Assembly: GCF_028369105.1 (NCBI RefSeq)
Contig: NZ_JAQNDO010000001.1
Coordinates: forward strand, 1,240,001-1,304,000
Source: Polyangium mundeleinium
Lineage (GTDB): Bacteria; Myxococcota_A; Polyangia; Polyangiales; Polyangiaceae
DNA length: 64,000 bases
Direction: 5' to 3'
Below, piece after piece: positions 1 to 64,000 of this stretch. The notes under the pieces were generated by a model. That model ran no database searches, was not told where the DNA came from, and worked only from the letters and a program-made list of their open reading frames with translations. A program made the translations under genes and the position numbers. Numbering within the stretch: position 1 is the stretch's first letter; each line of letters opens with the position of its first letter.

Positions 1-883
1 CGCCCGTGCCACCGGTGCCGGAGGACGATGACGATCCGCCACCGCCGCCGCCAGCCCCATCCCCTTCGCACGTCCCCACCTTGGCATCGTCTCCGCTCGC
101 GGGCAGGCCGAACTTCGACACCTCGGCGCTCATTGCGAGGTTCGTGGTGCCAAGGGCAAGGTCCGCCGTGAACTTGGGAATCTCGAACGTCTTCGTGCCG
201 AGGCCGGGCACCTTGATTTCGATGCTCGGCTGGATGATAAGCGACCCGCCACGCACGATGTCGCCTTCGTAGGCCACGTCGGTCCCGTCGATGGCGGCGC
301 AGGTGCCGGTGAACCCGATTTCGACGAAGCTCCCGTCCTCGACCTCGAGGACGAGCGAGCCGGGGACGCTCCCGAGCGGGATTTCGGGCAGCCGCACGGC
401 CGGGATCAGCGCCTTCGTCGTGACGCCCGTGCCGATCGAGAAGGGGTCGAACGCCGTGCTCCCCTCGAAGGTGATTTCGATGTTTTCGAGGCCGGGGATC
501 GGGCCGTCATAGGGAGGCAGCCCGGTGATGTCGACCTTGAGGTTGCCCACCATCGAGAAGCCACCGGACAACGCGACCTTGCCGCTGCCCGCGATGCCCG
601 TGAGCTTGGGCGCGCTCTTCGATCCGCTTGGCGCCGCCTTGGCGTCCACCGTCGCCGCGCCTTTCGCCGAGAGGTCGAACGACGCCTGCACCGGCGAGCC
701 GCTCGGCTGTAGCCCCGTGGAATACGCGAATCCGGGGAGGAGGTCGTCTTCTCCGTGCAGGGGCAATTCGACGACCTCCGACGCAGCCGACGCGCTCGAC
801 GCGGCGCCATCGTCGCCGCCGCAGGCGCCGATCAAAGCGAGGAAACCTCCGGCGACGAGGAGGAAGCTCTTGCGGACCATCAT
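1..883 (-). CDS. secreted lipoprotein, 3' end beyond window edge
   Basis: The gene reads leftward and leaves the window, so only about 294 N-terminal codons are seen. It starts with a lipoprotein signal: Lys near the N-terminus, a hydrophobic stretch and the lipobox LIGAC, so Cys21 should be lipidated. The mature part is a soluble beta-rich sequence without a motif I recognise. The last visible residues form a Gly/Ser/Thr-rich linker (GGGGGGSSSSSGTGGTG), as myxobacterial surface proteins often have before a C-terminal anchor or second domain. The start at 883 is chosen because GGAG lies six bases upstream; a second Met follows at once. The function is unknown; a cell-surface role is inferred from the signal only. 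Confidence 0.8.
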   Translation of the reverse strand, partial: MMVRKSFLLVAGGFLALIGACGGDDGAASSASAASEVVELPLHGEDDLLPGFAYSTGLQPSGSPVQASFDLSAKGAATVDAKAAPSGSKSAPKLTGIAGSGKVALSGGFSMVGNLKVDITGLPPYDGPIPGLENIEITFEGSTAFDPFSIGTGVTTKALIPAVRLPEIPLGSVPGSLVLEVEDGSFVEIGFTGTCAAIDGTDVAYEGDIVRGGSLIIQPSIEIKVPGLGTKTFEIPKFTADLALGTTNLAMSAEVSKFGLPASGDDAKVGTCEGDGAGGGGGGSSSSSGTGGTG

Positions 884-1021
884 GTCTGTCTCCGTTGGGT
901 GGGAAGGGCCCGGCGCGCGGCGTCATCGTTTGCGCTCCGGTCGGCTCAGACCTGGCCCGAAGAGGGCTGCGGAGGAACTTACATGCGGCTTACATCGCCG
1001 TGCCCGTCTCGTTCCTGGCCC

Positions 1022-1684
1022 TCAAAAGCGTCTGCGGAAGCCCACCTCGAAGGGGATGTAGGCGCGGGCGAGAAAGGCGTCCTGAGCCGCCGGCATCCCG
1101 TTCTCGGGCAGGTTGCCTTTGTAAAAGGCCACCCGCAGGCCGCTGCGCAGGAGGAAATCGGTATACCGGGTGACCGGAATGGCGACCGAAACGAGCAGCT
1201 CGCCGGTCACGCCCCAGCTCGGGGGGTACAAATCGAAGGTCGGTATCCAGGAGTGGCCGATCCCGAGGCCGAGCGTCGCGGCGAAGTCCACGCCGCCCTT
1301 GGTCGTGCCGCCGAGCCCGAGGAGCGCGGTGGCCCCGAGCTCGTGGACGTAGAAGTTGCTCCAGCCGGGGCTCGTGTCCCAGGTGTGCGAGTACCGCAGC
1401 CCGAAGCCCAGGCGAACGAGGTCGTACTTGTACATGTAATCGGCCGAGAACCCAACGAGCAGCGGGTCTTCGGCGGACGAGTAATAATCGCCGCCTCCGC
1501 TCGTGAACCCCACGGCCTCGCCGAAGTAAAAGGGCGTCACGTTCAAGCTCGCCGACAAGGAGCGCTTGCGCGGCCCCACGCTGGGGGCGGACTCGGGCGA
1601 CTCCTCCGCGGACGCAGGGAGCGCCATCAAAAGCACGAGGAGCGCGGAAGGGAGGGACGTCGAAAAGCGAAGCGCGGTCGTCAT
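1022..1684 (-). CDS. outer-membrane beta-barrel protein
   Basis: The product is about 220 residues with a clear Sec signal (start MTTALRF, hydrophobic core SALLVLLMALPASA, cleavage after ASA). The mature part alternates short aromatic and Gly-rich strands (GLRYSHTWD, GATALLGLGG, LGLGIGHSW) and ends in phenylalanine (GFRRRF). This is the pattern of a small outer-membrane barrel of the OmpW/porin-like type. The reading frame stays open upstream to 1828, but those residues are not signal-like, so the start at 1684 is preferred even though its ribosome site is weak. No substrate can be assigned. It is divergent from the lipoprotein gene at 1854. Confidence 0.75.
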   Translation of the reverse strand: MTTALRFSTSLPSALLVLLMALPASAEESPESAPSVGPRKRSLSASLNVTPFYFGEAVGFTSGGGDYYSSAEDPLLVGFSADYMYKYDLVRLGFGLRYSHTWDTSPGWSNFYVHELGATALLGLGGTTKGGVDFAATLGLGIGHSWIPTFDLYPPSWGVTGELLVSVAIPVTRYTDFLLRSGLRVAFYKGNLPENGMPAAQDAFLARAYIPFEVGFRRRF

Positions 1685-1853
1685 GCGAACAGGAAGAGCA
1701 ACGTCGATGCCACGAGGTTTTCCCGCGGCGTTCGCGAGGAAGGCGCGTGTCCTCGGCGCGGCGCCTTCGGCGGCGCAGGACAGACGGATCAGGGATGTTC
1801 CTCCCCGCCACATGTTGCCTGCCGCCACAGGCGTGGCTTATCGTCCGTCGCGC

Positions 1854-3587
1854 ATGAACCACGCCGCCCGCCTGCTCTGCGCCCTCGCGGGCCTCGCCCT
1901 CCTCGCCGGGCCCTCGGCCTGCGGCCGCAAGGAGCGCCCGTGGACCGAGCGCCCCATCAGGCAGCGCCCCATCCCCCTCGGCCCGGCGCCTCGGCTGCCC
2001 CTCCCCGAGACGCTCCCCGAGGGCACGCCCGCGCCCCTCCTCCTCGCCGAGCGCCGCGGCGGCACGCGTGGCGACCCGTCGACGCTCCCTGTCGACGGCG
2101 ACTTCGAGCGCGCCCTGCGCGGCGCGGTCCTCCCCGGCGAGGACGGCGCCCTCGGCTTCGTCCCGCACGCCGCGCGGAGCGTCGCGCCGGTGGGCGACGG
2201 GACGTGGTTCGTCGTGGCGAGCCCCACCGGCCTCTGGCTCCACGAGACGCGCACCCTCGCCATGCGCGCCCGCCTCGCGCCGCCGCCCGTGCTCGATGTC
2301 GCCGCCTCCCCCGACGGCACGAGGATCGCCTACGCCATCGGCAAACCCGACGACAAAAAGGCCCGCGTCGAGGTCGTCTCGTTCCCGTCGCTCGCCCCCC
2401 TCGCTTCGTTCCCCGATGTCGCTCCCCCCTCCCGCATGCGTTTCTCGGCCGACGGCGCCCGCGTTGCGATGGCCGGGGCGTATGTGAACCTTCTCGACAT
2501 CACCTCCCGAGAGAGCCACGTGGTAGGCGGCGGCTCCAACGACGTGTTCCCCATGCCCGGGCGCCCCGACCAGGTCGCCGTCGCGAGCAACCGAGACACG
2601 ATCGACATCCACCGCGTCTCCCAGCCGTCGTACGAGTACGTCTTTGATTCGACCGTGCTGATGAACGGGTATCGAGCGGGACATAGGGGGATCGCCCGCG
2701 ATCAGCGCGCGGTCACCTTCGATCCGGTCACCGGCATCCTCGCCGGCGGCGGCGACGACAACCGGGTCTGGCGCTTCGCGGGCGAGCGCCTCCTCGATGT
2801 CTTCGAGCTCGACGGCAACGTCGTCGACGTGGCTTGCTGCACGGGCAAGGCGCCGAGCGAGCGCACGGCCTATTTTGCGGTCGACAACTTCTCGGTCGCC
2901 GCGGTCCGCCTCCAGGATGGAAAGGTCGGGCCCTGGCTCGCGGGTATCAACACCCACGGCACCGACTGGATCTCCGTCCGCCTGGCGCTCCTGCCGGACG
3001 ACGAGCTGCTCGTCTCTGGCGCCTGGCGCCTCGCCCGCTGGGAGCCCGCCCATCGCGCGCTCGTGGTCTCGCACGATTACATGGCCATGCATTTCCAGGC
3101 GTCGGTCTCGAACCGGCAGGAAACCCTGTTCGTCGGCTGCGACGGGCCCAGGGAGCGCTGCGCCGTCGAGCACATCGCGTATGCCGCGCCTGCGGCGGAC
3201 GTGGCCACGGCGCGCGTGGGGGAGGTCTCGCTCGAGAAGATCGAACAGGTGATCGCGCTCGAAGGCGGCTACTTCGCGTTGATCGGCGTGAAAAACAACC
3301 ACCTGGGGGTGGCCTTCGTGAAGCCAGGGACGCTGCCCGAGCCGCCCATCGAGGTGCCGGGGAGCCCGCCGACGCTCCGAAAGGGCGGCCATGGCGTGCG
3401 CGCCGACGGGGCCGTCGCCTTTTTCGACCTCGACGGTCAGGTGTACGAGGTCACCCGAAGCCCGCGCGACGCCCGCTTGCTGGGCAAAGCGCAGAGGGAC
3501 GACCCTGGGCGGGTCGTCTGGGACGAAAAGGCGGGGTGCTGGGTGCTCGTGGGTGAGGATACGGGCAGGAGGGTCGAGCTCAGGTAG
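1854..3587 (+). CDS. lipoprotein with beta-propeller-like repeats
   Basis: This 577-residue protein begins with a lipoprotein signal (MNHAARLLCALAGLALLAGPSAC; lipobox Cys23), followed by a Pro/Arg-rich spacer. The body has recurring WD40- or PQQ-like blades: the phrases AASPDGTRIAY, RFSADGARVAM and AVTFDPVTGILAGGGDDNRVWRF are propeller strands. This fits an extracytoplasmic scaffold or ligand-binding propeller; no catalytic motif was seen. The frame is open upstream to 1566, but the Met at 1854 starts the signal peptide. It ends in a strong bidirectional hairpin facing the aldo/keto reductase gene. The function is unknown. Confidence 0.85.
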   Translation: MNHAARLLCALAGLALLAGPSACGRKERPWTERPIRQRPIPLGPAPRLPLPETLPEGTPAPLLLAERRGGTRGDPSTLPVDGDFERALRGAVLPGEDGALGFVPHAARSVAPVGDGTWFVVASPTGLWLHETRTLAMRARLAPPPVLDVAASPDGTRIAYAIGKPDDKKARVEVVSFPSLAPLASFPDVAPPSRMRFSADGARVAMAGAYVNLLDITSRESHVVGGGSNDVFPMPGRPDQVAVASNRDTIDIHRVSQPSYEYVFDSTVLMNGYRAGHRGIARDQRAVTFDPVTGILAGGGDDNRVWRFAGERLLDVFELDGNVVDVACCTGKAPSERTAYFAVDNFSVAAVRLQDGKVGPWLAGINTHGTDWISVRLALLPDDELLVSGAWRLARWEPAHRALVVSHDYMAMHFQASVSNRQETLFVGCDGPRERCAVEHIAYAAPAADVATARVGEVSLEKIEQVIALEGGYFALIGVKNNHLGVAFVKPGTLPEPPIEVPGSPPTLRKGGHGVRADGAVAFFDLDGQVYEVTRSPRDARLLGKAQRDDPGRVVWDEKAGCWVLVGEDTGRRVELR

Positions 3588-3619
3588 GGGGCGCCGGCCC
3601 GCGGGACCACGCGCCCCCT
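3586..3619. terminator. bidirectional hairpin terminator
   Basis: Perfect 9-bp arms AGGGGGCGC and GCGCCCCCT enclose a 16-nt loop, between the convergent lipoprotein gene (its TAG stop overlaps the left arm) and the aldo/keto reductase gene. There is no long T tract, so it could act on both strands as a stable intrinsic barrier. Confidence 0.6.
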
Positions 3620-3632
3620 CCGTCCGCCTTCG

Positions 3633-4715
3633 TCAGTAGTGATCGCCCTTCTTCGTGACGCCGAAGGGGATGAGCTGCGAGGGGTGCCCGTTGATCGTCG
3701 TGCCCCCGGCCTGGATCATCCGCGCCAGTTCAATGAAATCGGCCGGGAAGTTCAGCTTCGGCTTGGTGAGCGCGTCGAGCGAGGCCGTTTGCTCCGGCGT
3801 GAGCTTGAGGTCGAGCGCCTTGAGGTTGTCCTCGAGCTGCGCGAGCGTGCGCGCCCCGATGATCGTGGACGTCACCGTCGGGCGGGCCTGCACCCAGGCG
3901 AGGGCGACGCGCGCGACGGTGGTGTCGAGCTCCTTGGCGATCCGTTCGAGCTCGTCGATCACCGCGAAGCTCTTCTCGTCGAGGAACCCCGCGGCCCACT
4001 GCCGCTCCGGCTTGAGGGTGGCGGCGTTTGCCCGCGTGTACTTGCCGCTCAGGATCCCGCTCTTCAGCGGGGACCACGGCGTCACGCCCAGCCCGAGCTC
4101 CTCGGCCATGGGGAGCAGCTCCCCTTCGATCGTCCGCTCCAGGAGCGAATACTCGATTTGCAGCCCGATGAAGGGCGCCCACCCGCGGAACTGCGCGATG
4201 AGCTGCGCTTGCGCCACCTTCCACGCGGGCGTATCGGACACGCCGATGTAGCGGACCTTCCCCGACCGGACGAGATCGTGGAGCGCTGCCATGGTCTCCT
4301 CGATCGGCGTGAATTTGTCCCAGTTGTGCAGCCAATAGAGATCGATGTAGTCGGTGCGCAGCCGGCGGAGCGATTGCTCGCAGGCCGCGACGATCGACTT
4401 CCGGCCCGAGCCGCCGCCGTTGGGATCCCCGACGTACAGATTCGCGCTGAACTTCGTGGCGATCACCAGCCGGTCCCGCTTCTCGCGGTCGTGGGCGAGG
4501 TGGTCACCGATGATCTTCTCCGAATGCCCCTTCGTGTAAAGGTTTGCCGTGTCGATGAAGTTGCCCCCGAGCTCGATGTAGCGATCGAGGATGGCTTCGG
4601 AGTCCTTGACACTGCTCCCCCAGCCGAGGTCTTCTCCGAACGTCATGGCGCCGAGGCAAAAGGGGCTCACCCGCAGACCTGAGCGACCAAGCGTGACGTA
4701 ATGATCGAGCGGCAT
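3633..4715 (-). CDS. aldo/keto reductase
   Basis: This 360-residue (beta/alpha)8 NAD(P)H-dependent oxidoreductase has the family tetrad in order: Asp in FIDTAN, Tyr in NLYT, Lys in ATKF and His in WLHNW. The N-terminus (YVTLGRSGLRVSPFCLGAMTFG) and the late phrase TSTIIGART are typical of the Tas/YghZ-like branch. It probably reduces small carbonyl compounds or quinones; the substrate is unknown. The start at 4715 has an excellent ribosome site (GGGAGGAG, five bases away), and an in-frame extension to 5243 is discarded because it overlaps the MarR gene. It is divergent from that MarR regulator across a palindrome-rich spacer, which suggests direct control. Confidence 0.92.
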   Translation of the reverse strand: MPLDHYVTLGRSGLRVSPFCLGAMTFGEDLGWGSSVKDSEAILDRYIELGGNFIDTANLYTKGHSEKIIGDHLAHDREKRDRLVIATKFSANLYVGDPNGGGSGRKSIVAACEQSLRRLRTDYIDLYWLHNWDKFTPIEETMAALHDLVRSGKVRYIGVSDTPAWKVAQAQLIAQFRGWAPFIGLQIEYSLLERTIEGELLPMAEELGLGVTPWSPLKSGILSGKYTRANAATLKPERQWAAGFLDEKSFAVIDELERIAKELDTTVARVALAWVQARPTVTSTIIGARTLAQLEDNLKALDLKLTPEQTASLDALTKPKLNFPADFIELARMIQAGGTTINGHPSQLIPFGVTKKGDHY

Positions 4716-4745
4716 CGCGTCTCCTCCCAAAAAAGTTCCACACCC

Positions 4746-4780
4746 GAACGGTTCCGGTTCCGAACAGTTCAAGGTTGAAC
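4746..4780. promoter_or_regulatory. clustered GAAC/GTTC palindromes, likely MarR operator
   Basis: Four overlapping or adjacent dyads sit between the divergent aldo/keto reductase and MarR genes: GAAC-G-GTTC (4746-4754), GTTC-C-GAAC (4757-4765), GAAC-A-GTTC (4762-4770) and GTTCAA-GG-TTGAAC (4767-4780). MarR dimers usually bind dyads of this size in such spacers; binding here is inferred. Confidence 0.6.
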
Positions 4781-4827
4781 TACTAGTAACGCCGCCGTTT
4801 CCGTTGTCAAGCCGCAAGCAGGAGAAC

Positions 4828-5256
4828 ATGGGAAAGCCTTCACCCTGGGAGCTCTGGACGCTCCACTTCGAGATGACCATGGGGGTCATGGCCGAGGTGG
4901 AGCCCGAGGTGCGCGCGCAGGGGATCGAGATGAAGGAGTTTTTCCTCCTCGGGAAGCTCGACGACCACCCGTACCCCGCGGACCTCGCGCGCGCGCTGCT
5001 CACGCCCAAGCCGACGATTACCTTCATGGTGAAGCGGCTGGAGGCGGCCGGCTTCGTCAAGCGCCAGACGGAGGCGGACGACCTCAGGCGCTTCCGCCTG
5101 ACGCTCACCCCCTCGGGGCGCAAAGCGATGGAGGCGGCCCGCACGATCCTCGACGAAGCCTTCGGGCGAAGGCTCGCGCGGCTCTCGACCGGGGAGCGCG
5201 CCGAGCTCACGCGGATCCTCGTGCTGCTGGCGGAGAAGCACACCCGTCCGCGCTGA
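4828..5256 (+). CDS. MarR-family transcriptional regulator
   Basis: A 142-residue winged-helix dimer-type regulator. The recognition region is LARALLTPKPTITFMVKRLE, followed by the wing (ADDLRRFRLTLTPSGRKAM), which is the standard MarR layout. The ATG at 4828 is preferred over a TTG at 4804 because AGGAG lies at 4819-4824. It is divergent from the aldo/keto reductase gene and probably represses that gene and itself through the spacer dyads. Its ligand is unknown; MarR proteins of this sort commonly answer to phenolics or oxidants. Confidence 0.9.
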   Translation: MGKPSPWELWTLHFEMTMGVMAEVEPEVRAQGIEMKEFFLLGKLDDHPYPADLARALLTPKPTITFMVKRLEAAGFVKRQTEADDLRRFRLTLTPSGRKAMEAARTILDEAFGRRLARLSTGERAELTRILVLLAEKHTRPR

Positions 5257-5362
5257 CGGCGCGGGTCCGCAGTCCTTCCGCCGGCCGTTCATCGGCCCGG
5301 AGGAACCATCCATCCGGGGCGGGTTGAACCCTGCAAGCGAGGCCCGCTACGCTCCGCCTCGT

Positions 5363-6460
5363 ATGAGGAGGCCTTCCGAAAGCCGCCCGAGCAGCCGTGT
5401 CGAGATCCTCCTGCCCGGAGGTGGGGATCTCCTGCCTCGCGAGATGCTCTGGCTCTACCCGATCGTGCCGCTCGCAGCCGCGCCGCTGCTCCTCAAAAAC
5501 CTGTTCTCGCTCCCGCTCGACACCGCGCTCGTGCGGATCGCGGGGATCTACATTCCTTTCCTCGCCCACTCGTTTGCCTTCCACGTGCTCTACGTAGGGG
5601 TCATGCCCAAGGTGGTGCCGCGCCTCCGCACGCCACTTTTGCGTGGCGCGCTCCACGTCGCGGCCACGACCGCGGTCCCGGTCCTCCTCGGCCCGCTCGT
5701 CCTCTCCTTCAAGAGGAGGATCGTCCCGGGACATTACGATCTGCCCAAGTTTGTCCTCGAATGTATTATCATCTCTTGGCTCTACGTGTTTCCGGCGCTC
5801 ATCGTGCAGCGCTTGCGGAACAAGGCCCAGAACATCGAGCGCATGGCCCAGCTCGAACGGCAGGCCGCGCTCGAAGCTCAGCTCAAGGCGCTCCAGGGCC
5901 GCACGAATCCGCATTTCTTCTTCAACAGCATCAACACCGTGGCGAGCCTCATCCACGACGACCCCGCGCTCGCGGAGCGCACCCTCGAACGCATGGCCGA
6001 TCTCTTTCGGTATGCGCTCGACAGCTCGAAGACACGGTTCGTCACGCTCCGGCGCGAGGTGGAGATGGTGCGCGACTATCTGGCCATCCAGTCCGCGCGG
6101 TATGGCTCGCGCCTCCACACGCGGGTTGAGCTCGACGAGCGGGCCGCCGAAATCCTCGTCCCGCCGCTCATCCTGCAGCCGCTCGTGGAGAACGCGATCC
6201 TGCACGGAATGGCCCACCGGCGCAGCGGCAGCGTGCTCGTCTGCATACGGCACGAAGGGCATCGTGTCTCCCTGGAGGTGCTCGACGATGGCCCCGGGCC
6301 CTTCGCCTCGTCGCACCGCGGGAGCCAGACGAGCGTGGAGGACATCTGCAAACGCCTGCGCCTGCTTTATGGGGAGCAGGGAGCGATCGCCCTCTCGGCG
6401 GCGCCTGGAGGAGGCTGTCTCGCGCGCGTGGCCATTCCCGTGAAGGACGTGGTGGCATGA
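5363..6460 (+). CDS. LytS-type sensor histidine kinase
   Basis: A 365-residue membrane kinase of the His_kinase (LytS/AlgZ) class. The N-terminal half has about four hydrophobic segments (residues 28-50, 56-80, 95-115 and 130-150) and no obvious periplasmic domain. A coiled coil (LERQAALEAQLKAL) leads into the H-box TNPHFFFNSINTV with the phospho-accepting His184. The ATP site follows with the N-box PLVENAILHG and the G-box DDGPG. The stop overlaps the response regulator start by four bases (ATGA), so the two are translationally coupled and form one two-component system. An upstream TTG at 5324 is less likely than the ATG at 5363. The signal sensed is unknown. Confidence 0.9.
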   Translation: MRRPSESRPSSRVEILLPGGGDLLPREMLWLYPIVPLAAAPLLLKNLFSLPLDTALVRIAGIYIPFLAHSFAFHVLYVGVMPKVVPRLRTPLLRGALHVAATTAVPVLLGPLVLSFKRRIVPGHYDLPKFVLECIIISWLYVFPALIVQRLRNKAQNIERMAQLERQAALEAQLKALQGRTNPHFFFNSINTVASLIHDDPALAERTLERMADLFRYALDSSKTRFVTLRREVEMVRDYLAIQSARYGSRLHTRVELDERAAEILVPPLILQPLVENAILHGMAHRRSGSVLVCIRHEGHRVSLEVLDDGPGPFASSHRGSQTSVEDICKRLRLLYGEQGAIALSAAPGGGCLARVAIPVKDVVA

Positions 6461-7215
6461 AGATCCTGGTCGTCGACGACGAAGAGCCCGCGCGCCGCCG
6501 CTTGATTCGCCTCATGCGAGACATCCCGAACACCGAGGTCGTGGGCGAGGCCGGGGACGGGGAAGAAGCGCTTCGGCAGATCGAGATGCGGGGCCCTGAG
6601 CTCATGCTGCTCGACATCCGAATGCCCGGCCTGGATGGGCTCTCGCTCGCGCAACGGTACACGGACCTGCCGCCCCTCATCTTCATTACCGCCTACGATG
6701 AATACGCCGTACAGGCCTTCGAGGTGAACGCGGTCGATTACCTGCTCAAGCCGGTGCGCCCCGAGCGACTCCAGGCTGCCATCGAACGCGCGCGCCAGCG
6801 GCTCCTCGCGACCAAGGAGGCTGCGGCCCGCGCCCTTTCCATGGTGACGAGCCGCGGGGGATCGTCGACGCGCATCGTCACCCTCACGCGCGGGGTCATT
6901 CGCTTCTTCGATGCCCGCGATGTCACGCGTTTCTGGAGCAGCGACAAATACACGCTCTTTCGCGCGGACCAGGACGAACATTGCACCGAGGAGCCGCTGT
7001 CCACGCTCGAGGAGCGGCTGCGCGCCCATGGCTTTTTGCGCGTGCACCGGGGGGAGCTCATCCACATCGACAGCGTCAAGGCCCTGCGCAGCGAAGAGGG
7101 GATCCACGAGGTCGAGCTTGACGATGGCCAGGTCGCGCGCGTGAGCCGGCGCTCCCTGCCCGCGGTGAAAGCGGCGCTGGGCCTCACGGACGAGCCCGGT
7201 CTCCGCAAGGCGTAG
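6457..7215 (+). CDS. LytTR-family response regulator
   Basis: This 252-residue regulator has a receiver domain (residues 1-120; acidic pocket Asp7/Asp8, phospho-acceptor Asp53 in LLDIRMPG, conserved Lys in LLKPVRP) and a C-terminal LytTR DNA-binding domain (about residues 140-240, with RFFDARDVTRF, LEERLRAHGFLRVHRG and VARVSRRSLPAVK). LytTR proteins bind direct repeats upstream of secreted or surface targets. It is coupled to the kinase gene by an ATGA overlap. The two genes that follow encode exported proteins and may be regulated by it; that is inferred from position only. Confidence 0.93.
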   Translation: MKILVVDDEEPARRRLIRLMRDIPNTEVVGEAGDGEEALRQIEMRGPELMLLDIRMPGLDGLSLAQRYTDLPPLIFITAYDEYAVQAFEVNAVDYLLKPVRPERLQAAIERARQRLLATKEAAARALSMVTSRGGSSTRIVTLTRGVIRFFDARDVTRFWSSDKYTLFRADQDEHCTEEPLSTLEERLRAHGFLRVHRGELIHIDSVKALRSEEGIHEVELDDGQVARVSRRSLPAVKAALGLTDEPGLRKA

Positions 7216-7311
7216 GACCGCTCGTCGGTCGGGGCGTGCCGCTCATCCGCTCTCCCGCGCCGTACATCGGCTCGGACCGGAGGCGAACGGCAGGACCTGT
7301 AGCTTCCGTGC

Positions 7312-7680
7312 ATGCGACGAACGGTCCTTGCCGCGCTGATGATGCTGACCGCGGGGCTCGCGGCGGCCCCCACGATCTTTTCGGAGCGGCGTGTCGAAAA
7401 CCCCCTGGTGCAATATGCGCTCGGGCCATCGGCGAGGTTCGACTTCACAGGTCACGTCGAGGAGCGCCTGTCCGCCGGATCCTACCTTTATCTCCGCGTG
7501 CGGGATTCGGCGGGCGCGCGTCATTGGATCGCCACGCTGACGTCCACCGCCTCTGCGGCGGAGGACGTCGAGGTTCGGATCTTCGCGCGTGCCGAGGACT
7601 TCCATTCGAAGCGCCTGGGCCGCGACTTCTCGCCGCTCCTCTTCGGCACCGTTCGGTCCGGAGCGCCCGCCACGCGCTGA
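7312..7680 (+). CDS. small secreted protein of unknown function
   Basis: The 122-residue product has a Sec signal (MRRTVLAALMMLTAGLAAAP) and a mature domain of about 100 residues that is beta-rich (SYLYLRVRDSAG, RHWIATLTS, VEVRIFAR). No family is recognised. It sits about 100 bases after the LytTR regulator and just before a lipoprotein gene on the same strand. The ribosome site is poor, so the exact start is uncertain, but the signal peptide supports 7312. Confidence 0.6.
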   Translation: MRRTVLAALMMLTAGLAAAPTIFSERRVENPLVQYALGPSARFDFTGHVEERLSAGSYLYLRVRDSAGARHWIATLTSTASAAEDVEVRIFARAEDFHSKRLGRDFSPLLFGTVRSGAPATR

Positions 7681-7718
7681 CTTCCCTGCGATTGCTTTCC
7701 CTTCAAAGGAGCCACACC

Positions 7719-8270
7719 ATGAAACAAAACCTCGTAGCAGCAGCTCTCCTTTCCTTTTCCCTGCTTGCGTGCAGCGGCTCGGACGCCGAGCCACCCACGC
7801 AGACGCCCCCCGATACGAGCGACGACGGTTGTTTGCGAGACAAACTGGAGCAAGACTTCGGGTCCTCTCCCCTTCAGGGCGCGGGGGTCGACGCCGAGGG
7901 AAACCTTGCGCCGGGGAGCTACATCGTGAGCAGCACCTGGATCCATCGGAAGGGCACACCGGCGTCCGAAGCGAAGTTCGAGGAGCTCGTGGGCCCCATT
8001 GGCGAGGCGCTCCAGAGCCAGCCGGGGCTCGTGGCGTTCCGTCTCGGCAGCTCCGCGCATTGCCACGTGGGGCGCACGCTCACCGTTTGGAAGGACGAAG
8101 AGGCGATGTTCCAGTTCGTCGGCAGCCCCGCGCACGTCGAGGCCATGGCGCATATCGGGGAGGTGAGCCGCGGCGATAGCGTGGCCACGAACTGGCAGGA
8201 TGACGAGCGCGGCGCCACCTGGGAGAAGGCGCTCACCCAGCTCGCTGCGGAGACGGGTCCTACCTATTAG
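7719..8270 (+). CDS. lipoprotein with ABM-like (dimeric ferredoxin-like) domain
   Basis: A 183-residue lipoprotein (signal MKQNLVAAALLSFSLLAC; Cys18). After a linker, residues about 60-180 resemble the antibiotic-biosynthesis-monooxygenase fold: GSYIVSSTWIHRKG as strand 1, a helix FEELVGPIGEALQSQPGLVAF, HVGRTLTVWKDEEAMFQFVGS as the characteristic later strand and helix, then AHVEAMAHIGEV. Enzymes of this fold act on quinones or small aromatics, but an exported, lipidated one is unusual. AAAGGAG at 7705-7711 fixes the start. It ends in a hairpin terminator shared with the convergent aldo/keto reductase gene. The fold assignment is tentative. Confidence 0.8.
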   Translation: MKQNLVAAALLSFSLLACSGSDAEPPTQTPPDTSDDGCLRDKLEQDFGSSPLQGAGVDAEGNLAPGSYIVSSTWIHRKGTPASEAKFEELVGPIGEALQSQPGLVAFRLGSSAHCHVGRTLTVWKDEEAMFQFVGSPAHVEAMAHIGEVSRGDSVATNWQDDERGATWEKALTQLAAETGPTY

Positions 8271-8294
8271 CAGGTCGTTGGGCTTGCAGGGAAG

Positions 8295-8327
8295 GCCCTC
8301 GTCGGCGGCGTCCCAGCCGTCGAGGGC
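8295..8327. terminator. bidirectional hairpin terminator
   Basis: The arms GCCCTCG-T-CGGC and GCCG-T-CGAGGGC pair with a single T/T mismatch around a 9-nt loop. It lies between the convergent lipoprotein and aldo/keto reductase genes and should terminate both transcripts. Confidence 0.65.
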
Positions 8328-8335
8328 GCGTCTCG

Positions 8336-9367
8336 TCACACCGGCGGCGGATTCCGTTCCTTGAACCCGCGCTGGTGCCAGTATGGATACGGCGGCGTCA
8401 CCACGCTCGCCGCATCCAGCGCGGCGACGTGCTCCGGTGCCAGCGTCCACCCCACGGCGTCGAGGTTCTGCCTTAGATGTTCCTCGTTGCGCGCGCCGAT
8501 GATGAGGGTCGAGACCGTCGGCCGCTGCAGGAGCCAGTTCAGCGCCACCTGCGCCACCGTCTTGCCCGTCTCGGCGGCGACCACGTCGAGCGCGTCGACG
8601 ACGCGATAGAGATACTCGTCCTCGACGGGCGGCCCGTGATCGACAACGACCTTGCTTTGCAGCCGGCTCGTCGCCGGCAGCGGCTGGCCGCGCCGGATCT
8701 TCCCGGTGAGTCGGCCCCATCCGAGCGGGCTCCACACCACGGCGCCGACACGCTGGTCGAGCGCGAGCGGCATCAGCTCCCATTCGTAATCGCGCCCGAT
8801 CAGCGAATAATACGTCTGGTGCGCCACGTACCGCGCCCATCCGTGGCGATCGGATACGGCCAGCGATTTCATCAGGTGCCAGCCGGAGAAGTTCGAGCAG
8901 CCGACGTAGCGGATCTTCCCCGCCTTCACCAGCGTGTCGAGCGTGCTCAGCACCTCCTCGATCGGCGTCACCGCATCGAAGCCGTGGAGCTGGTACAGGT
9001 CGATGTAGTCCGTGCGAAGACGCGCGAGGCTTGCGTCCACCGCGCGCAGCAGGTGGCTTCGCGACGACCCGACGTCGTTCGGGCCCGTGCCGGCGCGGAA
9101 CGTGCCCTTCGTCGAGATGAGCGCGCGGTCGCGCCGCCCCTGGAGGGCGCGCCCGAGGATCTCCTCCGCCGCCCCGCCCGAATAAATGTCGGCCGAATCG
9201 AACATCGTCAATCCAGCGTCGAGGCAGACGTCGACGAGGCGAGTCGCCTCGGCCACGTCGCTCGAACCCCACGCCTTGAAGAACTCGCCCGACCCTCCGA
9301 AGGTGCCGGTGCCGAAGCTCAACACCGGGACCTTGAGCCCCGATCCACCCAATTGCCTGTACTCCAT
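8336..9367 (-). CDS. aldo/keto reductase
   Basis: A 343-residue aldo/keto reductase of the Tas-like branch. The catalytic set is Asp in MFDSADIY, Tyr in the same DIY, Lys in ISTKGTF and His in YQLHGFD; TLIIGARN is the usual late loop. AGGAGG six to eleven bases upstream fixes the start at 9367. It follows a LysR gene on the same strand after about 190 bases, so it may be controlled by that regulator. It is a distant paralogue of the reductases at 3633 and 13398. The substrate is unknown. Confidence 0.92.
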   Translation of the reverse strand: MEYRQLGGSGLKVPVLSFGTGTFGGSGEFFKAWGSSDVAEATRLVDVCLDAGLTMFDSADIYSGGAAEEILGRALQGRRDRALISTKGTFRAGTGPNDVGSSRSHLLRAVDASLARLRTDYIDLYQLHGFDAVTPIEEVLSTLDTLVKAGKIRYVGCSNFSGWHLMKSLAVSDRHGWARYVAHQTYYSLIGRDYEWELMPLALDQRVGAVVWSPLGWGRLTGKIRRGQPLPATSRLQSKVVVDHGPPVEDEYLYRVVDALDVVAAETGKTVAQVALNWLLQRPTVSTLIIGARNEEHLRQNLDAVGWTLAPEHVAALDAASVVTPPYPYWHQRGFKERNPPPV

Positions 9368-9558
9368 CAGATCCTCCTGTGCTCCTTCCTTGCGCTGGAG
9401 CGTTGCTTGGGGTGGGGGCGGTGTCAATGGTCCTCGGACATCCACGGACACCGATCACGTCGGGGCGCACGCAGCATGCGGCCCAAGGAGCACCGTGTCG
9501 TCGATTCTGGCCTGGTAAAACAGCCTCACGATATGGAGAGGCGCTGGGTGGTATTGGA

Positions 9559-10536
9559 TCACCTGCACGCCGGATCGACGCGCTTCTTCGTCGCTCGGGG
9601 TTGACTGCTTCGTCGAACGACGTCATCTCGCCCTTTCCCCGCCATGAACGCTTGCAGCCGGGGAACGGTATAGTCGAGAAAGACGCGCACCCGCGGGGGC
9701 ACGCGCTGGCCCCCGAGATGAAGCGCGTGCACATCTTCCGCGTCGCTGTGCTCCTCGGACGTCAGCACTTCCACGAGGCGGCCGGCTGCAATATCGGGAT
9801 CGATGTGGAAATCGGCCAATCGCGCCAGCCCCACGCCCGCGATCGCCATCGTGCGAACCGTCTCGCCATTGTTCGCGAGCAGGCTCCCCTGCACCATCCG
9901 GTCGACGAGGCGACCTCCCTGCCGATGTGGCCACACCGGCGCTGCCCGCCGGAAATTGAAGCCGAGGCAGTTGTGGTGGTCGAGATCCTCGACGGTCCGC
10001 GGCGTCCCGTGCCGCTTCAGGTAGGCCGGAGATCCCACGATTCGGCGCCGCGCCGTGCCGATCTTGCGAGCGACGAGGTTCGAATCGGTGAGCGCCCCGA
10101 TGCGAAACGCGACGTCGGTGCGATCGAGGTAAAGATCGACGATTTCATCCGAAAGCGACAGATCGACGACGATGTCGGGGTACGCCTGCCAAAACGCCGG
10201 CAGCAACGGCACGAGCCCGCGCGCGCCGAAGGCCACCGAGGCGCTGACACGCACCGTCCCGCTCGCGTGCGCGCCTCCTCGCGCGAGCTCGCGCTCGAGA
10301 TCTTCGAGCTCCGCGAGCAGCGCGCGACTCCGCTCGAAGTAGAGCTGTCCTTCGTCGGTCAGCGACAGACGCCTCGTCGAACGCTCGACGAGACGCACGC
10401 CCATCCGCGCTTCGATCCGGCTGACCAGCTTGCTCACCGTCGACGGCGTCATCCTGAGCTGGCGCGCGGCTTCCGAGAAGCTCCGCGCTTCCACCACCCG
10501 CACGAAGACCTGCATCTCGCCCGCGCGATTGTCCAT
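9559..10536 (-). CDS. LysR-family transcriptional regulator
   Basis: A 325-residue LysR protein. The N-terminal helix-turn-helix (FSEAARQLRMTPSTVSKLVSRIE, ending in RLVERSTRRLSLTDEG) is followed by a periplasmic-binding-like effector domain (VRVSASVAFGARGLVPLLPAF onward). It belongs to the CrgA/PA-type group that usually controls a divergent redox gene. The divergent gene at 10693 encodes an SDR-type dehydrogenase-like protein, and the aldo/keto reductase at 8336 lies downstream on the same strand, so both are candidate targets. Confidence 0.92.
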   Translation of the reverse strand: MDNRAGEMQVFVRVVEARSFSEAARQLRMTPSTVSKLVSRIEARMGVRLVERSTRRLSLTDEGQLYFERSRALLAELEDLERELARGGAHASGTVRVSASVAFGARGLVPLLPAFWQAYPDIVVDLSLSDEIVDLYLDRTDVAFRIGALTDSNLVARKIGTARRRIVGSPAYLKRHGTPRTVEDLDHHNCLGFNFRRAAPVWPHRQGGRLVDRMVQGSLLANNGETVRTMAIAGVGLARLADFHIDPDIAAGRLVEVLTSEEHSDAEDVHALHLGGQRVPPRVRVFLDYTVPRLQAFMAGKGRDDVVRRSSQPRATKKRVDPACR

Positions 10537-10692
10537 CTTGTTTCTGCCCCGGGTGGGTCTACGCGACGCTGCGGCGCGCGTCGAGTCTGTCCTCGTCGGT
10601 TCGGTGAACCAACTTCACAGATCCCGTGCACGCGGCTGGGATTCTCGAAAGGCCTCCGAGGCTCCATCCTCCTGCATGGAAAGGAACGTCGC

Positions 10693-11583
10693 ATGAAGAT
10701 CTTCGTGACTGGCGCGAGTGGTTACATCGGCGGCTCGATCGCCGCGCAGCTCGCCTCCCGAGGCCACGCCGTGCGCGGCCTCGTTCGCTCGACGGCCAAG
10801 GGCGATGGCGTCCGCGCGAAGGGCATCACGCCCGTGTTTGGCACGCTCGACGATGCCGCGTTGCTGAGCGCCGAGGCGAAGGCCGCCGACGCCGTCATCA
10901 ACGCGGCCGACAGTGATCACGCCGGCGCCGCCTTGGCCCTGCTCGCCGGGCTCGCGGGATCGGGCAAACCCTTCCTCCACACGAGCGGCAGCAGCATCGT
11001 CGGGGACGAGGCGATGGGCGCGCCCTCCGACGCGATCTACACGGAGGACACCCCGGTCAAACCCGAGCCCGACAAGGTCCACCGCGTCGCGTTGAACCAG
11101 CGCATCATCGACGCGGCGCCTGCCGTGCGGACCATCGTCCTCTGCAACAGCCTGATCTATGGCGACACGCTGGGCCCCCCCGCGCAGAGCGTGCAGATTC
11201 CGCCTCTGGTCGCGCAGGCGAAGGAGAGCGGGATTCCTCGTTATATCGGGCGAGGCCTCAACGTCTGGTCCAACGTCCACATCGCCGACGTGGTCGATCT
11301 TTATCTGCTCGCGCTCGACAAGGCGCCGGCAGGCAGTTTCTACTATGTCGAGAACGGCGAGGCCTCGTTTGGCGATCTCGTCCGCGCGATCGGCAAGGCG
11401 CTCGGGCTTGGCGAGGCGCAGTCCTGGCCGGCCGAGGCAGCGGTCGCGAAATGGGGCCGTGAGCTTGCCGTCTTCGCGCTCGGCTCCAACAGCCGCGTCC
11501 GCGCCGACAAGGCCCGTTCCGAGCTTGGTTGGAGCCCTCGACATCGCTCGGTCGTCGACTGGGTCACGCAGCACGTCCGATGA
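10693..11583 (+). CDS. atypical NAD-dependent epimerase/dehydratase (SDR)
   Basis: The 296-residue product opens with a Rossmann motif (FVTGASGYIGG, residues 4-14) and keeps the extended-SDR architecture (LIYGD, NVHIADVVDLYLLAL, ELGWSP). The usual Tyr-xxx-Lys active-site pair is not evident: the corresponding stretch reads HRVALNQR, so it is probably an atypical SDR that binds NAD(P) without classic dehydrogenase chemistry, or uses another base. GGAAAGGAA precedes the start. The frame is open far upstream because it runs antisense to the LysR gene. It is divergent from that LysR gene, its likely regulator. Confidence 0.85.
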   Translation: MKIFVTGASGYIGGSIAAQLASRGHAVRGLVRSTAKGDGVRAKGITPVFGTLDDAALLSAEAKAADAVINAADSDHAGAALALLAGLAGSGKPFLHTSGSSIVGDEAMGAPSDAIYTEDTPVKPEPDKVHRVALNQRIIDAAPAVRTIVLCNSLIYGDTLGPPAQSVQIPPLVAQAKESGIPRYIGRGLNVWSNVHIADVVDLYLLALDKAPAGSFYYVENGEASFGDLVRAIGKALGLGEAQSWPAEAAVAKWGRELAVFALGSNSRVRADKARSELGWSPRHRSVVDWVTQHVR

Positions 11584-11595
11584 CGCCGACCACCA

Positions 11596-12264
11596 TCATC
11601 TCTTGTCGTACGTCGTCGCGATGAGCACGACACGCGCGAGACCAAGCTCCTGAATGGGCGGCGACCGGTGCACCGCCGCCCGTTCCGTGCCTGGATATCG
11701 CTCTCCTTTGAGGAGCACCACGTCTCCGGCGCTCGCCCGGCGAATCTTGTCAGGATCCCGCACGATCCGACGATTGGCCTCCGCGGGCGCGAGCGGGGCC
11801 GGCGCGAGCTCCTCCCGACGAACCACGTCCTCCGGCAACCACTCCGTCCCGGGCCCGAGGTACGTGGTCACGAGGCGGAGGCGCACGTAGTCCACGTGGA
11901 ACTTGCGGCATTGATCGTGGCGTATCGCTCCGAAAAACACCTGGACACGTCGGACGCGGGTGAGCTCCGCGAAGCGCCGGAGCAGACGCCCGATATCCGA
12001 GCGCAGCGGGCTCGTGTCATCCTCGGGGTCGAAGGGCCGGCCCGCCTTGATCTCCGCCGCGTCGAAGATCCCCTCGAAAGCGTCCTTCTTGCCGGCCCAC
12101 GTCGCAATTTCGGGCCCGAGGGCCGGCGGGACCGGACGCGCCCAGATCGCGACGTTCACGGAAGCTTCGTGGATCGACGCGAGGACGTCGGGATCACCGC
12201 CGAGGCGAAACGAGCTGTCCTGCCGTGAAGAGGGGACCGCGGGGAGGGCCACGAGGCTCGTCAT
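11596..12264 (-). CDS. DUF1826 family protein
   Basis: The 222-residue protein matches the DUF1826 pattern: a central FHVDYVRLRLVTTYLGPGTEW, then ANRRIVRDPDKI and a C-terminal KGERYPGTERAAVHRSPPI. That combination, with its His/Asp residues, looks like a metal- or 2-oxoglutarate-oxygenase-like core, but no activity is established to my knowledge. Family members are often linked to zinc-limitation regulons. The start at 12264 has AGGAGGA upstream and overlaps the stop of the preceding gene by four bases, so the two form a translationally coupled operon. In-frame codons up to 12888 are not part of it. Confidence 0.85.
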   Translation of the reverse strand: MTSLVALPAVPSSRQDSSFRLGGDPDVLASIHEASVNVAIWARPVPPALGPEIATWAGKKDAFEGIFDAAEIKAGRPFDPEDDTSPLRSDIGRLLRRFAELTRVRRVQVFFGAIRHDQCRKFHVDYVRLRLVTTYLGPGTEWLPEDVVRREELAPAPLAPAEANRRIVRDPDKIRRASAGDVVLLKGERYPGTERAAVHRSPPIQELGLARVVLIATTYDKR

Positions 12265-12743
12265 GATCGTTCCTCCTGCGCTCCGCTTTCTTTGCGCACG
12301 GGCAGGATCGGCGCCCATACGAGCTTCGCGAGCAGCTCGTCGCTCACGAGCACCCCGCGGTCCGAGAACGCCAGCACGTTGCGCGGTTCGCCTTCGTGGT
12401 CCTCGGCGACGAAGAGGATGCCGCGCCCTTCGCCGTTGTATCCGACCTGCACGATGGCGTTCTTCAGCCAGCGCCCGCCGCCGTCGAGCGTGAGGTCGTG
12501 GGGGAGCGTGTAGAAGCCCTCCGAAGGGAGCGGCTTCAGCGTCTCGCCCCAGGCCGCGGAGCGAAGGACGTACGTGGGTTTGCCCCAGAACCAGCGATTC
12601 CGGCGGTTCTGGCCGGGGCGCACCACGAAGGCGACGCCGTCCTCGACGCCGACGTACACGAGCACGCCGGCAGGGATCACCTCCTCCTGGCCTGGGTAGG
12701 GTTTCGTGGTCCGGTAGAGGCCGGGCTCTGGCAGCTTGATCAT
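12261..12743 (-). CDS. conserved-looking protein of unknown function, DUF1826 operon
   Basis: A 160-residue soluble protein without signal or membrane segment. It has several short beta strands (VLVYVGVEDGVAFVVRPG, IVQVGYNGEGRGILFVAED) and a Trp-rich patch (NRRNRWFWGKPTYVL). I do not recognise the family. It is the first gene of a two-gene operon with the DUF1826 gene (ATGA overlap) and starts 30 bases from a 14-bp palindrome, so the pair is probably repressor controlled. Regular codon use and tight coupling argue that it is real. Confidence 0.75.
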   Translation of the reverse strand: MIKLPEPGLYRTTKPYPGQEEVIPAGVLVYVGVEDGVAFVVRPGQNRRNRWFWGKPTYVLRSAAWGETLKPLPSEGFYTLPHDLTLDGGGRWLKNAIVQVGYNGEGRGILFVAEDHEGEPRNVLAFSDRGVLVSDELLAKLVWAPILPVRKESGAQEERS

Positions 12744-12772
12744 GGCGAGCGCTTCTATATTGCAAACGCATC

Positions 12773-12790
12773 ATAGTTGCAACTATAGTT
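12773..12790. promoter_or_regulatory. overlapping perfect palindromes, likely operator
   Basis: ATAGTTGCAACTAT (12773-12786) is a perfect 14-bp palindrome and overlaps the palindrome AACTATAGTT (12781-12790). It is an AT-rich island in very GC-rich DNA, placed between divergent starts at 12743 and 12795. The position suggests a repressor site that covers both promoters. A Zur-type regulator is possible, because DUF1826 genes often belong to Zur regulons, but the sequence is not a textbook Zur box. Confidence 0.55.
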
Positions 12791-12794
12791 CGAC

Positions 12795-13244
12795 ATGGAC
12801 TGCAACACGGACCGGGAGCATGACGACCTCTGTAGGCGAGCGGCGCACCACCTCCACGAGGCCGGCTTTTCGCCGATCGACGGGGCACCTTCGGGTGGGC
12901 TCGCCGTGCGGCGCGTCGCCGTGGACTCGACGCTCGCCCTCGGGTACGACCCGGCCGCGGGCCTCGTGCGCCTCTCGGTCTCCTTCGCCCGCGGCCCCGC
13001 GAAGCGCGGGATTTTTCAGGGCGGGCGGGGCGAGCTGCGGATCTTCGCGGGGCCGTCGTCGCTGCTCGGGCTGCTCTGCTGGATCACCTCGTCGCACGAC
13101 GAACTCTCGGCGTTCGAGGCCGACGCCTGGCTCGAGCAGATCCTGTCGCTCTGCCCCGCGACGTACGCCGTGCTCTCCTCCCGGAGCGGCGAGGAGATCC
13201 TCGCGCTCGTGATGCCGCAGGAGGCCAGTGCGATGTTGCAGTAG
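12795..13244 (+). CDS. small soluble protein of unknown function
   Basis: A 149-residue protein without export signal. It has one hydrophobic core helix (SSLLGLLCWITSSHDELSAF) and several Cys, among them Cys3 and Cys13. No family is recognised. It is divergent from the DUF1826 operon across the 12773 palindrome and may share its regulator. The ribosome site is weak; the ATG at 12795 is the first in frame. Confidence 0.6.
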   Translation: MDCNTDREHDDLCRRAAHHLHEAGFSPIDGAPSGGLAVRRVAVDSTLALGYDPAAGLVRLSVSFARGPAKRGIFQGGRGELRIFAGPSSLLGLLCWITSSHDELSAFEADAWLEQILSLCPATYAVLSSRSGEEILALVMPQEASAMLQ

Positions 13245-14381
<1,137 letters not shown>

Positions 14382-14466
14382 GCGACCGAACGCGCAACAC
14401 GAACCGGGCCTCCGCGCTGTTCGTGAAGTGGCATGGGGCCGCGGGAGCGTGTAGGAAATCGTTCCG

Positions 14467-15375
14467 ATGGCCTTTGCTCCGCTCAACGCCCTCAACGCCT
14501 TCGTCGCGGTCGCGCGCCGCCTGAGCTACGCGGCCGCAGCCAAGGATCTCGGCGTCTCGACGTCCGCGCTGAGCCAATCGGTTCGTCAGCTCGAAGAGCG
14601 GCTCGGGGTCACGTTGCTCACGCGAACCTCGCGCAGCGTCGTGCTGACCGATGCGGGTGAGCGCCTGCTCGACAACGCCGGTCCCGCCATCGACCAGGCG
14701 CTCGAATCCATGAAGACGGTCAAGGCGAGGCGCGGCGAAGTGACCGGGCGCGTTCGGCTCACCGTTCCGACTGCCGCCGTGACGCTCGTGCTCGCGCGTC
14801 TGCTCCCGCGGTTCGTGGAGCGGCACCCGAAGGTGGAGGTCGAGGTGCGCGTCGACGACCGTCTCGTGGACACCGTGGCCGAAGGGTTCGACGCGGGCAT
14901 TCGCCTCATCGAATCCATCGATCGCGACATGGTGCACGTCCGGCTCTCGGCCCCGGCCCGCCTGGTCGTGGTGGGCGCCCCGTCCTACCTCGAGCGCCGC
15001 GGGATTCCGCAAAAGCCGGCGGATTTGCTCCAGCACGATTGCATCTGCATGCGCTGGGCAACGGCGGGCGAGCCGTGGGCGTGGGAGCTCGAACGGGGAA
15101 AAAAGACCTGGCGCGTCCCGGTGCGTGGCCCCGTGACGACGAACAATTTCCAGCTCATGCGGCTCCTCGCTGTCGCTGGGGTTGGTCTCTCCTACGTGCT
15201 CGAACCCACGATCGCCGACGAGCTTTCACGTGGGCAGCTTCGTGTGGTCCTCGAGCCCTACGCACCCGAGGTCCCGGGCTTGTTCCTGTACTTCCCGAGT
15301 CGCGCGCAGGTATCCCCCGCGCTCAAGGCGTTCGTCGATGTGGCGCACGAGATCAGGAAGGCGAAGGCCGGCTGA
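14467..15375 (+). CDS. LysR-family transcriptional regulator
   Basis: A 302-residue LysR protein. Its helix-turn-helix is SYAAAAKDLGVSTSALSQSV followed by RQLEERLGVTLLTRTSRSV, and the effector domain starts at about residue 90 (GRVRLTVPTAAVTLVLARLLP). This is the most common LysR subgroup and often controls an adjacent oxidoreductase. It lies downstream of the aldo/keto reductase at 13398, in the same direction, so autoregulated control of that operon is plausible. Confidence 0.93.
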   Translation: MAFAPLNALNAFVAVARRLSYAAAAKDLGVSTSALSQSVRQLEERLGVTLLTRTSRSVVLTDAGERLLDNAGPAIDQALESMKTVKARRGEVTGRVRLTVPTAAVTLVLARLLPRFVERHPKVEVEVRVDDRLVDTVAEGFDAGIRLIESIDRDMVHVRLSAPARLVVVGAPSYLERRGIPQKPADLLQHDCICMRWATAGEPWAWELERGKKTWRVPVRGPVTTNNFQLMRLLAVAGVGLSYVLEPTIADELSRGQLRVVLEPYAPEVPGLFLYFPSRAQVSPALKAFVDVAHEIRKAKAG

Positions 15376-15454
15376 GGAGCCCTCGTATGGCGTATTCAGC
15401 GGCGACGCGCCGGCTCAATGGCGCACCGCATCCCGCGTCATGGGCAGAATCGTG

Positions 15455-15892
15455 CTAACCCCGCGGCGGCTGCGGAGCCTTCTTCCTTCGCACTCCCGTC
15501 GCTCCCGATGCGGTGGCCCGCAAAATGCGGCGGAAGGTCGGGCATTCCATGTGGCTCGGCGCGCGGCAGGCAGCGGCGTGCCGCAGGCCGTCGCGAATCG
15601 CGCTCAGGTCGCGGATCGTCTTGTCGAGCTCCTCCGCCTTGGCCGTGAGCATTTGCCGATCGATACGCGGCTGCCCGTCCGGCGCGAACATGAGCGCGAT
15701 CTCGTCGAGCGAAAAGCCGGCGGTGCGCCCCAGCGCGATGAGCGCCAGCCGCTCCAGCACGCCGGGATCGAACAGACGGCGCAGGCCCCGCCTGCCCATC
15801 GAGGCGATCAGCCCCTTTTCCTCATAGAACCGCAGCGTCGAGGCAGGAACGCCAGACCGCCGCGCCACTTCAGCGATGTCCAGGTCTCTCAT
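15455..15892 (-). CDS. MerR-family transcriptional regulator
   Basis: This 145-residue protein has the MerR winged helix at its N-terminus (IAEVARRSGVPASTLRFYEEKGLI) and a dimerisation helix (AEELDKTIRDLSAIRDGLRHA). Near the C-terminus it has two Cys (ACRAPSHMECPTF) rather than the four-Cys cluster of SoxR, so a redox or thiol signal is possible but a [2Fe-2S] cluster is unlikely. It is divergent from a methyltransferase gene whose promoter has the stretched 19-bp spacer and central palindrome that MerR proteins act on. The start at 15892 is preferred over the 16003 extension, which would cover that promoter. Confidence 0.9.
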   Translation of the reverse strand: MRDLDIAEVARRSGVPASTLRFYEEKGLIASMGRRGLRRLFDPGVLERLALIALGRTAGFSLDEIALMFAPDGQPRIDRQMLTAKAEELDKTIRDLSAIRDGLRHAAACRAPSHMECPTFRRILRATASGATGVRRKKAPQPPRG

Positions 15893-15896
15893 CCTC

Positions 15897-15927
15897 TTGA
15901 CCTCAAGTCGACTTGAACTGGCACAGT
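15897..15927 (+). promoter_or_regulatory. MerR-type promoter with 19-bp spacer
   Basis: A -35 TTGACC (15897-15902) and a -10-like CACAGT (15922-15927) are separated by 19 bp. The spacer starts with the perfect palindrome TCAAGTCGACTTGA (15903-15916). A 19-bp spacer with a central dyad is the hallmark of MerR-activated promoters and resembles the SoxR box. It would drive the methyltransferase at 15967. Confidence 0.7.
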
Positions 15928-15966
15928 GCAGCTTCCGCTTCTTGATGGCAAGCAAAGGAGACGACC

Positions 15967-16821
15967 ATGGCTGTTGCGCAACACACCGAGGACGAACAAA
16001 CAAAGCTTTGGAACGGCCCTGCCGGACGCGCCTGGGTCGACCAGCAGGCGTTGCTCGATCAGATGTTCAAGCCGTTCGAAGACCTGCTCGTCGAAGCGGT
16101 CGCCGCCGGACCCGGAGGCCAGGTGCTCGACATCGGCTGCGGCACGGGCAGCACGACGCTCGCCGTCGCGCGGCTGCTCGGAGCGAAGGGCCGCTGCATT
16201 GGCATCGACATTTCAGAACCGATGATCGCCGCCGCCCGAGCCCGCGCGGAACGGGACAACACGCCGGCAAGCTTCCTTCGCGAAAGCGCGCAGCTCCACG
16301 CGTTCGAGCCTGCGAGCTTCGACATGCTCATTTCGCGCTTCGGCGTCATGTTCTTCGACGACCCTGTCCGGGCATTTACGAACCTGCGGCGCGCCGCGAG
16401 GGACGGCGCCGCGTGTCGGTTTATCGCCTGGCGGAGTGCTGCGGAAAACCCGTTCATGACGACGGCCGAGCGCGCCGCGGCGCCGCTCCTGCCGAACCTC
16501 CCCGCCCGCCGGCCGGACGCGCCCGTGGGGCAGTTCGCCTTCGCGGACCGGCACCGGGTCGCCTCCCTCCTGGAGGCGAGCGGCTGGGCCGAGATCGACA
16601 TCCAGCCGATCGACGTCGCCTGCACCCTGCCCGAGAGCGAGCTCGTCCGTTACCTGACCCGGCTCGGTCCTGTCGGCCTGATCCTGCAACAGGCGGACGA
16701 TCGGACGCGCGTGCAGGTCATCGAGACAGTGCGCGCCGCCTTCGAGCCCTATGTGCACGGAGCGGACGTCCGCTTCTCCGCGGCCTGCTGGACGATCGGC
16801 GCGCGTACGCCGCGTCCCTGA
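15967..16821 (+). CDS. class I SAM-dependent methyltransferase
   Basis: A 284-residue Rossmann-fold methyltransferase. Motif I is VLDIGCGTGSTT (residues 53-64), the acidic SAM contact is GIDISEPM, and motif IV is FDMLISRFGVMFFDDP. It resembles UbiE/Methyltransf_25-type enzymes that act on small molecules rather than DNA. It is transcribed from the MerR-type promoter and likely belongs to that regulator's response. The substrate is unknown. The first residues (MAVAQHTEDEQTKLWNGPAGRAWV) are typical of the subfamily and support the start. Confidence 0.9.
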   Translation: MAVAQHTEDEQTKLWNGPAGRAWVDQQALLDQMFKPFEDLLVEAVAAGPGGQVLDIGCGTGSTTLAVARLLGAKGRCIGIDISEPMIAAARARAERDNTPASFLRESAQLHAFEPASFDMLISRFGVMFFDDPVRAFTNLRRAARDGAACRFIAWRSAAENPFMTTAERAAAPLLPNLPARRPDAPVGQFAFADRHRVASLLEASGWAEIDIQPIDVACTLPESELVRYLTRLGPVGLILQQADDRTRVQVIETVRAAFEPYVHGADVRFSAACWTIGARTPRP

Positions 16822-16848
16822 GGCGGTGGACGATCGGGCGCGCCCGTC

Positions 16849-17484
16849 TCACCGGGGCAGGCGCGCCGCACCTGCGCGGGCGCCCGCGAGCACGGTGTCG
16901 ATGGCCGCGGCGGCGTAGTCCTCGCTGACGTCCTCGCCGCGCTGGATGAGGCGCCCGTAGATCCCCCCGAAGATCAGGTCGAGGATGAGCTCCATGTTCA
17001 CGTCCGCGGGCAACTCGCCGCGCGTGATGCCGCGCTCGAGCATGGCCGTGTTGCGCAGCCGGCGTCGATCGCGCAGGGCCCTCGAAATGGCCTCCACCTC
17101 CGGATCCGCGCGCTCCATCTGCAGCATCCGCACGATGCCGCGGCCCGTGGGCGTCTGGCACATCCGCACGGAGGTCATCACCACGGCCAGCAGATCTCCG
17201 CGCAGCGTGCCCGTATCCAGCGTCTCCTGCTCCTCGTTGGCCGCGCGCAGGGACGCCGCGACGAGCTCCGCCTTCGTCGGCCAGCGCCGGTAGATCGTCG
17301 TCTTGTTCACCCCCGAGCGTGCCGCGACATCCTCGATGCGCAGCGCGCCGTAGCCCACGCGCCCGAGCTCCTCGTGCGTCGCGGCGAGCACGGCCGACAC
17401 CACGCGCTCGGCGCGTCCACGGATGCGCGTGCCTTCGGTGCGGCGGGTTCGAGGACCGGGCGGGGGGCTGCTCTCGTGCTGCAT
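16849..17484 (-). CDS. TetR-family repressor of the P450 operon
   Basis: A 211-residue TetR protein. The N-terminal helix-turn-helix (LRIEDVAARSGVNKTTIYRRWPTK) is standard and the ligand domain follows with the TetR_C-like GIVRMLQMERADPEVE. It is divergent from the ferredoxin reductase gene, and the spacer holds two copies of GGCAAC-N5-GTTGCC, its probable operators. This mirrors the arrangement of the camphor repressor and its divergent cam operon in Pseudomonas putida. Repression relieved by the P450 substrate or a metabolite is the natural model, inferred from context. Confidence 0.9.
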   Translation of the reverse strand: MQHESSPPPGPRTRRTEGTRIRGRAERVVSAVLAATHEELGRVGYGALRIEDVAARSGVNKTTIYRRWPTKAELVAASLRAANEEQETLDTGTLRGDLLAVVMTSVRMCQTPTGRGIVRMLQMERADPEVEAISRALRDRRRLRNTAMLERGITRGELPADVNMELILDLIFGGIYGRLIQRGEDVSEDYAAAAIDTVLAGARAGAARLPR

Positions 17485-17538
17485 GGCCTGAGTCTACCTA
17501 ACGGATCTTCCGTAGTTTTCGCGCAGATTTGCCACAAA

Positions 17539-17555
17539 GGCAACTCGTTGTTGCC
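17539..17555. promoter_or_regulatory. operator copy 1 (GGCAAC-N5-GTTGCC)
   Basis: GGCAAC and GTTGCC are perfect 6-bp inverted arms around TCGTT. The site lies in the TetR/ferredoxin reductase spacer, exactly 41 bp from the second copy, so both lie near the same helix face. Confidence 0.7.
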
Positions 17556-17579
17556 AAATACCTCGGTGCTGGGTACTAT

Positions 17580-17596
17580 GGCAACTACGAGTTGCC
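17580..17596. promoter_or_regulatory. operator copy 2 (GGCAACT-ACG-AGTTGCC)
   Basis: The 7-bp inverted arms GGCAACT and AGTTGCC enclose ACG. It is the second copy of the same dyad and lies about 30 bases upstream of the preferred reductase start. An alternative ATG at 17578 would lie inside it, which supports the start at 17626. Confidence 0.7.
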
Positions 17597-17625
17597 TTGA
17601 GACGCACGAGAGGTACGTCGCGGAC

Positions 17626-18870
17626 ATGGATGAGCGCATCGTGATCGTGGGAGCCGGCCAGGCCGGTGGCGAGCTAGCGGCCGGGTTACGCAAGCAGGGC
17701 TACGCGGGGCGGGTCGTCCTGCTGGGAGACGAGCCGCATCCGCCCTACCAGCGCCCTCCGCTCTCGAAAGGGTTCCTGCTTGGAAAGGCGGCGCTGACCG
17801 ACCTCTACCTCAAGCCCCTGGCGACCTACGAGCGCTTCGACATCGAGCTCCGGCTCGGCACGCGCGTCGAAGCCATCGACCGCTCCACGTGCGAGCTCGC
17901 CCTGCAGGACGGGAGCCGGCTCTCCTACGACAAACTCGTCCTGGCCACGGGAGGCCGCGCGCGTCGTTTGCGCCTTCCCGGGCTGGAGAGCGCAACGCTC
18001 GACAACCTGTTCTCGGTGCGATCGATCGCCGATATCGAGGCGATGCGCGCGAAGTTCGTCGCGGGCAACCGGTTGGTCCTCATCGGTGGCGGTTACGTGG
18101 GGCTCGAGGTCGCGGCCGTGGCCGTGCAGCTCGGGCTGCGGGTGACGCTGCTGGAGGCGGCGCCTCGCCTGCTCGCCCGCGTGACGGGGCCGGAGGTGTC
18201 CTCCTTCGTCGAGCAGCTTCACCGCGAGCGGGGCGTGGAGTTCCGGCTCGCCTGCGAGGTGCAGGGCCTGGAGCTCGACGAGGCGCGGCGCCAGGTGCGC
18301 GGCGTCCGCGTCGTTCGTGATGGCGTACCCGAGCAGATCGATGCGGACCTCGTGCTCGTGGGAATCGGCCTCGTCCCGAATACGGAGCTTGCCTCCGGGG
18401 CGGGCCTCGCCGTCGACGACGGCATTGTCGTCGACGAATACGCCTGCACGGCCGACCCGGCCATCCTCGCCATCGGGGACTGCGCGAACCAGCCGAGCGC
18501 CATCACGGGCGGACGCATCCGGCTCGAATCCGTGCCCAATGCCATCGAGCATGCGCGCGTCGCCGCCGCCACCCTGATGGGCAAGCGGGAGCCTTATGCC
18601 GCCATTCCCTGGTTCTGGTCGGACCAGTACGGCTTGAAGCTGCAGATGGTGGGGCTCTCCGCCGGCTACGACCAATGCGTCACGCGAGGCTCTGCCGGCG
18701 GCAAGGAATTCTCGGCCTTCTATCTCAAGGACAAACGGCTCCTCGCCGCGGATGTCGTTGGCCGTCCCGCGGAGTTCATGGCCGCGAAGCGGCTCGTCGC
18801 GAGCCGGGCGGAGGTGGACGTCACCCGCATGGGCGACGCGGCCGTCCCGCTCGCGAGCCTCGTCGCTTGA
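17626..18870 (+). CDS. ferredoxin reductase, putidaredoxin-reductase type
   Basis: A 414-residue FAD- and NAD(P)H-binding oxidoreductase of the putidaredoxin reductase type. The FAD motif is VIVGAGQAGGELA (residues 6-18), the pyridine-nucleotide motif is LIGGGYVGLEVA, and the second FAD motif is ILAIGDCAN. PYQRPPLSKGFL and the late IPWFWSDQYGLKLQMVG are signatures of reductases that serve class I P450 systems. It passes electrons from NADH to the [2Fe-2S] ferredoxin encoded next, which feeds the P450. An upstream Met (17578) falls in the operator, so 17626 with AGAGG upstream is used. Confidence 0.93.
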   Translation: MDERIVIVGAGQAGGELAAGLRKQGYAGRVVLLGDEPHPPYQRPPLSKGFLLGKAALTDLYLKPLATYERFDIELRLGTRVEAIDRSTCELALQDGSRLSYDKLVLATGGRARRLRLPGLESATLDNLFSVRSIADIEAMRAKFVAGNRLVLIGGGYVGLEVAAVAVQLGLRVTLLEAAPRLLARVTGPEVSSFVEQLHRERGVEFRLACEVQGLELDEARRQVRGVRVVRDGVPEQIDADLVLVGIGLVPNTELASGAGLAVDDGIVVDEYACTADPAILAIGDCANQPSAITGGRIRLESVPNAIEHARVAAATLMGKREPYAAIPWFWSDQYGLKLQMVGLSAGYDQCVTRGSAGGKEFSAFYLKDKRLLAADVVGRPAEFMAAKRLVASRAEVDVTRMGDAAVPLASLVA

Positions 18871-18907
18871 GGACAATCGAATCCCACAAGAAATCCAGGA
18901 GGACATG

Positions 18908-19234
18908 ATGCCGAAGATCAAGTTTATCGAGGCGGATGGGAAGGAGCACGTGGTCGACGCGCAGGAGGGCCAGTCCGTCATGCAGGCGGCCATGGACAAC
19001 CTCGTGCCCGGCATCGTCGCCGAGTGCGGAGGTTTCGCCAGTTGCGCGACCTGCCACGGGTATGTCGACGAGGCCTGGCTGACGAAGGTCCCCCCGCCCG
19101 ATGCGGCGGAAGAGGGAATGATCGCGTGCGCCTATCACGTCCGGCCGAACAGCCGCCTGACCTGTCAGCTCACGGTGACGCCCGCGCTGGATGGACTCGT
19201 GGTCCGTCTTCCCCTTTCGCAGACGAGTGAATGA
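18908..19234 (+). CDS. [2Fe-2S] ferredoxin, putidaredoxin type
   Basis: A 108-residue adrenodoxin/putidaredoxin-like ferredoxin. The cluster ligands are Cys40, Cys46, Cys49 (ECGGFASCATCHGYV) and Cys86 (SRLTCQL), at the putidaredoxin spacing. It carries electrons from the reductase to the P450. The C-terminus (PLSQTSE) lacks the terminal Trp that putidaredoxin uses to dock on P450cam, so docking may differ. AGGAGGA precedes tandem ATGs at 18905 and 18908; the second has better spacing. The stop overlaps the P450 start by four bases. Confidence 0.93.
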   Translation: MPKIKFIEADGKEHVVDAQEGQSVMQAAMDNLVPGIVAECGGFASCATCHGYVDEAWLTKVPPPDAAEEGMIACAYHVRPNSRLTCQLTVTPALDGLVVRLPLSQTSE

Positions 19235-20499
19235 GCAATCCCGAGAGAGGTTCGAACATGCAAGCATTCAGCGGACAGAAATTGGACAAGATTCCGGCGC
19301 ACGTCCCGCCGGAGCTGGTGTACGACTACGACAGCAGCCGAGATCCGCGGATGCTCGAGGATCCGCACGGCCGGATGCGCTCCCTCATCCTCGAGGCGCC
19401 GCCCATCTTCTTCTCCCCGCACAATGGGGGCCATTGGTTCGTGACCCGGAAGCAGGCGATCGTGGACATCACGATGAACCCGGAGCTCTACAGCAACAGC
19501 CTCTTCCATGCCTCGGAGCCGCACGCGGGGGAAGGGGACCACGCGGCCCCGCAGCCGGGCTTCCTGATGCTGCCCATTTCGACGGATCCGCCGCAGCACA
19601 CGGCGTACCGAGCCCCCCTCAACCAGCCGCTGGCGGCCAAATCCGTCGCCGGACTCGAGACGGCGATCCGGACGATGACGAACGAGCTCATCGACAATGT
19701 GCTCGACGCGGGACGCTGCAACTTCCTTTCGGACATCGCCGAGCCGCTGCCCGTCACGCTCTTCATGAAGCTCGCCGGCATGCCGACGAACCGCCTGACC
19801 GAGTTCCGTGAGCTCGCCACGCAGGCCACCTCCGCCACGGTGGATCACGCGACCCGCGCGCAGATTTTCAAACAGATTGCGGGGATCCTGGCGGAGTCCA
19901 TCAAGCTCCGGCAGGAGAAGCGCGAGGACGACCTGATCAGCCGGCTGCTCGACGCGAACATCCATGGCCGCAACCCCACGTTCCAGGAGATGCTGGGCTA
20001 CAGCATCACCCTGTTCCTCGGGGGGCTGGACACCGTGGTGAATGCCCTGAGCTTTGGCGTCCGTCACCTGGCGCGTGATCAGGAATTGCAGGCGAAGCTC
20101 CGGGCCGACCCCGGCCTCCTGCCCGGCGCCGTCGAGGAACTGCTGCGTCTTTATGGCGTCGCGTGCCCGCCCCGGCGCGTGACGCGCGACGTCGTTTGTC
20201 ATGGCGTCCAGCTCAAGGAAGGCGACGCCTTGTTGTTGCTCCTTCCCGCGGCGAACTACGACGACGCCGCATTCCCGAACCCCGAGCAGTTCATCCTGGG
20301 CCGGACGGAGCAGCACATGACGTTCAACGCGGGCCCCCACCGGTGCGTCGGTCTGAATCTGGCCCGCCTGGAGATGAAGGTGTTCTACCAGGAGTGGTTG
20401 AAGCGCGTCCCGCCGTTCCGGCTCGACCCCCAGGCGCCGCCGCGATTCACGGGTGGCTTCAACCTGGCCGTCACGAGCCTGCCGCTGGTCTGGGCGTAG
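19231..20499 (+). CDS. cytochrome P450, CYP101/P450cam-like
   Basis: A 422-residue soluble P450, close to P450cam along its length: N-terminal IPAHVPPELVYDYD, I-helix GGLDTVVNALSF (with the Asp-Thr proton-delivery pair), ExxR in EELLRLY, heme loop FNAGPHRCVGLNLAR (Cys372 is the thiolate ligand) and the end SLPLVW. It should hydroxylate a hydrophobic substrate with electrons from the two preceding gene products. The P450cam residue that hydrogen-bonds camphor (Tyr96) aligns with Phe in GFLMLPISTDPP, so camphor is unlikely and an apolar terpene-like or alicyclic substrate is more likely. A second Met at 19258 with GAGAGAGG upstream could be the true start. Confidence 0.95.
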   Translation: MSNPERGSNMQAFSGQKLDKIPAHVPPELVYDYDSSRDPRMLEDPHGRMRSLILEAPPIFFSPHNGGHWFVTRKQAIVDITMNPELYSNSLFHASEPHAGEGDHAAPQPGFLMLPISTDPPQHTAYRAPLNQPLAAKSVAGLETAIRTMTNELIDNVLDAGRCNFLSDIAEPLPVTLFMKLAGMPTNRLTEFRELATQATSATVDHATRAQIFKQIAGILAESIKLRQEKREDDLISRLLDANIHGRNPTFQEMLGYSITLFLGGLDTVVNALSFGVRHLARDQELQAKLRADPGLLPGAVEELLRLYGVACPPRRVTRDVVCHGVQLKEGDALLLLLPAANYDDAAFPNPEQFILGRTEQHMTFNAGPHRCVGLNLARLEMKVFYQEWLKRVPPFRLDPQAPPRFTGGFNLAVTSLPLVWA

Positions 20500-20510
20500 G
20501 GCTGCCTGTG

Positions 20511-25154
<4,644 letters not shown>

Positions 25155-25196
25155 CGCCGTTCGTGCCTCCCGCCCCTTGACCTCGCTTCGCGGGGG

Positions 25197-25210
25197 CGAT
25201 GCTAGCATCG
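25197..25210. promoter_or_regulatory. 14-bp perfect palindrome upstream of the WD40 kinase
   Basis: CGATGCTAGCATCG is a perfect 14-bp palindrome, 43 bases before the kinase start codon. It lies where a promoter or operator would be and includes TAGCAT, which could serve as a -10 on the minus strand. Regulator unknown. Confidence 0.45.
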
Positions 25211-25299
25211 AGCGCGCGTGTTTTCTCGGATCCTCCTCGGTGACCGCGGGTACGCTCGGCGTGGTGCCTTCGGTGGGTAGCGAGCAGGCGGCCGCATCG

Positions 25300-25758
25300 T
25301 TGAGACTGTCTCCGGGAGGGGTGAGACGGTCACCAGAGACAGATGCGCGTGTCTTCCGGGAGGGTGAGACCCTCCTGCAAGAGGGGTGGGCGTGTCCTTG
25401 AGGGGGAGGAGACCCCCCTCCGGAAGGGGCGCGGGTGTCTCAGGGAGGAAGGACAGGACCTCCGGGGAAGGACGATACCCTCCTGCAAGAGGGTCGAGCG
25501 TGTCCTCGTGGTGAAGGAGAACCCTGTCCCGGAAGGGACGAGGGGTTCTCCGACGGGGGTCGGGAGGGTCTCGGAGAGGATGGTTCCCCTTCAAGGGGAG
25601 GGACGAGAGCGTCCTCCGAGAGGGGCGAGGGCCTCTTGAAGAGGGATGACGCTGTTCTCGAAAAGGGACGAGAGCGTTTTTCGGGGGGATGGGACTGTCG
25701 TTGGGGAGGATCGAGAGGGTCCTCCAAGAGGGGCGAGCGTGTCCCTCCGGGGATGCGC
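25300..25758. repeat. array of about 21 degenerate 22-nt hairpin units
   Basis: About 21 units of 19-24 nt (mean near 22) run head to tail through this gene-free stretch. The rough consensus is YGAGNGYGTCCTCCNNGAGGGG; most units contain a CCTC...GAGG dyad that can fold as a short hairpin. Units 25369-25385 and 25477-25493 share ACCCTCCTGCAAGAGGG exactly, while others have diverged strongly. The period is not a multiple of three, and stop codons are rare in all frames only because of composition, so the long frames here are not genes. It is not CRISPR: there are no unique spacers. It lies between the kinase promoter and the 3' end of the small gene at 25853. Confidence 0.75.
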
Positions 25759-25852
25759 TGCTGGCCCCGAGAGCTCGCATGGCCCGTGTGACTCAAATGG
25801 GCGTATGGACCGAGCCAAACCCGCGTTCCCTACGGAGGACGGGCGGCCTGGG

Positions 25853-26086
25853 TCATGGCTTGCCGTCGTTCCCGCAGTGTAGAATCACGCATTCTTTGTG
25901 TTCGGACGCTCTCATCCGGCTGCATAGCAGGCCGATATCCGTATCCCTGTCGACCACGTCCCCTTCGTGCGGCTCGATCGTGCCGGCCTTGTATTGGACA
26001 TTTTGAAGCGCCACCCACCGCCCGCTGAACTCATTCGAGCGACACAGCTCTGCCCATTTCGTGCGCTTACTGTGTTGGTTTCGCAT
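25853..26086 (-). CDS. small DUF5678-like protein
   Basis: A 77-residue soluble protein, MRNQHSKRTKWAELCRSNEF... onward. The core FSGRWVALQNVQY, then GDVVDRDTDIGLLCSRMR, then ECVILHCG, has the layout of small DUF5678-type domains (GkWVA, a strand pair, a helix, a final strand). Composition here is visibly less GC-biased than in the neighbours. The preceding spacer lacks a clear ribosome site, so an upstream start is possible, though the frame extension to 26509 is antisense noise. It lies downstream of the GNAT gene on the same strand and may end that operon. The function is unknown. Confidence 0.6.
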   Translation of the reverse strand: MRNQHSKRTKWAELCRSNEFSGRWVALQNVQYKAGTIEPHEGDVVDRDTDIGLLCSRMRASEHKECVILHCGNDGKP

Positions 26087-26232
26087 GGCAAGGACACCGT
26101 ACCGTCCTTTGCATTCCGGGGTCAATCTCGCTGGCAGTCGAGATAGTGCTGCTCGCAGCAGGATTGTCACGGCCTCGTTGTAGGGTGCCGCGTCTTTCGT
26201 GTGCGCCGGCGCGCTAGGGGACGCGTCGGCTC

Positions 26233-26745
26233 TTAGCCGCGGCGCAGGATGAGCTCGCGGTCCCGCACACGCCCGACCGGAAATTCGTATTCGCCCACCT
26301 TCACGAAGCCGAGCCTGCCGTAAAGCCGCAGGGCGCCGTGGTTCTCCGACCACACGCCGATCCACAGGAGGCGCCCCGGCCGCTCCAGCCAATGCAGCGC
26401 GAGCTTCAGCAACTGGCTGCCCAGACCGGAGCCTTGCTCGGTCTTCAGCACATAGAGGCGCTTCAGCTCGCCGCACGCGGGCGTGACGTCCTCGTGCGGG
26501 AGCTTGCACGGTCCCACGTGGGCATAACCGACGGCGCGGCCATCCGCCTCGGCCAGCCAGATGGCCTGCGCCGGATCGGACAGCTCGCCCCGGGCCCTGT
26601 CCTCGGCGTAGGCCGTTTCGAGGAAGTCGCGCAGGTCCTCGGGCGGGTAGAGGTGGCCGAAGGTCTCGACGAAGGTCGCGCAGGCAAGCGCGCGCAGGGT
26701 CTCGGTATCGGCGGGCGTGGCGCGACGAATCGTGGCCTGGCTCAT
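26233..26745 (-). CDS. GNAT-family N-acetyltransferase
   Basis: A 170-residue GNAT acetyltransferase. The acetyl-CoA loop is LYVLKTEQGSGLGSQLLKLAL (motif A: basic/Gly loop QGSGLG), and the late strand and helix ENHGALRLYGRLGFVKVGEYEF are typical. It would transfer an acetyl group to a primary amine. The gene starts 43 bases after the A-T-R NRPS gene on the same strand, so it may act on that product, although GNATs are also common housekeeping modifiers. The start at 26745 (MSQATIRRA) is a standard GNAT N-terminus. Confidence 0.9.
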   Translation of the reverse strand: MSQATIRRATPADTETLRALACATFVETFGHLYPPEDLRDFLETAYAEDRARGELSDPAQAIWLAEADGRAVGYAHVGPCKLPHEDVTPACGELKRLYVLKTEQGSGLGSQLLKLALHWLERPGRLLWIGVWSENHGALRLYGRLGFVKVGEYEFPVGRVRDRELILRRG

Positions 26746-26788
26746 GGGCCGGGCATCTACCATCTTCGCGGCTCGACGCGAAGACCCA

Positions 26789-29700
26789 TCAACGCGTCCC
26801 GCCGAGCTTCGAACGCAATCTGTTGTGCGTGGACTTACGCACGCTATGGATTCGCCGTCGCCTCGGGTCAGCGACGCCAACGGAGGAACATGAGCGCCCT
26901 GCAGGACACCGGACGACGACGCCGCTACGTGGTGCGGCGTGCGCGGCACTGCCGGACGGCGCCCCTCGGTGGCGCGTGCGATCGCCTAGATAGGCCAGGT
27001 AGACGCGCAGCAACCTGGCGTCGAGCGGTGGACATGATAACGAGGTATCCGCGAGCGCATGGCGCGTGTTCGTGTCATCGAAGACCGGCATGCCTTCGTA
27101 GAGCTCCCATCGCGTGAGCCCCTCGTGCACCTTTTCCGTCAACATCGGGATGAGCGGAAGCAGCGGGCTGCTCCGAGAGCGCCCGGCCGAATCGACCACG
27201 CATTCGAGCCAAGACGCAAACGGGAGCTTCCGGAGCGCATGTCCGGCGCCGCGCAGGAGTTCGAAGAAGCCCTGCAGATCAGGCGACTCGGCCACCGGCG
27301 GCACGAGATGGTACGTCCGGCCCAGGTTTGCAGGGTTCAGCGAGATGCGCGTGACGGCGGCGCTCACGTAATCGACAGGGACGAAGTCCTTGCGTTGGCG
27401 CGGCAGGTCGGGATAACAGCCCGCATGTATGCAGCCCTTGATCAACCGGCAGACGAAATCGTTCAGGTTGGCGGCGCCCGTCGTCGTGTCGCCCATGATG
27501 AACCCCGGTCGGAAGATGCTCGTGGCGAGCCCACGCGAGCGCGCCGTGGAGACGAGTTGCTCGGCGACCCACTTGCTCTGTGAGTAGCCCATGTCCGTAT
27601 CGAGGTAGGGCGCGCCGTGCGCGAAATTGTCGGTCTCGTACACGACGCTCACGCCCTTGAAATAACCCACATGGCCGACGACACCGATCGATGATAGGTA
27701 ATGCACCGGCTTCTGCCGGATCGCGCACGCCAGCCGGAGGACCTCACACGTCCCCGAGACGTTCGCGCCCCTGAGCGCGTGGTAGGGCTTGACATAATTG
27801 ATCTCGGCGGCGGAATGGTAGATCGTGTCGATCTGCCCGGCCAGGGCGTGGAATTGGGGCGCATCGAGCCCGAGGAGCGGCTGCCTCAGATCGCCAGGAA
27901 TGGGCAGAATGCGTGCCTCGTGCTGCGGCTGCCACAGTCCGTACATCGTGAGCGCCGCGCGAATACGCTCCATGCCCGCCTGCGTATCCTCCGCGCGCAC
28001 GAGGCAGCGGATCTCCGCGCGTGTATGTCGAAGGAGATCGCGCAGGAGGAAGGCGCCGAGAAAACCGGTGGCGCCGGTCAAGAAGATATGCCGGGGAGGG
28101 CCGCTCGGGCGGGTCGCAGTACCTGGGCGGATGCTCGGATCGAGCTCGACGTCGTCGTGGAACGACGCGATCGTGCTCGACGCGACGTCCTTGCAGACGC
28201 CGCGTCGAGCATCGTCGATCTTCTGCGCAAGGTGCGCGAGCGACGGCGCGTTGAAGAGATATCGCGCGGGCAAGTCAACCCGAAAATCCTGGCGGATACG
28301 GACGATGAGCCGCGCGGCAAGGATGGAATCACCTCCGAGGTCGAAGAAGGAGTCCTCCCGGTGGATGCCATCCATGCGGAGGATATCCTTAAAGATTCGT
28401 GCGAGGTGCATCTCGGTGCTCGTGGAAGGAGGCGACGCCTCGTCGAATTCGGCCCGTGCACGCACGTCCCGTGGCGACGGAAGGGCGGCGGCGTCGAGTT
28501 TGCCATTGCACGAGAGGGGGAAAGCGGGTAAAAGTACGGTGTGTGAGGGGAGGAGGTGGCTTGGTAAGCGTGCCTCGAGGTGGGCGCCAATCTGCTTCGT
28601 GTCGACGCTCGCGTCGGCGACGACATAAGCCACGATGCGCTTGTCGCCGGGGACGTCCTCCCGCACGACCACGGCGGCCTCTTTGACGAGGGGACAGGCG
28701 CAGAGCGCCACCTCGATCTCCCCGAGTTCGATGCGAAAGCCGCGGATCTTGACTTGACGATCTTGTCGCCCGAGGAAGTCGATGGTGCCGTCCTGGAGAT
28801 AACGAGCAAAGTCCCCGGTACGGTAGAGCCGCGCCCCGGGCTTGCTCGAAAATGGATCCGCAATGAAACGAGCGGCCGTGAGCTCGGGCTGGCGAAGATA
28901 CCCGATGGCGAGCCCGTCGCCGCCGACATAAAGCTCGCCAGGTACACCCGCGGCAACGGGCGAGAGGTCCGGATCGAGCACGTAGGCGGTGGATTTTGCG
29001 ATGGGCCGACCGATCGGGATGCTCGAGGCGTCATGGGGCTCATCACGGACGAGATGCGTCGTGGAGAATGTCGTATTCTCGGTCGGACCATACCCGTTGA
29101 TCAGTCGTCTCACGCCGCCGGTACGCAGCACGGCACGAGCCCATTTCGGGTCGAGCGTCTCCCCGCCGACGACGAGATATTCGAGGCCCGAGAAGATATC
29201 GGGATCGGCGCTCGCCAGATGATGAAAGATCGAGGTCGTCACGAACATCACGGTGATGCCGTCGCGGTCCTTGGCGGCGCGGAGAGCGGCGGGCGACAAC
29301 AACGTGTCTTGCGGGACGAGGACGAGGCGCGCGCCGTTGAGCAGCGCGCCCCATATCTCGAACGTGGACGCGTCGAAGGACAGGCTCGCAGCGTGCATGA
29401 CGCGGTCGGAGCGACAAAACTCGATGTAATTGGTCTGCACGACGAGCCGGACGATCGCGCGATGGGGCACGACGACGCCCTTCGGGCGGCCCGTTGAGCC
29501 GGACGTGAACATCACGTACGCCGGGGCCTCGGATGTGGGATTTGGGAACGGATCGCCCGATGGAAGGTCGGCATCTCCGTTCGCCTTGTCGTCGTCGGGC
29601 GGGACGACGTCGCCCTGGAATCCGAGCTGACGCGCGTGGTCCGGCTGCGCGACGAGCACCGGTGCCTCGGTCTCGTGGAGCATCCATCGCAGGCGCTCCT

Positions 29701-30001
29701 TGGGGTATGTGGGGTCCATGGGAACATAAGCGCCCCCCGCCTTGAGAACGCCGAGGATGCCCACGAGCATCGGAAGTGACCGGGCCAAGGATATGCCGAC
29801 GAGCACGCCCGGTCCCACCCCGCACCGCCGCAATCTGCGTGCGAGCCGTCCGGCGCTGCGATCGAGCGCGCCATAGGTGAGTGTTCGCCCCTCGTGCACG
29901 GCCACGATCATGTCTGGTGCCGCTCGGGCCTGCGCCTCGAAGAGGGAGTGAACCGTTCCGTCACGAGGCGCATCCGTGCTGATCATCGTTGTTCGCGTCA
30001 C
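26789..30001 (-). CDS. single-module A-T-R NRPS (amino acid reductase type)
   Basis: A 1070-residue enzyme with three domains. The adenylation domain is about 15-510 (A3 FTSGSTGRPKG at 165-175; A5 NGYGPTE; A8 region YRTGDFARY; invariant Lys501 in NGK). The carrier domain is about 530-600 (DLGGDSILAA, phosphopantetheine Ser559). The thioester-reductase domain is about 635-1005 (GATGFLG at 643-649; Tyr806 and Lys810 in YSQSK). It has no condensation domain, so it should activate one amino acid and release it as an aldehyde or alcohol. By alignment to GrsA the specificity residues read D-A-F-F-V-G-G-T-F-K, close to Val/Ile codes. The start is a GTG behind GGGGGAAAGC. The last ~65 residues are Arg/Ser-rich and unlike an R domain. 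Confidence 0.93.
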   Translation of the reverse strand: MTRTTMISTDAPRDGTVHSLFEAQARAAPDMIVAVHEGRTLTYGALDRSAGRLARRLRRCGVGPGVLVGISLARSLPMLVGILGVLKAGGAYVPMDPTYPKERLRWMLHETEAPVLVAQPDHARQLGFQGDVVPPDDDKANGDADLPSGDPFPNPTSEAPAYVMFTSGSTGRPKGVVVPHRAIVRLVVQTNYIEFCRSDRVMHAASLSFDASTFEIWGALLNGARLVLVPQDTLLSPAALRAAKDRDGITVMFVTTSIFHHLASADPDIFSGLEYLVVGGETLDPKWARAVLRTGGVRRLINGYGPTENTTFSTTHLVRDEPHDASSIPIGRPIAKSTAYVLDPDLSPVAAGVPGELYVGGDGLAIGYLRQPELTAARFIADPFSSKPGARLYRTGDFARYLQDGTIDFLGRQDRQVKIRGFRIELGEIEVALCACPLVKEAAVVVREDVPGDKRIVAYVVADASVDTKQIGAHLEARLPSHLLPSHTVLLPAFPLSCNGKLDAAALPSPRDVRARAEFDEASPPSTSTEMHLARIFKDILRMDGIHREDSFFDLGGDSILAARLIVRIRQDFRVDLPARYLFNAPSLAHLAQKIDDARRGVCKDVASSTIASFHDDVELDPSIRPGTATRPSGPPRHIFLTGATGFLGAFLLRDLLRHTRAEIRCLVRAEDTQAGMERIRAALTMYGLWQPQHEARILPIPGDLRQPLLGLDAPQFHALAGQIDTIYHSAAEINYVKPYHALRGANVSGTCEVLRLACAIRQKPVHYLSSIGVVGHVGYFKGVSVVYETDNFAHGAPYLDTDMGYSQSKWVAEQLVSTARSRGLATSIFRPGFIMGDTTTGAANLNDFVCRLIKGCIHAGCYPDLPRQRKDFVPVDYVSAAVTRISLNPANLGRTYHLVPPVAESPDLQGFFELLRGAGHALRKLPFASWLECVVDSAGRSRSSPLLPLIPMLTEKVHEGLTRWELYEGMPVFDDTNTRHALADTSLSCPPLDARLLRVYLAYLGDRTRHRGAPSGSAAHAAPRSGVVVRCPAGRSCSSVGVADPRRRRIHSVRKSTHNRLRSKLGGTR

Positions 30002-30048
30002 GCTTTCCCCCTTGCCAACAGGACTACGCGGTAGGAACTGGCTGAGCC

Positions 30049-30990
30049 TCAGCGCCGCGATAGCGCATACGCGATCCCGCTCTGGAGCGTTCCGCGTGTG
30101 ACGATGCCTGAAAGCTCGGCTCCGATTTCGACGAGGGTCTTCGCGACGGCGGAGCTGATGCCGGTCATCAAGATTTCAACGCCGAGCAGCCGGGCAGTCT
30201 TCGCGGCGCTCACCAGCGCATCTGCAATCTCGGCATCCATGAGCTTCACGCCTGTGATGTCGAGGATGGCGACCCGCGCGTGGTGCGAAGCGATGCCGTC
30301 GATGAGCGCCCTTTGGATCTCCTCTGCCCGCGCGTCGTCGATATCTCCGACGAGGGGCATGGCCACGACACCGTCGGCGATAGGCAAGAGCGGAGTCCCG
30401 AGCGCGCGGAGGGCCCGCTGCTGGGTCTTGACCAGCTCGGTTTGGAGCTCGAGCTGGAGGCGCTCGGCCGTGCTCGTCGTGACATCCCGGAAAAATCCGG
30501 CCATTCCCGCGGGCGCCCCCGCGGCGTCTCTGACGAGGAAGGCGGAGGTCTGTCCCAGCCATTCACTGCCATCCGGACGCCTGATTCGAAGGGTGCCGCT
30601 CCATGCGCCCGTGGTAAAGAGCACAGGGACGACTTCCGCCTGGAGCCTTGCATAATTCTCGGGATCGTAGAACTCCTCGAGCGTGCGGCCGACGGCGCTC
30701 TCTCCAAACCCGCTCATTGCCTTGAAGCTTGCGTTCGCATAAGTAACGCGGCGGTCGAGGGACGTGAGCGTGATGCCATCGAGGGCGCAATTGACGAGCG
30801 CCTGAGCAACACCAAGCTGCTCGATCATGGAGGTCTGCGACTTTACGACAGCCCTCAGCGTGCGCACTTCCTCCTCAGCGCGCGTGAGACCACCGCAATG
30901 GAAAGGTGCCTCCGGACCGAGTGCATCCGCGCGATTCGACGGGGACGTATCGTCGAGTGCTTGGGGGTCCACGCCGGTGAGCGTATTCAT
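30049..30990 (-). CDS. PAS-STAS sensor, RsbR type
   Basis: A 313-residue cytoplasmic sensor. A PAS domain (about 65-190: ALDGITLTSLDRRVTYANASFKAMSGF... and FFRDVTTSTAERL) is linked by a helix to a C-terminal STAS domain (about 205-310: LLPIADGVVAMPLVGDID, LDITGVKLMDAEIAD, ILMTGISSAVAKTLVEIG). Both Thr positions that RsbT phosphorylates in Bacillus RsbR aligned here are present (DITGV and AKTLV). Such proteins form stressosomes; no RsbS or RsbT is in the window. AGGAGGTGGAG precedes the start. The gene ends 47 bases before the A-T-R NRPS on the same strand, so the two are probably co-transcribed. Confidence 0.9.
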   Translation of the reverse strand: MNTLTGVDPQALDDTSPSNRADALGPEAPFHCGGLTRAEEEVRTLRAVVKSQTSMIEQLGVAQALVNCALDGITLTSLDRRVTYANASFKAMSGFGESAVGRTLEEFYDPENYARLQAEVVPVLFTTGAWSGTLRIRRPDGSEWLGQTSAFLVRDAAGAPAGMAGFFRDVTTSTAERLQLELQTELVKTQQRALRALGTPLLPIADGVVAMPLVGDIDDARAEEIQRALIDGIASHHARVAILDITGVKLMDAEIADALVSAAKTARLLGVEILMTGISSAVAKTLVEIGAELSGIVTRGTLQSGIAYALSRR

Positions 30991-31380
30991 GATACTCCAC
31001 CTCCTCCAAGGATTCTAGGATGGATGCGCGCCAACGCGCCACCCTGAATGCGGGACATTCGTAACGGGCTGGACAGCCGCCAGGGCAAGGACGCACCGTC
31101 CCCGTCAGAATGCGTACGCCCGTACCCGAGGCGCACGGAGGATGGACCGTGATCGGTATCGAGCGAGAGCAGCGCGTTCGGCACTTCGATCATGAAGGCG
31201 GGGGAAGATGTCCCGTCTGTACCGGCGGCCTTTCGCTTTGGGCCCCGTTGGGGCAGGTGGCGCTCGAAGCCCCCCGCCGTCGTCTCGGCGGCGGGGGGCG
31301 GACCTGGACAAAGTCCTTCGCGTTGCATACCCTCGGGCGCGAACACGGAAGTGCCCGCAGCGTACACAATCGACCCAATC
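30991..31380. other. divergent intergenic region with a strong hairpin
   Basis: The spacer lies between the divergent PAS-STAS gene and a lipoprotein gene and holds no credible reading frame. It includes a hairpin with perfect 11-bp arms (31269-31279 and 31289-31299, GCCCCCCGCCG) and a 9-nt loop, 82 bases before the lipoprotein start. It could attenuate the lipoprotein transcript, or end a transcript reading in from upstream. Confidence 0.5.
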
Positions 31381-32736
31381 ATGAAGCGAATCTTCGTGGG
31401 TGCACTGTTCTCGTTCGCCGCGCTCGTTGCATGCGGCTCCGCACCATCGTCCCGCGAGAAGCTCGACGAGACCCAGAGGCAATGGCCGACGTCGACCCGT
31501 AAGAACGGGCCCGCGTCGCTCGAAGCGCCCACGAGCGCCCCGCCGTCCCCGGCGCCGTCCACCTCGGCTGCGCAGCAGGGCCCCGCTGTCGGCTCCCCGC
31601 CTCCGCTCTTCGCATCACGCCTCCGCTTCGACGCTGCCAAGCGCGTCGAGATCGACGGCAAGCTCGACGAATGGCGCGATCTCGTCTCCGGCGTGAGCGC
31701 GGTGCCCGACGCGCCGGACACCTTCGCCGCCACGCTCGGCGCGGACGACGCGGCCCTCTACATCGCAGCGCGCATCCGGCCTGCTCGCGATGGAAGCGCG
31801 ACCGTGAAGCTCCGGCTTCGCTTCCTCGACCGCGGCACGAGCAGCGCGCCTTGGGAGGTGTCGGTGGCAGCGAGGAGCGGCGCCGTCACGGTGCGCGCGC
31901 CGGGAGGCCCGCCCCCGACGGCCGTATCCGACGCGAGCGCGCGATTCCAGATCTCGGGTGACGAGACGACGCTCGAAGCCCGCATCCCGTGGACCGCGCT
32001 CGCACCGGCTGCCCGCTCCCGCGTCGGGATCCGCGCCGCGCTCGTGTACGAGCGCGACGGTCACGAGCGCGCGGTGATCGGAATGGGCGACGCGGAAGAA
32101 GATCTCTGTCCCATGCCGTTCGAGCAGGTCCTCCTGGCACGCCTCGATCCGATCGCCCAGCGCCTCTGGCCTCACGCGACGCGATCCTGGTTCCAGGCCG
32201 GCGCGGACTACCCGATCGCCGTCGACGTGACCGGCGACTCCAAGCTCGAGCGCGTCGGTAAGCTCGGCAATCAGATCACCGTGTGCGAGCCCAAGAATAC
32301 GGTCGACGCGCATTGCGAGACCCGCACCTTTCCCGGCGAGACGCGCGTCGAGGGCGCGGGCGCCCAGCGCATCACGCGTGATGACAAGGACGACTTGGTC
32401 CTCCACTATTGGCGAACGCGGGACACGGCCGAGCACCTCGTGATGGAGGTCGTCCCCGTCGTCTCCGGCGCGCCGCTCGTGCCGATCTTCGAACACGAAG
32501 TCTCCGTCTATCTCTGCTGCGGGAGCGAGGCGAACGCGCCGCCGCACATTCGCGACGCGGTCGCCATCAGCCCAAGGACGATCGAAATCAGCGCCGAAAG
32601 ACCCTGGCGCCTCAGCGAATCGAAATTCACCGAGGCGCCCCTCGGCGGCACCATCCGCCCCGTCGTCACCCCTTGGGAGAAACCACCGAAGCGCCGCTAT
32701 GTGTTCGTGAACGGTGCCTTCGAGCCGAAGCGCTGA
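31381..32736 (+). CDS. lipoprotein with CBM9/DOMON-like domain
   Basis: A 451-residue lipoprotein (signal MKRIFVGALFSFAALVAC, Cys18) with a Pro/Ser/Ala-rich linker to about residue 75. Residues about 80-250 look like a carbohydrate-binding family 9 or DOMON-like beta sandwich: VEIDGKLDEWRDLVSGVS, then DDAALYIAARIR, and LEARIPWTALAP near its end. The C-terminal 200 residues are unrecognised and include a Cys pair (YLCCGSE). It probably binds a ligand at the cell surface. The start begins the signal peptide, and the in-frame extension from 31192 is dropped. The fold call is moderate; substrate unknown. Confidence 0.85.
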   Translation: MKRIFVGALFSFAALVACGSAPSSREKLDETQRQWPTSTRKNGPASLEAPTSAPPSPAPSTSAAQQGPAVGSPPPLFASRLRFDAAKRVEIDGKLDEWRDLVSGVSAVPDAPDTFAATLGADDAALYIAARIRPARDGSATVKLRLRFLDRGTSSAPWEVSVAARSGAVTVRAPGGPPPTAVSDASARFQISGDETTLEARIPWTALAPAARSRVGIRAALVYERDGHERAVIGMGDAEEDLCPMPFEQVLLARLDPIAQRLWPHATRSWFQAGADYPIAVDVTGDSKLERVGKLGNQITVCEPKNTVDAHCETRTFPGETRVEGAGAQRITRDDKDDLVLHYWRTRDTAEHLVMEVVPVVSGAPLVPIFEHEVSVYLCCGSEANAPPHIRDAVAISPRTIEISAERPWRLSESKFTEAPLGGTIRPVVTPWEKPPKRRYVFVNGAFEPKR

Positions 32737-32931
32737 TCGACCATCGGCGTACGCGCGACCGTACGCCTCGCGCTCGTTCGATGCCGCGGGCTCGGTCCAC
32801 TTCGGCTCGGGCGTGAGCTTGGTGGACTTGATGGCTTGGACCGCGGTGGCCAGCGCCTCGAAGGCGGATACCGCCAGCCGGACGCCACGTGGCTGTTGCC
32901 AAGGCGCACGTGGATCTCGCATCATACGTTT

Positions 32932-34770
32932 GTGATAGGCAAAAGCCCCGTCGCTCACCGGCGCTTCGTGCTCCTCTCCCTGCTCGCGCTCGGCTCTTGC
33001 GACACGGGCCACGCGCTCGCCGAGCCCACCTCCGCTTCCCGTGCAAATGTTGCCGCGCAAGAGGTGCAGCGGGGCGTCTCGCTCGTCCTGACGGTCGACG
33101 ACGCTGACCTCGCCGTCGGCGATGAGCTCCGCTTTCAACTCGCGTTCCGCAACGCCTCGGGTGACGCGGCTGTCGTCGTCCCGCCCCTCGACGGCTCGTG
33201 GAGCGACATGCGGCAGCCCGCCTATGAGCTCGTCTTCGCGGATGCCAAAGGCCAGCCGCTGCCGCACGCGCTGGGCTTCACCCCCGCCGCGCGGTGTGCC
33301 CTCACGAACCCGATCGAGCCGAAGGATCGACGTGTCCTTGGCGCGCGTAGCAAGCTCGTGATCGAGGACGCGCACGCCTGGGCGCCTGCGTTCCGCGTCC
33401 TCGATCACGCCCGGCCCGGCGTGGTGTCGCTGCGCGTGCGCTACCGGGCGGACGGCCTGCCCGGGGTCACGCCGCTCGCGCTCGTCTCGAACCCTGTCGA
33501 GCTCACCATTCGCGGCGGCAATGAGGCGCTCTGGGCCTGCCGCAACACGCAGGTCGAGCGGGCCAGGCAGCACGTGTATGCGGAGAACACGCCTTCTCGG
33601 CTCGTCGCACGCGAAGACGGCTACCTCCTCGTCTATCGACGGACCGAGACGCACGTGCGGCCTGGGGAGACGAAATCCATCGGGGCCGTGTTCGCCCAGC
33701 AGCTCGGGCGTCGGGGCGAGCCGGTCGGGGCGCCCGTCGAGCTCGCGCGGAGCGATAACGACTGGCCGGGGCTCGTCGAGACGCTGGACGTTCCGGGCGG
33801 GCTGCTCGTGGCCTTCACGACGGCCCGTGGCGAGAAGGACCGCGACGTTCGTCTGGTGTACGTGGACACGAGCCAGGGAGCGCCGAGGCCGGGGCCGATC
33901 AAGACGATCTCGACGGAGCCTGGGCGGCCCGTGTTTCTCGCGCTGGCGCGCGCCGGTGCCCGCGCGGGTATCGTTTGGCAAGGCCGCGTGGGCGGGGACG
34001 AGGTGTTGAGGTTCAGGCCGCTCGGGCTGAATGGCGAGCCCACGGGGGGCGCGGTATCGATTTCGTCGAGCGCCGGTCTCGCGGGCGGAAACATGTTATT
34101 CGCGCCCGTCGGCAGCGATTATTTGCTGGCCTGGCACCAAGGTGGTCCCGAGCTTCGGCTCCAGCGCCTTGCTGCCGATGGTGCGCCTACGGGGAGCGCT
34201 GGCACGGTCAAGCTCGCGGACACGGGGACGCTCGTCGCGCTCGGGATGCTTGGCGACCGGGTGGGCATCGTGGTTGCCGATAACGGCGTGAATCATGCAA
34301 TCGCGCGGGATACCATGGGTCTGCACGCGATCGAGCTAACGGCCGCCGACTTCCGCCTGCTCTCCGACACGCCGGCCAGTCCTTGGGACCAGCAGACGGC
34401 GCGCTTCGGCGCTGCGGCGTGGATGGACAGCCGGCTCACGCGTCTGTGGAGCGAGGATCGAAAATTGGTCTTTGCGTCGGAACCTGGAGCGCAGGCGCCG
34501 CAGGTCCTCCTGAGCCAAGCGGCCGGCGGGACACACGGACTCTGGGCGACAGCGGACAAGAGCCGGATCCTCGCCACCTGGACCGATTTGCGCGATGACG
34601 ATCAGCGCCAATGCGCTCCATCGAGCACCTGCGTGAGCGAGGTGTACGTGGCCGTCCTCGATCCGACGGGCAAGGTGCTCGTTCCGCCGGCGCGCGCCAC
34701 GAGGACAGCGGTTCCGAGGCCGGTCGCGCTTCACCAGGCAAACTGGGCCGAGCTCTGCGCGAAAAGATAG
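32932..34770 (+). CDS. large lipoprotein of unknown function
   Basis: A 612-residue exported protein. The GTG at 32932 gives MIGKSPVAHRRFVLLSLLALGSC, a good lipoprotein signal with a Cys in the lipobox LGSC; the open codons upstream to 32836 are not signal-like. The first domain (about 40-200) is immunoglobulin-like (VSLVLTVDDADLAVGDELRFQLAF, VVSLRVRYRADG). The rest has repeated blades (LVAREDGYLLVYRR, GLLVAFTTARGEKDRDVRLVYVD, YLLAWHQGGPELRLQRL), so a beta propeller is likely. No catalytic motif was seen. It follows another lipoprotein gene on the same strand. Confidence 0.8.
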   Translation: MIGKSPVAHRRFVLLSLLALGSCDTGHALAEPTSASRANVAAQEVQRGVSLVLTVDDADLAVGDELRFQLAFRNASGDAAVVVPPLDGSWSDMRQPAYELVFADAKGQPLPHALGFTPAARCALTNPIEPKDRRVLGARSKLVIEDAHAWAPAFRVLDHARPGVVSLRVRYRADGLPGVTPLALVSNPVELTIRGGNEALWACRNTQVERARQHVYAENTPSRLVAREDGYLLVYRRTETHVRPGETKSIGAVFAQQLGRRGEPVGAPVELARSDNDWPGLVETLDVPGGLLVAFTTARGEKDRDVRLVYVDTSQGAPRPGPIKTISTEPGRPVFLALARAGARAGIVWQGRVGGDEVLRFRPLGLNGEPTGGAVSISSSAGLAGGNMLFAPVGSDYLLAWHQGGPELRLQRLAADGAPTGSAGTVKLADTGTLVALGMLGDRVGIVVADNGVNHAIARDTMGLHAIELTAADFRLLSDTPASPWDQQTARFGAAAWMDSRLTRLWSEDRKLVFASEPGAQAPQVLLSQAAGGTHGLWATADKSRILATWTDLRDDDQRQCAPSSTCVSEVYVAVLDPTGKVLVPPARATRTAVPRPVALHQANWAELCAKR

Positions 34771-34835
34771 CGGACATCCCGTCGCCCTCCTCCACGAGCT
34801 TTCGGCAATTCACCACGCGGTCGGCGTCGAGGAAG

Positions 34836-35352
34836 CAGGCGTCGCTGGAGGTCGTGGCGAGGGAGGTTCCCTGACCGATCAGCGACCGAGATCTACGGTC
34901 GCCCCCCGAGCCGCGTCGTGCACCTCGGCACGTACAGCTGTCGCCGCATTGCCGCGTATCCCGAGTTCCTCAGCGAGCACGCGCTGGGGAACGCCATCGA
35001 CATTGCGGGCTTCGATTTTGGCCCGCTACCGAAAGGACAAAGCCTGCCGGAGGGCATCCCGGCCGGCTTCAAGAATGGCTTCGAGGTTCGCGTGCTCTCG
35101 CACTGGAAGGCGCAGACAGGCCACGCGGCGATCCACGCGCGGTTCCTGAAGACGCTGGCGAGGAGGCTCATCGCACGGAAAGACGTCTTCCGGGTTCTGC
35201 TCGGGCCGGGCTACGCGGGGCATGACAACCACTTTCATTTCGACATGGCGCCGTTCCGGATGGTGGAGATGTATGACGGCGGGCAGCCACTGGTAACGCC
35301 GCCAGCGTCGAACAGCGCCTCGGCGGTGAACGAAAGCACGGAGAGCCCATGA
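34836..35352 (+). pseudogene. extensin-like C-terminal domain, broken at the 5' end
   Basis: The open frame from a GTG at 34918 encodes 144 residues: HLGTYSCRRIA, SEHALGNAIDIAGF, VLSHWKA and GHDNHFHFDMAPF. Those are the metal-peptidase-like motifs of the extensin-like C-terminal family (D-Ala-D-Ala carboxypeptidase-like fold), which acts on the cell wall. The family continues N-terminally with signal and lead-in residues that this frame cannot supply: codons directly upstream still read TEIYGRPPSRVV, as expected, but then turn to Arg-rich noise, while the neighbouring frame reads SLEVVAREVP and stops at 34872. A one-base frameshift near 34870 would explain this. It may be a pseudogene or a sequencing error. 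Confidence 0.65.
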
Positions 35353-35699
35353 GCGGGGCGGCCGTCGGGTGCCGCAGTCGAGGCGCGGCGGTTGACCGCG
35401 CCTCGGGCAACAATCGCCCGCTCGATCGGCTCAACGCCGTCGGCGGTCAGACGATGAAGACGTGCAAGGCGCTCGGATTTATCGACGATGATACGCTCGG
35501 TACGTGCTTGTTCGGCGCGGCAACCACGACCTGCGGTTATGACGTGAGCAGCGGCTACTATCGGTACGGCAACAGTTGCCAAGGCTGCACCCTGAACACC
35601 GGGCCGTTCGCTACCTACGTGCTGCAAGGCCCCATGAACACCGCAAGCGTGCTCTCGAGCATGGATGGCTCGATGCGCAATCGCTGCAAGGCACGTTGA
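35349..35699 (+). CDS. short Cys-containing protein, doubtful
   Basis: An ATG overlaps the stop of the broken extensin-like gene by four bases and opens a frame of 116 residues. The second half is protein-like and Cys-rich (LGTCLFGAATTTCGYDVSSG, GNSCQGCTLNTG, RNRCKAR), with less GC-biased third positions than its neighbours. The first 30 residues look random, so the real start may be internal or the gene may be a remnant. No family is recognised and no signal is seen. Confidence 0.35.
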   Translation: MSGAAVGCRSRGAAVDRASGNNRPLDRLNAVGGQTMKTCKALGFIDDDTLGTCLFGAATTTCGYDVSSGYYRYGNSCQGCTLNTGPFATYVLQGPMNTASVLSSMDGSMRNRCKAR

Positions 35700-35879
35700 G
35701 CCGAGCGGCTTCGACGCGTCACGCCTTCGGGCATCCACGTTTCATTCCAACTCCAACTTTTGTCACGCCTGGCGGAGCGATCCTGCGTACTTCGCCGATT
35801 GTGCAGCGGCCAGGACGCGCTTTCCTCTCTGTTCTGTTGGGGAAGGGCCTGGTAACGTTCATCATCCCGGGAGACGTTG

Positions 35880-37142
35880 ATGACGAACGAGATGGAAACC
35901 GTCGAGCGGTTGACGCTCGAGAACGATACGCTGCGCAAGCGTGTGGCCGAGCTCGAGGAGACCGTCCGGCAGCGAGATCGGGTCACGCAGACGATCATCG
36001 ACCACGTCCCGGCGCTCATTTTCGTGATGGATCTGGAGGACACGTACAGCCACACCAGCCAATCCTGCGCCGCCTTCATGGGCCGCCAGGAGGTCTCCGA
36101 GATTGTCGGGCACAATGCCAGGGAGTTCTTTCCTCCCGAAGTTTTCGCCTCCTGGAGGGAGAACAATCGCCTCGTGGCCGCGAAGGGCGAAGCAATCGTG
36201 GCGGAGGAGTCTGGTCCGGGGGAAGACGGCGTACAAGTGTACCGATCCATCAAGTTCCCCATACGCGACAGCGAGGGGACCATTCGCTGGATTGGCGGCA
36301 TCGCGTCGAACGTGACGGCCGAGCGCAGGGCCGAGGAGCGGCTGCGCGAGAGCCAGGCGCGCGCGCAGGCCATGCTCGACGCGTCGACGGACCTGCTCCT
36401 GCTCGTGGACCTCGAAGGCGTGGTCGTCATGGCCAACCAGGCAGCCGCGGGGCGGCTCGGGTGCTCCCCGGCGGAGGCGGTCGGGATGCGCGACGTATTC
36501 CCGCTCGATGAGCCGGCACGCCGGGCCTCTTTGGTGGAGGAGGTGCGGCGCACCGGCACCCCTGCGCGTTTCGACGCCGCGCGCGACGAGCGTTGGTTCG
36601 AGGTGACCGCGTATCCGGTGCGGGGCGGCGACGGACTGCCCGCGCGCCTGGCGATCTTTGGGCGCGACGTGACCGAACAGAGGCGCGCGGCTCAAGAGCA
36701 GCGGCGGCTCCAGGAGCAGGTCATCGAGGCGCAGCGCCTGGCCATTCAGGAGATCGGGACGCCGCTCGTCCCCCTCACGGACGAGGCGGTGGCCATTCCG
36801 CTCATCGGGGCCATCGACGAGGTGCGCGCCGCGCATTTCCTGGAGACGATGTTGCGCGGGGTGGATGCCCGCGGGGCGCATATCGTCGTCGTCGACGTGA
36901 CCGGCGTGAGCGACGTCGATGCCCACGTGGCCGAGGTGCTCGTGCGCGCCGCGCGGGCGGCGAAGCTGCTCGGCGCAGAGGTGATCATGACGGGAATCCG
37001 GCCCGCCGTGGCGCAGGCGCTGGTCGACCTCGGCGCTGATCTCGGTGGCGTCGTGACGCTCGCGTCGCTGCAGGACGGCATCGCGTACGCAGTGCGAGGA
37101 AAGGGGCGGGCGCCGTCACCTCGGCGCGGCGTCAGGGCATGA
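35880..37142 (+). CDS. PAS-PAS-STAS sensor, RsbR type
   Basis: A 420-residue cytoplasmic sensor: an N-terminal coiled coil (ETVERLTLENDTLRKRVAEL), a first PAS (about 40-155, VPALIFVMDLEDTYSH to IRWIGGIASNVTAE), a second PAS (about 165-275, DLLLLVDLEGVVVMANQAA to IFGRDVTEQ), and a STAS domain (about 295-405, TPLVPLTDEAVAIPLIGAID, VVDVTGVSDVD). The first regulatory Thr (DVTGV) is present, but the second position reads PAVAQALV, with Ala instead of Thr, so only one phospho-switch may remain. GGGAG eight bases upstream supports the ATG at 35880. It is a paralogue of the sensor at 30049. Confidence 0.9.
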   Translation: MTNEMETVERLTLENDTLRKRVAELEETVRQRDRVTQTIIDHVPALIFVMDLEDTYSHTSQSCAAFMGRQEVSEIVGHNAREFFPPEVFASWRENNRLVAAKGEAIVAEESGPGEDGVQVYRSIKFPIRDSEGTIRWIGGIASNVTAERRAEERLRESQARAQAMLDASTDLLLLVDLEGVVVMANQAAAGRLGCSPAEAVGMRDVFPLDEPARRASLVEEVRRTGTPARFDAARDERWFEVTAYPVRGGDGLPARLAIFGRDVTEQRRAAQEQRRLQEQVIEAQRLAIQEIGTPLVPLTDEAVAIPLIGAIDEVRAAHFLETMLRGVDARGAHIVVVDVTGVSDVDAHVAEVLVRAARAAKLLGAEVIMTGIRPAVAQALVDLGADLGGVVTLASLQDGIAYAVRGKGRAPSPRRGVRA

Positions 37143-37169
37143 TCGGCCTGCGCCAGCGCGGACGTCTGT

Positions 37170-38264
37170 TTAGTGGTTGTCAACGATCTCGATCAGGCCG
37201 ACGATATGCGTTCGCAACTCGGCGTTGTGTCGAAGTCCATGCGCGAAGGCGCGGCGCACCACCGTCGAAACGACGGTTGCCACTTCCGGTGTCGCGAGTC
37301 TGCTCGTCGTAGGGGACTCATAGGTTGGGTCCCGGAGCCGCACGCAGACGACTGCATGCAAGCCGCTGGCAACGATGTCGCGGAGTTGCTCCAGCGGTCG
37401 CTTGTTCACGCGTGTTTCTTCGACATCCCGCAGCCCACGAGCCAAGCCGTTCAATAGACCTCGGACGTGCGTGCCGCCGTCGGTCGTACGTTGAATGTTG
37501 GCGAAACTGTCAATCGACGTCCAGCGATGGTCTCGCCACTCCATCGCCACCTCGACCGAGATGTCATTCACGACCTCTTCGACGGCGACGACGCCGAAGA
37601 TACGCTTGCCCGGGGAGCGTGTTCTTTCAAGAAATACGCGAATGCCGCGCGTCTCGTGGAAGTGGTGCTTCCGGTGGTCGACGAAGGAGAAGCTCAGCGA
37701 GGGCACGAGGCATGCGAGTTCGCGCAGCCGTGCAGCGATGGCGCCCGCGTTGATCCAGGGGTCCGAAAAGATGGTCGGGTCGGGAAGGAACGTGATGGCC
37801 GTCCCCGTTTGGCTTGTCGGTCCGACCGCTTCGAGATCGCCGCAAGGTATTCCGCGTTCGTAGCGCTGTCGGTAGCACCTGGCGTCCCGAAAGATTTCGA
37901 GGCTGAGCCACGAGGACAAGGCGTTCACTGCAACCAACCCGACGCCATGCAGTCCCACGTGCTCATGTGGCGCGTGTCCGTCGAAGGTTGGCGTTCGGTG
38001 GAGGGACGTGAGGGCCTTCTGAACAAAAGGAACCCCATCGACTTGATGAACGGGAATCCCACGCCCATCGTCCTTGACCGTCACCGAGCCGTCCTCGCCA
38101 ACTTCGACCGACACGGCCCGGCAAATGCCTCGAACGTGCTCATCGAGCGCATTCGCAAGCAGCTCCCATACCATGTGCAACAAGCCGCTACCGTCGCGGA
38201 CGTCACCAATGAACATCCCTGGCCTGCGACGGATGGCATCGATGTCCTCCGGGAAGTCGATCAT
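37170..38264 (-). CDS. orphan GyrB-like ATPase without TOPRIM domain
   Basis: A 364-residue protein that corresponds to only the N-terminal half of GyrB/ParE. The GHKL ATPase comes first: RRRPGMFIGD, ELLANALDE (base Glu and Asn), KDDGRGIPV, and the lid GLHGVGLVAVNALS. The transducer follows: DGGTHVRGLLNGLARGL and LHAVVCVRLRDPTYESPTTSRL. The TOPRIM and tail domains are absent; the stop comes at the usual domain border. The GyrB loop SSQTKDKL aligns with ESPTTSRL, so the ATP-contacting Gln and Lys are missing. It could be a regulator or decoy, or a partner of an unlinked subunit; gyrase activity is unlikely. It converges on the PAS-STAS gene. Confidence 0.88.
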   Translation of the reverse strand: MIDFPEDIDAIRRRPGMFIGDVRDGSGLLHMVWELLANALDEHVRGICRAVSVEVGEDGSVTVKDDGRGIPVHQVDGVPFVQKALTSLHRTPTFDGHAPHEHVGLHGVGLVAVNALSSWLSLEIFRDARCYRQRYERGIPCGDLEAVGPTSQTGTAITFLPDPTIFSDPWINAGAIAARLRELACLVPSLSFSFVDHRKHHFHETRGIRVFLERTRSPGKRIFGVVAVEEVVNDISVEVAMEWRDHRWTSIDSFANIQRTTDGGTHVRGLLNGLARGLRDVEETRVNKRPLEQLRDIVASGLHAVVCVRLRDPTYESPTTSRLATPEVATVVSTVVRRAFAHGLRHNAELRTHIVGLIEIVDNH

Positions 38265-38568
38265 GCGAAGTGCTCAGCGATCTCTGGACGAGGTGGTCCT
38301 TGTCTGCTCCAGGGCCTTCACCACATGGGCGTATCTCACGAACGTTGCCGAGCTACAAGGCCACTCGTCCGGGCGACGTGCTCCCCCTCGTCTTCCGCGA
38401 TCGACTCGTTGACAACTTGTCCTCGCGCCCGCCGCGCAGCGCGACAGACCGTCATACCGCTTCGACCCTGGCGACGTCTCTCGGGCGCCGGTTGCTTGGT
38501 TTTGCCTCTGGTATGGGTCCTGCTTCCGATCGGCCCGCTCCAGGGCAGGCTTCAAAAGAAACGCGACC
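38265..38568. other. divergent promoter region
   Basis: The stretch of about 300 bases lies between the GyrB-like gene and the membrane-protein gene at 38569. I see no credible gene, repeat or long dyad. It must hold both promoters. Short frames here are not supported. Confidence 0.4.
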
Positions 38569-39270
38569 ATGCGACAGCTCCGCATCCTCGTCTTCGTCAC
38601 GACGCTCGTCGTCCCCGCGGTAGCGCATGCTGGAATGCCGTTCGTGCGGCTCTCGGACTTCGCGCGGATGCGGCTCGAGGCGATTTCGTTTTTCGTGCTC
38701 CTCATCTTCCTGCTCACGCTGCTGGTCCAGTGGTTCTGGAACGCCGTGCAGCGGGACATCCCGCGGCTCCCGCGCCTTTCCCACAAGGCGTCGCTCGGCA
38801 TCGTCGGCCTGTGGGCGCTCGGCATGCACCTCGTCCTCAGCATGATTGCCGGCGGCCGTGAGCTCATGACCCCCGGCGCATGGGAGAAGGACGGGGCGAC
38901 GTACAAGCTCAGCCCCGCCCGCGCGGCCCCCGCCGAAGAGGCGCTCGCGTATGCGCGCAAGCAGCAGCTCGAGAGGCTACGAACCGCGTTATGGGGGTAC
39001 GCCCATGCGCACGGCGGCAAATTCCCGCCGCACGATTACGTGGAGGAGATTCCCGAGGCCACGTGGCGCATCGTGGATCCTTCCGTAATGCATTACGTGT
39101 ACGTGTCGGGCCTGCACCCGGAACGCGGGGCCGTGCCCGTCGCGTACGAGCCGGGCATCTACTCCGGCAAGCGCATGGCGCTCCTGAGCAGCGGCGAGAT
39201 CACGGCGCTCGATATCAACGAGATCACGCGCCGCATCGACGCCGCGCCGACGAGCAAAGGGGCACCGTGA
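38569..39270 (+). CDS. membrane protein with pseudopilin-like C-terminal region
   Basis: A 233-residue protein. It begins with a signal-like segment (LRILVFVTTLVVPAVAHA), then two membrane helices (AISFFVLLIFLLTLLVQWFW and LGIVGLWALGMHLVLSMIAG), and a soluble domain of about 130 residues. That domain has the helix EEALAYARKQQLERLRTALW and then YAHAHGGKFPP, which resembles the conserved region of processed major-pilin-like proteins. No peptidase cleavage motif is present. The next gene starts by overlapping its stop (GTGA), so the two are coupled and may form a membrane complex. The function is unknown. Confidence 0.8.
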   Translation: MRQLRILVFVTTLVVPAVAHAGMPFVRLSDFARMRLEAISFFVLLIFLLTLLVQWFWNAVQRDIPRLPRLSHKASLGIVGLWALGMHLVLSMIAGGRELMTPGAWEKDGATYKLSPARAAPAEEALAYARKQQLERLRTALWGYAHAHGGKFPPHDYVEEIPEATWRIVDPSVMHYVYVSGLHPERGAVPVAYEPGIYSGKRMALLSSGEITALDINEITRRIDAAPTSKGAP

Positions 39271-40010
39271 AGGGACGCGTTGCGGCTGTCGGATGCCTGG
39301 CCCTGGCCATGCTCTTTCTTGGGCTCCTGAGTTTGAGCGGGTCGACCATCGTGCTGGAGGCCCCGTGGTTCTTGGCCATGGGATGGCTCCATTTCCTGGT
39401 GCGCGTATTGCCGAAGGTCCACGTCGACGTGGAGGCCGTCCTCGTTGCGCTCCTCGTCGCGGGGGCGCTTTTCGCAGGGCTGCATGCCGTGATCTCGCGT
39501 ATCAATAGCCACCTGCGGAAGGACGAGCCATCGGCGCGGCCGTGGCGCCTCCGCTCGGCGGCCTCGTTCTTCGGGCTGTTTGTCGCCATGCTTCTGTGCA
39601 GCATGGCGTCCATCGGAGCCGCGCATCATCTAGGCTGGATGTTCTCCGGTGGCAAGCTCACGTATTCGAACCAGGATCTCGGATTTCATCCCGAACTCAG
39701 GCTCCTACGCCCCTTGTGCAGTTCCTTTGCGCAGAGCTCCGGGGACATCCACGAGCGCGCGCGTATCTTTGGTCCCGTCCGCGAGACACACCACGTGCTC
39801 GTCGAGGAATCGTCCGACGACGTTCTGATTTTCGAACGTAATCCGACGAATCCCGAAAGGTCCTACCCGATGATGTGCGTGTCCGGCGGCAACCTCCAGC
39901 TCTTGGCGGACTTCGGCCGTGACGAGGCGCTGGAGAGGTTTCGTTCGCCTGGACGATCACCGGGGGATGCCGGCGCCCCGGACGCGTCGGAGGGTGGAGC
40001 TACGCCGTAG
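39267..40010 (+). CDS. polytopic membrane protein of unknown function
   Basis: A 247-residue protein with four likely membrane helices in the first 135 residues (AAVGCLALAMLFLGLLSLSG, LEAPWFLAMGWLHFLVRVL, AVLVALLVAGALFAGLHAVI, ASFFGLFVAMLLCSMASIGA), then a soluble tail of about 110 residues with an acidic end. The start is a GTG that overlaps the previous stop, so it is coupled to the membrane protein at 38569. No family is recognised. Confidence 0.75.
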   Translation: MKGRVAAVGCLALAMLFLGLLSLSGSTIVLEAPWFLAMGWLHFLVRVLPKVHVDVEAVLVALLVAGALFAGLHAVISRINSHLRKDEPSARPWRLRSAASFFGLFVAMLLCSMASIGAAHHLGWMFSGGKLTYSNQDLGFHPELRLLRPLCSSFAQSSGDIHERARIFGPVRETHHVLVEESSDDVLIFERNPTNPERSYPMMCVSGGNLQLLADFGRDEALERFRSPGRSPGDAGAPDASEGGATP

Positions 40011-40193
40011 ATTGCTGAGCCGCGGACGTGCTTGCTCGGGCTACGGAACGTTCGTGAAACCCAGTCTCGGCATCCATTTCGTCGTTGCCCAACGGCGGAC
40101 GCGACAGACGGGCACGCGATGTTCGCAGCCGAGTGTCTCAAACGCACTTCCCTTGCGTGCGCGCGACGCGTAGACTTTTGAACGACGCTGCCC

Positions 40194-40676
40194 ATGACAG
40201 GACGAAAGCAGAGCGACGAGCACGTCATCGCGCGAAACCGCGCGGCGACGTTTCACTACGAGCTATCGGATCGGTACGAGGCGGGCATCGTGCTGCGCGG
40301 GAGCGAGGTGAAGTCGCTGCGCGAGGGGCGCGTGCACCTGGCCGATGCGTTCGCGGTGGTCGAGCGTGGCGAGGTATGGTTGAGGAACATGCACATCGCA
40401 TCCTTCTTTCACGCGCGCGCGTTTCCGCACGACGAGCGCGGCGCGCGCAAGCTGCTCCTCCACGCGCGCGAGATTCGGCAGATCGAACGCGTCATTCTGC
40501 GCGAGGGCTACACGCTCGTGCCGCTCGACCTGCATTTCCGGAATGGCCACGTAAAAGTGGCCCTCGGCGTCGGTCGCGGGAAGAAGGTCCACGACAAACG
40601 CGCCGCCATCGCCGAGCGCACGGAGGAACGCGAAGCGCTGCAAGAACTGCGTGCTCGTCAGCGTCGCGGCGGGTAA
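40194..40676 (+). CDS. smpB: SsrA-binding protein SmpB
   Basis: A 160-residue RNA-binding protein of trans-translation. Conserved family features are present: ARNRAATFHYELSDRYEAGIVLRGSEVKSLREG near the N-terminus (given in two parts by its key blocks ARNRAA and GSEVKSLREG), the LHAREI loop, LVPLDLHFRNGHVKVALGVGRGKKVHDKR near the end (key blocks LVPL, VKVALG, GKKVHDKR), and a basic C-terminal tail. It delivers tmRNA to stalled ribosomes. The length is normal. No ssrA gene was recognised nearby. It is the only clear housekeeping gene in the window. Confidence 0.97.
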   Translation: MTGRKQSDEHVIARNRAATFHYELSDRYEAGIVLRGSEVKSLREGRVHLADAFAVVERGEVWLRNMHIASFFHARAFPHDERGARKLLLHAREIRQIERVILREGYTLVPLDLHFRNGHVKVALGVGRGKKVHDKRAAIAERTEEREALQELRARQRRGG

Positions 40677-40697
40677 CGCCGGGCTCGCGACAGCATA

Positions 40698-41150
40698 TTA
40701 TGGCCGTCGTTCCGTCTGCAGGATCGTGCGGACGTCCATGAGAATGCGCCCGAGCATGTTCTTGCCCGAGCCGTCCCCGCCGTCGCCCCAGAAGGAATCG
40801 GTGTCGGTGTGCTCGATGAGGGTAGCGTCTGCCGTCGCCAGGAGGAGCTTGGTCAGGTCGTCATGTTGCCGGAACTTGGCTTCGACCGCCCGGCGCATCA
40901 CCGAAACCTTCACCGATTCCCAGTCAGCGCGGAGTTTTTGTCGCCGATCGCGCCCAAGCCGTGCCGCTAGCAGCGGCGTGGACGCGCAGCGAACGCGCTC
41001 CTGCACCTTTGGATCGAGAAACTTCTGAGCCTGAAAATAGTGCTCCGAGGTCGGCCAGCGTTTCTTGCCCAGGACGATGGGATACGGCGCGAAATTGGAA
41101 AATTCGCCATAGGCGTCTTGGACGCTGTAAAAGCGAATGTGAGGCGTCAT
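40698..41150 (-). CDS. NADAR family protein (YbiA-like)
   Basis: A 150-residue NADAR-domain protein. The family motifs are GEFSNFAPYPI, WPTSEHYFQAQKF and NMLGRILMDVR, at the usual spacing. NADAR proteins cleave N-glycosidic bonds: YbiA-type members act on toxic riboflavin-pathway intermediates, and others remove ADP-ribose adducts from guanine in DNA. Which applies here cannot be told from the sequence. No DarT-like ADP-ribosyltransferase is adjacent, so a toxin-antitoxin role is not indicated. It converges on smpB. Confidence 0.9.
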   Translation of the reverse strand: MTPHIRFYSVQDAYGEFSNFAPYPIVLGKKRWPTSEHYFQAQKFLDPKVQERVRCASTPLLAARLGRDRRQKLRADWESVKVSVMRRAVEAKFRQHDDLTKLLLATADATLIEHTDTDSFWGDGGDGSGKNMLGRILMDVRTILQTERRP

Positions 41151-41210
41151 GTGCCGAGGTTCCCGCTCGGAGGCTCGAGTCGTTTCACACCTGCTGGTGT
41201 GCGATCCCGC

Positions 41211-41672
41211 TCAATGGTGCGTCGCGCCCGACGCGATGTACGACCGCTCGGTTCCGACCGCGCAGGTCGCGAACGCCTTGCAGTCCGCCGCCGCCTCGCA
41301 GGCGTCGCCCTGCTTCAGCAGCCGCTCCAGTTGGTCGGCGGGCGTGCGCGTCGCCATCGCTTCGCACATCGCGTCGATTTTCGCGGGCTCCATATCGCTC
41401 TGCCACTGGGCGCGTGATTCCTTCAGGACCACGTCGCGCCCCTCGGTCTTGACGCGCTCGCCGATGCCCTTCGGCATGTCGAGCTCGATGCGGAGGTCGA
41501 GGACCGCGGACAGGTAGTCGTCGGTGCACGTGGCCTGCCGCGCGTAGTAGCGATGGCACATCGGCCCGAGATCAGCAGCGGTGCGCGCGGCGGGCTCCGC
41601 AGGTGGCGGCGAGGAGGTCCCGCCACATGCGGCGAGCAGGAGCACGAGGACGAAGCGGCGGTCACACGACAT
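41211..41672 (-). CDS. small Cys-containing lipoprotein
   Basis: A 153-residue lipoprotein (MSCDRRFVLVLLLAAC, lipobox LAAC, Cys16). The mature region is helical, with six Cys that could form disulfides (MCHRYYARQATC, AMCEAMATR, GDACEAAADCKAFATC). The Cys spacing recalls small secreted myxobacterial proteins, but no named family applies. The start begins the signal peptide; longer in-frame codons to 42008 are not used. The function is unknown. Confidence 0.75.
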   Translation of the reverse strand: MSCDRRFVLVLLLAACGGTSSPPPAEPAARTAADLGPMCHRYYARQATCTDDYLSAVLDLRIELDMPKGIGERVKTEGRDVVLKESRAQWQSDMEPAKIDAMCEAMATRTPADQLERLLKQGDACEAAADCKAFATCAVGTERSYIASGATHH

Positions 41673-41829
41673 GGCACGATGATACGTCACTGCGGCGCGC
41701 GACGTAAGGGATCTTTGTCGTCGGCATGGGGGCGCGTCGACGCCGGCGCGCATGAAGGCGTGCGCGGCTGCTTCCGGATCGTCGAGGGCTGCCTCCGGCC
41801 GATGCATCCCCGAGGCGAACTCGCTTCCC

Positions 41830-41852
41830 GAGCGCCGAACGGTTCGGCGCTC
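41830..41852. promoter_or_regulatory. near-perfect 23-bp palindrome
   Basis: The 11-bp arms GAGCGCCGAAC and GTTCGGCGCTC flank a single central G. It lies in the 256-bp spacer between the stop of the nitrilase-like gene and the start of the small lipoprotein gene, both on the minus strand. It could be the terminator of the first or an operator of the second; there is no T tract. Confidence 0.5.
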
Positions 41853-41928
41853 GTGTCGGTGCTCGGTCAGGCGGTACCCAAGGCGCGCGGGCTTGGATGG
41901 ACGTTTTCGAGCCAGGAGGGGTGCGTCT

Positions 41929-43410
41929 TCACGTCGCCCGTCGCCGAAAAATCGACACGATTGCGCTGACTGTGAGGGCTGCGAGAGCGAGGGCGCAGAG
42001 GTAAGCAAAGAAGTCGCCGTATCTGGCGTAAATGGTTGCTTGGCCTGCCATCGGCGCGTCTGCGTACAAGATGGCGCCAGGCGAGGCGAACGAATCGTTT
42101 GACCCGAGGCGCACGCCCCGCGCGTCGGTTGCGACCGACAGGCCGTTGCTCGCGGCCCGCACGAGACTGAAGCCGCCCTCGATTGCGCGGAACACCGCCA
42201 TCTCGCCGTGAAGCGGCGTGATCGCGCGCCAATCGTTGGCCGGCACGAGCAGCAGATCGACGCCCCGCAGTGAAGCCTGGCGACCGAGCGCGGGGAAGTC
42301 GGCGTCGAAGCAGATGATCACGCCGAGGCGTCCGTACGGCGTGTCGAGCGTTTGCACGTCGCCTTTGCCCGCGACGATGGGCTCGCCAGGCACCGGGATC
42401 GACTTCACATATTCGAACGCGAGGTGGCCCTCGGGCGTGAACACCATCGCCTTGTTGGTCATCAGCGCGCCGGGTTCCCGGGGGACTTGGAGGGCGCCGG
42501 CGACGAGATGGACGTCGTGATGGCGGGTGAAGTCTTGTGCGCGCGTGACGAACTCGGGCTCGAATTCTTCGTCGTATTGCGCCGCGCCTTCGTACCAGAC
42601 GATCAGCCGCGTGCCATTTTGAGCGGCGGTTTTGGACATCGCGAAGAGGACGTCGAGACGTGTGCGGCTGTTTTTCGCGCGGCAGGTGATGTCCTCGCGT
42701 GAGGGGCACCCTTCGAAGAAGAGGTCGCTCAGGGTCGAAGGATTGCTGAGCGCTGCGACGCGCACGGTTTGACGCGCGGGCGCGGGCGCGTAGCGGGCCC
42801 AGGCGCCGTAGCCGAGCGCGAGGAGCAAGCATCCTCCGAACGCCGCGAGCGCTGGATTGGCGCGGGGCGCGCGCGATTCGAAAAGCCCCTGCACCGCGCT
42901 GGCGAACCACGCGACGAGGAACGCGACGCCCCATACCCCCGTCACCGAGGCGAGCTCCGAAAGCAGCAGGAAATCGAGCTCGATGTACGCGTCGTTCGCC
43001 CACGTGCCGAACGGGCTGCCGAGAGAGACCACGTAGAGAAGCGTGACGTTCGCTGCAGGGAACACGAGCGAGCCCGGCACGCCTCCGAGACGTGGGGACG
43101 CGAGGCGGTGCAGCAAATAAGGGAGCGCGCCGAACAGGCCGGAGATCGCGCTCGTGACCGCGTACTCCGCGTCCGGCATGGGAATGGCGCCTCGGAACGT
43201 GACGAAGGAGGCGACGCCGCACGCGACCGCCGTCGCGGCGAAGCCGGAGCGCGGCGGCGATATCATCACGAAGCGCAACATCAAAGCCGGCGCGACCCAC
43301 GCCGCGAAGACGTTGGCGTGAACGCCGTTCGAGAAGCAGAGCGCTAGCGTGCCGAGGGCGAGGAGCGCCCAGCGCATGCGCCCGGAGGAAAGCGTCTTTA
43401 GCGAAGGCAT
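41929..43410 (-). CDS. apolipoprotein N-acyltransferase-like membrane nitrilase
   Basis: A protein of about 493 residues with Lnt architecture: about seven membrane helices in the first 210 residues, a periplasmic carbon-nitrogen hydrolase domain (about 225-465), and a final helix (FFAYLCALALAALTVSAIVSIF). The nitrilase triad is visible: Glu in IVWYEGAAQ, Lys in YVKSIPVPGEP and Cys in VIICFDADFP. Lnt moves an acyl chain to lipoprotein N-termini; the low conservation and its PadR neighbour suggest a specialised paralogue rather than the housekeeping enzyme. The start is uncertain: Met at 43410 (MPSLKTL) avoids covering the operator dyads, and Met at 43449 is the alternative. Confidence 0.85.
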   Translation of the reverse strand: MPSLKTLSSGRMRWALLALGTLALCFSNGVHANVFAAWVAPALMLRFVMISPPRSGFAATAVACGVASFVTFRGAIPMPDAEYAVTSAISGLFGALPYLLHRLASPRLGGVPGSLVFPAANVTLLYVVSLGSPFGTWANDAYIELDFLLLSELASVTGVWGVAFLVAWFASAVQGLFESRAPRANPALAAFGGCLLLALGYGAWARYAPAPARQTVRVAALSNPSTLSDLFFEGCPSREDITCRAKNSRTRLDVLFAMSKTAAQNGTRLIVWYEGAAQYDEEFEPEFVTRAQDFTRHHDVHLVAGALQVPREPGALMTNKAMVFTPEGHLAFEYVKSIPVPGEPIVAGKGDVQTLDTPYGRLGVIICFDADFPALGRQASLRGVDLLLVPANDWRAITPLHGEMAVFRAIEGGFSLVRAASNGLSVATDARGVRLGSNDSFASPGAILYADAPMAGQATIYARYGDFFAYLCALALAALTVSAIVSIFRRRAT

Positions 43411-43420
43411 CGCGACCACG

Positions 43421-43480
43421 TATGCACCTTGTGGCATATGTCCTAGCATCCGGTGTCGGGGTATGCAACACTGTGCATAC
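43421..43480. promoter_or_regulatory. two PadR-type operator dyads
   Basis: GTATGCA-N6-TGCATAC (43461-43480) is a perfect 7-bp inverted repeat. A weaker copy, TATGC-N8-GCATA (43421-43438), is centred 41 bp away. Both lie between the nitrilase-like gene and padR, and both contain the ATGC core, so a shared regulator that covers both promoters is likely. PadR as the binder is inferred. Confidence 0.6.
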
Positions 43481-43505
43481 GTAGACCGATCGGAGGAGCC
43501 TCGCC

Positions 43506-44042
43506 TTGTCCCTGAAGCACTTGATCCTGGCCGTCGTCGGCACGCACCCGGCCACGGGCTACGAGATCACCAAGGAGTTCGACGAAGTCGCCGGTTTCTA
43601 CTGGCGCGCGACGCACCAGCAGGTGTATCGCGAACTCGCGGCGCTCGCCGAGGCGGGGCTCGTGCGGTTCAAGGAAGTCGCGCAGCAGGGCAAGCCGGAC
43701 AAGAAGGTGTACACGATCACGGCGAAAGGCCGGCGTGCGTTCGCCGACTGGTTTCGCGAGCCGCCTGAGGTGGCCCGTCACGCCGACCCGCTGATGATCA
43801 AGTTTTTCGCGGCCGAGCTCGTCGGCATCGAGGATCTACGTGCCCAGCTCGCGCTCGCGCGCGAACGCCATGCGGCGCTGCTCGCCACCTACGAGGCGAT
43901 CGTGGCGAAGCACTATGCGGAGCCGGTCCTTGAGATGCCGCAGTGGAAAAAATTGATCTATCTGACGCTGCGCCTCGGCATCACGCGCGAGCGCGCGTGG
44001 TTGAGCTGGGCGGACGAGAGTGAGCGCGTGCTGGGGGCGTAA
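43506..44042 (+). CDS. PadR-family transcriptional regulator
   Basis: A 178-residue PadR protein. The winged helix is at the N-terminus (LILAVVGTHPATGYEITKEF, then QVYRELAALAEAGLV and the wing DKKVYTITAKGRRAFADWF), followed by the C-terminal dimerisation helices typical of the AphA-like branch (QLALARERHAALLATYEAI). GGAGGAG at 43492-43498 supports a TTG start. It is divergent from the Lnt-like gene and probably represses it through the dyads. PadR ligands are often phenolics or envelope stress agents. Confidence 0.9.
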   Translation: MSLKHLILAVVGTHPATGYEITKEFDEVAGFYWRATHQQVYRELAALAEAGLVRFKEVAQQGKPDKKVYTITAKGRRAFADWFREPPEVARHADPLMIKFFAAELVGIEDLRAQLALARERHAALLATYEAIVAKHYAEPVLEMPQWKKLIYLTLRLGITRERAWLSWADESERVLGA

Positions 44043-44179
44043 GGGAGCCAGCGCTCGAATTCCCACGACACATCAGGAACCCGGCGTCGCTGCACGCACG
44101 GTTGTTGCATAGGTCGTCCCGTCGAGCCTATTCTCGCGCCCGTTGCGCCATCTTGAGCCATCACCAGGAGATGACGACC

Positions 44180-44734
44180 ATGCCTCTTCCCCGAAAGCAG
44201 AAGCCTCGACGAAAGCCCTTCGTCATCACCTTTGCCCAGGTGGCGACCGTCGCGTTGTTGCCCGGTTGTATCGAGACGACCGTCACGTCGAACCCGCCTC
44301 CCACCGAGGAGCCTTCATGCCCTGCCGAGCAGCCGTCGCAGGGAGAGGCTTGCATCGGCGACCTCACGTGCGACTACGAGTTCAATGTCGGCTGCGGTCC
44401 TCAACCCGCAAAGGCCACGTGTAAAAACGACGTATGGGTCATCGATGCGGGGATTTCATGCAATCCCCCGGTCCCGACTGACAATCCCCCGGACACTTGT
44501 CAGGCCCTCGCGACCGAAGCGGAGTGCAACGCGGCGGAGGATTGCCGCTGGCTCGTTCCGGGCTGCGAGCCTCCCATCCTTCCGCAGGCAGGCTGTTTTG
44601 CCAAGCTGGACTGCGTCGGCGTCACGTGTGGCGACGGCAAAATGTGCCAGGAGGCGGTCATCGATCCCTGCTACAACCAGGCGTGCGACGCTTGCGGCAT
44701 GACCGTCTCGGTATGCCTGCCGCCGGCCCCCTGA
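44180..44734 (+). CDS. Cys-rich lipoprotein, partner of ferritin-like protein
   Basis: A 184-residue lipoprotein (signal MPLPRKQKPRRKPFVITFAQ..., lipobox LPGC). The mature part has 16 or more Cys in a regular pattern (EPSCPAEQPSQGEAC, LTCDYEFNVGC, ATCKNDVW, DTCQALATEAECNAAEDCRW, GDGKMCQEA, ACDACGMTVSVC), so it is probably disulfide-bonded or metal-binding. GGAG nine bases upstream supports the ATG at 44180 over 44171. It ends seven bases before a ferritin-like gene, so they form an operon; the gene at 60669 joins a similar Cys-rich leader to a ferritin-like domain in one chain. Confidence 0.82.
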   Translation: MPLPRKQKPRRKPFVITFAQVATVALLPGCIETTVTSNPPPTEEPSCPAEQPSQGEACIGDLTCDYEFNVGCGPQPAKATCKNDVWVIDAGISCNPPVPTDNPPDTCQALATEAECNAAEDCRWLVPGCEPPILPQAGCFAKLDCVGVTCGDGKMCQEAVIDPCYNQACDACGMTVSVCLPPAP

Positions 44735-44741
44735 GTCTGCC

Positions 44742-45485
44742 ATGCCCTCGCCCTCCCCGAAGCGCGCTCCACGCGCCGCCGCGAGCAACGCGGTCCGCGC
44801 CGAATGGCTCCGCCGTGTGCACGCCGAATACCGCTCGGCTGCGATCACCCAGCACTTGACGCTCTGGCTCATTCAGCTCGGCGTCTCGCCCGACCTCATC
44901 CACGACGGTTTGCGGATCGTCAAGGACGAGCTGGCCCACGCGCGCATGAGCCACGCGACGTACCGAGCGGCCGGCGGAAAGGAGGCGCCGCTCCTCGCCC
45001 AGGAGACGCTCGGGCTGCGCCGCAATCCGGCGGAGCCCCTTCACCTGGCCGCGGCGCGCGCGGGGATCGAGGTGTTTTGCCTGGGCGAAACGGTGGCGGT
45101 GCCGCTGTTCAAGGTGCTGCGCGAAGGGTGCACCGTCCCGCAAGCGCGACGCACGCTCGACCGCGTGTTACGCGACGAGGTCCGGCACCGAGACTTCGGC
45201 TGGAGCCTGCTCGATCATTTCCTCGAATTGCCCTTTGCCGACGATGTGCGACGCCTCGTCGATGCGGAGCTGCCGGCGATGTTCGGGCGCCTGCAGCGGA
45301 ACTACGCGCCGCCCAGCGCAAGGGGAAACGATGCGATCGCCGCGGAGGATCGCGTATGGGGGCTCATGCCTCCGGCTCGCTACGGCAAGATCGTGGAGCG
45401 AACGCTGGAGCGCGATTATGCGCCTCGTTTCGCTGCACGTGGATTCGACGCCCTACGTGCGTTCGAGGCTGCTCGGGGAAGCTGA
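44742..45485 (+). CDS. ferritin-like di-iron protein
   Basis: A 247-residue helical protein. The four-helix carboxylate pattern is visible: Glu in HAEYRSAAI with His in TQHLT, Glu-xx-His in DELAHARMS, Glu in LGETVAVPL, and Glu-xx-His in RDEVRHRDFGW. This is the binding set of ferritin-like di-iron proteins of the COG/DUF455-like type. It has no signal peptide, although its operon partner is a lipoprotein. It could oxidise or store iron, or act as an oxygenase; the reaction is unknown. It is a paralogue of the C-terminal domain encoded at 60669. Confidence 0.85.
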   Translation: MPSPSPKRAPRAAASNAVRAEWLRRVHAEYRSAAITQHLTLWLIQLGVSPDLIHDGLRIVKDELAHARMSHATYRAAGGKEAPLLAQETLGLRRNPAEPLHLAAARAGIEVFCLGETVAVPLFKVLREGCTVPQARRTLDRVLRDEVRHRDFGWSLLDHFLELPFADDVRRLVDAELPAMFGRLQRNYAPPSARGNDAIAAEDRVWGLMPPARYGKIVERTLERDYAPRFAARGFDALRAFEAARGS

Positions 45486-45492
45486 GTGCAGG

Positions 45493-45521
45493 CGCGCCTT
45501 CGTGGAAGGAAAAGGGGCGCG
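45493..45521. terminator. possible short hairpin terminator
   Basis: The arms CGCGCC (45493-45498) and GGCGCG (45516-45521) with a 17-nt A/G-rich loop lie between the convergent ferritin-like and lipoprotein genes. It is weak and without a T tract. Confidence 0.35.
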
Positions 45522-45541
45522 GGGAGGGGGGTCGGGCGAGC

Positions 45542-46903
45542 TCAGGAATCGTAGCCGTAATTGCCGTTGAGGACGAGAACCACGCCGCTAGCCGGGTAGA
45601 AGAGCACGACGCGCGTGATGAAGTCGGTGCAGTTGTGGCACGACACCTGCTCGCTGTAGGACCACGCCTCGATGTCGCCGCCGCCCGCGAAGGCGTCGAC
45701 CGCGGCGAGCAGGGCGCTGCCGCCGCTCGAGCCGAAGAATGTGGTCGAAGAGAGGCCGGCGCGATCGGTGAACGTGCCGTATTCGGCGGCCGGCTGGTTC
45801 TGATCCGAGGCGGCAATTTCGTCGACCACGCTCGCGATCGTGACCGGCGACTCCGGGCACTCCGGCGTGTCGTAGGCGGCAATGGGCTGGAGGTTGCGCC
45901 AGTTGTAGCCGCTCGATCCCTGGTTCCACACCGCGCGCGCGGGTTCGAGCGAGGAAGCGTCGATCGAGGAGAGCGAGAGGGGCTCCTGGCCCACGTCGCA
46001 CGCGTCCGCATAGACGCAGCGCTGCACCTGGCGGTAGGTGCCACATGCCGCGAAGTCGGTCGTGCCCACGGGCTGGCTGTGGTAGCAGGCATAAACCGCC
46101 GGCTCACACGGGGGGGACGGCCATACGTTGTAGGGATCGCCGGAGGTGAGGGCGAGGCCCGTCACGCGCGCGACCAGGCGCGCCGTCTTTTTCGCGAGGG
46201 TGCCGTCGGGGCGCGTCGCGCTGAAGGAGAGCTGCTGCGTGTGCGGATCGATGGCGTCGTGGAGATTCGTGTACGACCAGTCGAGGCGGTAGCTGTTCGC
46301 ATCGACGGGGAAGACCGACGGCGCGCCGTCGGGCGCCGTGACGGTGAGCGGGTTTCCGAGCACGTCGACGCCGCCGCGGTAGACGACGTTATCGATGCCG
46401 TTGACGGAGTAGTAGGGCTGCACGGCCTCGTCGATCCAGAGGTCGCTCGCCCCGAGGAAATCGTAAAAACGCGCCGCGATCTCGACGCGGGCGGTGTACT
46501 GGTTGGGCGTGCCCGTGAAGGTGTTGATGGAGACGAAGAGCGGCAGGCCCGAGAGCAAGGTATTCAACTCGTGGCCCTCGTGGATCACGACTTCGAGCCG
46601 GCGCTCGCTGATGATGTTCGCCTGCCCGAAGGCGTCATCCGGCACGAAGCTGAACACGTTCTTCAGGTAGCGGTTCGCGGTGCCGCGGAAAATGAGGGCG
46701 CGGACGCCGTCCCGCTCCTCGAAGGTGCCGAGCGTCTCGAAGGAAAAGTCGAGGTCCCCCTCCGAGGCATAGATCCGGGTCGCCGTGGCGGCGGAGGCAG
46801 CCGATTCCGTCTCCTCCGGCAGCGTAGAATCCTGCGCAGCGCAGGCGGGCACGGCGAGGGCAGCCAGGAGACCGATTGCAAGGAAGCGCGATTTGTTCAC
46901 CAT
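45542..46903 (-). CDS. large secreted lipoprotein of unknown function
   Basis: A 453-residue exported protein (signal MVNKSRFLAIGLLAALAVPAC, lipobox VPAC, Cys21), with GGAG upstream. Two parts can be seen: a beta-rich N-terminal region (about 40-260: ALIFRGTANRYLKNVFSF, YTARVEIAARFYDFLG) and a Cys-containing C-terminal region (about 290-453: PSPPCEPAVYACYHS, CVYADACDVG, VSCHNCTDFITRVVLFY). The final CHNC and Tyr-rich end are unusual. No family is recognised. The gene is tail to tail with the ferritin-like gene. Confidence 0.8.
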   Translation of the reverse strand: MVNKSRFLAIGLLAALAVPACAAQDSTLPEETESAASAATATRIYASEGDLDFSFETLGTFEERDGVRALIFRGTANRYLKNVFSFVPDDAFGQANIISERRLEVVIHEGHELNTLLSGLPLFVSINTFTGTPNQYTARVEIAARFYDFLGASDLWIDEAVQPYYSVNGIDNVVYRGGVDVLGNPLTVTAPDGAPSVFPVDANSYRLDWSYTNLHDAIDPHTQQLSFSATRPDGTLAKKTARLVARVTGLALTSGDPYNVWPSPPCEPAVYACYHSQPVGTTDFAACGTYRQVQRCVYADACDVGQEPLSLSSIDASSLEPARAVWNQGSSGYNWRNLQPIAAYDTPECPESPVTIASVVDEIAASDQNQPAAEYGTFTDRAGLSSTTFFGSSGGSALLAAVDAFAGGGDIEAWSYSEQVSCHNCTDFITRVVLFYPASGVVLVLNGNYGYDS

Positions 46904-47264
46904 GTTATCTCCAGGTAGGTGGCGACCTTTTATTGCTCATGAACGTCGACGTGGCAAGGGCGACCCTCCCCCACTGCCGTGGACAAACCCCAAGGCGCGG
47001 CGATACGCGAGGGGAGCTCGACGCGTCCCTCGCGGCTTCGTGGTCGATCTCGTTCGGACGTCGGCGCCCGCGTCTCCGCGGTAGGAGCCCCTACGCTTGG
47101 ACGGGTCCGTGGGAACGTCCTACCGTCGATTCCTGTTGTTGGGATCGCAATGTTTGGTGTAACCTCATTTAATGCCAGCTTCCTCATTCCGCGCCCCCGT
47201 ATTTTCTGTCGCGTCGACACCTGCGCGCGAGATGGTATGAGCAAAGATCGGATGGTATTTCGGT
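46904..47264. other. divergent intergenic region
   Basis: The 361 bases separate two divergent lipoprotein genes. The right part (about 47120-47260) is AT-richer than its surroundings and so likely holds the promoter of the gene at 47265. I find no gene, long repeat or clear operator; one short dyad, GTAGG-N4-CCTAC (near 47081), is not convincing. Confidence 0.4.
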
Positions 47265-48506
47265 ATGCACGTTATGCGGTTTAGCTCCATCGCCACGAGC
47301 GTCGTGGCGATCGTGATCGTTGGTTGCGGCGGGAGTTCAGCGCCGGTCGCCAACGATCCGGCGCCGGTCGTCGCGGCGGCGCAGCCCGCGCCTGCGCCGG
47401 AGCCTGCGCCCCCCGCGCCTCTCCCGCCTCCGCTGCCGGCCGAGAAGCCCGTGGTGCCGGTGTTGGAGCTCGCCGCGCCCCAAGGCGCGCCGCTGGACGC
47501 GCCGCTCGCAGGCTGCGTGCTTGTGTGGGTCGATGCGCCGTTTTATCTCGCGGCGAAGGAGGACGCACCACGACTCCAGCTCGCGAAGCTCGGTGCGCGC
47601 AAGGACCACGTCGCGGAGGCAGTGCCGATGCGGGTGGTCGCGGCGAAGGGGGCGTTTGTCGAGGTCGAGACGCCGTTCCTCGACGAGGCGCAAAACGATG
47701 AAACCGACTGCGCGTGGTTCAACATGCGGAGCCAGTTCGATGTTGGGCGGCTCCGGTTGTTCGTGAAGCGTGAGGACCTCGCGCCGGTCGTCACGACGAA
47801 GTTCGCAGCGTCGTATCCCGACGGGAGCAAGATCGAGGTGTTGCCCGGGGCGCCGATCGTGCCGCTCGCAGATGGGCGTTCGCTCGTCGGGTTCGCGTTC
47901 GCGTCGATGCCGGTCGTGTTGCCCGCGGCGTCGATCGGATACGCGTACCCCACGCTGCCGAAGGAGTCGCGGGAGACGTTCGAGCCGAAGTTCGTGCTGC
48001 AGGCGAGGGACGTAGGCTTCGCCGAGACGCGCGTGCCGTTGCCGATCCGGCTGATGGCGCCGCTGGCCGCGACGGTCGAGCCGAAGGGCGCGCAGGTCAT
48101 GTTCCCGCTGTCGGGCCGGTGTGGCGCTGCGACCGTGCTCGCAGCGAAGGCCGAGGTCCGATCGTACGAGGCGCCCCCTCCCGGGCCAAGCGTGGGCGTT
48201 GGAATCGGATTCGGTCGGGTGATGGGCGTGGAGCGCTGGTACCTCGCGGCGGGCACCGCGCTCGCCGCCGAGACGGGGCACGTCGTCACGAAGGTGCGGC
48301 AAGAGATCAACGTCCCGAAGCCCGCGGCCGGGGCGAAGGAAGTGTGCATCGAGCGGAGCGCATTCCTCGCATCGCGTTACCTGGGTGGCCCGAAGGTCGA
48401 GCGCGTCGAGGAAGGGGAATTGCGGTTGTGCGCGCCGGCGCGTGTGGTGAAGCACGAGGAGGCGAAGAGCATCCTCGGCGAGAGCGTCCGACTCAATGCG
48501 CGTTGA
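47265..48506 (+). CDS. Pro/Ala-rich lipoprotein of unknown function
   Basis: A 413-residue lipoprotein (signal HVMRFSSIATSVVAIVIVGC, lipobox IVGC). A Pro/Ala-rich linker (AAAQPAPAPEPAPPAPLPPP) reaches about residue 65 and would span the periplasm or extend the protein from the membrane. The rest is beta-rich with scattered Cys (LAGCVLVWVDAPF, NDETDCAWFNMRS, FPLSGRCGAATV, AKEVCIERS). The phrase VERWYLAAGTALAAETGHVV recurs in other myxobacterial lipoproteins, but no family name applies. A second Met at 47274 is an equal candidate start. Confidence 0.8.
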   Translation: MHVMRFSSIATSVVAIVIVGCGGSSAPVANDPAPVVAAAQPAPAPEPAPPAPLPPPLPAEKPVVPVLELAAPQGAPLDAPLAGCVLVWVDAPFYLAAKEDAPRLQLAKLGARKDHVAEAVPMRVVAAKGAFVEVETPFLDEAQNDETDCAWFNMRSQFDVGRLRLFVKREDLAPVVTTKFAASYPDGSKIEVLPGAPIVPLADGRSLVGFAFASMPVVLPAASIGYAYPTLPKESRETFEPKFVLQARDVGFAETRVPLPIRLMAPLAATVEPKGAQVMFPLSGRCGAATVLAAKAEVRSYEAPPPGPSVGVGIGFGRVMGVERWYLAAGTALAAETGHVVTKVRQEINVPKPAAGAKEVCIERSAFLASRYLGGPKVERVEEGELRLCAPARVVKHEEAKSILGESVRLNAR

Positions 48507-48548
48507 CGGCGTCGCGGGGAGGCTGCGCTGCCGCGCCCTTCGCTCGCT

Positions 48549-48668
48549 TCACCAGCTCGCCCGGAGGGAGCCGTCGTCGCGATAGGAATGGGAGAGGGGC
48601 GCCGTCGTCTTGCCGGACGCCGTTTTGAACATGCCGTTGAAGTTCACCCAGCATTGCCCGGCGAGCGA
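48549..48668 (-). pseudogene. possible gene relic after the winged-helix regulator
   Basis: Directly after the regulator's TAA stop, the same frame stays open for 39 codons and reads protein-like: AGQCWVNFNGMFKTASGKTT, then APLSHSYRDDGSLRASW and a stop. The balanced composition is unlike the antisense noise typical of this DNA, so it may be the 3' end of a lost gene or a translational read-through tail. No start of its own is seen except an internal ATG. Confidence 0.25.
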
Positions 48669-51437
48669 TTACATCGCGCTCGCGTCGAGGCGGCCGAGGT
48701 GCACGGGCGCGCCGAGGCGGTAGCCGTCTCCGTCGCGGAGGAGCAGCGCCGGCTCTTTGGGGTTTTCTTCCAGCACCTGGCGCATCCGGTGGACAGCGAC
48801 CTGGAGCCGCTTGTCATCGCGGTGCGGATGGTAGCTCGCGAGGCCCCACGCGCCGAGCACCAGGTCCTGCTTCGTCGCGCGCCCGCCACCCCGCACGAGG
48901 ACCTCCAGGATGCGCACGTGCAGGTCCGCCGACGACAGGTCCACCTGCTTGCCAGAGGGCAGCCGCAGGGCGCGTTGCTCGAGGTCGACCACCACGACCG
49001 CATTCTCGCTTCGTGTCACCCCGTGGGCCGAGCGCTCCACGATTCTTCGGTCCAGCGCGTCGAGCGTGACCTCGCGCCCGAGCAACCCTCGCGCTCGCCT
49101 GCGCACGACGTGCGACGCCGGGTCTTCCGCCATCTCCAGGAGGACGGCCGGGTCCCTCCGGTCCGAGACGAGCCACGTCGCGAGGCGCGCCTCCGCGGCG
49201 AGGCGCGGCGAGCCGAGTCGCTCCGCGGCCTGCGCGAGAACACGCGCGATGAGCTCGACGAGCGTGCGCGCGCTCGTGCCCCGGGCCGCACGGAGGAGCC
49301 GCACGTCGAGCAGGAGCGCGAGCAGGTTTGCCTCTTCGATCGCGAAGCCCTCGCGCTGGGCGAACTCCAGCGCGCCCTCGAGGATGCCGTCGGCCTGATC
49401 GAGCTCATCCCGGGCGATCGCAACCTCCGCCTCCGCGCGTCGCGCGACGAGCCCGACGTCGGTCGGCAGGTCCGGCGGCGCCGTGAAGGAGGCCGTCGCC
49501 GCGCCACGACGTGTCGCGACGATCGCCTGCCACGCCTCGCGCAGCACCCGCGCCGTTCCTTCCGGGACCGCCATGCCGGCCGGCAGATCCGCGAGCGTGG
49601 CAGGCGGCGCGCACGTGACGTCGACCGCGGCCTTGGCGCAGAGGGCCCATACGACGAGCTCCGGCAACTTGAACAGCGGGGCGTCGAAGGCGAGCTCGCG
49701 CGCGAGTTCCTCCAGGCCATCCCCGGGGCCCGCGAAGAGGCGCAACCGGAGCGTATTGTAACGGTGGACGAAGCGCAGGTAGACGGACTCGTCGACGAAG
49801 GGCTCGACGCGATCGAGGAGCCGCTGCCCCAGGCCGAAGCGCCCGCGCTCGACCGCCAGCGCGAGGTGCGCGAAGAGCTCGGTCGGGCGGCAATCAGCGG
49901 GCGGATCGCCGGGGCCGAGCACGCGCTCGAGCTCGCGGAAGCGCGAAGACGCGAGGAGCGCCGAGGCGAGCGTCGCGCGCAGCCGGCGGCGTTCCTCGAC
50001 GCGGAGGCCTTGGAGTTGGTCCGGCATGGACGCGAGCATGTCCGTCGCGCGGGCGAAGTCTCCGCGCAACATGAGCGCGGTCGCGAGCCGCAGGTCGCGA
50101 TCGATGCGCTGGGATGGCGTGCGTACGTCGAGTCGTTCGAGCAAGGCGACCGACGCGTCGACCTCCGCCGTGTGGCGGAGGATGTCGGCGAGGAGCAACG
50201 CCGCGTCCGTCCGGACGTCGAGAGGCCCGTGTTCCGCGAGCGCGCGGGCCGCATCGTGCGCCTGCGCCACGGCTGCGCCATGCACGAGCAGCCTGCACCA
50301 GAGCAGGCGGACGCGGGGATCTGTGGGCTCGGGCAGGGCCGTGGCCCATGCGAGCGACGCACCCCCGTGGATCCAATCGGCGCAACCGAGCCGATGCGGG
50401 AGCAGGGCATTGCTTTCGAGGCGACCGAGCAGCTCGAAGAGCCCCTCGGCATACCCAGCCGCGCAGAGCGTGAACAGGCGCTCGTCGAGGAGTGATGCGC
50501 AGAGCGCCGCGTCACCCTCCTCGATCGCGAGTCGCACGGCCTCGAACGCGGAGGCAGGGCCCTCGGTGTGGAGGACCAGCGCAAGCGCGGTACGGCGCGC
50601 CTCGGCGTCGAGCGGCTCGGTGTCCACCAACGAGCGCACGCGATCGTCGAGACGAACCCCGCCCGCCGTGAGCCGGATCAACCCGCGCTCGTCGAGTTCG
50701 CGCGCCACGTGCGCGGGCAACGCGACCGCGAAGCGGAGGACCCGCAACGCTTGCACGGCGCGTTTCGCCTCGTCGCCGAGATCGACGAGCAGCGATCCGC
50801 CCGGATCGGCTCCCTGCGAAAGGACCAGGCGGCGGGCGCGAAAGGGGGAGCCCATGGCCTCGCGCGCGAGCGCCGTCGCCTCGGGGATGGAGCGAAATGG
50901 CGCGCAGCGACGCACGAGCCGCGCGAGGTCCTCCTCGGGGAGCGGCTCGATGCGGAGCGCCTTGTCCGCGAGCTCCTCGTGGCGGGGGCGCGTGCGTGTC
51001 ATCACGACGAAACGGCTCGTGCGCGCACGACGGCTGATCGATAGGAGCAACCGCTCCGTGAGGTCGTGATCGACCGCGTGGAGGTCGTCGATAAGAACCA
51101 CGGCGCGGGCTCGTTCGGCGAGCTCGATATTCAGCAGGATGAGATCGGCGCGCGAGCGTCCTTTCGCCAGCCATTCGACCGTCTCTCCGGCGAGCCCGGC
51201 GAGGCACCGCCCGAGGCCGATGAGAAAGGTCGTGTCCTCGGGCGTGTCGAGCGCCGAGTGATAGGCGGCGCGTGGGATTCGAAGGTCCGCGACGACGCGC
51301 AGCGCGAGCCCCGTCTTGCCGAGGCCGACCGGGCCCCAAAGGACGGACAAAGGGCTTTGCGCGAGCCGGTCGCAGAGCCACGCGCGCTCGTCCGTTCGGC
51401 CTTCGAAGACCTCCGGGGGATTCGGCAGGTGGTACAT
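48669..51437 (-). CDS. STAND/TPR regulator with C-terminal winged helix
   Basis: A protein of about 922 residues. The N-terminal P-loop NTPase (about 10-250) has VFEGRTDERAWL, Walker A GPVGLGKTG and Walker B VVLIDDLHAVD, as in MalT/AfsR-type STAND proteins. The long middle (about 260-800) consists of Ala/Leu-rich helix pairs of TPR type. The C-terminal 100 residues are an OmpR/PhoB-type winged helix (VDLSSADLHVRILEVLV, DDKRLQVAVHRMRQVLEE, LLRDGDGYRLG). STAND regulators oligomerise on a signal and then activate transcription. The winged helix at the C-terminus, rather than the N-terminus as in SARPs, is uncommon. The start is uncertain (ATG 51437, or TTG 51488). Confidence 0.88.
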   Translation of the reverse strand: MYHLPNPPEVFEGRTDERAWLCDRLAQSPLSVLWGPVGLGKTGLALRVVADLRIPRAAYHSALDTPEDTTFLIGLGRCLAGLAGETVEWLAKGRSRADLILLNIELAERARAVVLIDDLHAVDHDLTERLLLSISRRARTSRFVVMTRTRPRHEELADKALRIEPLPEEDLARLVRRCAPFRSIPEATALAREAMGSPFRARRLVLSQGADPGGSLLVDLGDEAKRAVQALRVLRFAVALPAHVARELDERGLIRLTAGGVRLDDRVRSLVDTEPLDAEARRTALALVLHTEGPASAFEAVRLAIEEGDAALCASLLDERLFTLCAAGYAEGLFELLGRLESNALLPHRLGCADWIHGGASLAWATALPEPTDPRVRLLWCRLLVHGAAVAQAHDAARALAEHGPLDVRTDAALLLADILRHTAEVDASVALLERLDVRTPSQRIDRDLRLATALMLRGDFARATDMLASMPDQLQGLRVEERRRLRATLASALLASSRFRELERVLGPGDPPADCRPTELFAHLALAVERGRFGLGQRLLDRVEPFVDESVYLRFVHRYNTLRLRLFAGPGDGLEELARELAFDAPLFKLPELVVWALCAKAAVDVTCAPPATLADLPAGMAVPEGTARVLREAWQAIVATRRGAATASFTAPPDLPTDVGLVARRAEAEVAIARDELDQADGILEGALEFAQREGFAIEEANLLALLLDVRLLRAARGTSARTLVELIARVLAQAAERLGSPRLAAEARLATWLVSDRRDPAVLLEMAEDPASHVVRRRARGLLGREVTLDALDRRIVERSAHGVTRSENAVVVVDLEQRALRLPSGKQVDLSSADLHVRILEVLVRGGGRATKQDLVLGAWGLASYHPHRDDKRLQVAVHRMRQVLEENPKEPALLLRDGDGYRLGAPVHLGRLDASAM

Positions 51438-51588
51438 GCACCGAGAATGCAATGGGTGCTCGGCAGCCGCAATCTCGTCCCTCGGCAAAAGCGAGCGGCG
51501 GCGCCGCGCCGTTCATTGGGGCACCATGGGGCTCCGTAGATGTGGATGGTATCGGTCTACCATTGCCGCTACGGTGGACAGCCCTTGG

Positions 51589-52212
51589 TCAGTCCCCCGA
51601 TTCGCCGGCGCACACGCGGGCTGGACACACCACCGCGACGTGGGAGCCCGACGCGAGTGCGCTGGAAGAAGCCTTGCCTGTCCCCACGAAACGCAGCGCG
51701 CGTGGCATTTCCGCGGGGCACGCTGCGAGCAGCTCCGGATTCCCGATCGGCGGCTCGTGCCCCGGGTCGATGTAGCAGAAGCCATGGACGGGGTGGTCGT
51801 CGACGACGGGGGGATCCGATGGATCGGTCCGACACCCCTCCGCCGCGGCGCCGCTGAGTTGAGGCACCTCGCAGAAGCAGTTCCAATCGAGCTCGCGCGC
51901 GAGGTCCGTATCGCGCAGCATCATGAGCGCCTCCTCGTGTTCGGGCGCCACGGGGACGCGCGCTGCGGCCGGTTGGCAGGCGCAGGTAGCGGACACGTGC
52001 TCGGCGACGATCACGGCGCACGCCGATTCTCCCGAAGAAAGCAGCGGCGGCGCCGCAGGCAGGCATTGACCGGTGAGGGAAGCATTCGAGGGGGGCACCG
52101 CCTTGAGCTCCATCGAGAACTCCGGATCACAACGATTGACGTGGACGTCAGCAGAACAGCCGAGGGGAGAAAGCAGCGGGGCGACGAAGAGCAAAGCTAT
52201 CGATGTGCGCAT
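51589..52212 (-). CDS. Cys-rich lipoprotein
   Basis: A 207-residue lipoprotein (signal MRTSIALLFVAPLLSPLGC, Cys19). The mature domain is Cys-rich (VNRCDPEFS, TGQCLPAAP, ESACAVIVAEHVSATCACQP, LDWNCFCEVPQL, EGCRTDPSD, HGFCYIDPG, LAACPAEM, AVVCPARVC), enough for several disulfides. The phrase GFCYIDP resembles secreted myxobacterial proteins that share such a Cys frame, and the proteins at 54282 and 44180 have related features. No function is known. It is divergent from the hydrolase gene across a 413-bp spacer. Confidence 0.75.
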   Translation of the reverse strand: MRTSIALLFVAPLLSPLGCSADVHVNRCDPEFSMELKAVPPSNASLTGQCLPAAPPLLSSGESACAVIVAEHVSATCACQPAAARVPVAPEHEEALMMLRDTDLARELDWNCFCEVPQLSGAAAEGCRTDPSDPPVVDDHPVHGFCYIDPGHEPPIGNPELLAACPAEMPRALRFVGTGKASSSALASGSHVAVVCPARVCAGESGD

Positions 52213-52397
52213 GCAGGAAGCTCATGCACGAACCGTTCCTTTGCAGGTGCTCTGCGTCTCGCGGATGTTGTTGCAACCGGGTTGAGGATTCGAGCGTGGA
52301 CCGCCAACCGGGGTGGCGGCGCGCGCGATGGAGCGTCGGCCGGGAACAGCAACCTTCTGCCCTACACGAGCGGTCGGGTGTTGGCCTTACATCCTAA

Positions 52398-52419
52398 AAT
52401 TTGACCGATGGGTCAAATT
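52398..52419. promoter_or_regulatory. palindromic operator with 9-bp arms (AATTTGACC-N4-GGTCAAATT)
   Basis: A perfect inverted repeat, with arms AATTTGACC (52398-52406) and GGTCAAATT (52411-52419), lies in the 413-bp spacer between the lipoprotein gene and the alpha/beta hydrolase gene. It is AT-rich and contains TTGACC, a good -35. TTGAC-type dyads of this size are typical TetR-family operators, and a TetR gene follows the hydrolase. Nothing else coding is seen in 52213-52625. Confidence 0.65.
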
Positions 52420-52625
52420 GTTAATCAACTGGACAACATGCGCGCGCTGCCTCATGCTTGTCCTCGTCGTACGGTTCGGAGGACGTCGTGTCCTTTCGGC
52501 GCGCGGAACACGTGCGCGTCGTCGTCGATGCAGCATTCGCGTTCTTTGCTCGAATTCGTTTCGGGTGATGGCGACGTGTGCGCGGCTCGTCCAGCGCCGG
52601 GCCATCCCCGTCCAGGAGGATCCTT

Positions 52626-53483
52626 ATGTCGAAATTCATCCTGTTTGCGCTCACGGTCGCTGCGTCTTCGTTGCTCGGCTGTACCGCCGAAGACGCGCAC
52701 GAACCGGAGGCCCCGGCTCTGCCGAGTGAGCCGGTCGACCACTGGTTCTCGGCGAGCGACGGAATCAAGCTGCATTACGTGGAGTACGCAGGGACCGGTT
52801 CCCCCGTCGTCCTTGTGCACGGCTTCCTGGGATCGGCGCAGGGGAATTGGATCGCGCCCGGGATCTCCAGCGCAATCGCGTCGCGTCATCGGGTCGTGCT
52901 GCTCGATCAGCGGGGGCACGGCGAGAGCGACAAACCGAAAGACGTTGCGGCGTACGGCGAACGCATGCTGACGGACGTGATCGAGCTGCTCGAGCACCTC
53001 GAGATCCCTCGTGCCCACATCGGCGGCTACTCGATGGGAGGAGCGATCACGCTTGGATTGATGCACCGCGCGCCGGAGCGATTCCTCACGGCGAGCCTCG
53101 GCGCCATGGGCCTCGAGGAGACAGAGGAGGCCTTCCGAACGGAGGCCGAGGCGATGGACCCGCAGGGGACCGATCCCGACGAGGAAAAGCTCCTCGAATT
53201 GGCCATGGGCGGCGAGCCGCCGGACCCGCTCGTCGTGGAAGCCATCGCGAAGGGGCACGGCACGTGGTGGCCGCCGCCGGTCGATCTGCGCGCGATCGAG
53301 TTTCCGGTCTTCTCGATCATCGGAGAATTCGACAAGCCCTACTCCACCACTTCGCGGCTCAGGCGGGAGCTACCGGACCTCGAGGCCGTCATCGTGCCGG
53401 GTCGGACGCATCTGACGACGATCATCGACCCGATGCTCCGGGATCGCCTCTCGTCGTTCATCGACGCCCACGACGCGCCTTAG
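52626..53483 (+). CDS. alpha/beta hydrolase, lipid-anchored
   Basis: A 285-residue alpha/beta hydrolase with a lipoprotein signal (MSKFILFALTVAASSLLGC, Cys19). The oxyanion strand is VVLVHGFLGS (61-70), LLDQRGHGESDKP follows, the nucleophile elbow is GYSMGG with Ser136, and the likely acid and base are in GEFDKPY and GRTHLTTI. It is probably an esterase or lactonase that acts at the cell surface. GAGGA upstream supports the start. Its 3' end overlaps the convergent TetR gene by 26 bases, and the 52398 operator lies before it, so TetR control is likely. Confidence 0.92.
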   Translation: MSKFILFALTVAASSLLGCTAEDAHEPEAPALPSEPVDHWFSASDGIKLHYVEYAGTGSPVVLVHGFLGSAQGNWIAPGISSAIASRHRVVLLDQRGHGESDKPKDVAAYGERMLTDVIELLEHLEIPRAHIGGYSMGGAITLGLMHRAPERFLTASLGAMGLEETEEAFRTEAEAMDPQGTDPDEEKLLELAMGGEPPDPLVVEAIAKGHGTWWPPPVDLRAIEFPVFSIIGEFDKPYSTTSRLRRELPDLEAVIVPGRTHLTTIIDPMLRDRLSSFIDAHDAP

Positions 53484-54138
53484 ACGGCGGCGCGGCGCTC
53501 GTCGGTCGACGCCCCCCGACGTCACGCATCGCCGCGTCGAAGAGCGCCACGAGCTCGCACGCGGCCTCGCGCAGGTCGACCTTGTCCCCATAAGCGACCC
53601 GCTGAAGCAAGACGCAGTCGATCGCGCCGCGGATCGCGAGGGCCATGACGCGCGGCACGAACGTGCGGAATTCGCCCTCTTTCTGGCCCTGGCGCATGAT
53701 GCCTTCCAAGAATTCGAGGCCCGGCTCGTGCGCACGAGCGTCGAAGGCAGGACGGCCCTCCGGCGTACGGAGGCCGTTCCAGATTTCGAGCAGCGCCGTG
53801 GCATGCGCCGCGTGCGTCTCCACGAACGCGATGCTGCCCTCGATGTAAACGCGCAGTTTGTCCGACGCGCGTTCCTCCTTCACCACCGCAGGCAGGACGA
53901 GCTTCGTGACGAGCGTCATCGTCTCGGCATGCACCTGGGCGATCAGGTCTTCTTTCCCGTCGAAGTAATACGAGATGACGCCCTTGCTGATCCCCGCCCG
54001 CTCGGCGATCGTCGCGAGCGACGCGTGCGCGTACCCGTGGCTGGCGAGCACGGCGATCGTGCACTCGATGATCTGAGCACGTCGCGCCTCCTCGATGAAG
54101 GTGCGCCGCTCGCCATGGGGCTTCCCTGCCGATGCCAT
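53458..54138 (-). CDS. TetR-family transcriptional regulator
   Basis: A 226-residue TetR protein. The helix-turn-helix (ASLATIAERAGISKGVISYYFDGKEDLI) is canonical, and the ligand domain follows with IEGSIAFVETHAAHATALLEIW. The last 20 residues are Arg/Pro-rich and lie in the overlap with the convergent hydrolase gene. It probably represses the hydrolase through the dyad at 52398, inferred from position and dyad type. Confidence 0.9.
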   Translation of the reverse strand: MASAGKPHGERRTFIEEARRAQIIECTIAVLASHGYAHASLATIAERAGISKGVISYYFDGKEDLIAQVHAETMTLVTKLVLPAVVKEERASDKLRVYIEGSIAFVETHAAHATALLEIWNGLRTPEGRPAFDARAHEPGLEFLEGIMRQGQKEGEFRTFVPRVMALAIRGAIDCVLLQRVAYGDKVDLREAACELVALFDAAMRDVGGRRPTSAAPPSKARRGRR

Positions 54139-54281
54139 CGGCAGATTGCTCGCACGTCGCCGGCGGGATCGTCAAACGGAAGCGGCGCCGGCTCGCTCTT
54201 GGACGCGTTCGGAGGGGCGGAGTCCGAGGGCAGAGAGACCACGCGGTAGGCTTTGGGAGGTTTTCCTGCCGCCGGATCAGC

Positions 54282-54836
54282 TCACGGCATGGGGGACATC
54301 GCCGTCGCGACCTCTCCGCAGCTCCAATCGGTTTCGAGCGGAGCGCAGTTTTCCAGGACGGGAAGCTCGGAGCAGGCGCCCGGCTGGCAGGTTGCAGGCG
54401 GCGTCGCCACGTCGCACAACTCGTGCGCGCCGAGCTCCCAGGGAATCGTCTCGCAGGGGGCGTCTAGGCAACTGCGCGTTCGGCTTTGGACGAGCGCCTT
54501 GCCGTCACCCAGGAGCAACGTGAGCTTGTCGCCCATCCAATTGCCGGGGCCCGGCCGATCGTGCACTTCGAGCGCTCCGCTCCCGCCTTCGAGCCAGAGT
54601 TCACCCGCGCACCCCAGCGTTTCCGGTCCGCCGCTACTACAGTCGGCAATGGAGAGGTGAATGCAGTAGGCAGGGCAGGTGAGCTGCACGCCGCAAGCGA
54701 AAAGATCGACGTGTGCAGGGACGTTGTTCGGTGGGTCGGCGTCGATTTCACTGTCGCACGCGACCAAGCCAAGGGTCAGGACCAAGGAGAGGGCGCCAAG
54801 AAGGAGAGAGCGGGGAGAAAAAGCGGAACGTGTCAT
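54282..54836 (-). CDS. Cys-rich lipoprotein
   Basis: A 184-residue lipoprotein (signal MTRSAFSPRSLLLGALSLVLTLGLVAC..., lipobox LVAC). The mature region holds about 14 Cys (LFACGVQLTCPAYCIHLSIADC, LGCAGELW, RSCLDAPCETIPW, HELCDVATPPATCQPGACSEL, ENCAPLETDWSCGE), a disulfide-rich secreted fold. A Met 14 residues upstream (54878) is possible, but the Arg-rich stretch before MTRSAF does not fit a signal. It lies in a minus-strand run with the TetR and threonine aldolase genes. Function unknown. Confidence 0.75.
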   Translation of the reverse strand: MTRSAFSPRSLLLGALSLVLTLGLVACDSEIDADPPNNVPAHVDLFACGVQLTCPAYCIHLSIADCSSGGPETLGCAGELWLEGGSGALEVHDRPGPGNWMGDKLTLLLGDGKALVQSRTRSCLDAPCETIPWELGAHELCDVATPPATCQPGACSELPVLENCAPLETDWSCGEVATAMSPMP

Positions 54837-54996
54837 CGTGCGCCGGCCCCAGGCACGAACTGTGCCAATCGAAAACACGAAGTAAGTCGGTGTTTTGATG
54901 CGTGTGTGCCAGGTGCGGAGCTGGTGTTTGGCTCAGTTGGGCACAATATGTGTCGTGCAACGGAAAGCGAGGACGCCTGTACGACGTCTCCTCCGT

Positions 54997-56118
54997 TCAG
55001 GCCGAGACGGCGGAGGACGGTTGCGAGGGTTGGGGCACCGACAGGCGCGTGTTCACGAGCGCGAGAATTTCCCGGACCCGCGCGTCGGACAGGGTCGACA
55101 ACGCTTCCCCGACATACCATTCGATCGAGCTCTGATCCGGCAAGGCGGCATGTCTCGCGCCGCCGAACAGCCAGATGCCGTGTTCCGATGCCAGCTCGTT
55201 GCGTATCTCGGTCAGGCGCTCGCGGCCGACCGGGAAATACACATGCAGCATGTTGACGTGCGGCCGCGCCGGATTGACGCGCAGTTGCGGGAAATCGCGC
55301 AGGACGTCATACAGCCCTTGGGTGCGTTCGAGGTAAGCAGGCATCTTCGCCAGCCGCTCATCGAAGCGCATCGCCGCCGACACGACATAGGGTGAGCGGC
55401 GATAGACGTTTCCGCCCATGCGTTTCATCCACGTATCGGCCTTCGCGACGAAATCCGCGCTGCCGAGCAGCATCGCGCCCCCATGCGCGCCGATGCCCTT
55501 GTAAAACGAAACGTAGACCGAATCGAAGCCTTGTGCGATCTCCTTCAGCGAGCGCTTGTAGCCGGCCGAGGCTTCCCACAATCTCGCGCCGTCCATGTGG
55601 AGGTGGATGTTCCGTTGCCGGCAATATGCCTTGAGTGCTTCGAGTTCCGCCCAGCTCGGCAACTGTCCGCCGATCTCGCGCATCGGCAATTCATAGAGTG
55701 CCGCGCCGATCCGGTCGGGCCAGACCTGGAGGTCGTCGACGGTCCAGGTGCGGAAAGGATCTCCGACGTGCAGCGACTTGAAATGGTCGAGCAATTGATG
55801 GTTGCCGCGCTCGTGCAGCAGCACGTGCGCGGTCGGATGCAGCGCGACCAGCTTGCTGCCGGCGGCTTCACAGGCGAGCCGTAAGGCAACGGATTGCACC
55901 ATGGTGCCAGTGATGCAGAAGACGGCCTTTTCGAAGCCGAGCAGATCGGCCATTTTCCTTTCGAAGCCCTGCACCAACGCGCCCTCGCCGTAGGCGTCAT
56001 GGGCGATGTCGTTGGCTTCGCACCAGCGCGCCATGGCGGCGAAGTCCTCGGCGGCCGTGGTCGGCTTTTCTCCCGAGAAAAACGTGTGGCAACGCTGTCG
56101 CAGTTCCATGGGGTTCAT
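54997..56118 (-). CDS. low-specificity threonine aldolase-like PLP enzyme
   Basis: A 373-residue fold-type I PLP enzyme of the beta-eliminating lyase family. Blocks seen are AYGEGALVQGFERKMADLLG, FCITGTMVQSVALRLAC, HLHMDGARLWEASAG (the PLP-contacting Asp) and SVYVSFYKGIGAHGGAML, whose Lys should form the Schiff base. Such enzymes cleave L-threonine or phenylserine-like amino acids to glycine and an aldehyde. GGAGGC upstream fixes the start, and the frame extension to 56457 is dropped. It lies downstream of the MFS exporter on the same strand. Confidence 0.9.
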   Translation of the reverse strand: MNPMELRQRCHTFFSGEKPTTAAEDFAAMARWCEANDIAHDAYGEGALVQGFERKMADLLGFEKAVFCITGTMVQSVALRLACEAAGSKLVALHPTAHVLLHERGNHQLLDHFKSLHVGDPFRTWTVDDLQVWPDRIGAALYELPMREIGGQLPSWAELEALKAYCRQRNIHLHMDGARLWEASAGYKRSLKEIAQGFDSVYVSFYKGIGAHGGAMLLGSADFVAKADTWMKRMGGNVYRRSPYVVSAAMRFDERLAKMPAYLERTQGLYDVLRDFPQLRVNPARPHVNMLHVYFPVGRERLTEIRNELASEHGIWLFGGARHAALPDQSSIEWYVGEALSTLSDARVREILALVNTRLSVPQPSQPSSAVSA

Positions 56119-56239
56119 GCGGAGCCTCCGGTCGTCGCAGTTCGATGCAAGAGTGTACCTGACGCACGGCCGTTGGCGAAAGAGGCGGTGAGCCGAAGCC
56201 GGAGAGGCGGCGTGTCTGCCGCCCCTCCAGCCTCCTCGT

Positions 56240-57445
56240 TCACGCCGGCAGGAGCCCCGGGGCCTTTTCCAAACGCCTGACGAAGCCGAGGACGACGACG
56301 GCCATGAGCGTGCAATAGGCCGAAAGCGGCCATGCCGTATCCCCAGGCAGGAGAACGACGAGCGTCGTTCCGACGATCCCCACGACGAGGCTCTCGATGC
56401 AGTAATACAGCGCAGTCGCAGTGCCGGCGACGTGGCCGAAGCGCTGGAGCGCGCCATTCGCCGTCACCGAGCTGGTGAACACGATGCCGATCGCGATGAT
56501 CCACATGGGCGGGACGAACGTCCAGAAGGACGGAGCGGCCGTCACCTGCCCGACGACCAGCAATGCGGCCCCCAGGAGCAGCATTCCCATTCCGCGGACG
56601 AGACTTCCGGCCCTTCCCCACCGCGCCACGAATCGTTTGGCGAACCGAGCCGTCGCGATCATGACGAGCGCGACCGTGGCAAAGAGGAGACTGAAGGCGA
56701 GCTGCGAGAAGCCGGCCCGATCGATCAGGACGCGTGACGCCGTCGAGAAGAAGACGAAGAACGCGCCCATTGCCGCGCTGAAGCCGAGCGTGTAGGTCCA
56801 GAACGAGGCGTCCGCGAGGATCTCACCAAAGGCCGCGTGTGGCTTCGACGCGTTCACGGGCCGGGTCTCGTGCCACCTTGGAGCCGCATGCAATGCCGCC
56901 GCGGTGGCGGCGACGCCGAGCGCGAGGAAGATCGCGCGCCACCCGAAATGGTCCGCGAGCAGAGCGCCGAGCACGGGCCCGAGCGCGGGGACGAACGCGA
57001 GCATCGATCCGAACAGGCTGTAGATCATCGCCCCCTCGGGACGCTCCGCATAAACGTCGCGTACCGTCGCGAAGGTCGCGACGAGCGCGGCGGCCGCGCC
57101 CAGCGCTTGAAGAACGCGGAGCGCGATGAACCATGCAGCGGCTCCGGTGCCCGCAAGCAGATACGACGCGGCAGCAAACAAGGCCGCGCCGCCGAGCAGG
57201 ACTGGCCGTCGACCCATTCTGTCCGAAATGGGCCCGAACACGAGTTGTCCCGCGCCCAGGACGACCATGTAGAGGCTCAATGTGAGCTGAACGATTGCCG
57301 GCGACGTGCCGAGGATGCCGGGCATGATCGGCACCACGGGCAGGTAGACATCCATGGCCAGCGAGGCCAACAGATCGAAGGGGGCCATCAGCAGCAGCGC
57401 TGCGGACAGCGAAACATTCCAATTCGAGGTTCTTGTTCGAGGCAC
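56240..57445 (-). CDS. MFS exporter, CmlA/FloR (amphenicol efflux) type
   Basis: A 12-helix major facilitator of about 401 residues. Blocks match the chloramphenicol/florfenicol exporters closely: AALLLMAPFDLLASLAMDVY, LPVVPIMPGILGTSP, FGPISDRMGRRPVLLGG, VATFATVRDVYAERPEG, SMLAFVPALGPVLGALL, GAFFVFFSTASRVLI, ATVALVMIATARFAKRFVARW and GIVFTSSVTANGAL. It should pump out amphenicols or related drugs by proton antiport. The length fits FloR (about 404). The start is unclear: a GTG at 57445 or a TTG at 57463; neither has a good ribosome site. It is divergent from the Fur-box operon. Confidence 0.9.
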   Translation of the reverse strand: MPRTRTSNWNVSLSAALLLMAPFDLLASLAMDVYLPVVPIMPGILGTSPAIVQLTLSLYMVVLGAGQLVFGPISDRMGRRPVLLGGAALFAAASYLLAGTGAAAWFIALRVLQALGAAAALVATFATVRDVYAERPEGAMIYSLFGSMLAFVPALGPVLGALLADHFGWRAIFLALGVAATAAALHAAPRWHETRPVNASKPHAAFGEILADASFWTYTLGFSAAMGAFFVFFSTASRVLIDRAGFSQLAFSLLFATVALVMIATARFAKRFVARWGRAGSLVRGMGMLLLGAALLVVGQVTAAPSFWTFVPPMWIIAIGIVFTSSVTANGALQRFGHVAGTATALYYCIESLVVGIVGTTLVVLLPGDTAWPLSAYCTLMAVVVLGFVRRLEKAPGLLPA

Positions 57446-57761
57446 GACGATACACCCGCGCAAATGGTGGACATTCGGCGGCGATCTGCCTCCAGGACGG
57501 CATGCGTCGAGCGATCGAGAGCAGATGGCCGCAGCAACGATTTCAGGGGTTGCTGCGGCTCACTCGTCTGCGGACTGGGTTGTCTCCATGCTTGCGTCCT
57601 GACCCTGCCTTCGTGGCAGGCGACGAAAGGATGACGGGCACCGAGCCGTCCGTCGAGGACCACGAAGCAAGACGCAGGGGGCCCGGCGGCGCGGGCAGGG
57701 GGGACCGCGCCGCGCCGAGCCGTGCTCCTGCGGCTCGTGCTGCTCGGCGTCGCGCCTGCTC

Positions 57762-57817
57762 TTGACACGGTGCGCGGGAACATCCTAGTGTTGAAAATGA
57801 TAATGAGTATCGTTTTC
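57762..57817 (+). promoter_or_regulatory. promoter with Fur box
   Basis: A -35 TTGACA (57762-57767) and a -10-like TAGTGT (57786-57791) are 18 bp apart. Right after them lies TGATAATGAGTATCG (57798-57812), which matches the 7-1-7 Fur consensus TGATAATNATTATCA at 13 of 15 positions and is flanked by AAAA and TTTT arms. Iron-loaded Fur would block the start of transcription of the operon from 57842. Nothing else is seen in the 396-bp spacer from 57446. Confidence 0.8.
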
Positions 57818-57841
57818 ACTTCAGCAGAAAAGGCCGTTCCG

Positions 57842-59059
57842 ATGAAGAATGTGGGGTCTGTCACTTCCTTGCGGCTCTCCGCCGGCATGCTCGCCCTGGC
57901 CCTGGCCACGGGTTGTGGCGGCTCGGAGGGGCAAAACGGCGACGACAACGGGCCGCTGTACGCCATCACCACGCAGCTGCTCATCGCCGATCCGGTGGAC
58001 AGCTACGTCATCGTGACGAACCAGGCGGAGCAGACGGCGTCGCTCTCTCTGGACAACGCCGTCCGGGTGACGGGCCGTGCGCTCGGCGTGGGCATTCCCA
58101 AGTCAGGCGCGGTTTATGTCGTGAGCGACGACAGCGCGACGGTGACCCGCTACACGCTCACCAGCACGGGGGGGCTGGAGCCGACGGGCACCGTGAGCTT
58201 CGACAGCCTGGGGGTGACGTCACTCGGGGAGTACCAGGCGAACTTCCAGTTCATCTCGGAGACCAAGGCCTACTTCTTCGATGGGGCCACTGCACAGGTC
58301 GTGATCTGGAATCCCGAGGAGATGAAGGTCACGGGTCACATCGCGCTCGATGCGTTGATGATTCCGGATACGGTCATGGCCTTCTCGGGCGCAGCCATCC
58401 GACTGGACGGTCAGGTCCTCATGCCCGTGGGTTGGCGTCCCGTTTCGGGCGTGGGCATCACCCCCAAGGCGGGCGTGGTTTCCATCGACACGGCGACCGA
58501 TGAGCCCACCATCGCGACAGACGATCGATGTGGGTACACGCATGACGCCGCCGTTGGCCCCGACGGCAAGGTGTACGTCGCGACGGAGGCATATGGAGCG
58601 GCGGTGCGCCGCGTGGTGGGCGAGGAAGCGCCCGCGCCGTGCCTGCTCAGGTTCGATCCCGAGACCCGCACCTTCGACCCCGCCTTCTACCGGACGCTCG
58701 ACGGGCTGGTGGGCGGTGGCACCGCGGGCACGCTCGTCCCAGGCCCGGAGGGGACGGCGTACGTGCGCGTGCTCGATGAGACCATTGCCCCGGTCGTGGA
58801 AGGCACCCATCCCCGCACCATTGCGAGCGGGACGGGCTGGCAGTGGTGGGAGCTCGAGTTCGACACGCTGACCGCGACGCACAAGGCCAGCTTCCCGGCG
58901 ACCTCGGGCAGCGTCTTTCTCTTCGAGTCGCAGAACCAGACCCTCTACACCGAGTTTGGCGAGGGCGCCACGTCCACCACCCTGCGGGTGCTGGAGGACA
59001 ATGGCAAGCCCACGGTGACCACGCAGGGACTCTCCTTCTCCTTCCTCCAGCTTCGCTAG
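57842..59059 (+). CDS. iron-regulated beta-propeller lipoprotein
   Basis: A 405-residue lipoprotein (signal MKNVGSVTSLRLSAGMLALA..., lipobox ATGC). The mature protein is built of propeller blades (AVYVVSDDSATVTRYTL, AYFFDGATAQVVIWNP, KVYVATEAYGAAVRR, GTAYVRVLDETIAPVVEG), like the DUF4374- or MxcI-like proteins found with siderophore receptors. It sits directly behind a Fur box, so it should be made in iron starvation and could bind a ferric siderophore or heme at the surface. The operon continues with a CxxCH protein 47 bases on. No TonB receptor is in the window. Confidence 0.82.
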   Translation: MKNVGSVTSLRLSAGMLALALATGCGGSEGQNGDDNGPLYAITTQLLIADPVDSYVIVTNQAEQTASLSLDNAVRVTGRALGVGIPKSGAVYVVSDDSATVTRYTLTSTGGLEPTGTVSFDSLGVTSLGEYQANFQFISETKAYFFDGATAQVVIWNPEEMKVTGHIALDALMIPDTVMAFSGAAIRLDGQVLMPVGWRPVSGVGITPKAGVVSIDTATDEPTIATDDRCGYTHDAAVGPDGKVYVATEAYGAAVRRVVGEEAPAPCLLRFDPETRTFDPAFYRTLDGLVGGGTAGTLVPGPEGTAYVRVLDETIAPVVEGTHPRTIASGTGWQWWELEFDTLTATHKASFPATSGSVFLFESQNQTLYTEFGEGATSTTLRVLEDNGKPTVTTQGLSFSFLQLR

Positions 59060-59106
59060 CGCGGCTGCAAAAGCAACACCGGCTCTCATCCCTCCTTGGA
59101 GATTCG

Positions 59107-59733
59107 ATGCATCCTTTGTTCCGTGTCGTAGGTGTATTCGCCGTTTTGGCGTTGGGGTCGTCTCCTGCTCTTGCCGCCAGCGCGGGCATCACGGGGCAGT
59201 CCGGCAAGAAGGGCGCGACGTGCATCACGTGCCATAAGGGCGGAGAGCCTTGCACCGTGGAGTTCGAGGGCCCCACGACCCTGGCGCCGGGGGCCACGGG
59301 CCAGTACAGCTTCGTCATCCGGGGGGGCGCCGCAAAGACGGGAGGGGTGGACATCTCCGTGGACAACGCGGAGGCCAGCCTGGAGACCGCCAGCAGCGGG
59401 ATGAAGAAGCTCGGCGCCGAGTTGACGCATTCCGCCCCGCAGCCTTTTCATGCCGACGAGCTGCGCTTCGACTTCTCGCTCGTCGCGCCCGCGACCGATG
59501 TTACTCTCACGCTCTTCGGGGCCGGCAATTCCTCGAATGCGGACCTCCTCCCGGAGGGGGACAGGGCCGCAGCGACGAAGCTGACGGTGAGGGTGGGCGA
59601 GGGTTCGCCCGTCGATGAGCCAGACGGCGAGAACGACAGCGGTGGCGGGTGCGGCACTGCTGGGAGCGCGCCCGTGTGGGGCCTCGTGATGGTACGCCTG
59701 GCGTCGTTCCGGCGCCGCCGCCCGCAGCGGTGA
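59107..59733 (+). CDS. CxxCH-containing MYXO-CTERM-like secreted protein
   Basis: A 208-residue protein with a Sec signal (VVGVFAVLALGSSPALAAS) and a heme-type motif CITCH right after it (ATCITCHKGGEPC). A beta-sandwich domain follows (TTLAPGATGQYSFVIRGGA, LRFDFSLVAPATDVTLTLFG). The C-terminus has GGGCGTAGSAP, a hydrophobic stretch and RRRRPQR, which is the MYXO-CTERM surface-sorting layout. I recall this as the MXAN_6652-like family. GGAG precedes the start. It is second in the Fur-box operon, so a surface redox role in iron uptake is possible. Confidence 0.85.
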   Translation: MHPLFRVVGVFAVLALGSSPALAASAGITGQSGKKGATCITCHKGGEPCTVEFEGPTTLAPGATGQYSFVIRGGAAKTGGVDISVDNAEASLETASSGMKKLGAELTHSAPQPFHADELRFDFSLVAPATDVTLTLFGAGNSSNADLLPEGDRAAATKLTVRVGEGSPVDEPDGENDSGGGCGTAGSAPVWGLVMVRLASFRRRRPQR

Positions 59734-59774
59734 GAGGTGGACCGGCCCTGTTTCCCCCATCCACTCGTAGGAAC

Positions 59775-59806
59775 TTGAACCCCGGCCTTTCGAGCCGGGG
59801 GTTCAA
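59775..59806. terminator. strong bidirectional hairpin terminator
   Basis: The arms TTGAACCCCGGC (59775-59786) and GCCGGGGGTTCAA (59794-59806) pair with one bulged G around a 7-nt loop. It lies between the convergent Fur-box operon and the pentapeptide-repeat gene, whose stop codon (59803-59805) is part of the stem. TCTTTT follows on the plus strand. Confidence 0.75.
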
Positions 59807-60408
59807 TCGTTCTTTTGCTCGTCGAAGCCGAGCACGCGCATCCCGAACGAGGTCGCGAGGAGGATCGCCGTATCGAGCGGGACGCGGGCGCCCTTCACCT
59901 TGTTCTTCGCCGGATCGACGAACAGATCCGAGGAGCGGGGGAATTGCGCGTTGCGAAGGTCGCAACCGTCGAAACGTGTCCCCCCAAAACGGCACTCCTC
60001 GAACACGGCGTCGGTGAAGTCCATCGACGCGAAGACCGACTCGGTGATGCCGCATCGGGTGAAGCGCGTCTTGCGCAGCGCGAGCGAGTCCATCACGGTA
60101 TATCGGAGGTCGCAGTCCTCGAACGACAGGTCGGGGAACTTGGCGATCTTCGTCCAGTTGACCCCAATCAGCTTGCAAGAGGTGAACGTCACGCCTCGCA
60201 GCGAGAGCATGGTGGGGTCGATCCGACTCAAATCGCATTCTTCGAATACGCAGCCCTCGAGCCGCGTCCGCGTCCATCGGCTCTCGCCGAGCTTGCAGCG
60301 TCGAAATACGCAGTAGGAGAACTCGCGATCCCTGAGGTCCGCTCGTTCGAGCGTGAGCTTGTCGAACGTTTCGCTGTCGAACGAATTTTTACCTTCAAAG
60401 GGACTCAT
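59803..60408 (-). CDS. pentapeptide-repeat protein, Qnr-like layout
   Basis: A 201-residue pentapeptide-repeat protein. The A(D/N)LxF-type repeats run through residues about 20-165 (FDKLTLERADLRDREFSYCVF, FEECDLSRID, FEDCDLRYTVMDS, FTDAVFEECRFGGTRFDGCDL) and should form a right-handed quadrilateral beta helix. The end (KVKGARVPLDTAILLATSFGMRVLG) resembles the dimerising tail of Qnr-type proteins, which mimic DNA and protect gyrase. Whether it does so here is open, but a GyrB-like orphan lies elsewhere in the window. The start at 60408 is the first Met after a low-GC spacer. Confidence 0.88.
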   Translation of the reverse strand: MSPFEGKNSFDSETFDKLTLERADLRDREFSYCVFRRCKLGESRWTRTRLEGCVFEECDLSRIDPTMLSLRGVTFTSCKLIGVNWTKIAKFPDLSFEDCDLRYTVMDSLALRKTRFTRCGITESVFASMDFTDAVFEECRFGGTRFDGCDLRNAQFPRSSDLFVDPAKNKVKGARVPLDTAILLATSFGMRVLGFDEQKND

Positions 60409-60668
60409 GGTCTCCACCGGCGTGCGCGTTGAGGGTAGCGAGCCGCTGCTTGTTGTTGAATATGAGTTTAAATGACGGGTTGTGTGCTTGCGTGAAGCCC
60501 AACCCGTATTGGGCAATGCTACTTGGCAAGCGTGCGAGGTGTCAAGTCGACGCGGAAGGTTTGACCTGCACCCGGCCGACGCCTCCAACCCATCGGAGCA
60601 GGATTTTGCTGCTGCGCCGGACCGAACAACACGTCGCCCTCGCTGCCGTCTCATGGCATGATGAACGA

Positions 60669-61739
60669 ATGCGAAACGCTTACCATACCTTCCTCCTTGG
60701 TATCCTCGCTGCGCTCCCCGCCTGTGCGAACACCGAGAGCACCGCCTGCATGGAGATCGCTCCCAACCAGCGCACCTGCCCCGCGGCTGCCGAGGTGGAT
60801 CCCGAAGATCTCACCGTCAAGGATTGCGGGGTCGAGGTGGCCGAGGTGATCGGTCAGGGCACGCGGGTGGAGCAGGTGCCGTTCAACGGTGTGCCGCCCG
60901 AGCCCATGCCCGGCTGTTGTTATCCGGTCCTGGAAACCGAGCCGAGCTGTAACTATGGACGCCCCTTGAAGATTGCGGCGCAGGCCTTGCGATCGAGCCT
61001 CGTGGAAGACCCGACCTGGGCGGCGAGCCTCGTCCTTCGCCCGCTCTCGACGGAGGCCCGGCATGCGCTGGCCGAAAGGTGGTGCCGTTCGGCGCTGGAC
61101 GAGCACGCATCCATTGCAGCGTTCAGCCGTGTGGCTTTGGATCTGCTCCGGCTCGGGGCGCCGCCCGAGCTGATCGAGCAAGCCCACGTCGCCGCTCTGG
61201 ACGAGGTTCGCCATGCCAGACAGGGATTCGCCATTGCCTCGGCGTTGATGGAATCGCCGGTGGGCCCGGGGGCGTTCCCGCTCGGCATGGAAGTGCCCCT
61301 CTCGGCGGGGCTCGCGGAGGTCGCGGCGGAGGCCGCGGAGGACGGCTGCATCGGCGAAGCGGTGGCCTCCCTCCTGGCCCGCGAGGCTGCGGCGATTTGC
61401 AACGAACCCGAGATTCGCGCGGTTCTCTTGGGAATCGCGGAGGACGAGGAGCGGCACTCTCTGCTCGGATGGCGCACCGTGGCTTGGGCCTTGCGTGTCG
61501 GAGGTCCCGACGTGAGGGAGGCTGTCGAAAACGTATTTGCTCGGGCGGCTCGAATGGGCGTCGCGGTCCCGCTCGCGGGGGATTGTGACGACCCCGCGGT
61601 GCTGGCCCAGGTGGGGCTGCTCGATCGCGAGGCTTCTCGCCGGACGGCGCGGCGGGCATTGGCGGAGGTCCTTCTCCCGGCGGCCCGCGCACTCCTTGGC
61701 AGCGCGGCGGACATGCAGAACCAGTTCGCGGGCGTGTAG
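60669..61739 (+). CDS. Cys-containing lipoprotein with ferritin-like domain
   Basis: A 356-residue protein. The lipoprotein signal is MRNAYHTFLLGILAALPAC (lipobox LPAC). A Cys-bearing leader domain follows (STACMEIAPNQRTC, VKDCGVEVAEVIG, PGCCYPVLETEPSC), then a ferritin-like helical domain from about residue 135: WCRSALDEHASIAAFSRVAL, LDEVRHARQGFAI, CIGEAVASLLAREA and DEERHSLLGWRTV. The Glu and Glu-xx-His residues form a four-helix di-iron site. It appears to be the fused form of the two-gene pair at 44180-45485. A surface-bound iron oxidase or similar role is possible, but no activity is proven. Confidence 0.87.
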   Translation: MRNAYHTFLLGILAALPACANTESTACMEIAPNQRTCPAAAEVDPEDLTVKDCGVEVAEVIGQGTRVEQVPFNGVPPEPMPGCCYPVLETEPSCNYGRPLKIAAQALRSSLVEDPTWAASLVLRPLSTEARHALAERWCRSALDEHASIAAFSRVALDLLRLGAPPELIEQAHVAALDEVRHARQGFAIASALMESPVGPGAFPLGMEVPLSAGLAEVAAEAAEDGCIGEAVASLLAREAAAICNEPEIRAVLLGIAEDEERHSLLGWRTVAWALRVGGPDVREAVENVFARAARMGVAVPLAGDCDDPAVLAQVGLLDREASRRTARRALAEVLLPAARALLGSAADMQNQFAGV

Positions 61740-61812
61740 TGGCCTGACCCGTCGCTCGCTCGAGCCGACGTCCCTCGGCAAGCCTCCACGTTCGCCGCAA
61801 AGGGGAATGAGC

Positions 61813-62169
61813 ATGGTGGTCGACCTGTCCTTGCTCGTCATTCGCACCTCCGACATCGATGCGGCCAAACGCTTCTACGAAGCCCTTGGTCTCCTCTGGC
61901 GAGAGGAGCGGCATGAGGGCGGGCCAAGACATGACTCGTGTCGGGTCGGAGCGACGTTGCTCGAACTGTATCCGGCCAAGGAGGCGCCGCGTGGGCGTAT
62001 GCGATTGGGCTTCCGCGTGGACGATCCAGCACGAGCTGCAGAGGCCGCCATCGCAGCGGGCGGCCGATGGCGTCGTGACGCGCATCCTGGGGCAGGAATC
62101 ATCCTCCAAGACCCCGATGGGAACGATGTCGAGCTGGCTGTACCGAGCGAGCACGAGGCGCTCGGCTGA
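61813..62169 (+). CDS. VOC-family (glyoxalase-like) protein
   Basis: A 118-residue vicinal-oxygen-chelate protein made of two beta-alpha-beta-beta-beta units: LSLLVIRTSDIDAAKRFYEALGL, then CRVGATLLELYPA; and LGFRVDDPARAAEAAIAAGG, then AGIILQDPDGNDVELA. The metal ligands expected in glyoxalases are only partly evident (Glu in LLELYP and Glu in VELA). It may be a resistance, dioxygenase-like or isomerase protein; the function is unknown. AAAGGGG is better spaced to the ATG at 61813 than to the one at 61807. Confidence 0.88.
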   Translation: MVVDLSLLVIRTSDIDAAKRFYEALGLLWREERHEGGPRHDSCRVGATLLELYPAKEAPRGRMRLGFRVDDPARAAEAAIAAGGRWRRDAHPGAGIILQDPDGNDVELAVPSEHEALG

Positions 62170-62175
62170 TCTGGT

Positions 62176-62724
62176 TCATTCCCCAGCCGGCTCCGCCAAG
62201 ACGTCGAGCCTCGCTTCGAGCGACTGCATATCGAAGTACTCCTTGCTCGGTGTCAGCGTCACATGCAGGAGCGTCACCGTGAACCGGAGCTGCCCGGCCT
62301 TCACCGAACGCTCGGCGCACATGGCCATCTCGCTCGCGTCGAACTCGATCACGCTCTGCACGAGCGCCGAGTTCGGATCGTGCACGTCTTCGAGCCCCGC
62401 GACCATGATTTGCACGTCCGGCGCATACGAATGATCCGACGCCCCATTGTACGCCTGCCCTTTCCAGTTGAAGAAGTAGGCATATCCAACGGGATGACCT
62501 TCGATGGACTCGATGGTCGCCGTGTCGCCCGTGCAACAAAAGGGCCCGATGTAACCATTCTCGTTCGGTGTCGCTTCGTCGGGTAGCAGGAACGTCGACT
62601 GGACGAGCGACGCGTCCAGCCCTTCCGGGCCGGGGCAATCACCGGGCTCCTCGCCGAGCGGCTCGCCCTCACAGCCGAAGATCAACGCAGACAAACCAAC
62701 CAAGCACCACGTTGCAAAGCGCAT
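62176..62724 (-). CDS. lipoprotein of unknown function
   Basis: A 182-residue lipoprotein (signal MRFATWCLVGLSALIFGC, lipobox IFGC). The mature domain has a beta-rich core (GYIGPFCCTGDTATIESIEG, VGYAYFFNWKGQAYNGAS, LRFTVTLLHVTLTPS) with a Cys-Cys pair. No family is recognised. It is tail to tail with the VOC gene (6-bp gap). Confidence 0.75.
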   Translation of the reverse strand: MRFATWCLVGLSALIFGCEGEPLGEEPGDCPGPEGLDASLVQSTFLLPDEATPNENGYIGPFCCTGDTATIESIEGHPVGYAYFFNWKGQAYNGASDHSYAPDVQIMVAGLEDVHDPNSALVQSVIEFDASEMAMCAERSVKAGQLRFTVTLLHVTLTPSKEYFDMQSLEARLDVLAEPAGE

Positions 62725-63032
62725 GACCCATGCCGATGCATGACATGTGCCAGGGATGTACTGCGCGATCCCACGAGGAAAACACGCGCAAAGCGTCGAA
62801 TGCGCGACAAGATGTCATTCGCCACAAGAATATGCGACAGGTTGTCTCGGCAACCACCCGAGATCCGTGCATCGTGACGAAACGCTCGCTCTCCAAGCGG
62901 TAGGCGCGCCATCGCGCCCCGTCCGATGCGCCGGGGAGCGTCGCGCCAAGGTGTCGGCGCAGTTCACGATTCGGCGATCACCCCGACGAGCGCTGCCCCG
63001 TTGCGTGCCGACGCTGCCCGGGCCAACCTCGC
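62725..63032. other. intergenic region with two GACA-N3-TGTC dyads
   Basis: The stretch of about 308 bases has no credible gene. It holds two similar small dyads 30 bp apart, GACAAGATGTC (62806-62816) and GACAGGTTGTC (62836-62846), each preceded by a TGCG-like base run. They lie 80-120 bases before the divergent lipoprotein start and could be paired operators. Confidence 0.4.
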
Positions 63033-63962
63033 ATGGCCTTCATGAACGCACGTCTTCCGCCGAAGCTTCTCGACGATCTCGCGCGAGCGCGTGAGACACA
63101 AACATGGTCGATCTCCGGCCCAAACAGCCAGATCGAACTCGCCGACGACATGGACGAAAGCGACGAGCTTCCCACCCTCGTGCCCTTCGGGACCGATGGC
63201 GGTGGTGGCGTCTGGTACTGCGATGTCGAGGACCACCTCGGCGGAGGCGCCGGATCGATCGTTCACCTCCACATGTCCGGCGGCTACGGCGACGCGCGGC
63301 GAGCGGCGCCGTCGTACCCCGAGCTTCTCGCGCGGCTCTCTCGCGGCTTCGACCCGTACGACCTGCCCACGCTCGACCAAGAGGCATCGGCCAACCTACC
63401 GCGCGCCGTGCGCGTCCCCGGCATCGAGGGGCTCGTCGACGTGAGACGCGTGCATGCGCGCACGCGCCGGCCCGCCGAAGTCGTCTCCGCGCACGACGTC
63501 CTCGCCGCCGGTCTTCCCGCGCGCGGCGGCGAGTCGATCTACCTCACCGACGAGGGACGTATCCACTTCCTGACACTCGCGGCGCGCGCAGTCGTCGATG
63601 GAATTGCATGCGCAGCGGGGACGCCCCTGTCGCTTCATCCGGTGACCGGACGTCCGTTGCGCTTCACGCCTGCGGAGCCGCTCGTGATCGACGGGCTTCC
63701 GCTCCGCGCGGGCCACGAGGTCACCGTGTACGATCCGGTCTTCTCTGCGGCCGTCACCGGCGTGCTCGATCGCGCTCACGATGTCGATGGCGTTCCGCTC
63801 GCAGCCGAGACACGCGTCGTACTCCAAGGCGAGGCGCGCGAGCTTTCGAGTGGAACGTTACGCGAAGCCGCCAGGATCGGCGGAGCGCCCTTGGCGGCGG
63901 GGACGTGGTTCGAGCTGCTCGGCGACACGCTGTATCAAACGCGTCCGCCGGCTGGCGGATGA
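63033..63962 (+). CDS. protein with SUKH-like N-terminus and beta-repeat C-terminus
   Basis: A 309-residue soluble protein. The N-terminal part (about 1-115) looks like a SMI1/KNR4 (SUKH) domain: LPTLVPFGTDGGGGVWYCDVED and later YPELLARLSRGFDPY. SUKH proteins are often immunity proteins to secreted toxins. The C-terminal part (about 175-305) has four related units of 25-45 residues, each with a (V/I)(D/G)G-x-x-x-AAGT core: VDGIACAAGT, IDGLPLRAGH, VDGVPLAAET and IGGAPLAAGT. A second Met at 63042 is possible. No toxin gene is visible before the right edge. Confidence 0.65.
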   Translation: MAFMNARLPPKLLDDLARARETQTWSISGPNSQIELADDMDESDELPTLVPFGTDGGGGVWYCDVEDHLGGGAGSIVHLHMSGGYGDARRAAPSYPELLARLSRGFDPYDLPTLDQEASANLPRAVRVPGIEGLVDVRRVHARTRRPAEVVSAHDVLAAGLPARGGESIYLTDEGRIHFLTLAARAVVDGIACAAGTPLSLHPVTGRPLRFTPAEPLVIDGLPLRAGHEVTVYDPVFSAAVTGVLDRAHDVDGVPLAAETRVVLQGEARELSSGTLREAARIGGAPLAAGTWFELLGDTLYQTRPPAGG

Positions 63963-64000
63963 GGCGTTCGCCTTGGCCCAAGCACCCTTCAAGGACGCGC

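Follow-up and report, generated by a model that had tools for sequence, protein, structure and literature searches.

TOPRIM-less GyrB-like proteins with a histidine-containing ATP lid in Polyangium mundeleinium and other Myxococcota

Results

A GyrB-like gene that ends where TOPRIM would begin

The 64,000-nucleotide stretch analyzed here (the window) covers positions 1,240,001-1,304,000 in the 13.25-Mb, two-contig genome of Polyangium mundeleinium. It contains an open frame of 367 codons whose ATG-started product, P0001 (364 aa), consists of a GHKL ATPase domain and a transducer domain (Table 1). A Pfam scan of P0001 found no TOPRIM and no other domain over the cut-off, and only the first ~370-380 positions of the NCBIfam GyrB models aligned to it, which bears out a first-pass annotation of this DNA as the ATPase and transducer half of GyrB. 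Both TOPRIM and the C-terminal domain required of GyrB are therefore absent, and P0001 scored far below the GyrB cut-offs of TIGR01059 (281.8 vs. 882.4 bits) and NF011501 (291.3 vs. 796 bits). NCBIfam ParE models gave 186-242 bits, vs. 276-291 bits for the GyrB models; E-values were 0.14 with the Topo VI-B model TIGR01052 and 0.025 with a MutL model.

Table 1. Positions of P0001 and its features in the window.
Feature	Position	Strand	Basis or remark
P0001, GyrB-like ATPase + transducer, TOPRIM-less, arm-less	37170..38264	-	364-aa ORF, Pfam
In-frame TGA	38274..38276	-	three codons 5′ of the P0001 ATG
GHKL ATPase domain (HATPase_c, residues 24-159)	37788..38195	-	Pfam PF02518, 42.4 bits
Transducer domain (DNA_gyraseB, residues 209-356)	37197..37640	-	Pfam PF00204, 86.4 bits
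Glu34, equivalent of GyrB Glu42	38163..38165	-	E in 20/21 members
DDGRG motif, residues 65-69, GyrB Asp73-Gly77	38058..38072	-	residue table, PDB alignment
Thr93 at the GyrB lid Lys103 site	37986..37988	-	Thr/Ser in 21/21 members, Lys in 56/56 references
HxPHxH lid motif, H97-A-P-H-E-H102	37959..37976	-	20/21 members, 0/62 controls
Pro318-Thr319-Thr320 replacing GyrB Gln335-Thr336-Lys337	37305..37313	-	sequence, residue table

The in-frame TGA just upstream of the ATG rules out an N-terminal arm gained by extension. Downstream, the P0001 stop codon is followed after 27 bp by the end of a convergent PAS-STAS gene, and these two boundaries together leave no TOPRIM half hidden at the locus. Another genome of the genus (G158) carries the gene intact, at 90% identity and with an unchanged SPTTSR loop at the site of the gyrase QTK triplet, followed by the same PAS-STAS DNA, and this intact equivalent excludes an assembly break. 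When the window was searched by tblastn, host GyrB and ParE matched with their ATPase half only (E 2e-63 and 7e-40, respectively; ~39% identity to host GyrB over that half), and nothing besides P0001 was found under E 0.1 with host GyrB, ParE or ParC, the last serving as stand-in for a GyrA query. A frameshift or assembly error concealing a TOPRIM half was rejected on the basis of the upstream TGA, the G158 copy and this search, which also returned no QTK-bearing paralog and agreed with the earlier remark that no parC-like gene is nearby. The host's own gyrB (879-aa product, at 12.92 Mb of the contig) and parE (644-aa product, at 7.96 Mb, adjoining parC) are both normal and lie outside the window.

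The third-position GC content of the P0001 gene (0.73) is the second lowest among 50 window ORFs of at least 150 aa from a crude gene caller (median, 0.82). Some 1.5 kb at window positions 38360-39906, including an ORF at 38569-39270 that has no Pfam match, is missing at the equivalent place in G158; similar DNA (82%) occurs elsewhere in the genome of G160. A NADAR-domain gene (40698-41150, minus strand) adjoins smpB (40194-40676), and a long minus-strand ORF at 27001-30001, ~7 kb from the P0001 gene, resembles a non-ribosomal peptide synthetase by eye; its extent is what lies inside a scan bounded at 27001.

Structure prediction, which had been suggested as a check, gave a GyrB43-fold model (AlphaFold2 with an input alignment of 51 GyrB relatives; pLDDT 88.3, pTM 0.84), in which the lid residues 96-105 were modeled at pLDDT below 50. 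Among the top ten PDB matches to this model, the best were GyrB and ParE chains (TM 0.86-0.91 by model length).

TOPRIM-less relatives in Myxococcota

Clear TOPRIM-less orthologs in G158, G056, G160, G039 (two copies) and G111 came to light when 60 genomes from the taxonomic family were searched at the protein level and 183 from the order with a profile; later searches added more TOPRIM-less relatives. Within the genus, four of the six genomes listed carry the gene; G014 and G159 do not. A profile built from the lid alone (41 positions) was then run over 377 Myxococcota genomes and matched 27 at E ≤0.001. Eighteen of these scored at least 47 bits, followed by the diverged G345 at 27.3 bits and the rest at no more than 24.6 bits; the eight genomes at 21.5-24.6 bits were judged by their score row, and four of them had frames of GyrB length (840-861 aa). 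The 18 clear carriers all have genomes of at least 6.1 Mb and are scattered over ten family groups (f1, f3, f4, f5, f12, f15, f16, f28, f32 and f38), for which reason we call the gene sporadic. Copies were intact in 16 of the 18, the exceptions being a frameshifted copy in G075 (L183) and a fragment on a 3.1-kb contig in G064 (L219). A scrambled copy was found in G025 (L047), and the second family copy of G039 (L045) is split by a frameshift.

The set used for residue comparisons comprised 21 members: the window protein, 14 found by whole-protein similarity and six found by the lid profile, with the broken copies L045, L047, L183 and L219 left out and start codons outside the window chosen by eye. 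HxPHxH was present in 13 of the 14 similarity-found members, the exception being G345, which has DxAHAH in its place. Members found by the lid profile carry the motif by construction, so that the test for those six (G464, G484, G193, G488, G181 and G438; all intact) is the absence of TOPRIM. None of the six had a TOPRIM domain in Pfam; they end 24-45 residues past the Lys337 site, with Gln335 changed to Pro or Arg and Lys337 to Arg. As all six fit, the lid motif predicts both the domain loss and the loop change. TOPRIM loss also arises without the histidine lid, as seen in six GyrB-like proteins that lack HxPHxH and were used as controls (myxobacterial L046, L049, L050 and L186, and two from Streptomyces). 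Taken together, the sequence comparisons place P0001 in a TOPRIM-less, GyrB-derived set in Myxococcota with its own lid motif; it is not the orphan that it had been called, given the 21 sequences compared and the 18 of 377 genomes with clear copies.

A DNA-level scan for HxPHxH was dropped when 371 of the 377 genomes matched and a reversed control behaved similarly, and a scan of genome contigs with another query (A2) was dominated by GyrB. No family member was found in 249 genomes from the phylum that includes Arenimonas (Pseudomonadota) or in 199 from that of the Acidobacteria MAG G515, and 43 further genomes gave a single weak match (26.7 bits, in a 653-aa frame). The other-phylum samples were small, and no positive control accompanied them, so a restriction to Myxococcota is only provisional. 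Among the open-licence PubMed Central papers searched, none had a title or abstract dealing with this family.

Several individual loci are of note. The 16-Mb genome G039 has three TOPRIM-less GyrB-like loci: L044, an intact member whose 5′ end overlaps the 3′ end of a hybrid histidine kinase gene; L045; and L046, a diverged 383-aa protein in which Glu42 is lost and HxPHxH is absent. In G438, the family ORF (L222, 3552-5633) is continuous in frame with a ketopantoate reductase on its upstream side (Pfam ApbA, 100.2 bits; ApbA_C, 36.8 bits), possibly a natural fusion.

Residue changes in the ATP lid, transducer loop and N-terminal arm

Residues were tabulated for the 21 members, 56 GyrB/ParE references and six other TOPRIM-less proteins, with E. 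coli numbering transferred through the alignment of P0001 to PDB chains. Equivalents of Glu42, Asn46, Asp73 and Thr165 were each kept in 20 of the 21 members and that of Gly77 in all of them. P0001 itself keeps the Glu42, Asn46, Asp73 and Gly77 equivalents; to that extent its GHKL motifs are intact, as first described, but the lid residues Lys103 and Tyr109 and the N-terminal arm are gone.

Lys103, Tyr109, Gln335 and Lys337 were invariant in the 56 references and are replaced in P0001 by Thr, Pro, Pro and Thr, respectively. Among the members, the Lys103 site was Thr (19/21) or Ser (2/21), the Tyr109 site Pro (20/21) and the Lys110 site His (21/21). His97, Pro99, His100 and His102 were invariant in a 13-sequence alignment of TOPRIM-less relatives, in a stretch that corresponds to the gyrase ATP lid, and the longer pattern [T/S]xDxHxPHxH was found in 18 of the 21 members. 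At the Gln335 site, 19 members had Pro and two had Arg. The Lys337 site was Arg in 14 members, Lys in five and Thr in two, namely P0001 and G158, which keep the Pro-Thr of the family loop [P/R]T[R/K] and have Thr for the Arg/Lys. The SPTTSR reading of this loop was thus correct for P0001 and is repeated in G158, and the QTK lysine is indeed missing from P0001, but its absence is not a family trait. Judged from these alignments, the Thr is a local loss in the window lineage, whereas the family traits are the change of Gln335 to Pro or Arg together with the altered ATP lid. Neither the HxPHxH lid nor the Gln335 change figured in the first-pass annotation.

P0001 lacks the pattern of the N-terminal dimerization arm, which 55 of the 56 references have. 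It is one of 12 members without the arm; a Tyr-bearing arm was seen in six (G175, G215, G464, G484, G193 and G488) and a partial arm in two (G181 and G117), and the remaining member, G345, is missing its start. Given the six Tyr-bearing arms and the basic residue at the Lys337 site in 19 of the 21 members, other members of the family are possibly true dimeric ATPases.

Phylogeny and selection

A careful tree was built from 57 rows after removal of the lid columns, omission of F_G345, T_G036, T_G039b and T_G040, and thinning of the references. In this tree, a branch with support 84/98 (not starred) set 19 of 20 members apart from the GyrB and ParE rows and from the remaining TOPRIM-less proteins; G193 was placed with the motif-less G314, both on long branches. 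A single clade of all 20 members was not rejected (AU p 0.324), though it was not the best tree. Within the family, the window protein grouped with G158, then with G056 and G160, and then with G039, all with starred supports, and the same order was repeated in a quick tree of 83 rows. P0001 is not a recent copy of the host gyrB, as its grouping lies away from host GyrB. Ratios of dN/dS from four pairs ranged from 0.18 to 0.31 (window-G158, 0.26; G056-G160, 0.31; window vs. G056 and G160, 0.18 and 0.19, respectively).

Neighboring genes and mobile elements

Neighborhoods were compared at 23 loci with a crude gene caller. Beyond two syntenic pairs, the only neighbors that recurred among the 23 were kinase-like genes, of which the histidine kinase of L044 alone was checked with Pfam, and two short, weak pairs (67 and 70 aa). 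The PAS-STAS gene is present in G056, G160 and G159 and does not adjoin the family gene in any of them; in G056 the two are 36 kb apart on the same contig. Twenty neighbors from twelve other loci belonged to unrelated Pfam families (including PGA_cap [capsule], CBM3, DUF2199, ankyrin, AraC, a molybdopterin enzyme, an ABC transporter, adenosine deaminase and FHIPEP) or, in five cases, had no match. As no specific partner recurs over the compared loci, an operon or defense island was rejected.

PADLOC matched none of its families to P0001, P0003 and P0007, two of which are family members; this result and the lack of a specific recurring partner speak against the defense system that had been raised as one possibility. 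Among viral contigs, 29 pattern stretches included no relative. The lid peptide found no family member in plasmids and phages in a search that ran without a positive control, and all matches of whole P0001 to 113 phage and 159 plasmid records were below 60% identity. A role as mobile-element cargo was rejected on these grounds.

Discussion

Comparison with known GHKL proteins

P0001 resembles GyrB43 (PDB 1ei1 and 4prx) in its fold (TM 0.86-0.87 by model length, 36% identity) and in its GHKL core residues. It differs in the missing arm, in the Thr and Pro that replace lid Lys103 and Tyr109 within T-x-D-x-H-x-P-H-x-H, in the change of Gln335 to Pro and of Lys337 to Thr, and in its natural end where TOPRIM would begin. 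ParE shares the same two domains at lower similarity than GyrB and differs alike in lid, arm and TOPRIM. The one PDB chain that bears the name of a truncated GyrB ('DNA gyrase, B subunit, truncated', 3cwv; a solved structure of 369 aa), presumably a Myxococcus xanthus protein from structural genomics, matched P0001 residues 8-345 (E 3.6e-27) and the family profile (E 1.1e-50). Its best stretch ran across the lid with P0001 and started past the lid with the family profile, L182 and P0006. The open-licence PubMed Central literature that was searched did not name 3CWV.

A GHKL ATPase joined to a transducer-like domain, with no TOPRIM, also occurs in Topo VI-B and MutL. MORC2 is described as having the same arrangement (PMC5811534). 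Unlike MORC, Topo VI-B and MutL proteins, P0001 has a GyrB-type sequence and no extra domains. Arabidopsis GYRB3 resembles GyrB, is by report no subunit of gyrase and, like P0001, is altered at the Lys337 site; according to the same report it differs from P0001 in having lost the GHKL part of the ATPase domain, so that a transducer and a SANT domain are all that it has (PMC2845627).

An 'ATP-binding protein' of Streptomyces plasmids (e.g., WP_331725415.1) likewise consists of ATPase and transducer only (392 and 396 aa in the two examples read). Unlike P0001, these proteins keep the arm, lack HxPHxH, have Tyr at the Mg-binding Asn46 site and fall on the GyrB/ParE side of the tree. Their genes lie on linear plasmids (L056, 3295-4470 of NZ_CP108189.1; L057, 5920-7107 of NZ_CP108712.1); such a protein is encoded in five plasmid records (≥78% identity), of which three have it within ~4.4 kb of a plasmid end, and one copy adjoins a helicase-domain gene.

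A predicted nucleotide switch

In work on E. coli GyrB, Lys337 is described as contacting the gamma phosphate and Asn46 as binding Mg, Gln335 as a two-state switch needed for DNA control of hydrolysis, and GyrB43 as hydrolyzing ATP only as a dimer, with the N-terminal arm of the partner bracing the nucleotide (PMC4159350). The Lys337Gln substitution in GyrB is reported to leave ATPase activity undetectable (PMC2845627). For MORC2, the lid is reported to form a large share of the ATP-dependent dimer interface, with lid Lys89 touching the beta phosphate (PMC5811534).

Weighing the sequence, the predicted model and these analogies, we suggest that P0001 may be a stand-alone GHKL nucleotide switch and not a topoisomerase subunit, in a lineage that probably binds ATP and hydrolyzes it poorly; we would give this reading an even chance. 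Proteins of the P0001 type should still bind ATP-Mg, because the Glu42, Asn46, Asp73, Gly77 and Thr165 equivalents are kept. The histidine lid would close over ATP differently from that of gyrase, and the transducer would relay the state of the nucleotide while lacking the two-state switch (Gln335) by which hydrolysis is coupled to DNA. In the window lineage, the nucleotide would probably be held with little or no hydrolysis, because Thr replaces the catalytic Lys/Arg and the arm is absent. P0001 would then work as a monomer or a weakly associated dimer, with DNA or a partner protein as its binding target. That P0001 is itself a topoisomerase appears very unlikely from its sequence, and there is good support for the earlier view that it could not serve as a gyrase subunit by itself.

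The lid could in addition be a candidate metal site, formed by Asp95, His97, His100 and His102, at which metal or pH would gate the trapping of the nucleotide and the transducer would report to a partner. The suggestion comes from spacing alone, as four possible ligands fall within eight residues; we consider it attractive and plausible, though rather unlikely.

Alternative explanations

P0001 might instead be a regulator or decoy of the host's gyrase or topoisomerase IV that reduces their activity, either by pairing with GyrB or ParE at the ATP gate or by competing for DNA or GyrA. Its GyrB fold, its ~39% identity to host GyrB over the ATPase half and the co-occurrence of GyrB and ParE in the same genome are in keeping with such a role. 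However, the arm that is swapped at the GyrB gate is missing from more than half of the members (12/21) and present in nearly all references (55/56), the lid residues are changed, and a gene found in only 18 of 377 genomes, and lacking from two of the six listed for the genus, is sporadic; we regard a decoy as unlikely. We attach a similarly low probability to an ATP clamp on DNA of the MORC or MutL kind, possibly acting in conflict with mobile DNA. MORC proteins are described as GHKL plus a transducer-like domain (PMC5811534), and the frameshift-split copy L045 adjoins an ORF with a sub-threshold match to wHTH-HSP90_Na-assoc (21.3 bits; cut-off, 23). Against a clamp stand the end of P0001 at its transducer, with neither a CW finger nor a coiled-coil model among its Pfam matches; the absence of any PADLOC match for three proteins, including two family members; the lack of a specific recurring neighbor; the missing arm; and searches of plasmids, phages and viral contigs that yielded no close relative. 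Both of these explanations are weakened for P0001 by its lack of the arm with which GyrB braces its dimer.

Self-protection from GyrB-directed antibiotics of the aminocoumarin type, with P0001 as a GyrB43-like, drug-binding sponge, has in our judgment only a very slim chance of being correct. It would suit the occurrence of TOPRIM-less GyrB-like proteins in large-genome soil bacteria (myxobacteria, and Streptomyces plasmids) and the peptide synthetase-like ORF in the window. P0001 also keeps Arg at the site of GyrB Arg136, which we take to be an aminocoumarin contact, as do 12 members in all, but the other nine do not; the lid side of the drug pocket is altered, and no biosynthetic-cluster marker was among the 20 neighbors scanned with Pfam at twelve other loci (5/20 unmatched). 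Decay of a duplicated gyrB would account for the broken copies (L045 of G039 and L183 of G075, both split; the scrambled L047 of G025; and the L219 fragment of G064) and for the loss of the loop Lys/Arg in the window's lineage. The dN/dS ratios of 0.18-0.31, the retention of identical new residues in members from nine family groups and the separation of P0001 from host GyrB in the tree all argue otherwise, so that the idea of a decaying relic is already disfavored and strikes us as quite improbable.

Implications

On the whole, the interpretation in the first-pass annotation is partly supported. Other TOPRIM-less homologs do exist in Myxococcota, their neighbors do not specifically recur, and no frameshift or assembly break was found, given the upstream TGA, the convergent gene and the intact G158 copy. 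New here is a coherent group of proteins, derived from GyrB, that has its own lid motif. The finding also calls for caution with automatic annotation: in the large genomes of soil bacteria, a protein labeled 'DNA gyrase subunit B' or 'ATP-binding protein' may have a different identity. Should the lid prove to be a metal site, the family would represent a new class of GyrB-derived GHKL switch, no longer tied to DNA cleavage, in which a topoisomerase ATPase has been turned to the sensing of metal or redox state; it has here been seen in Myxococcota only. The ATPase modules of type II topoisomerases are highly conserved, as the four invariant sites in the 56 references illustrate. A family that keeps the fold and the Mg-ATP core, yet swaps Lys103, Tyr109 and Gln335 and gains a histidine motif, is a natural experiment, and such proteins can show how the lids, arms and transducers of GHKL ATPases set their function.
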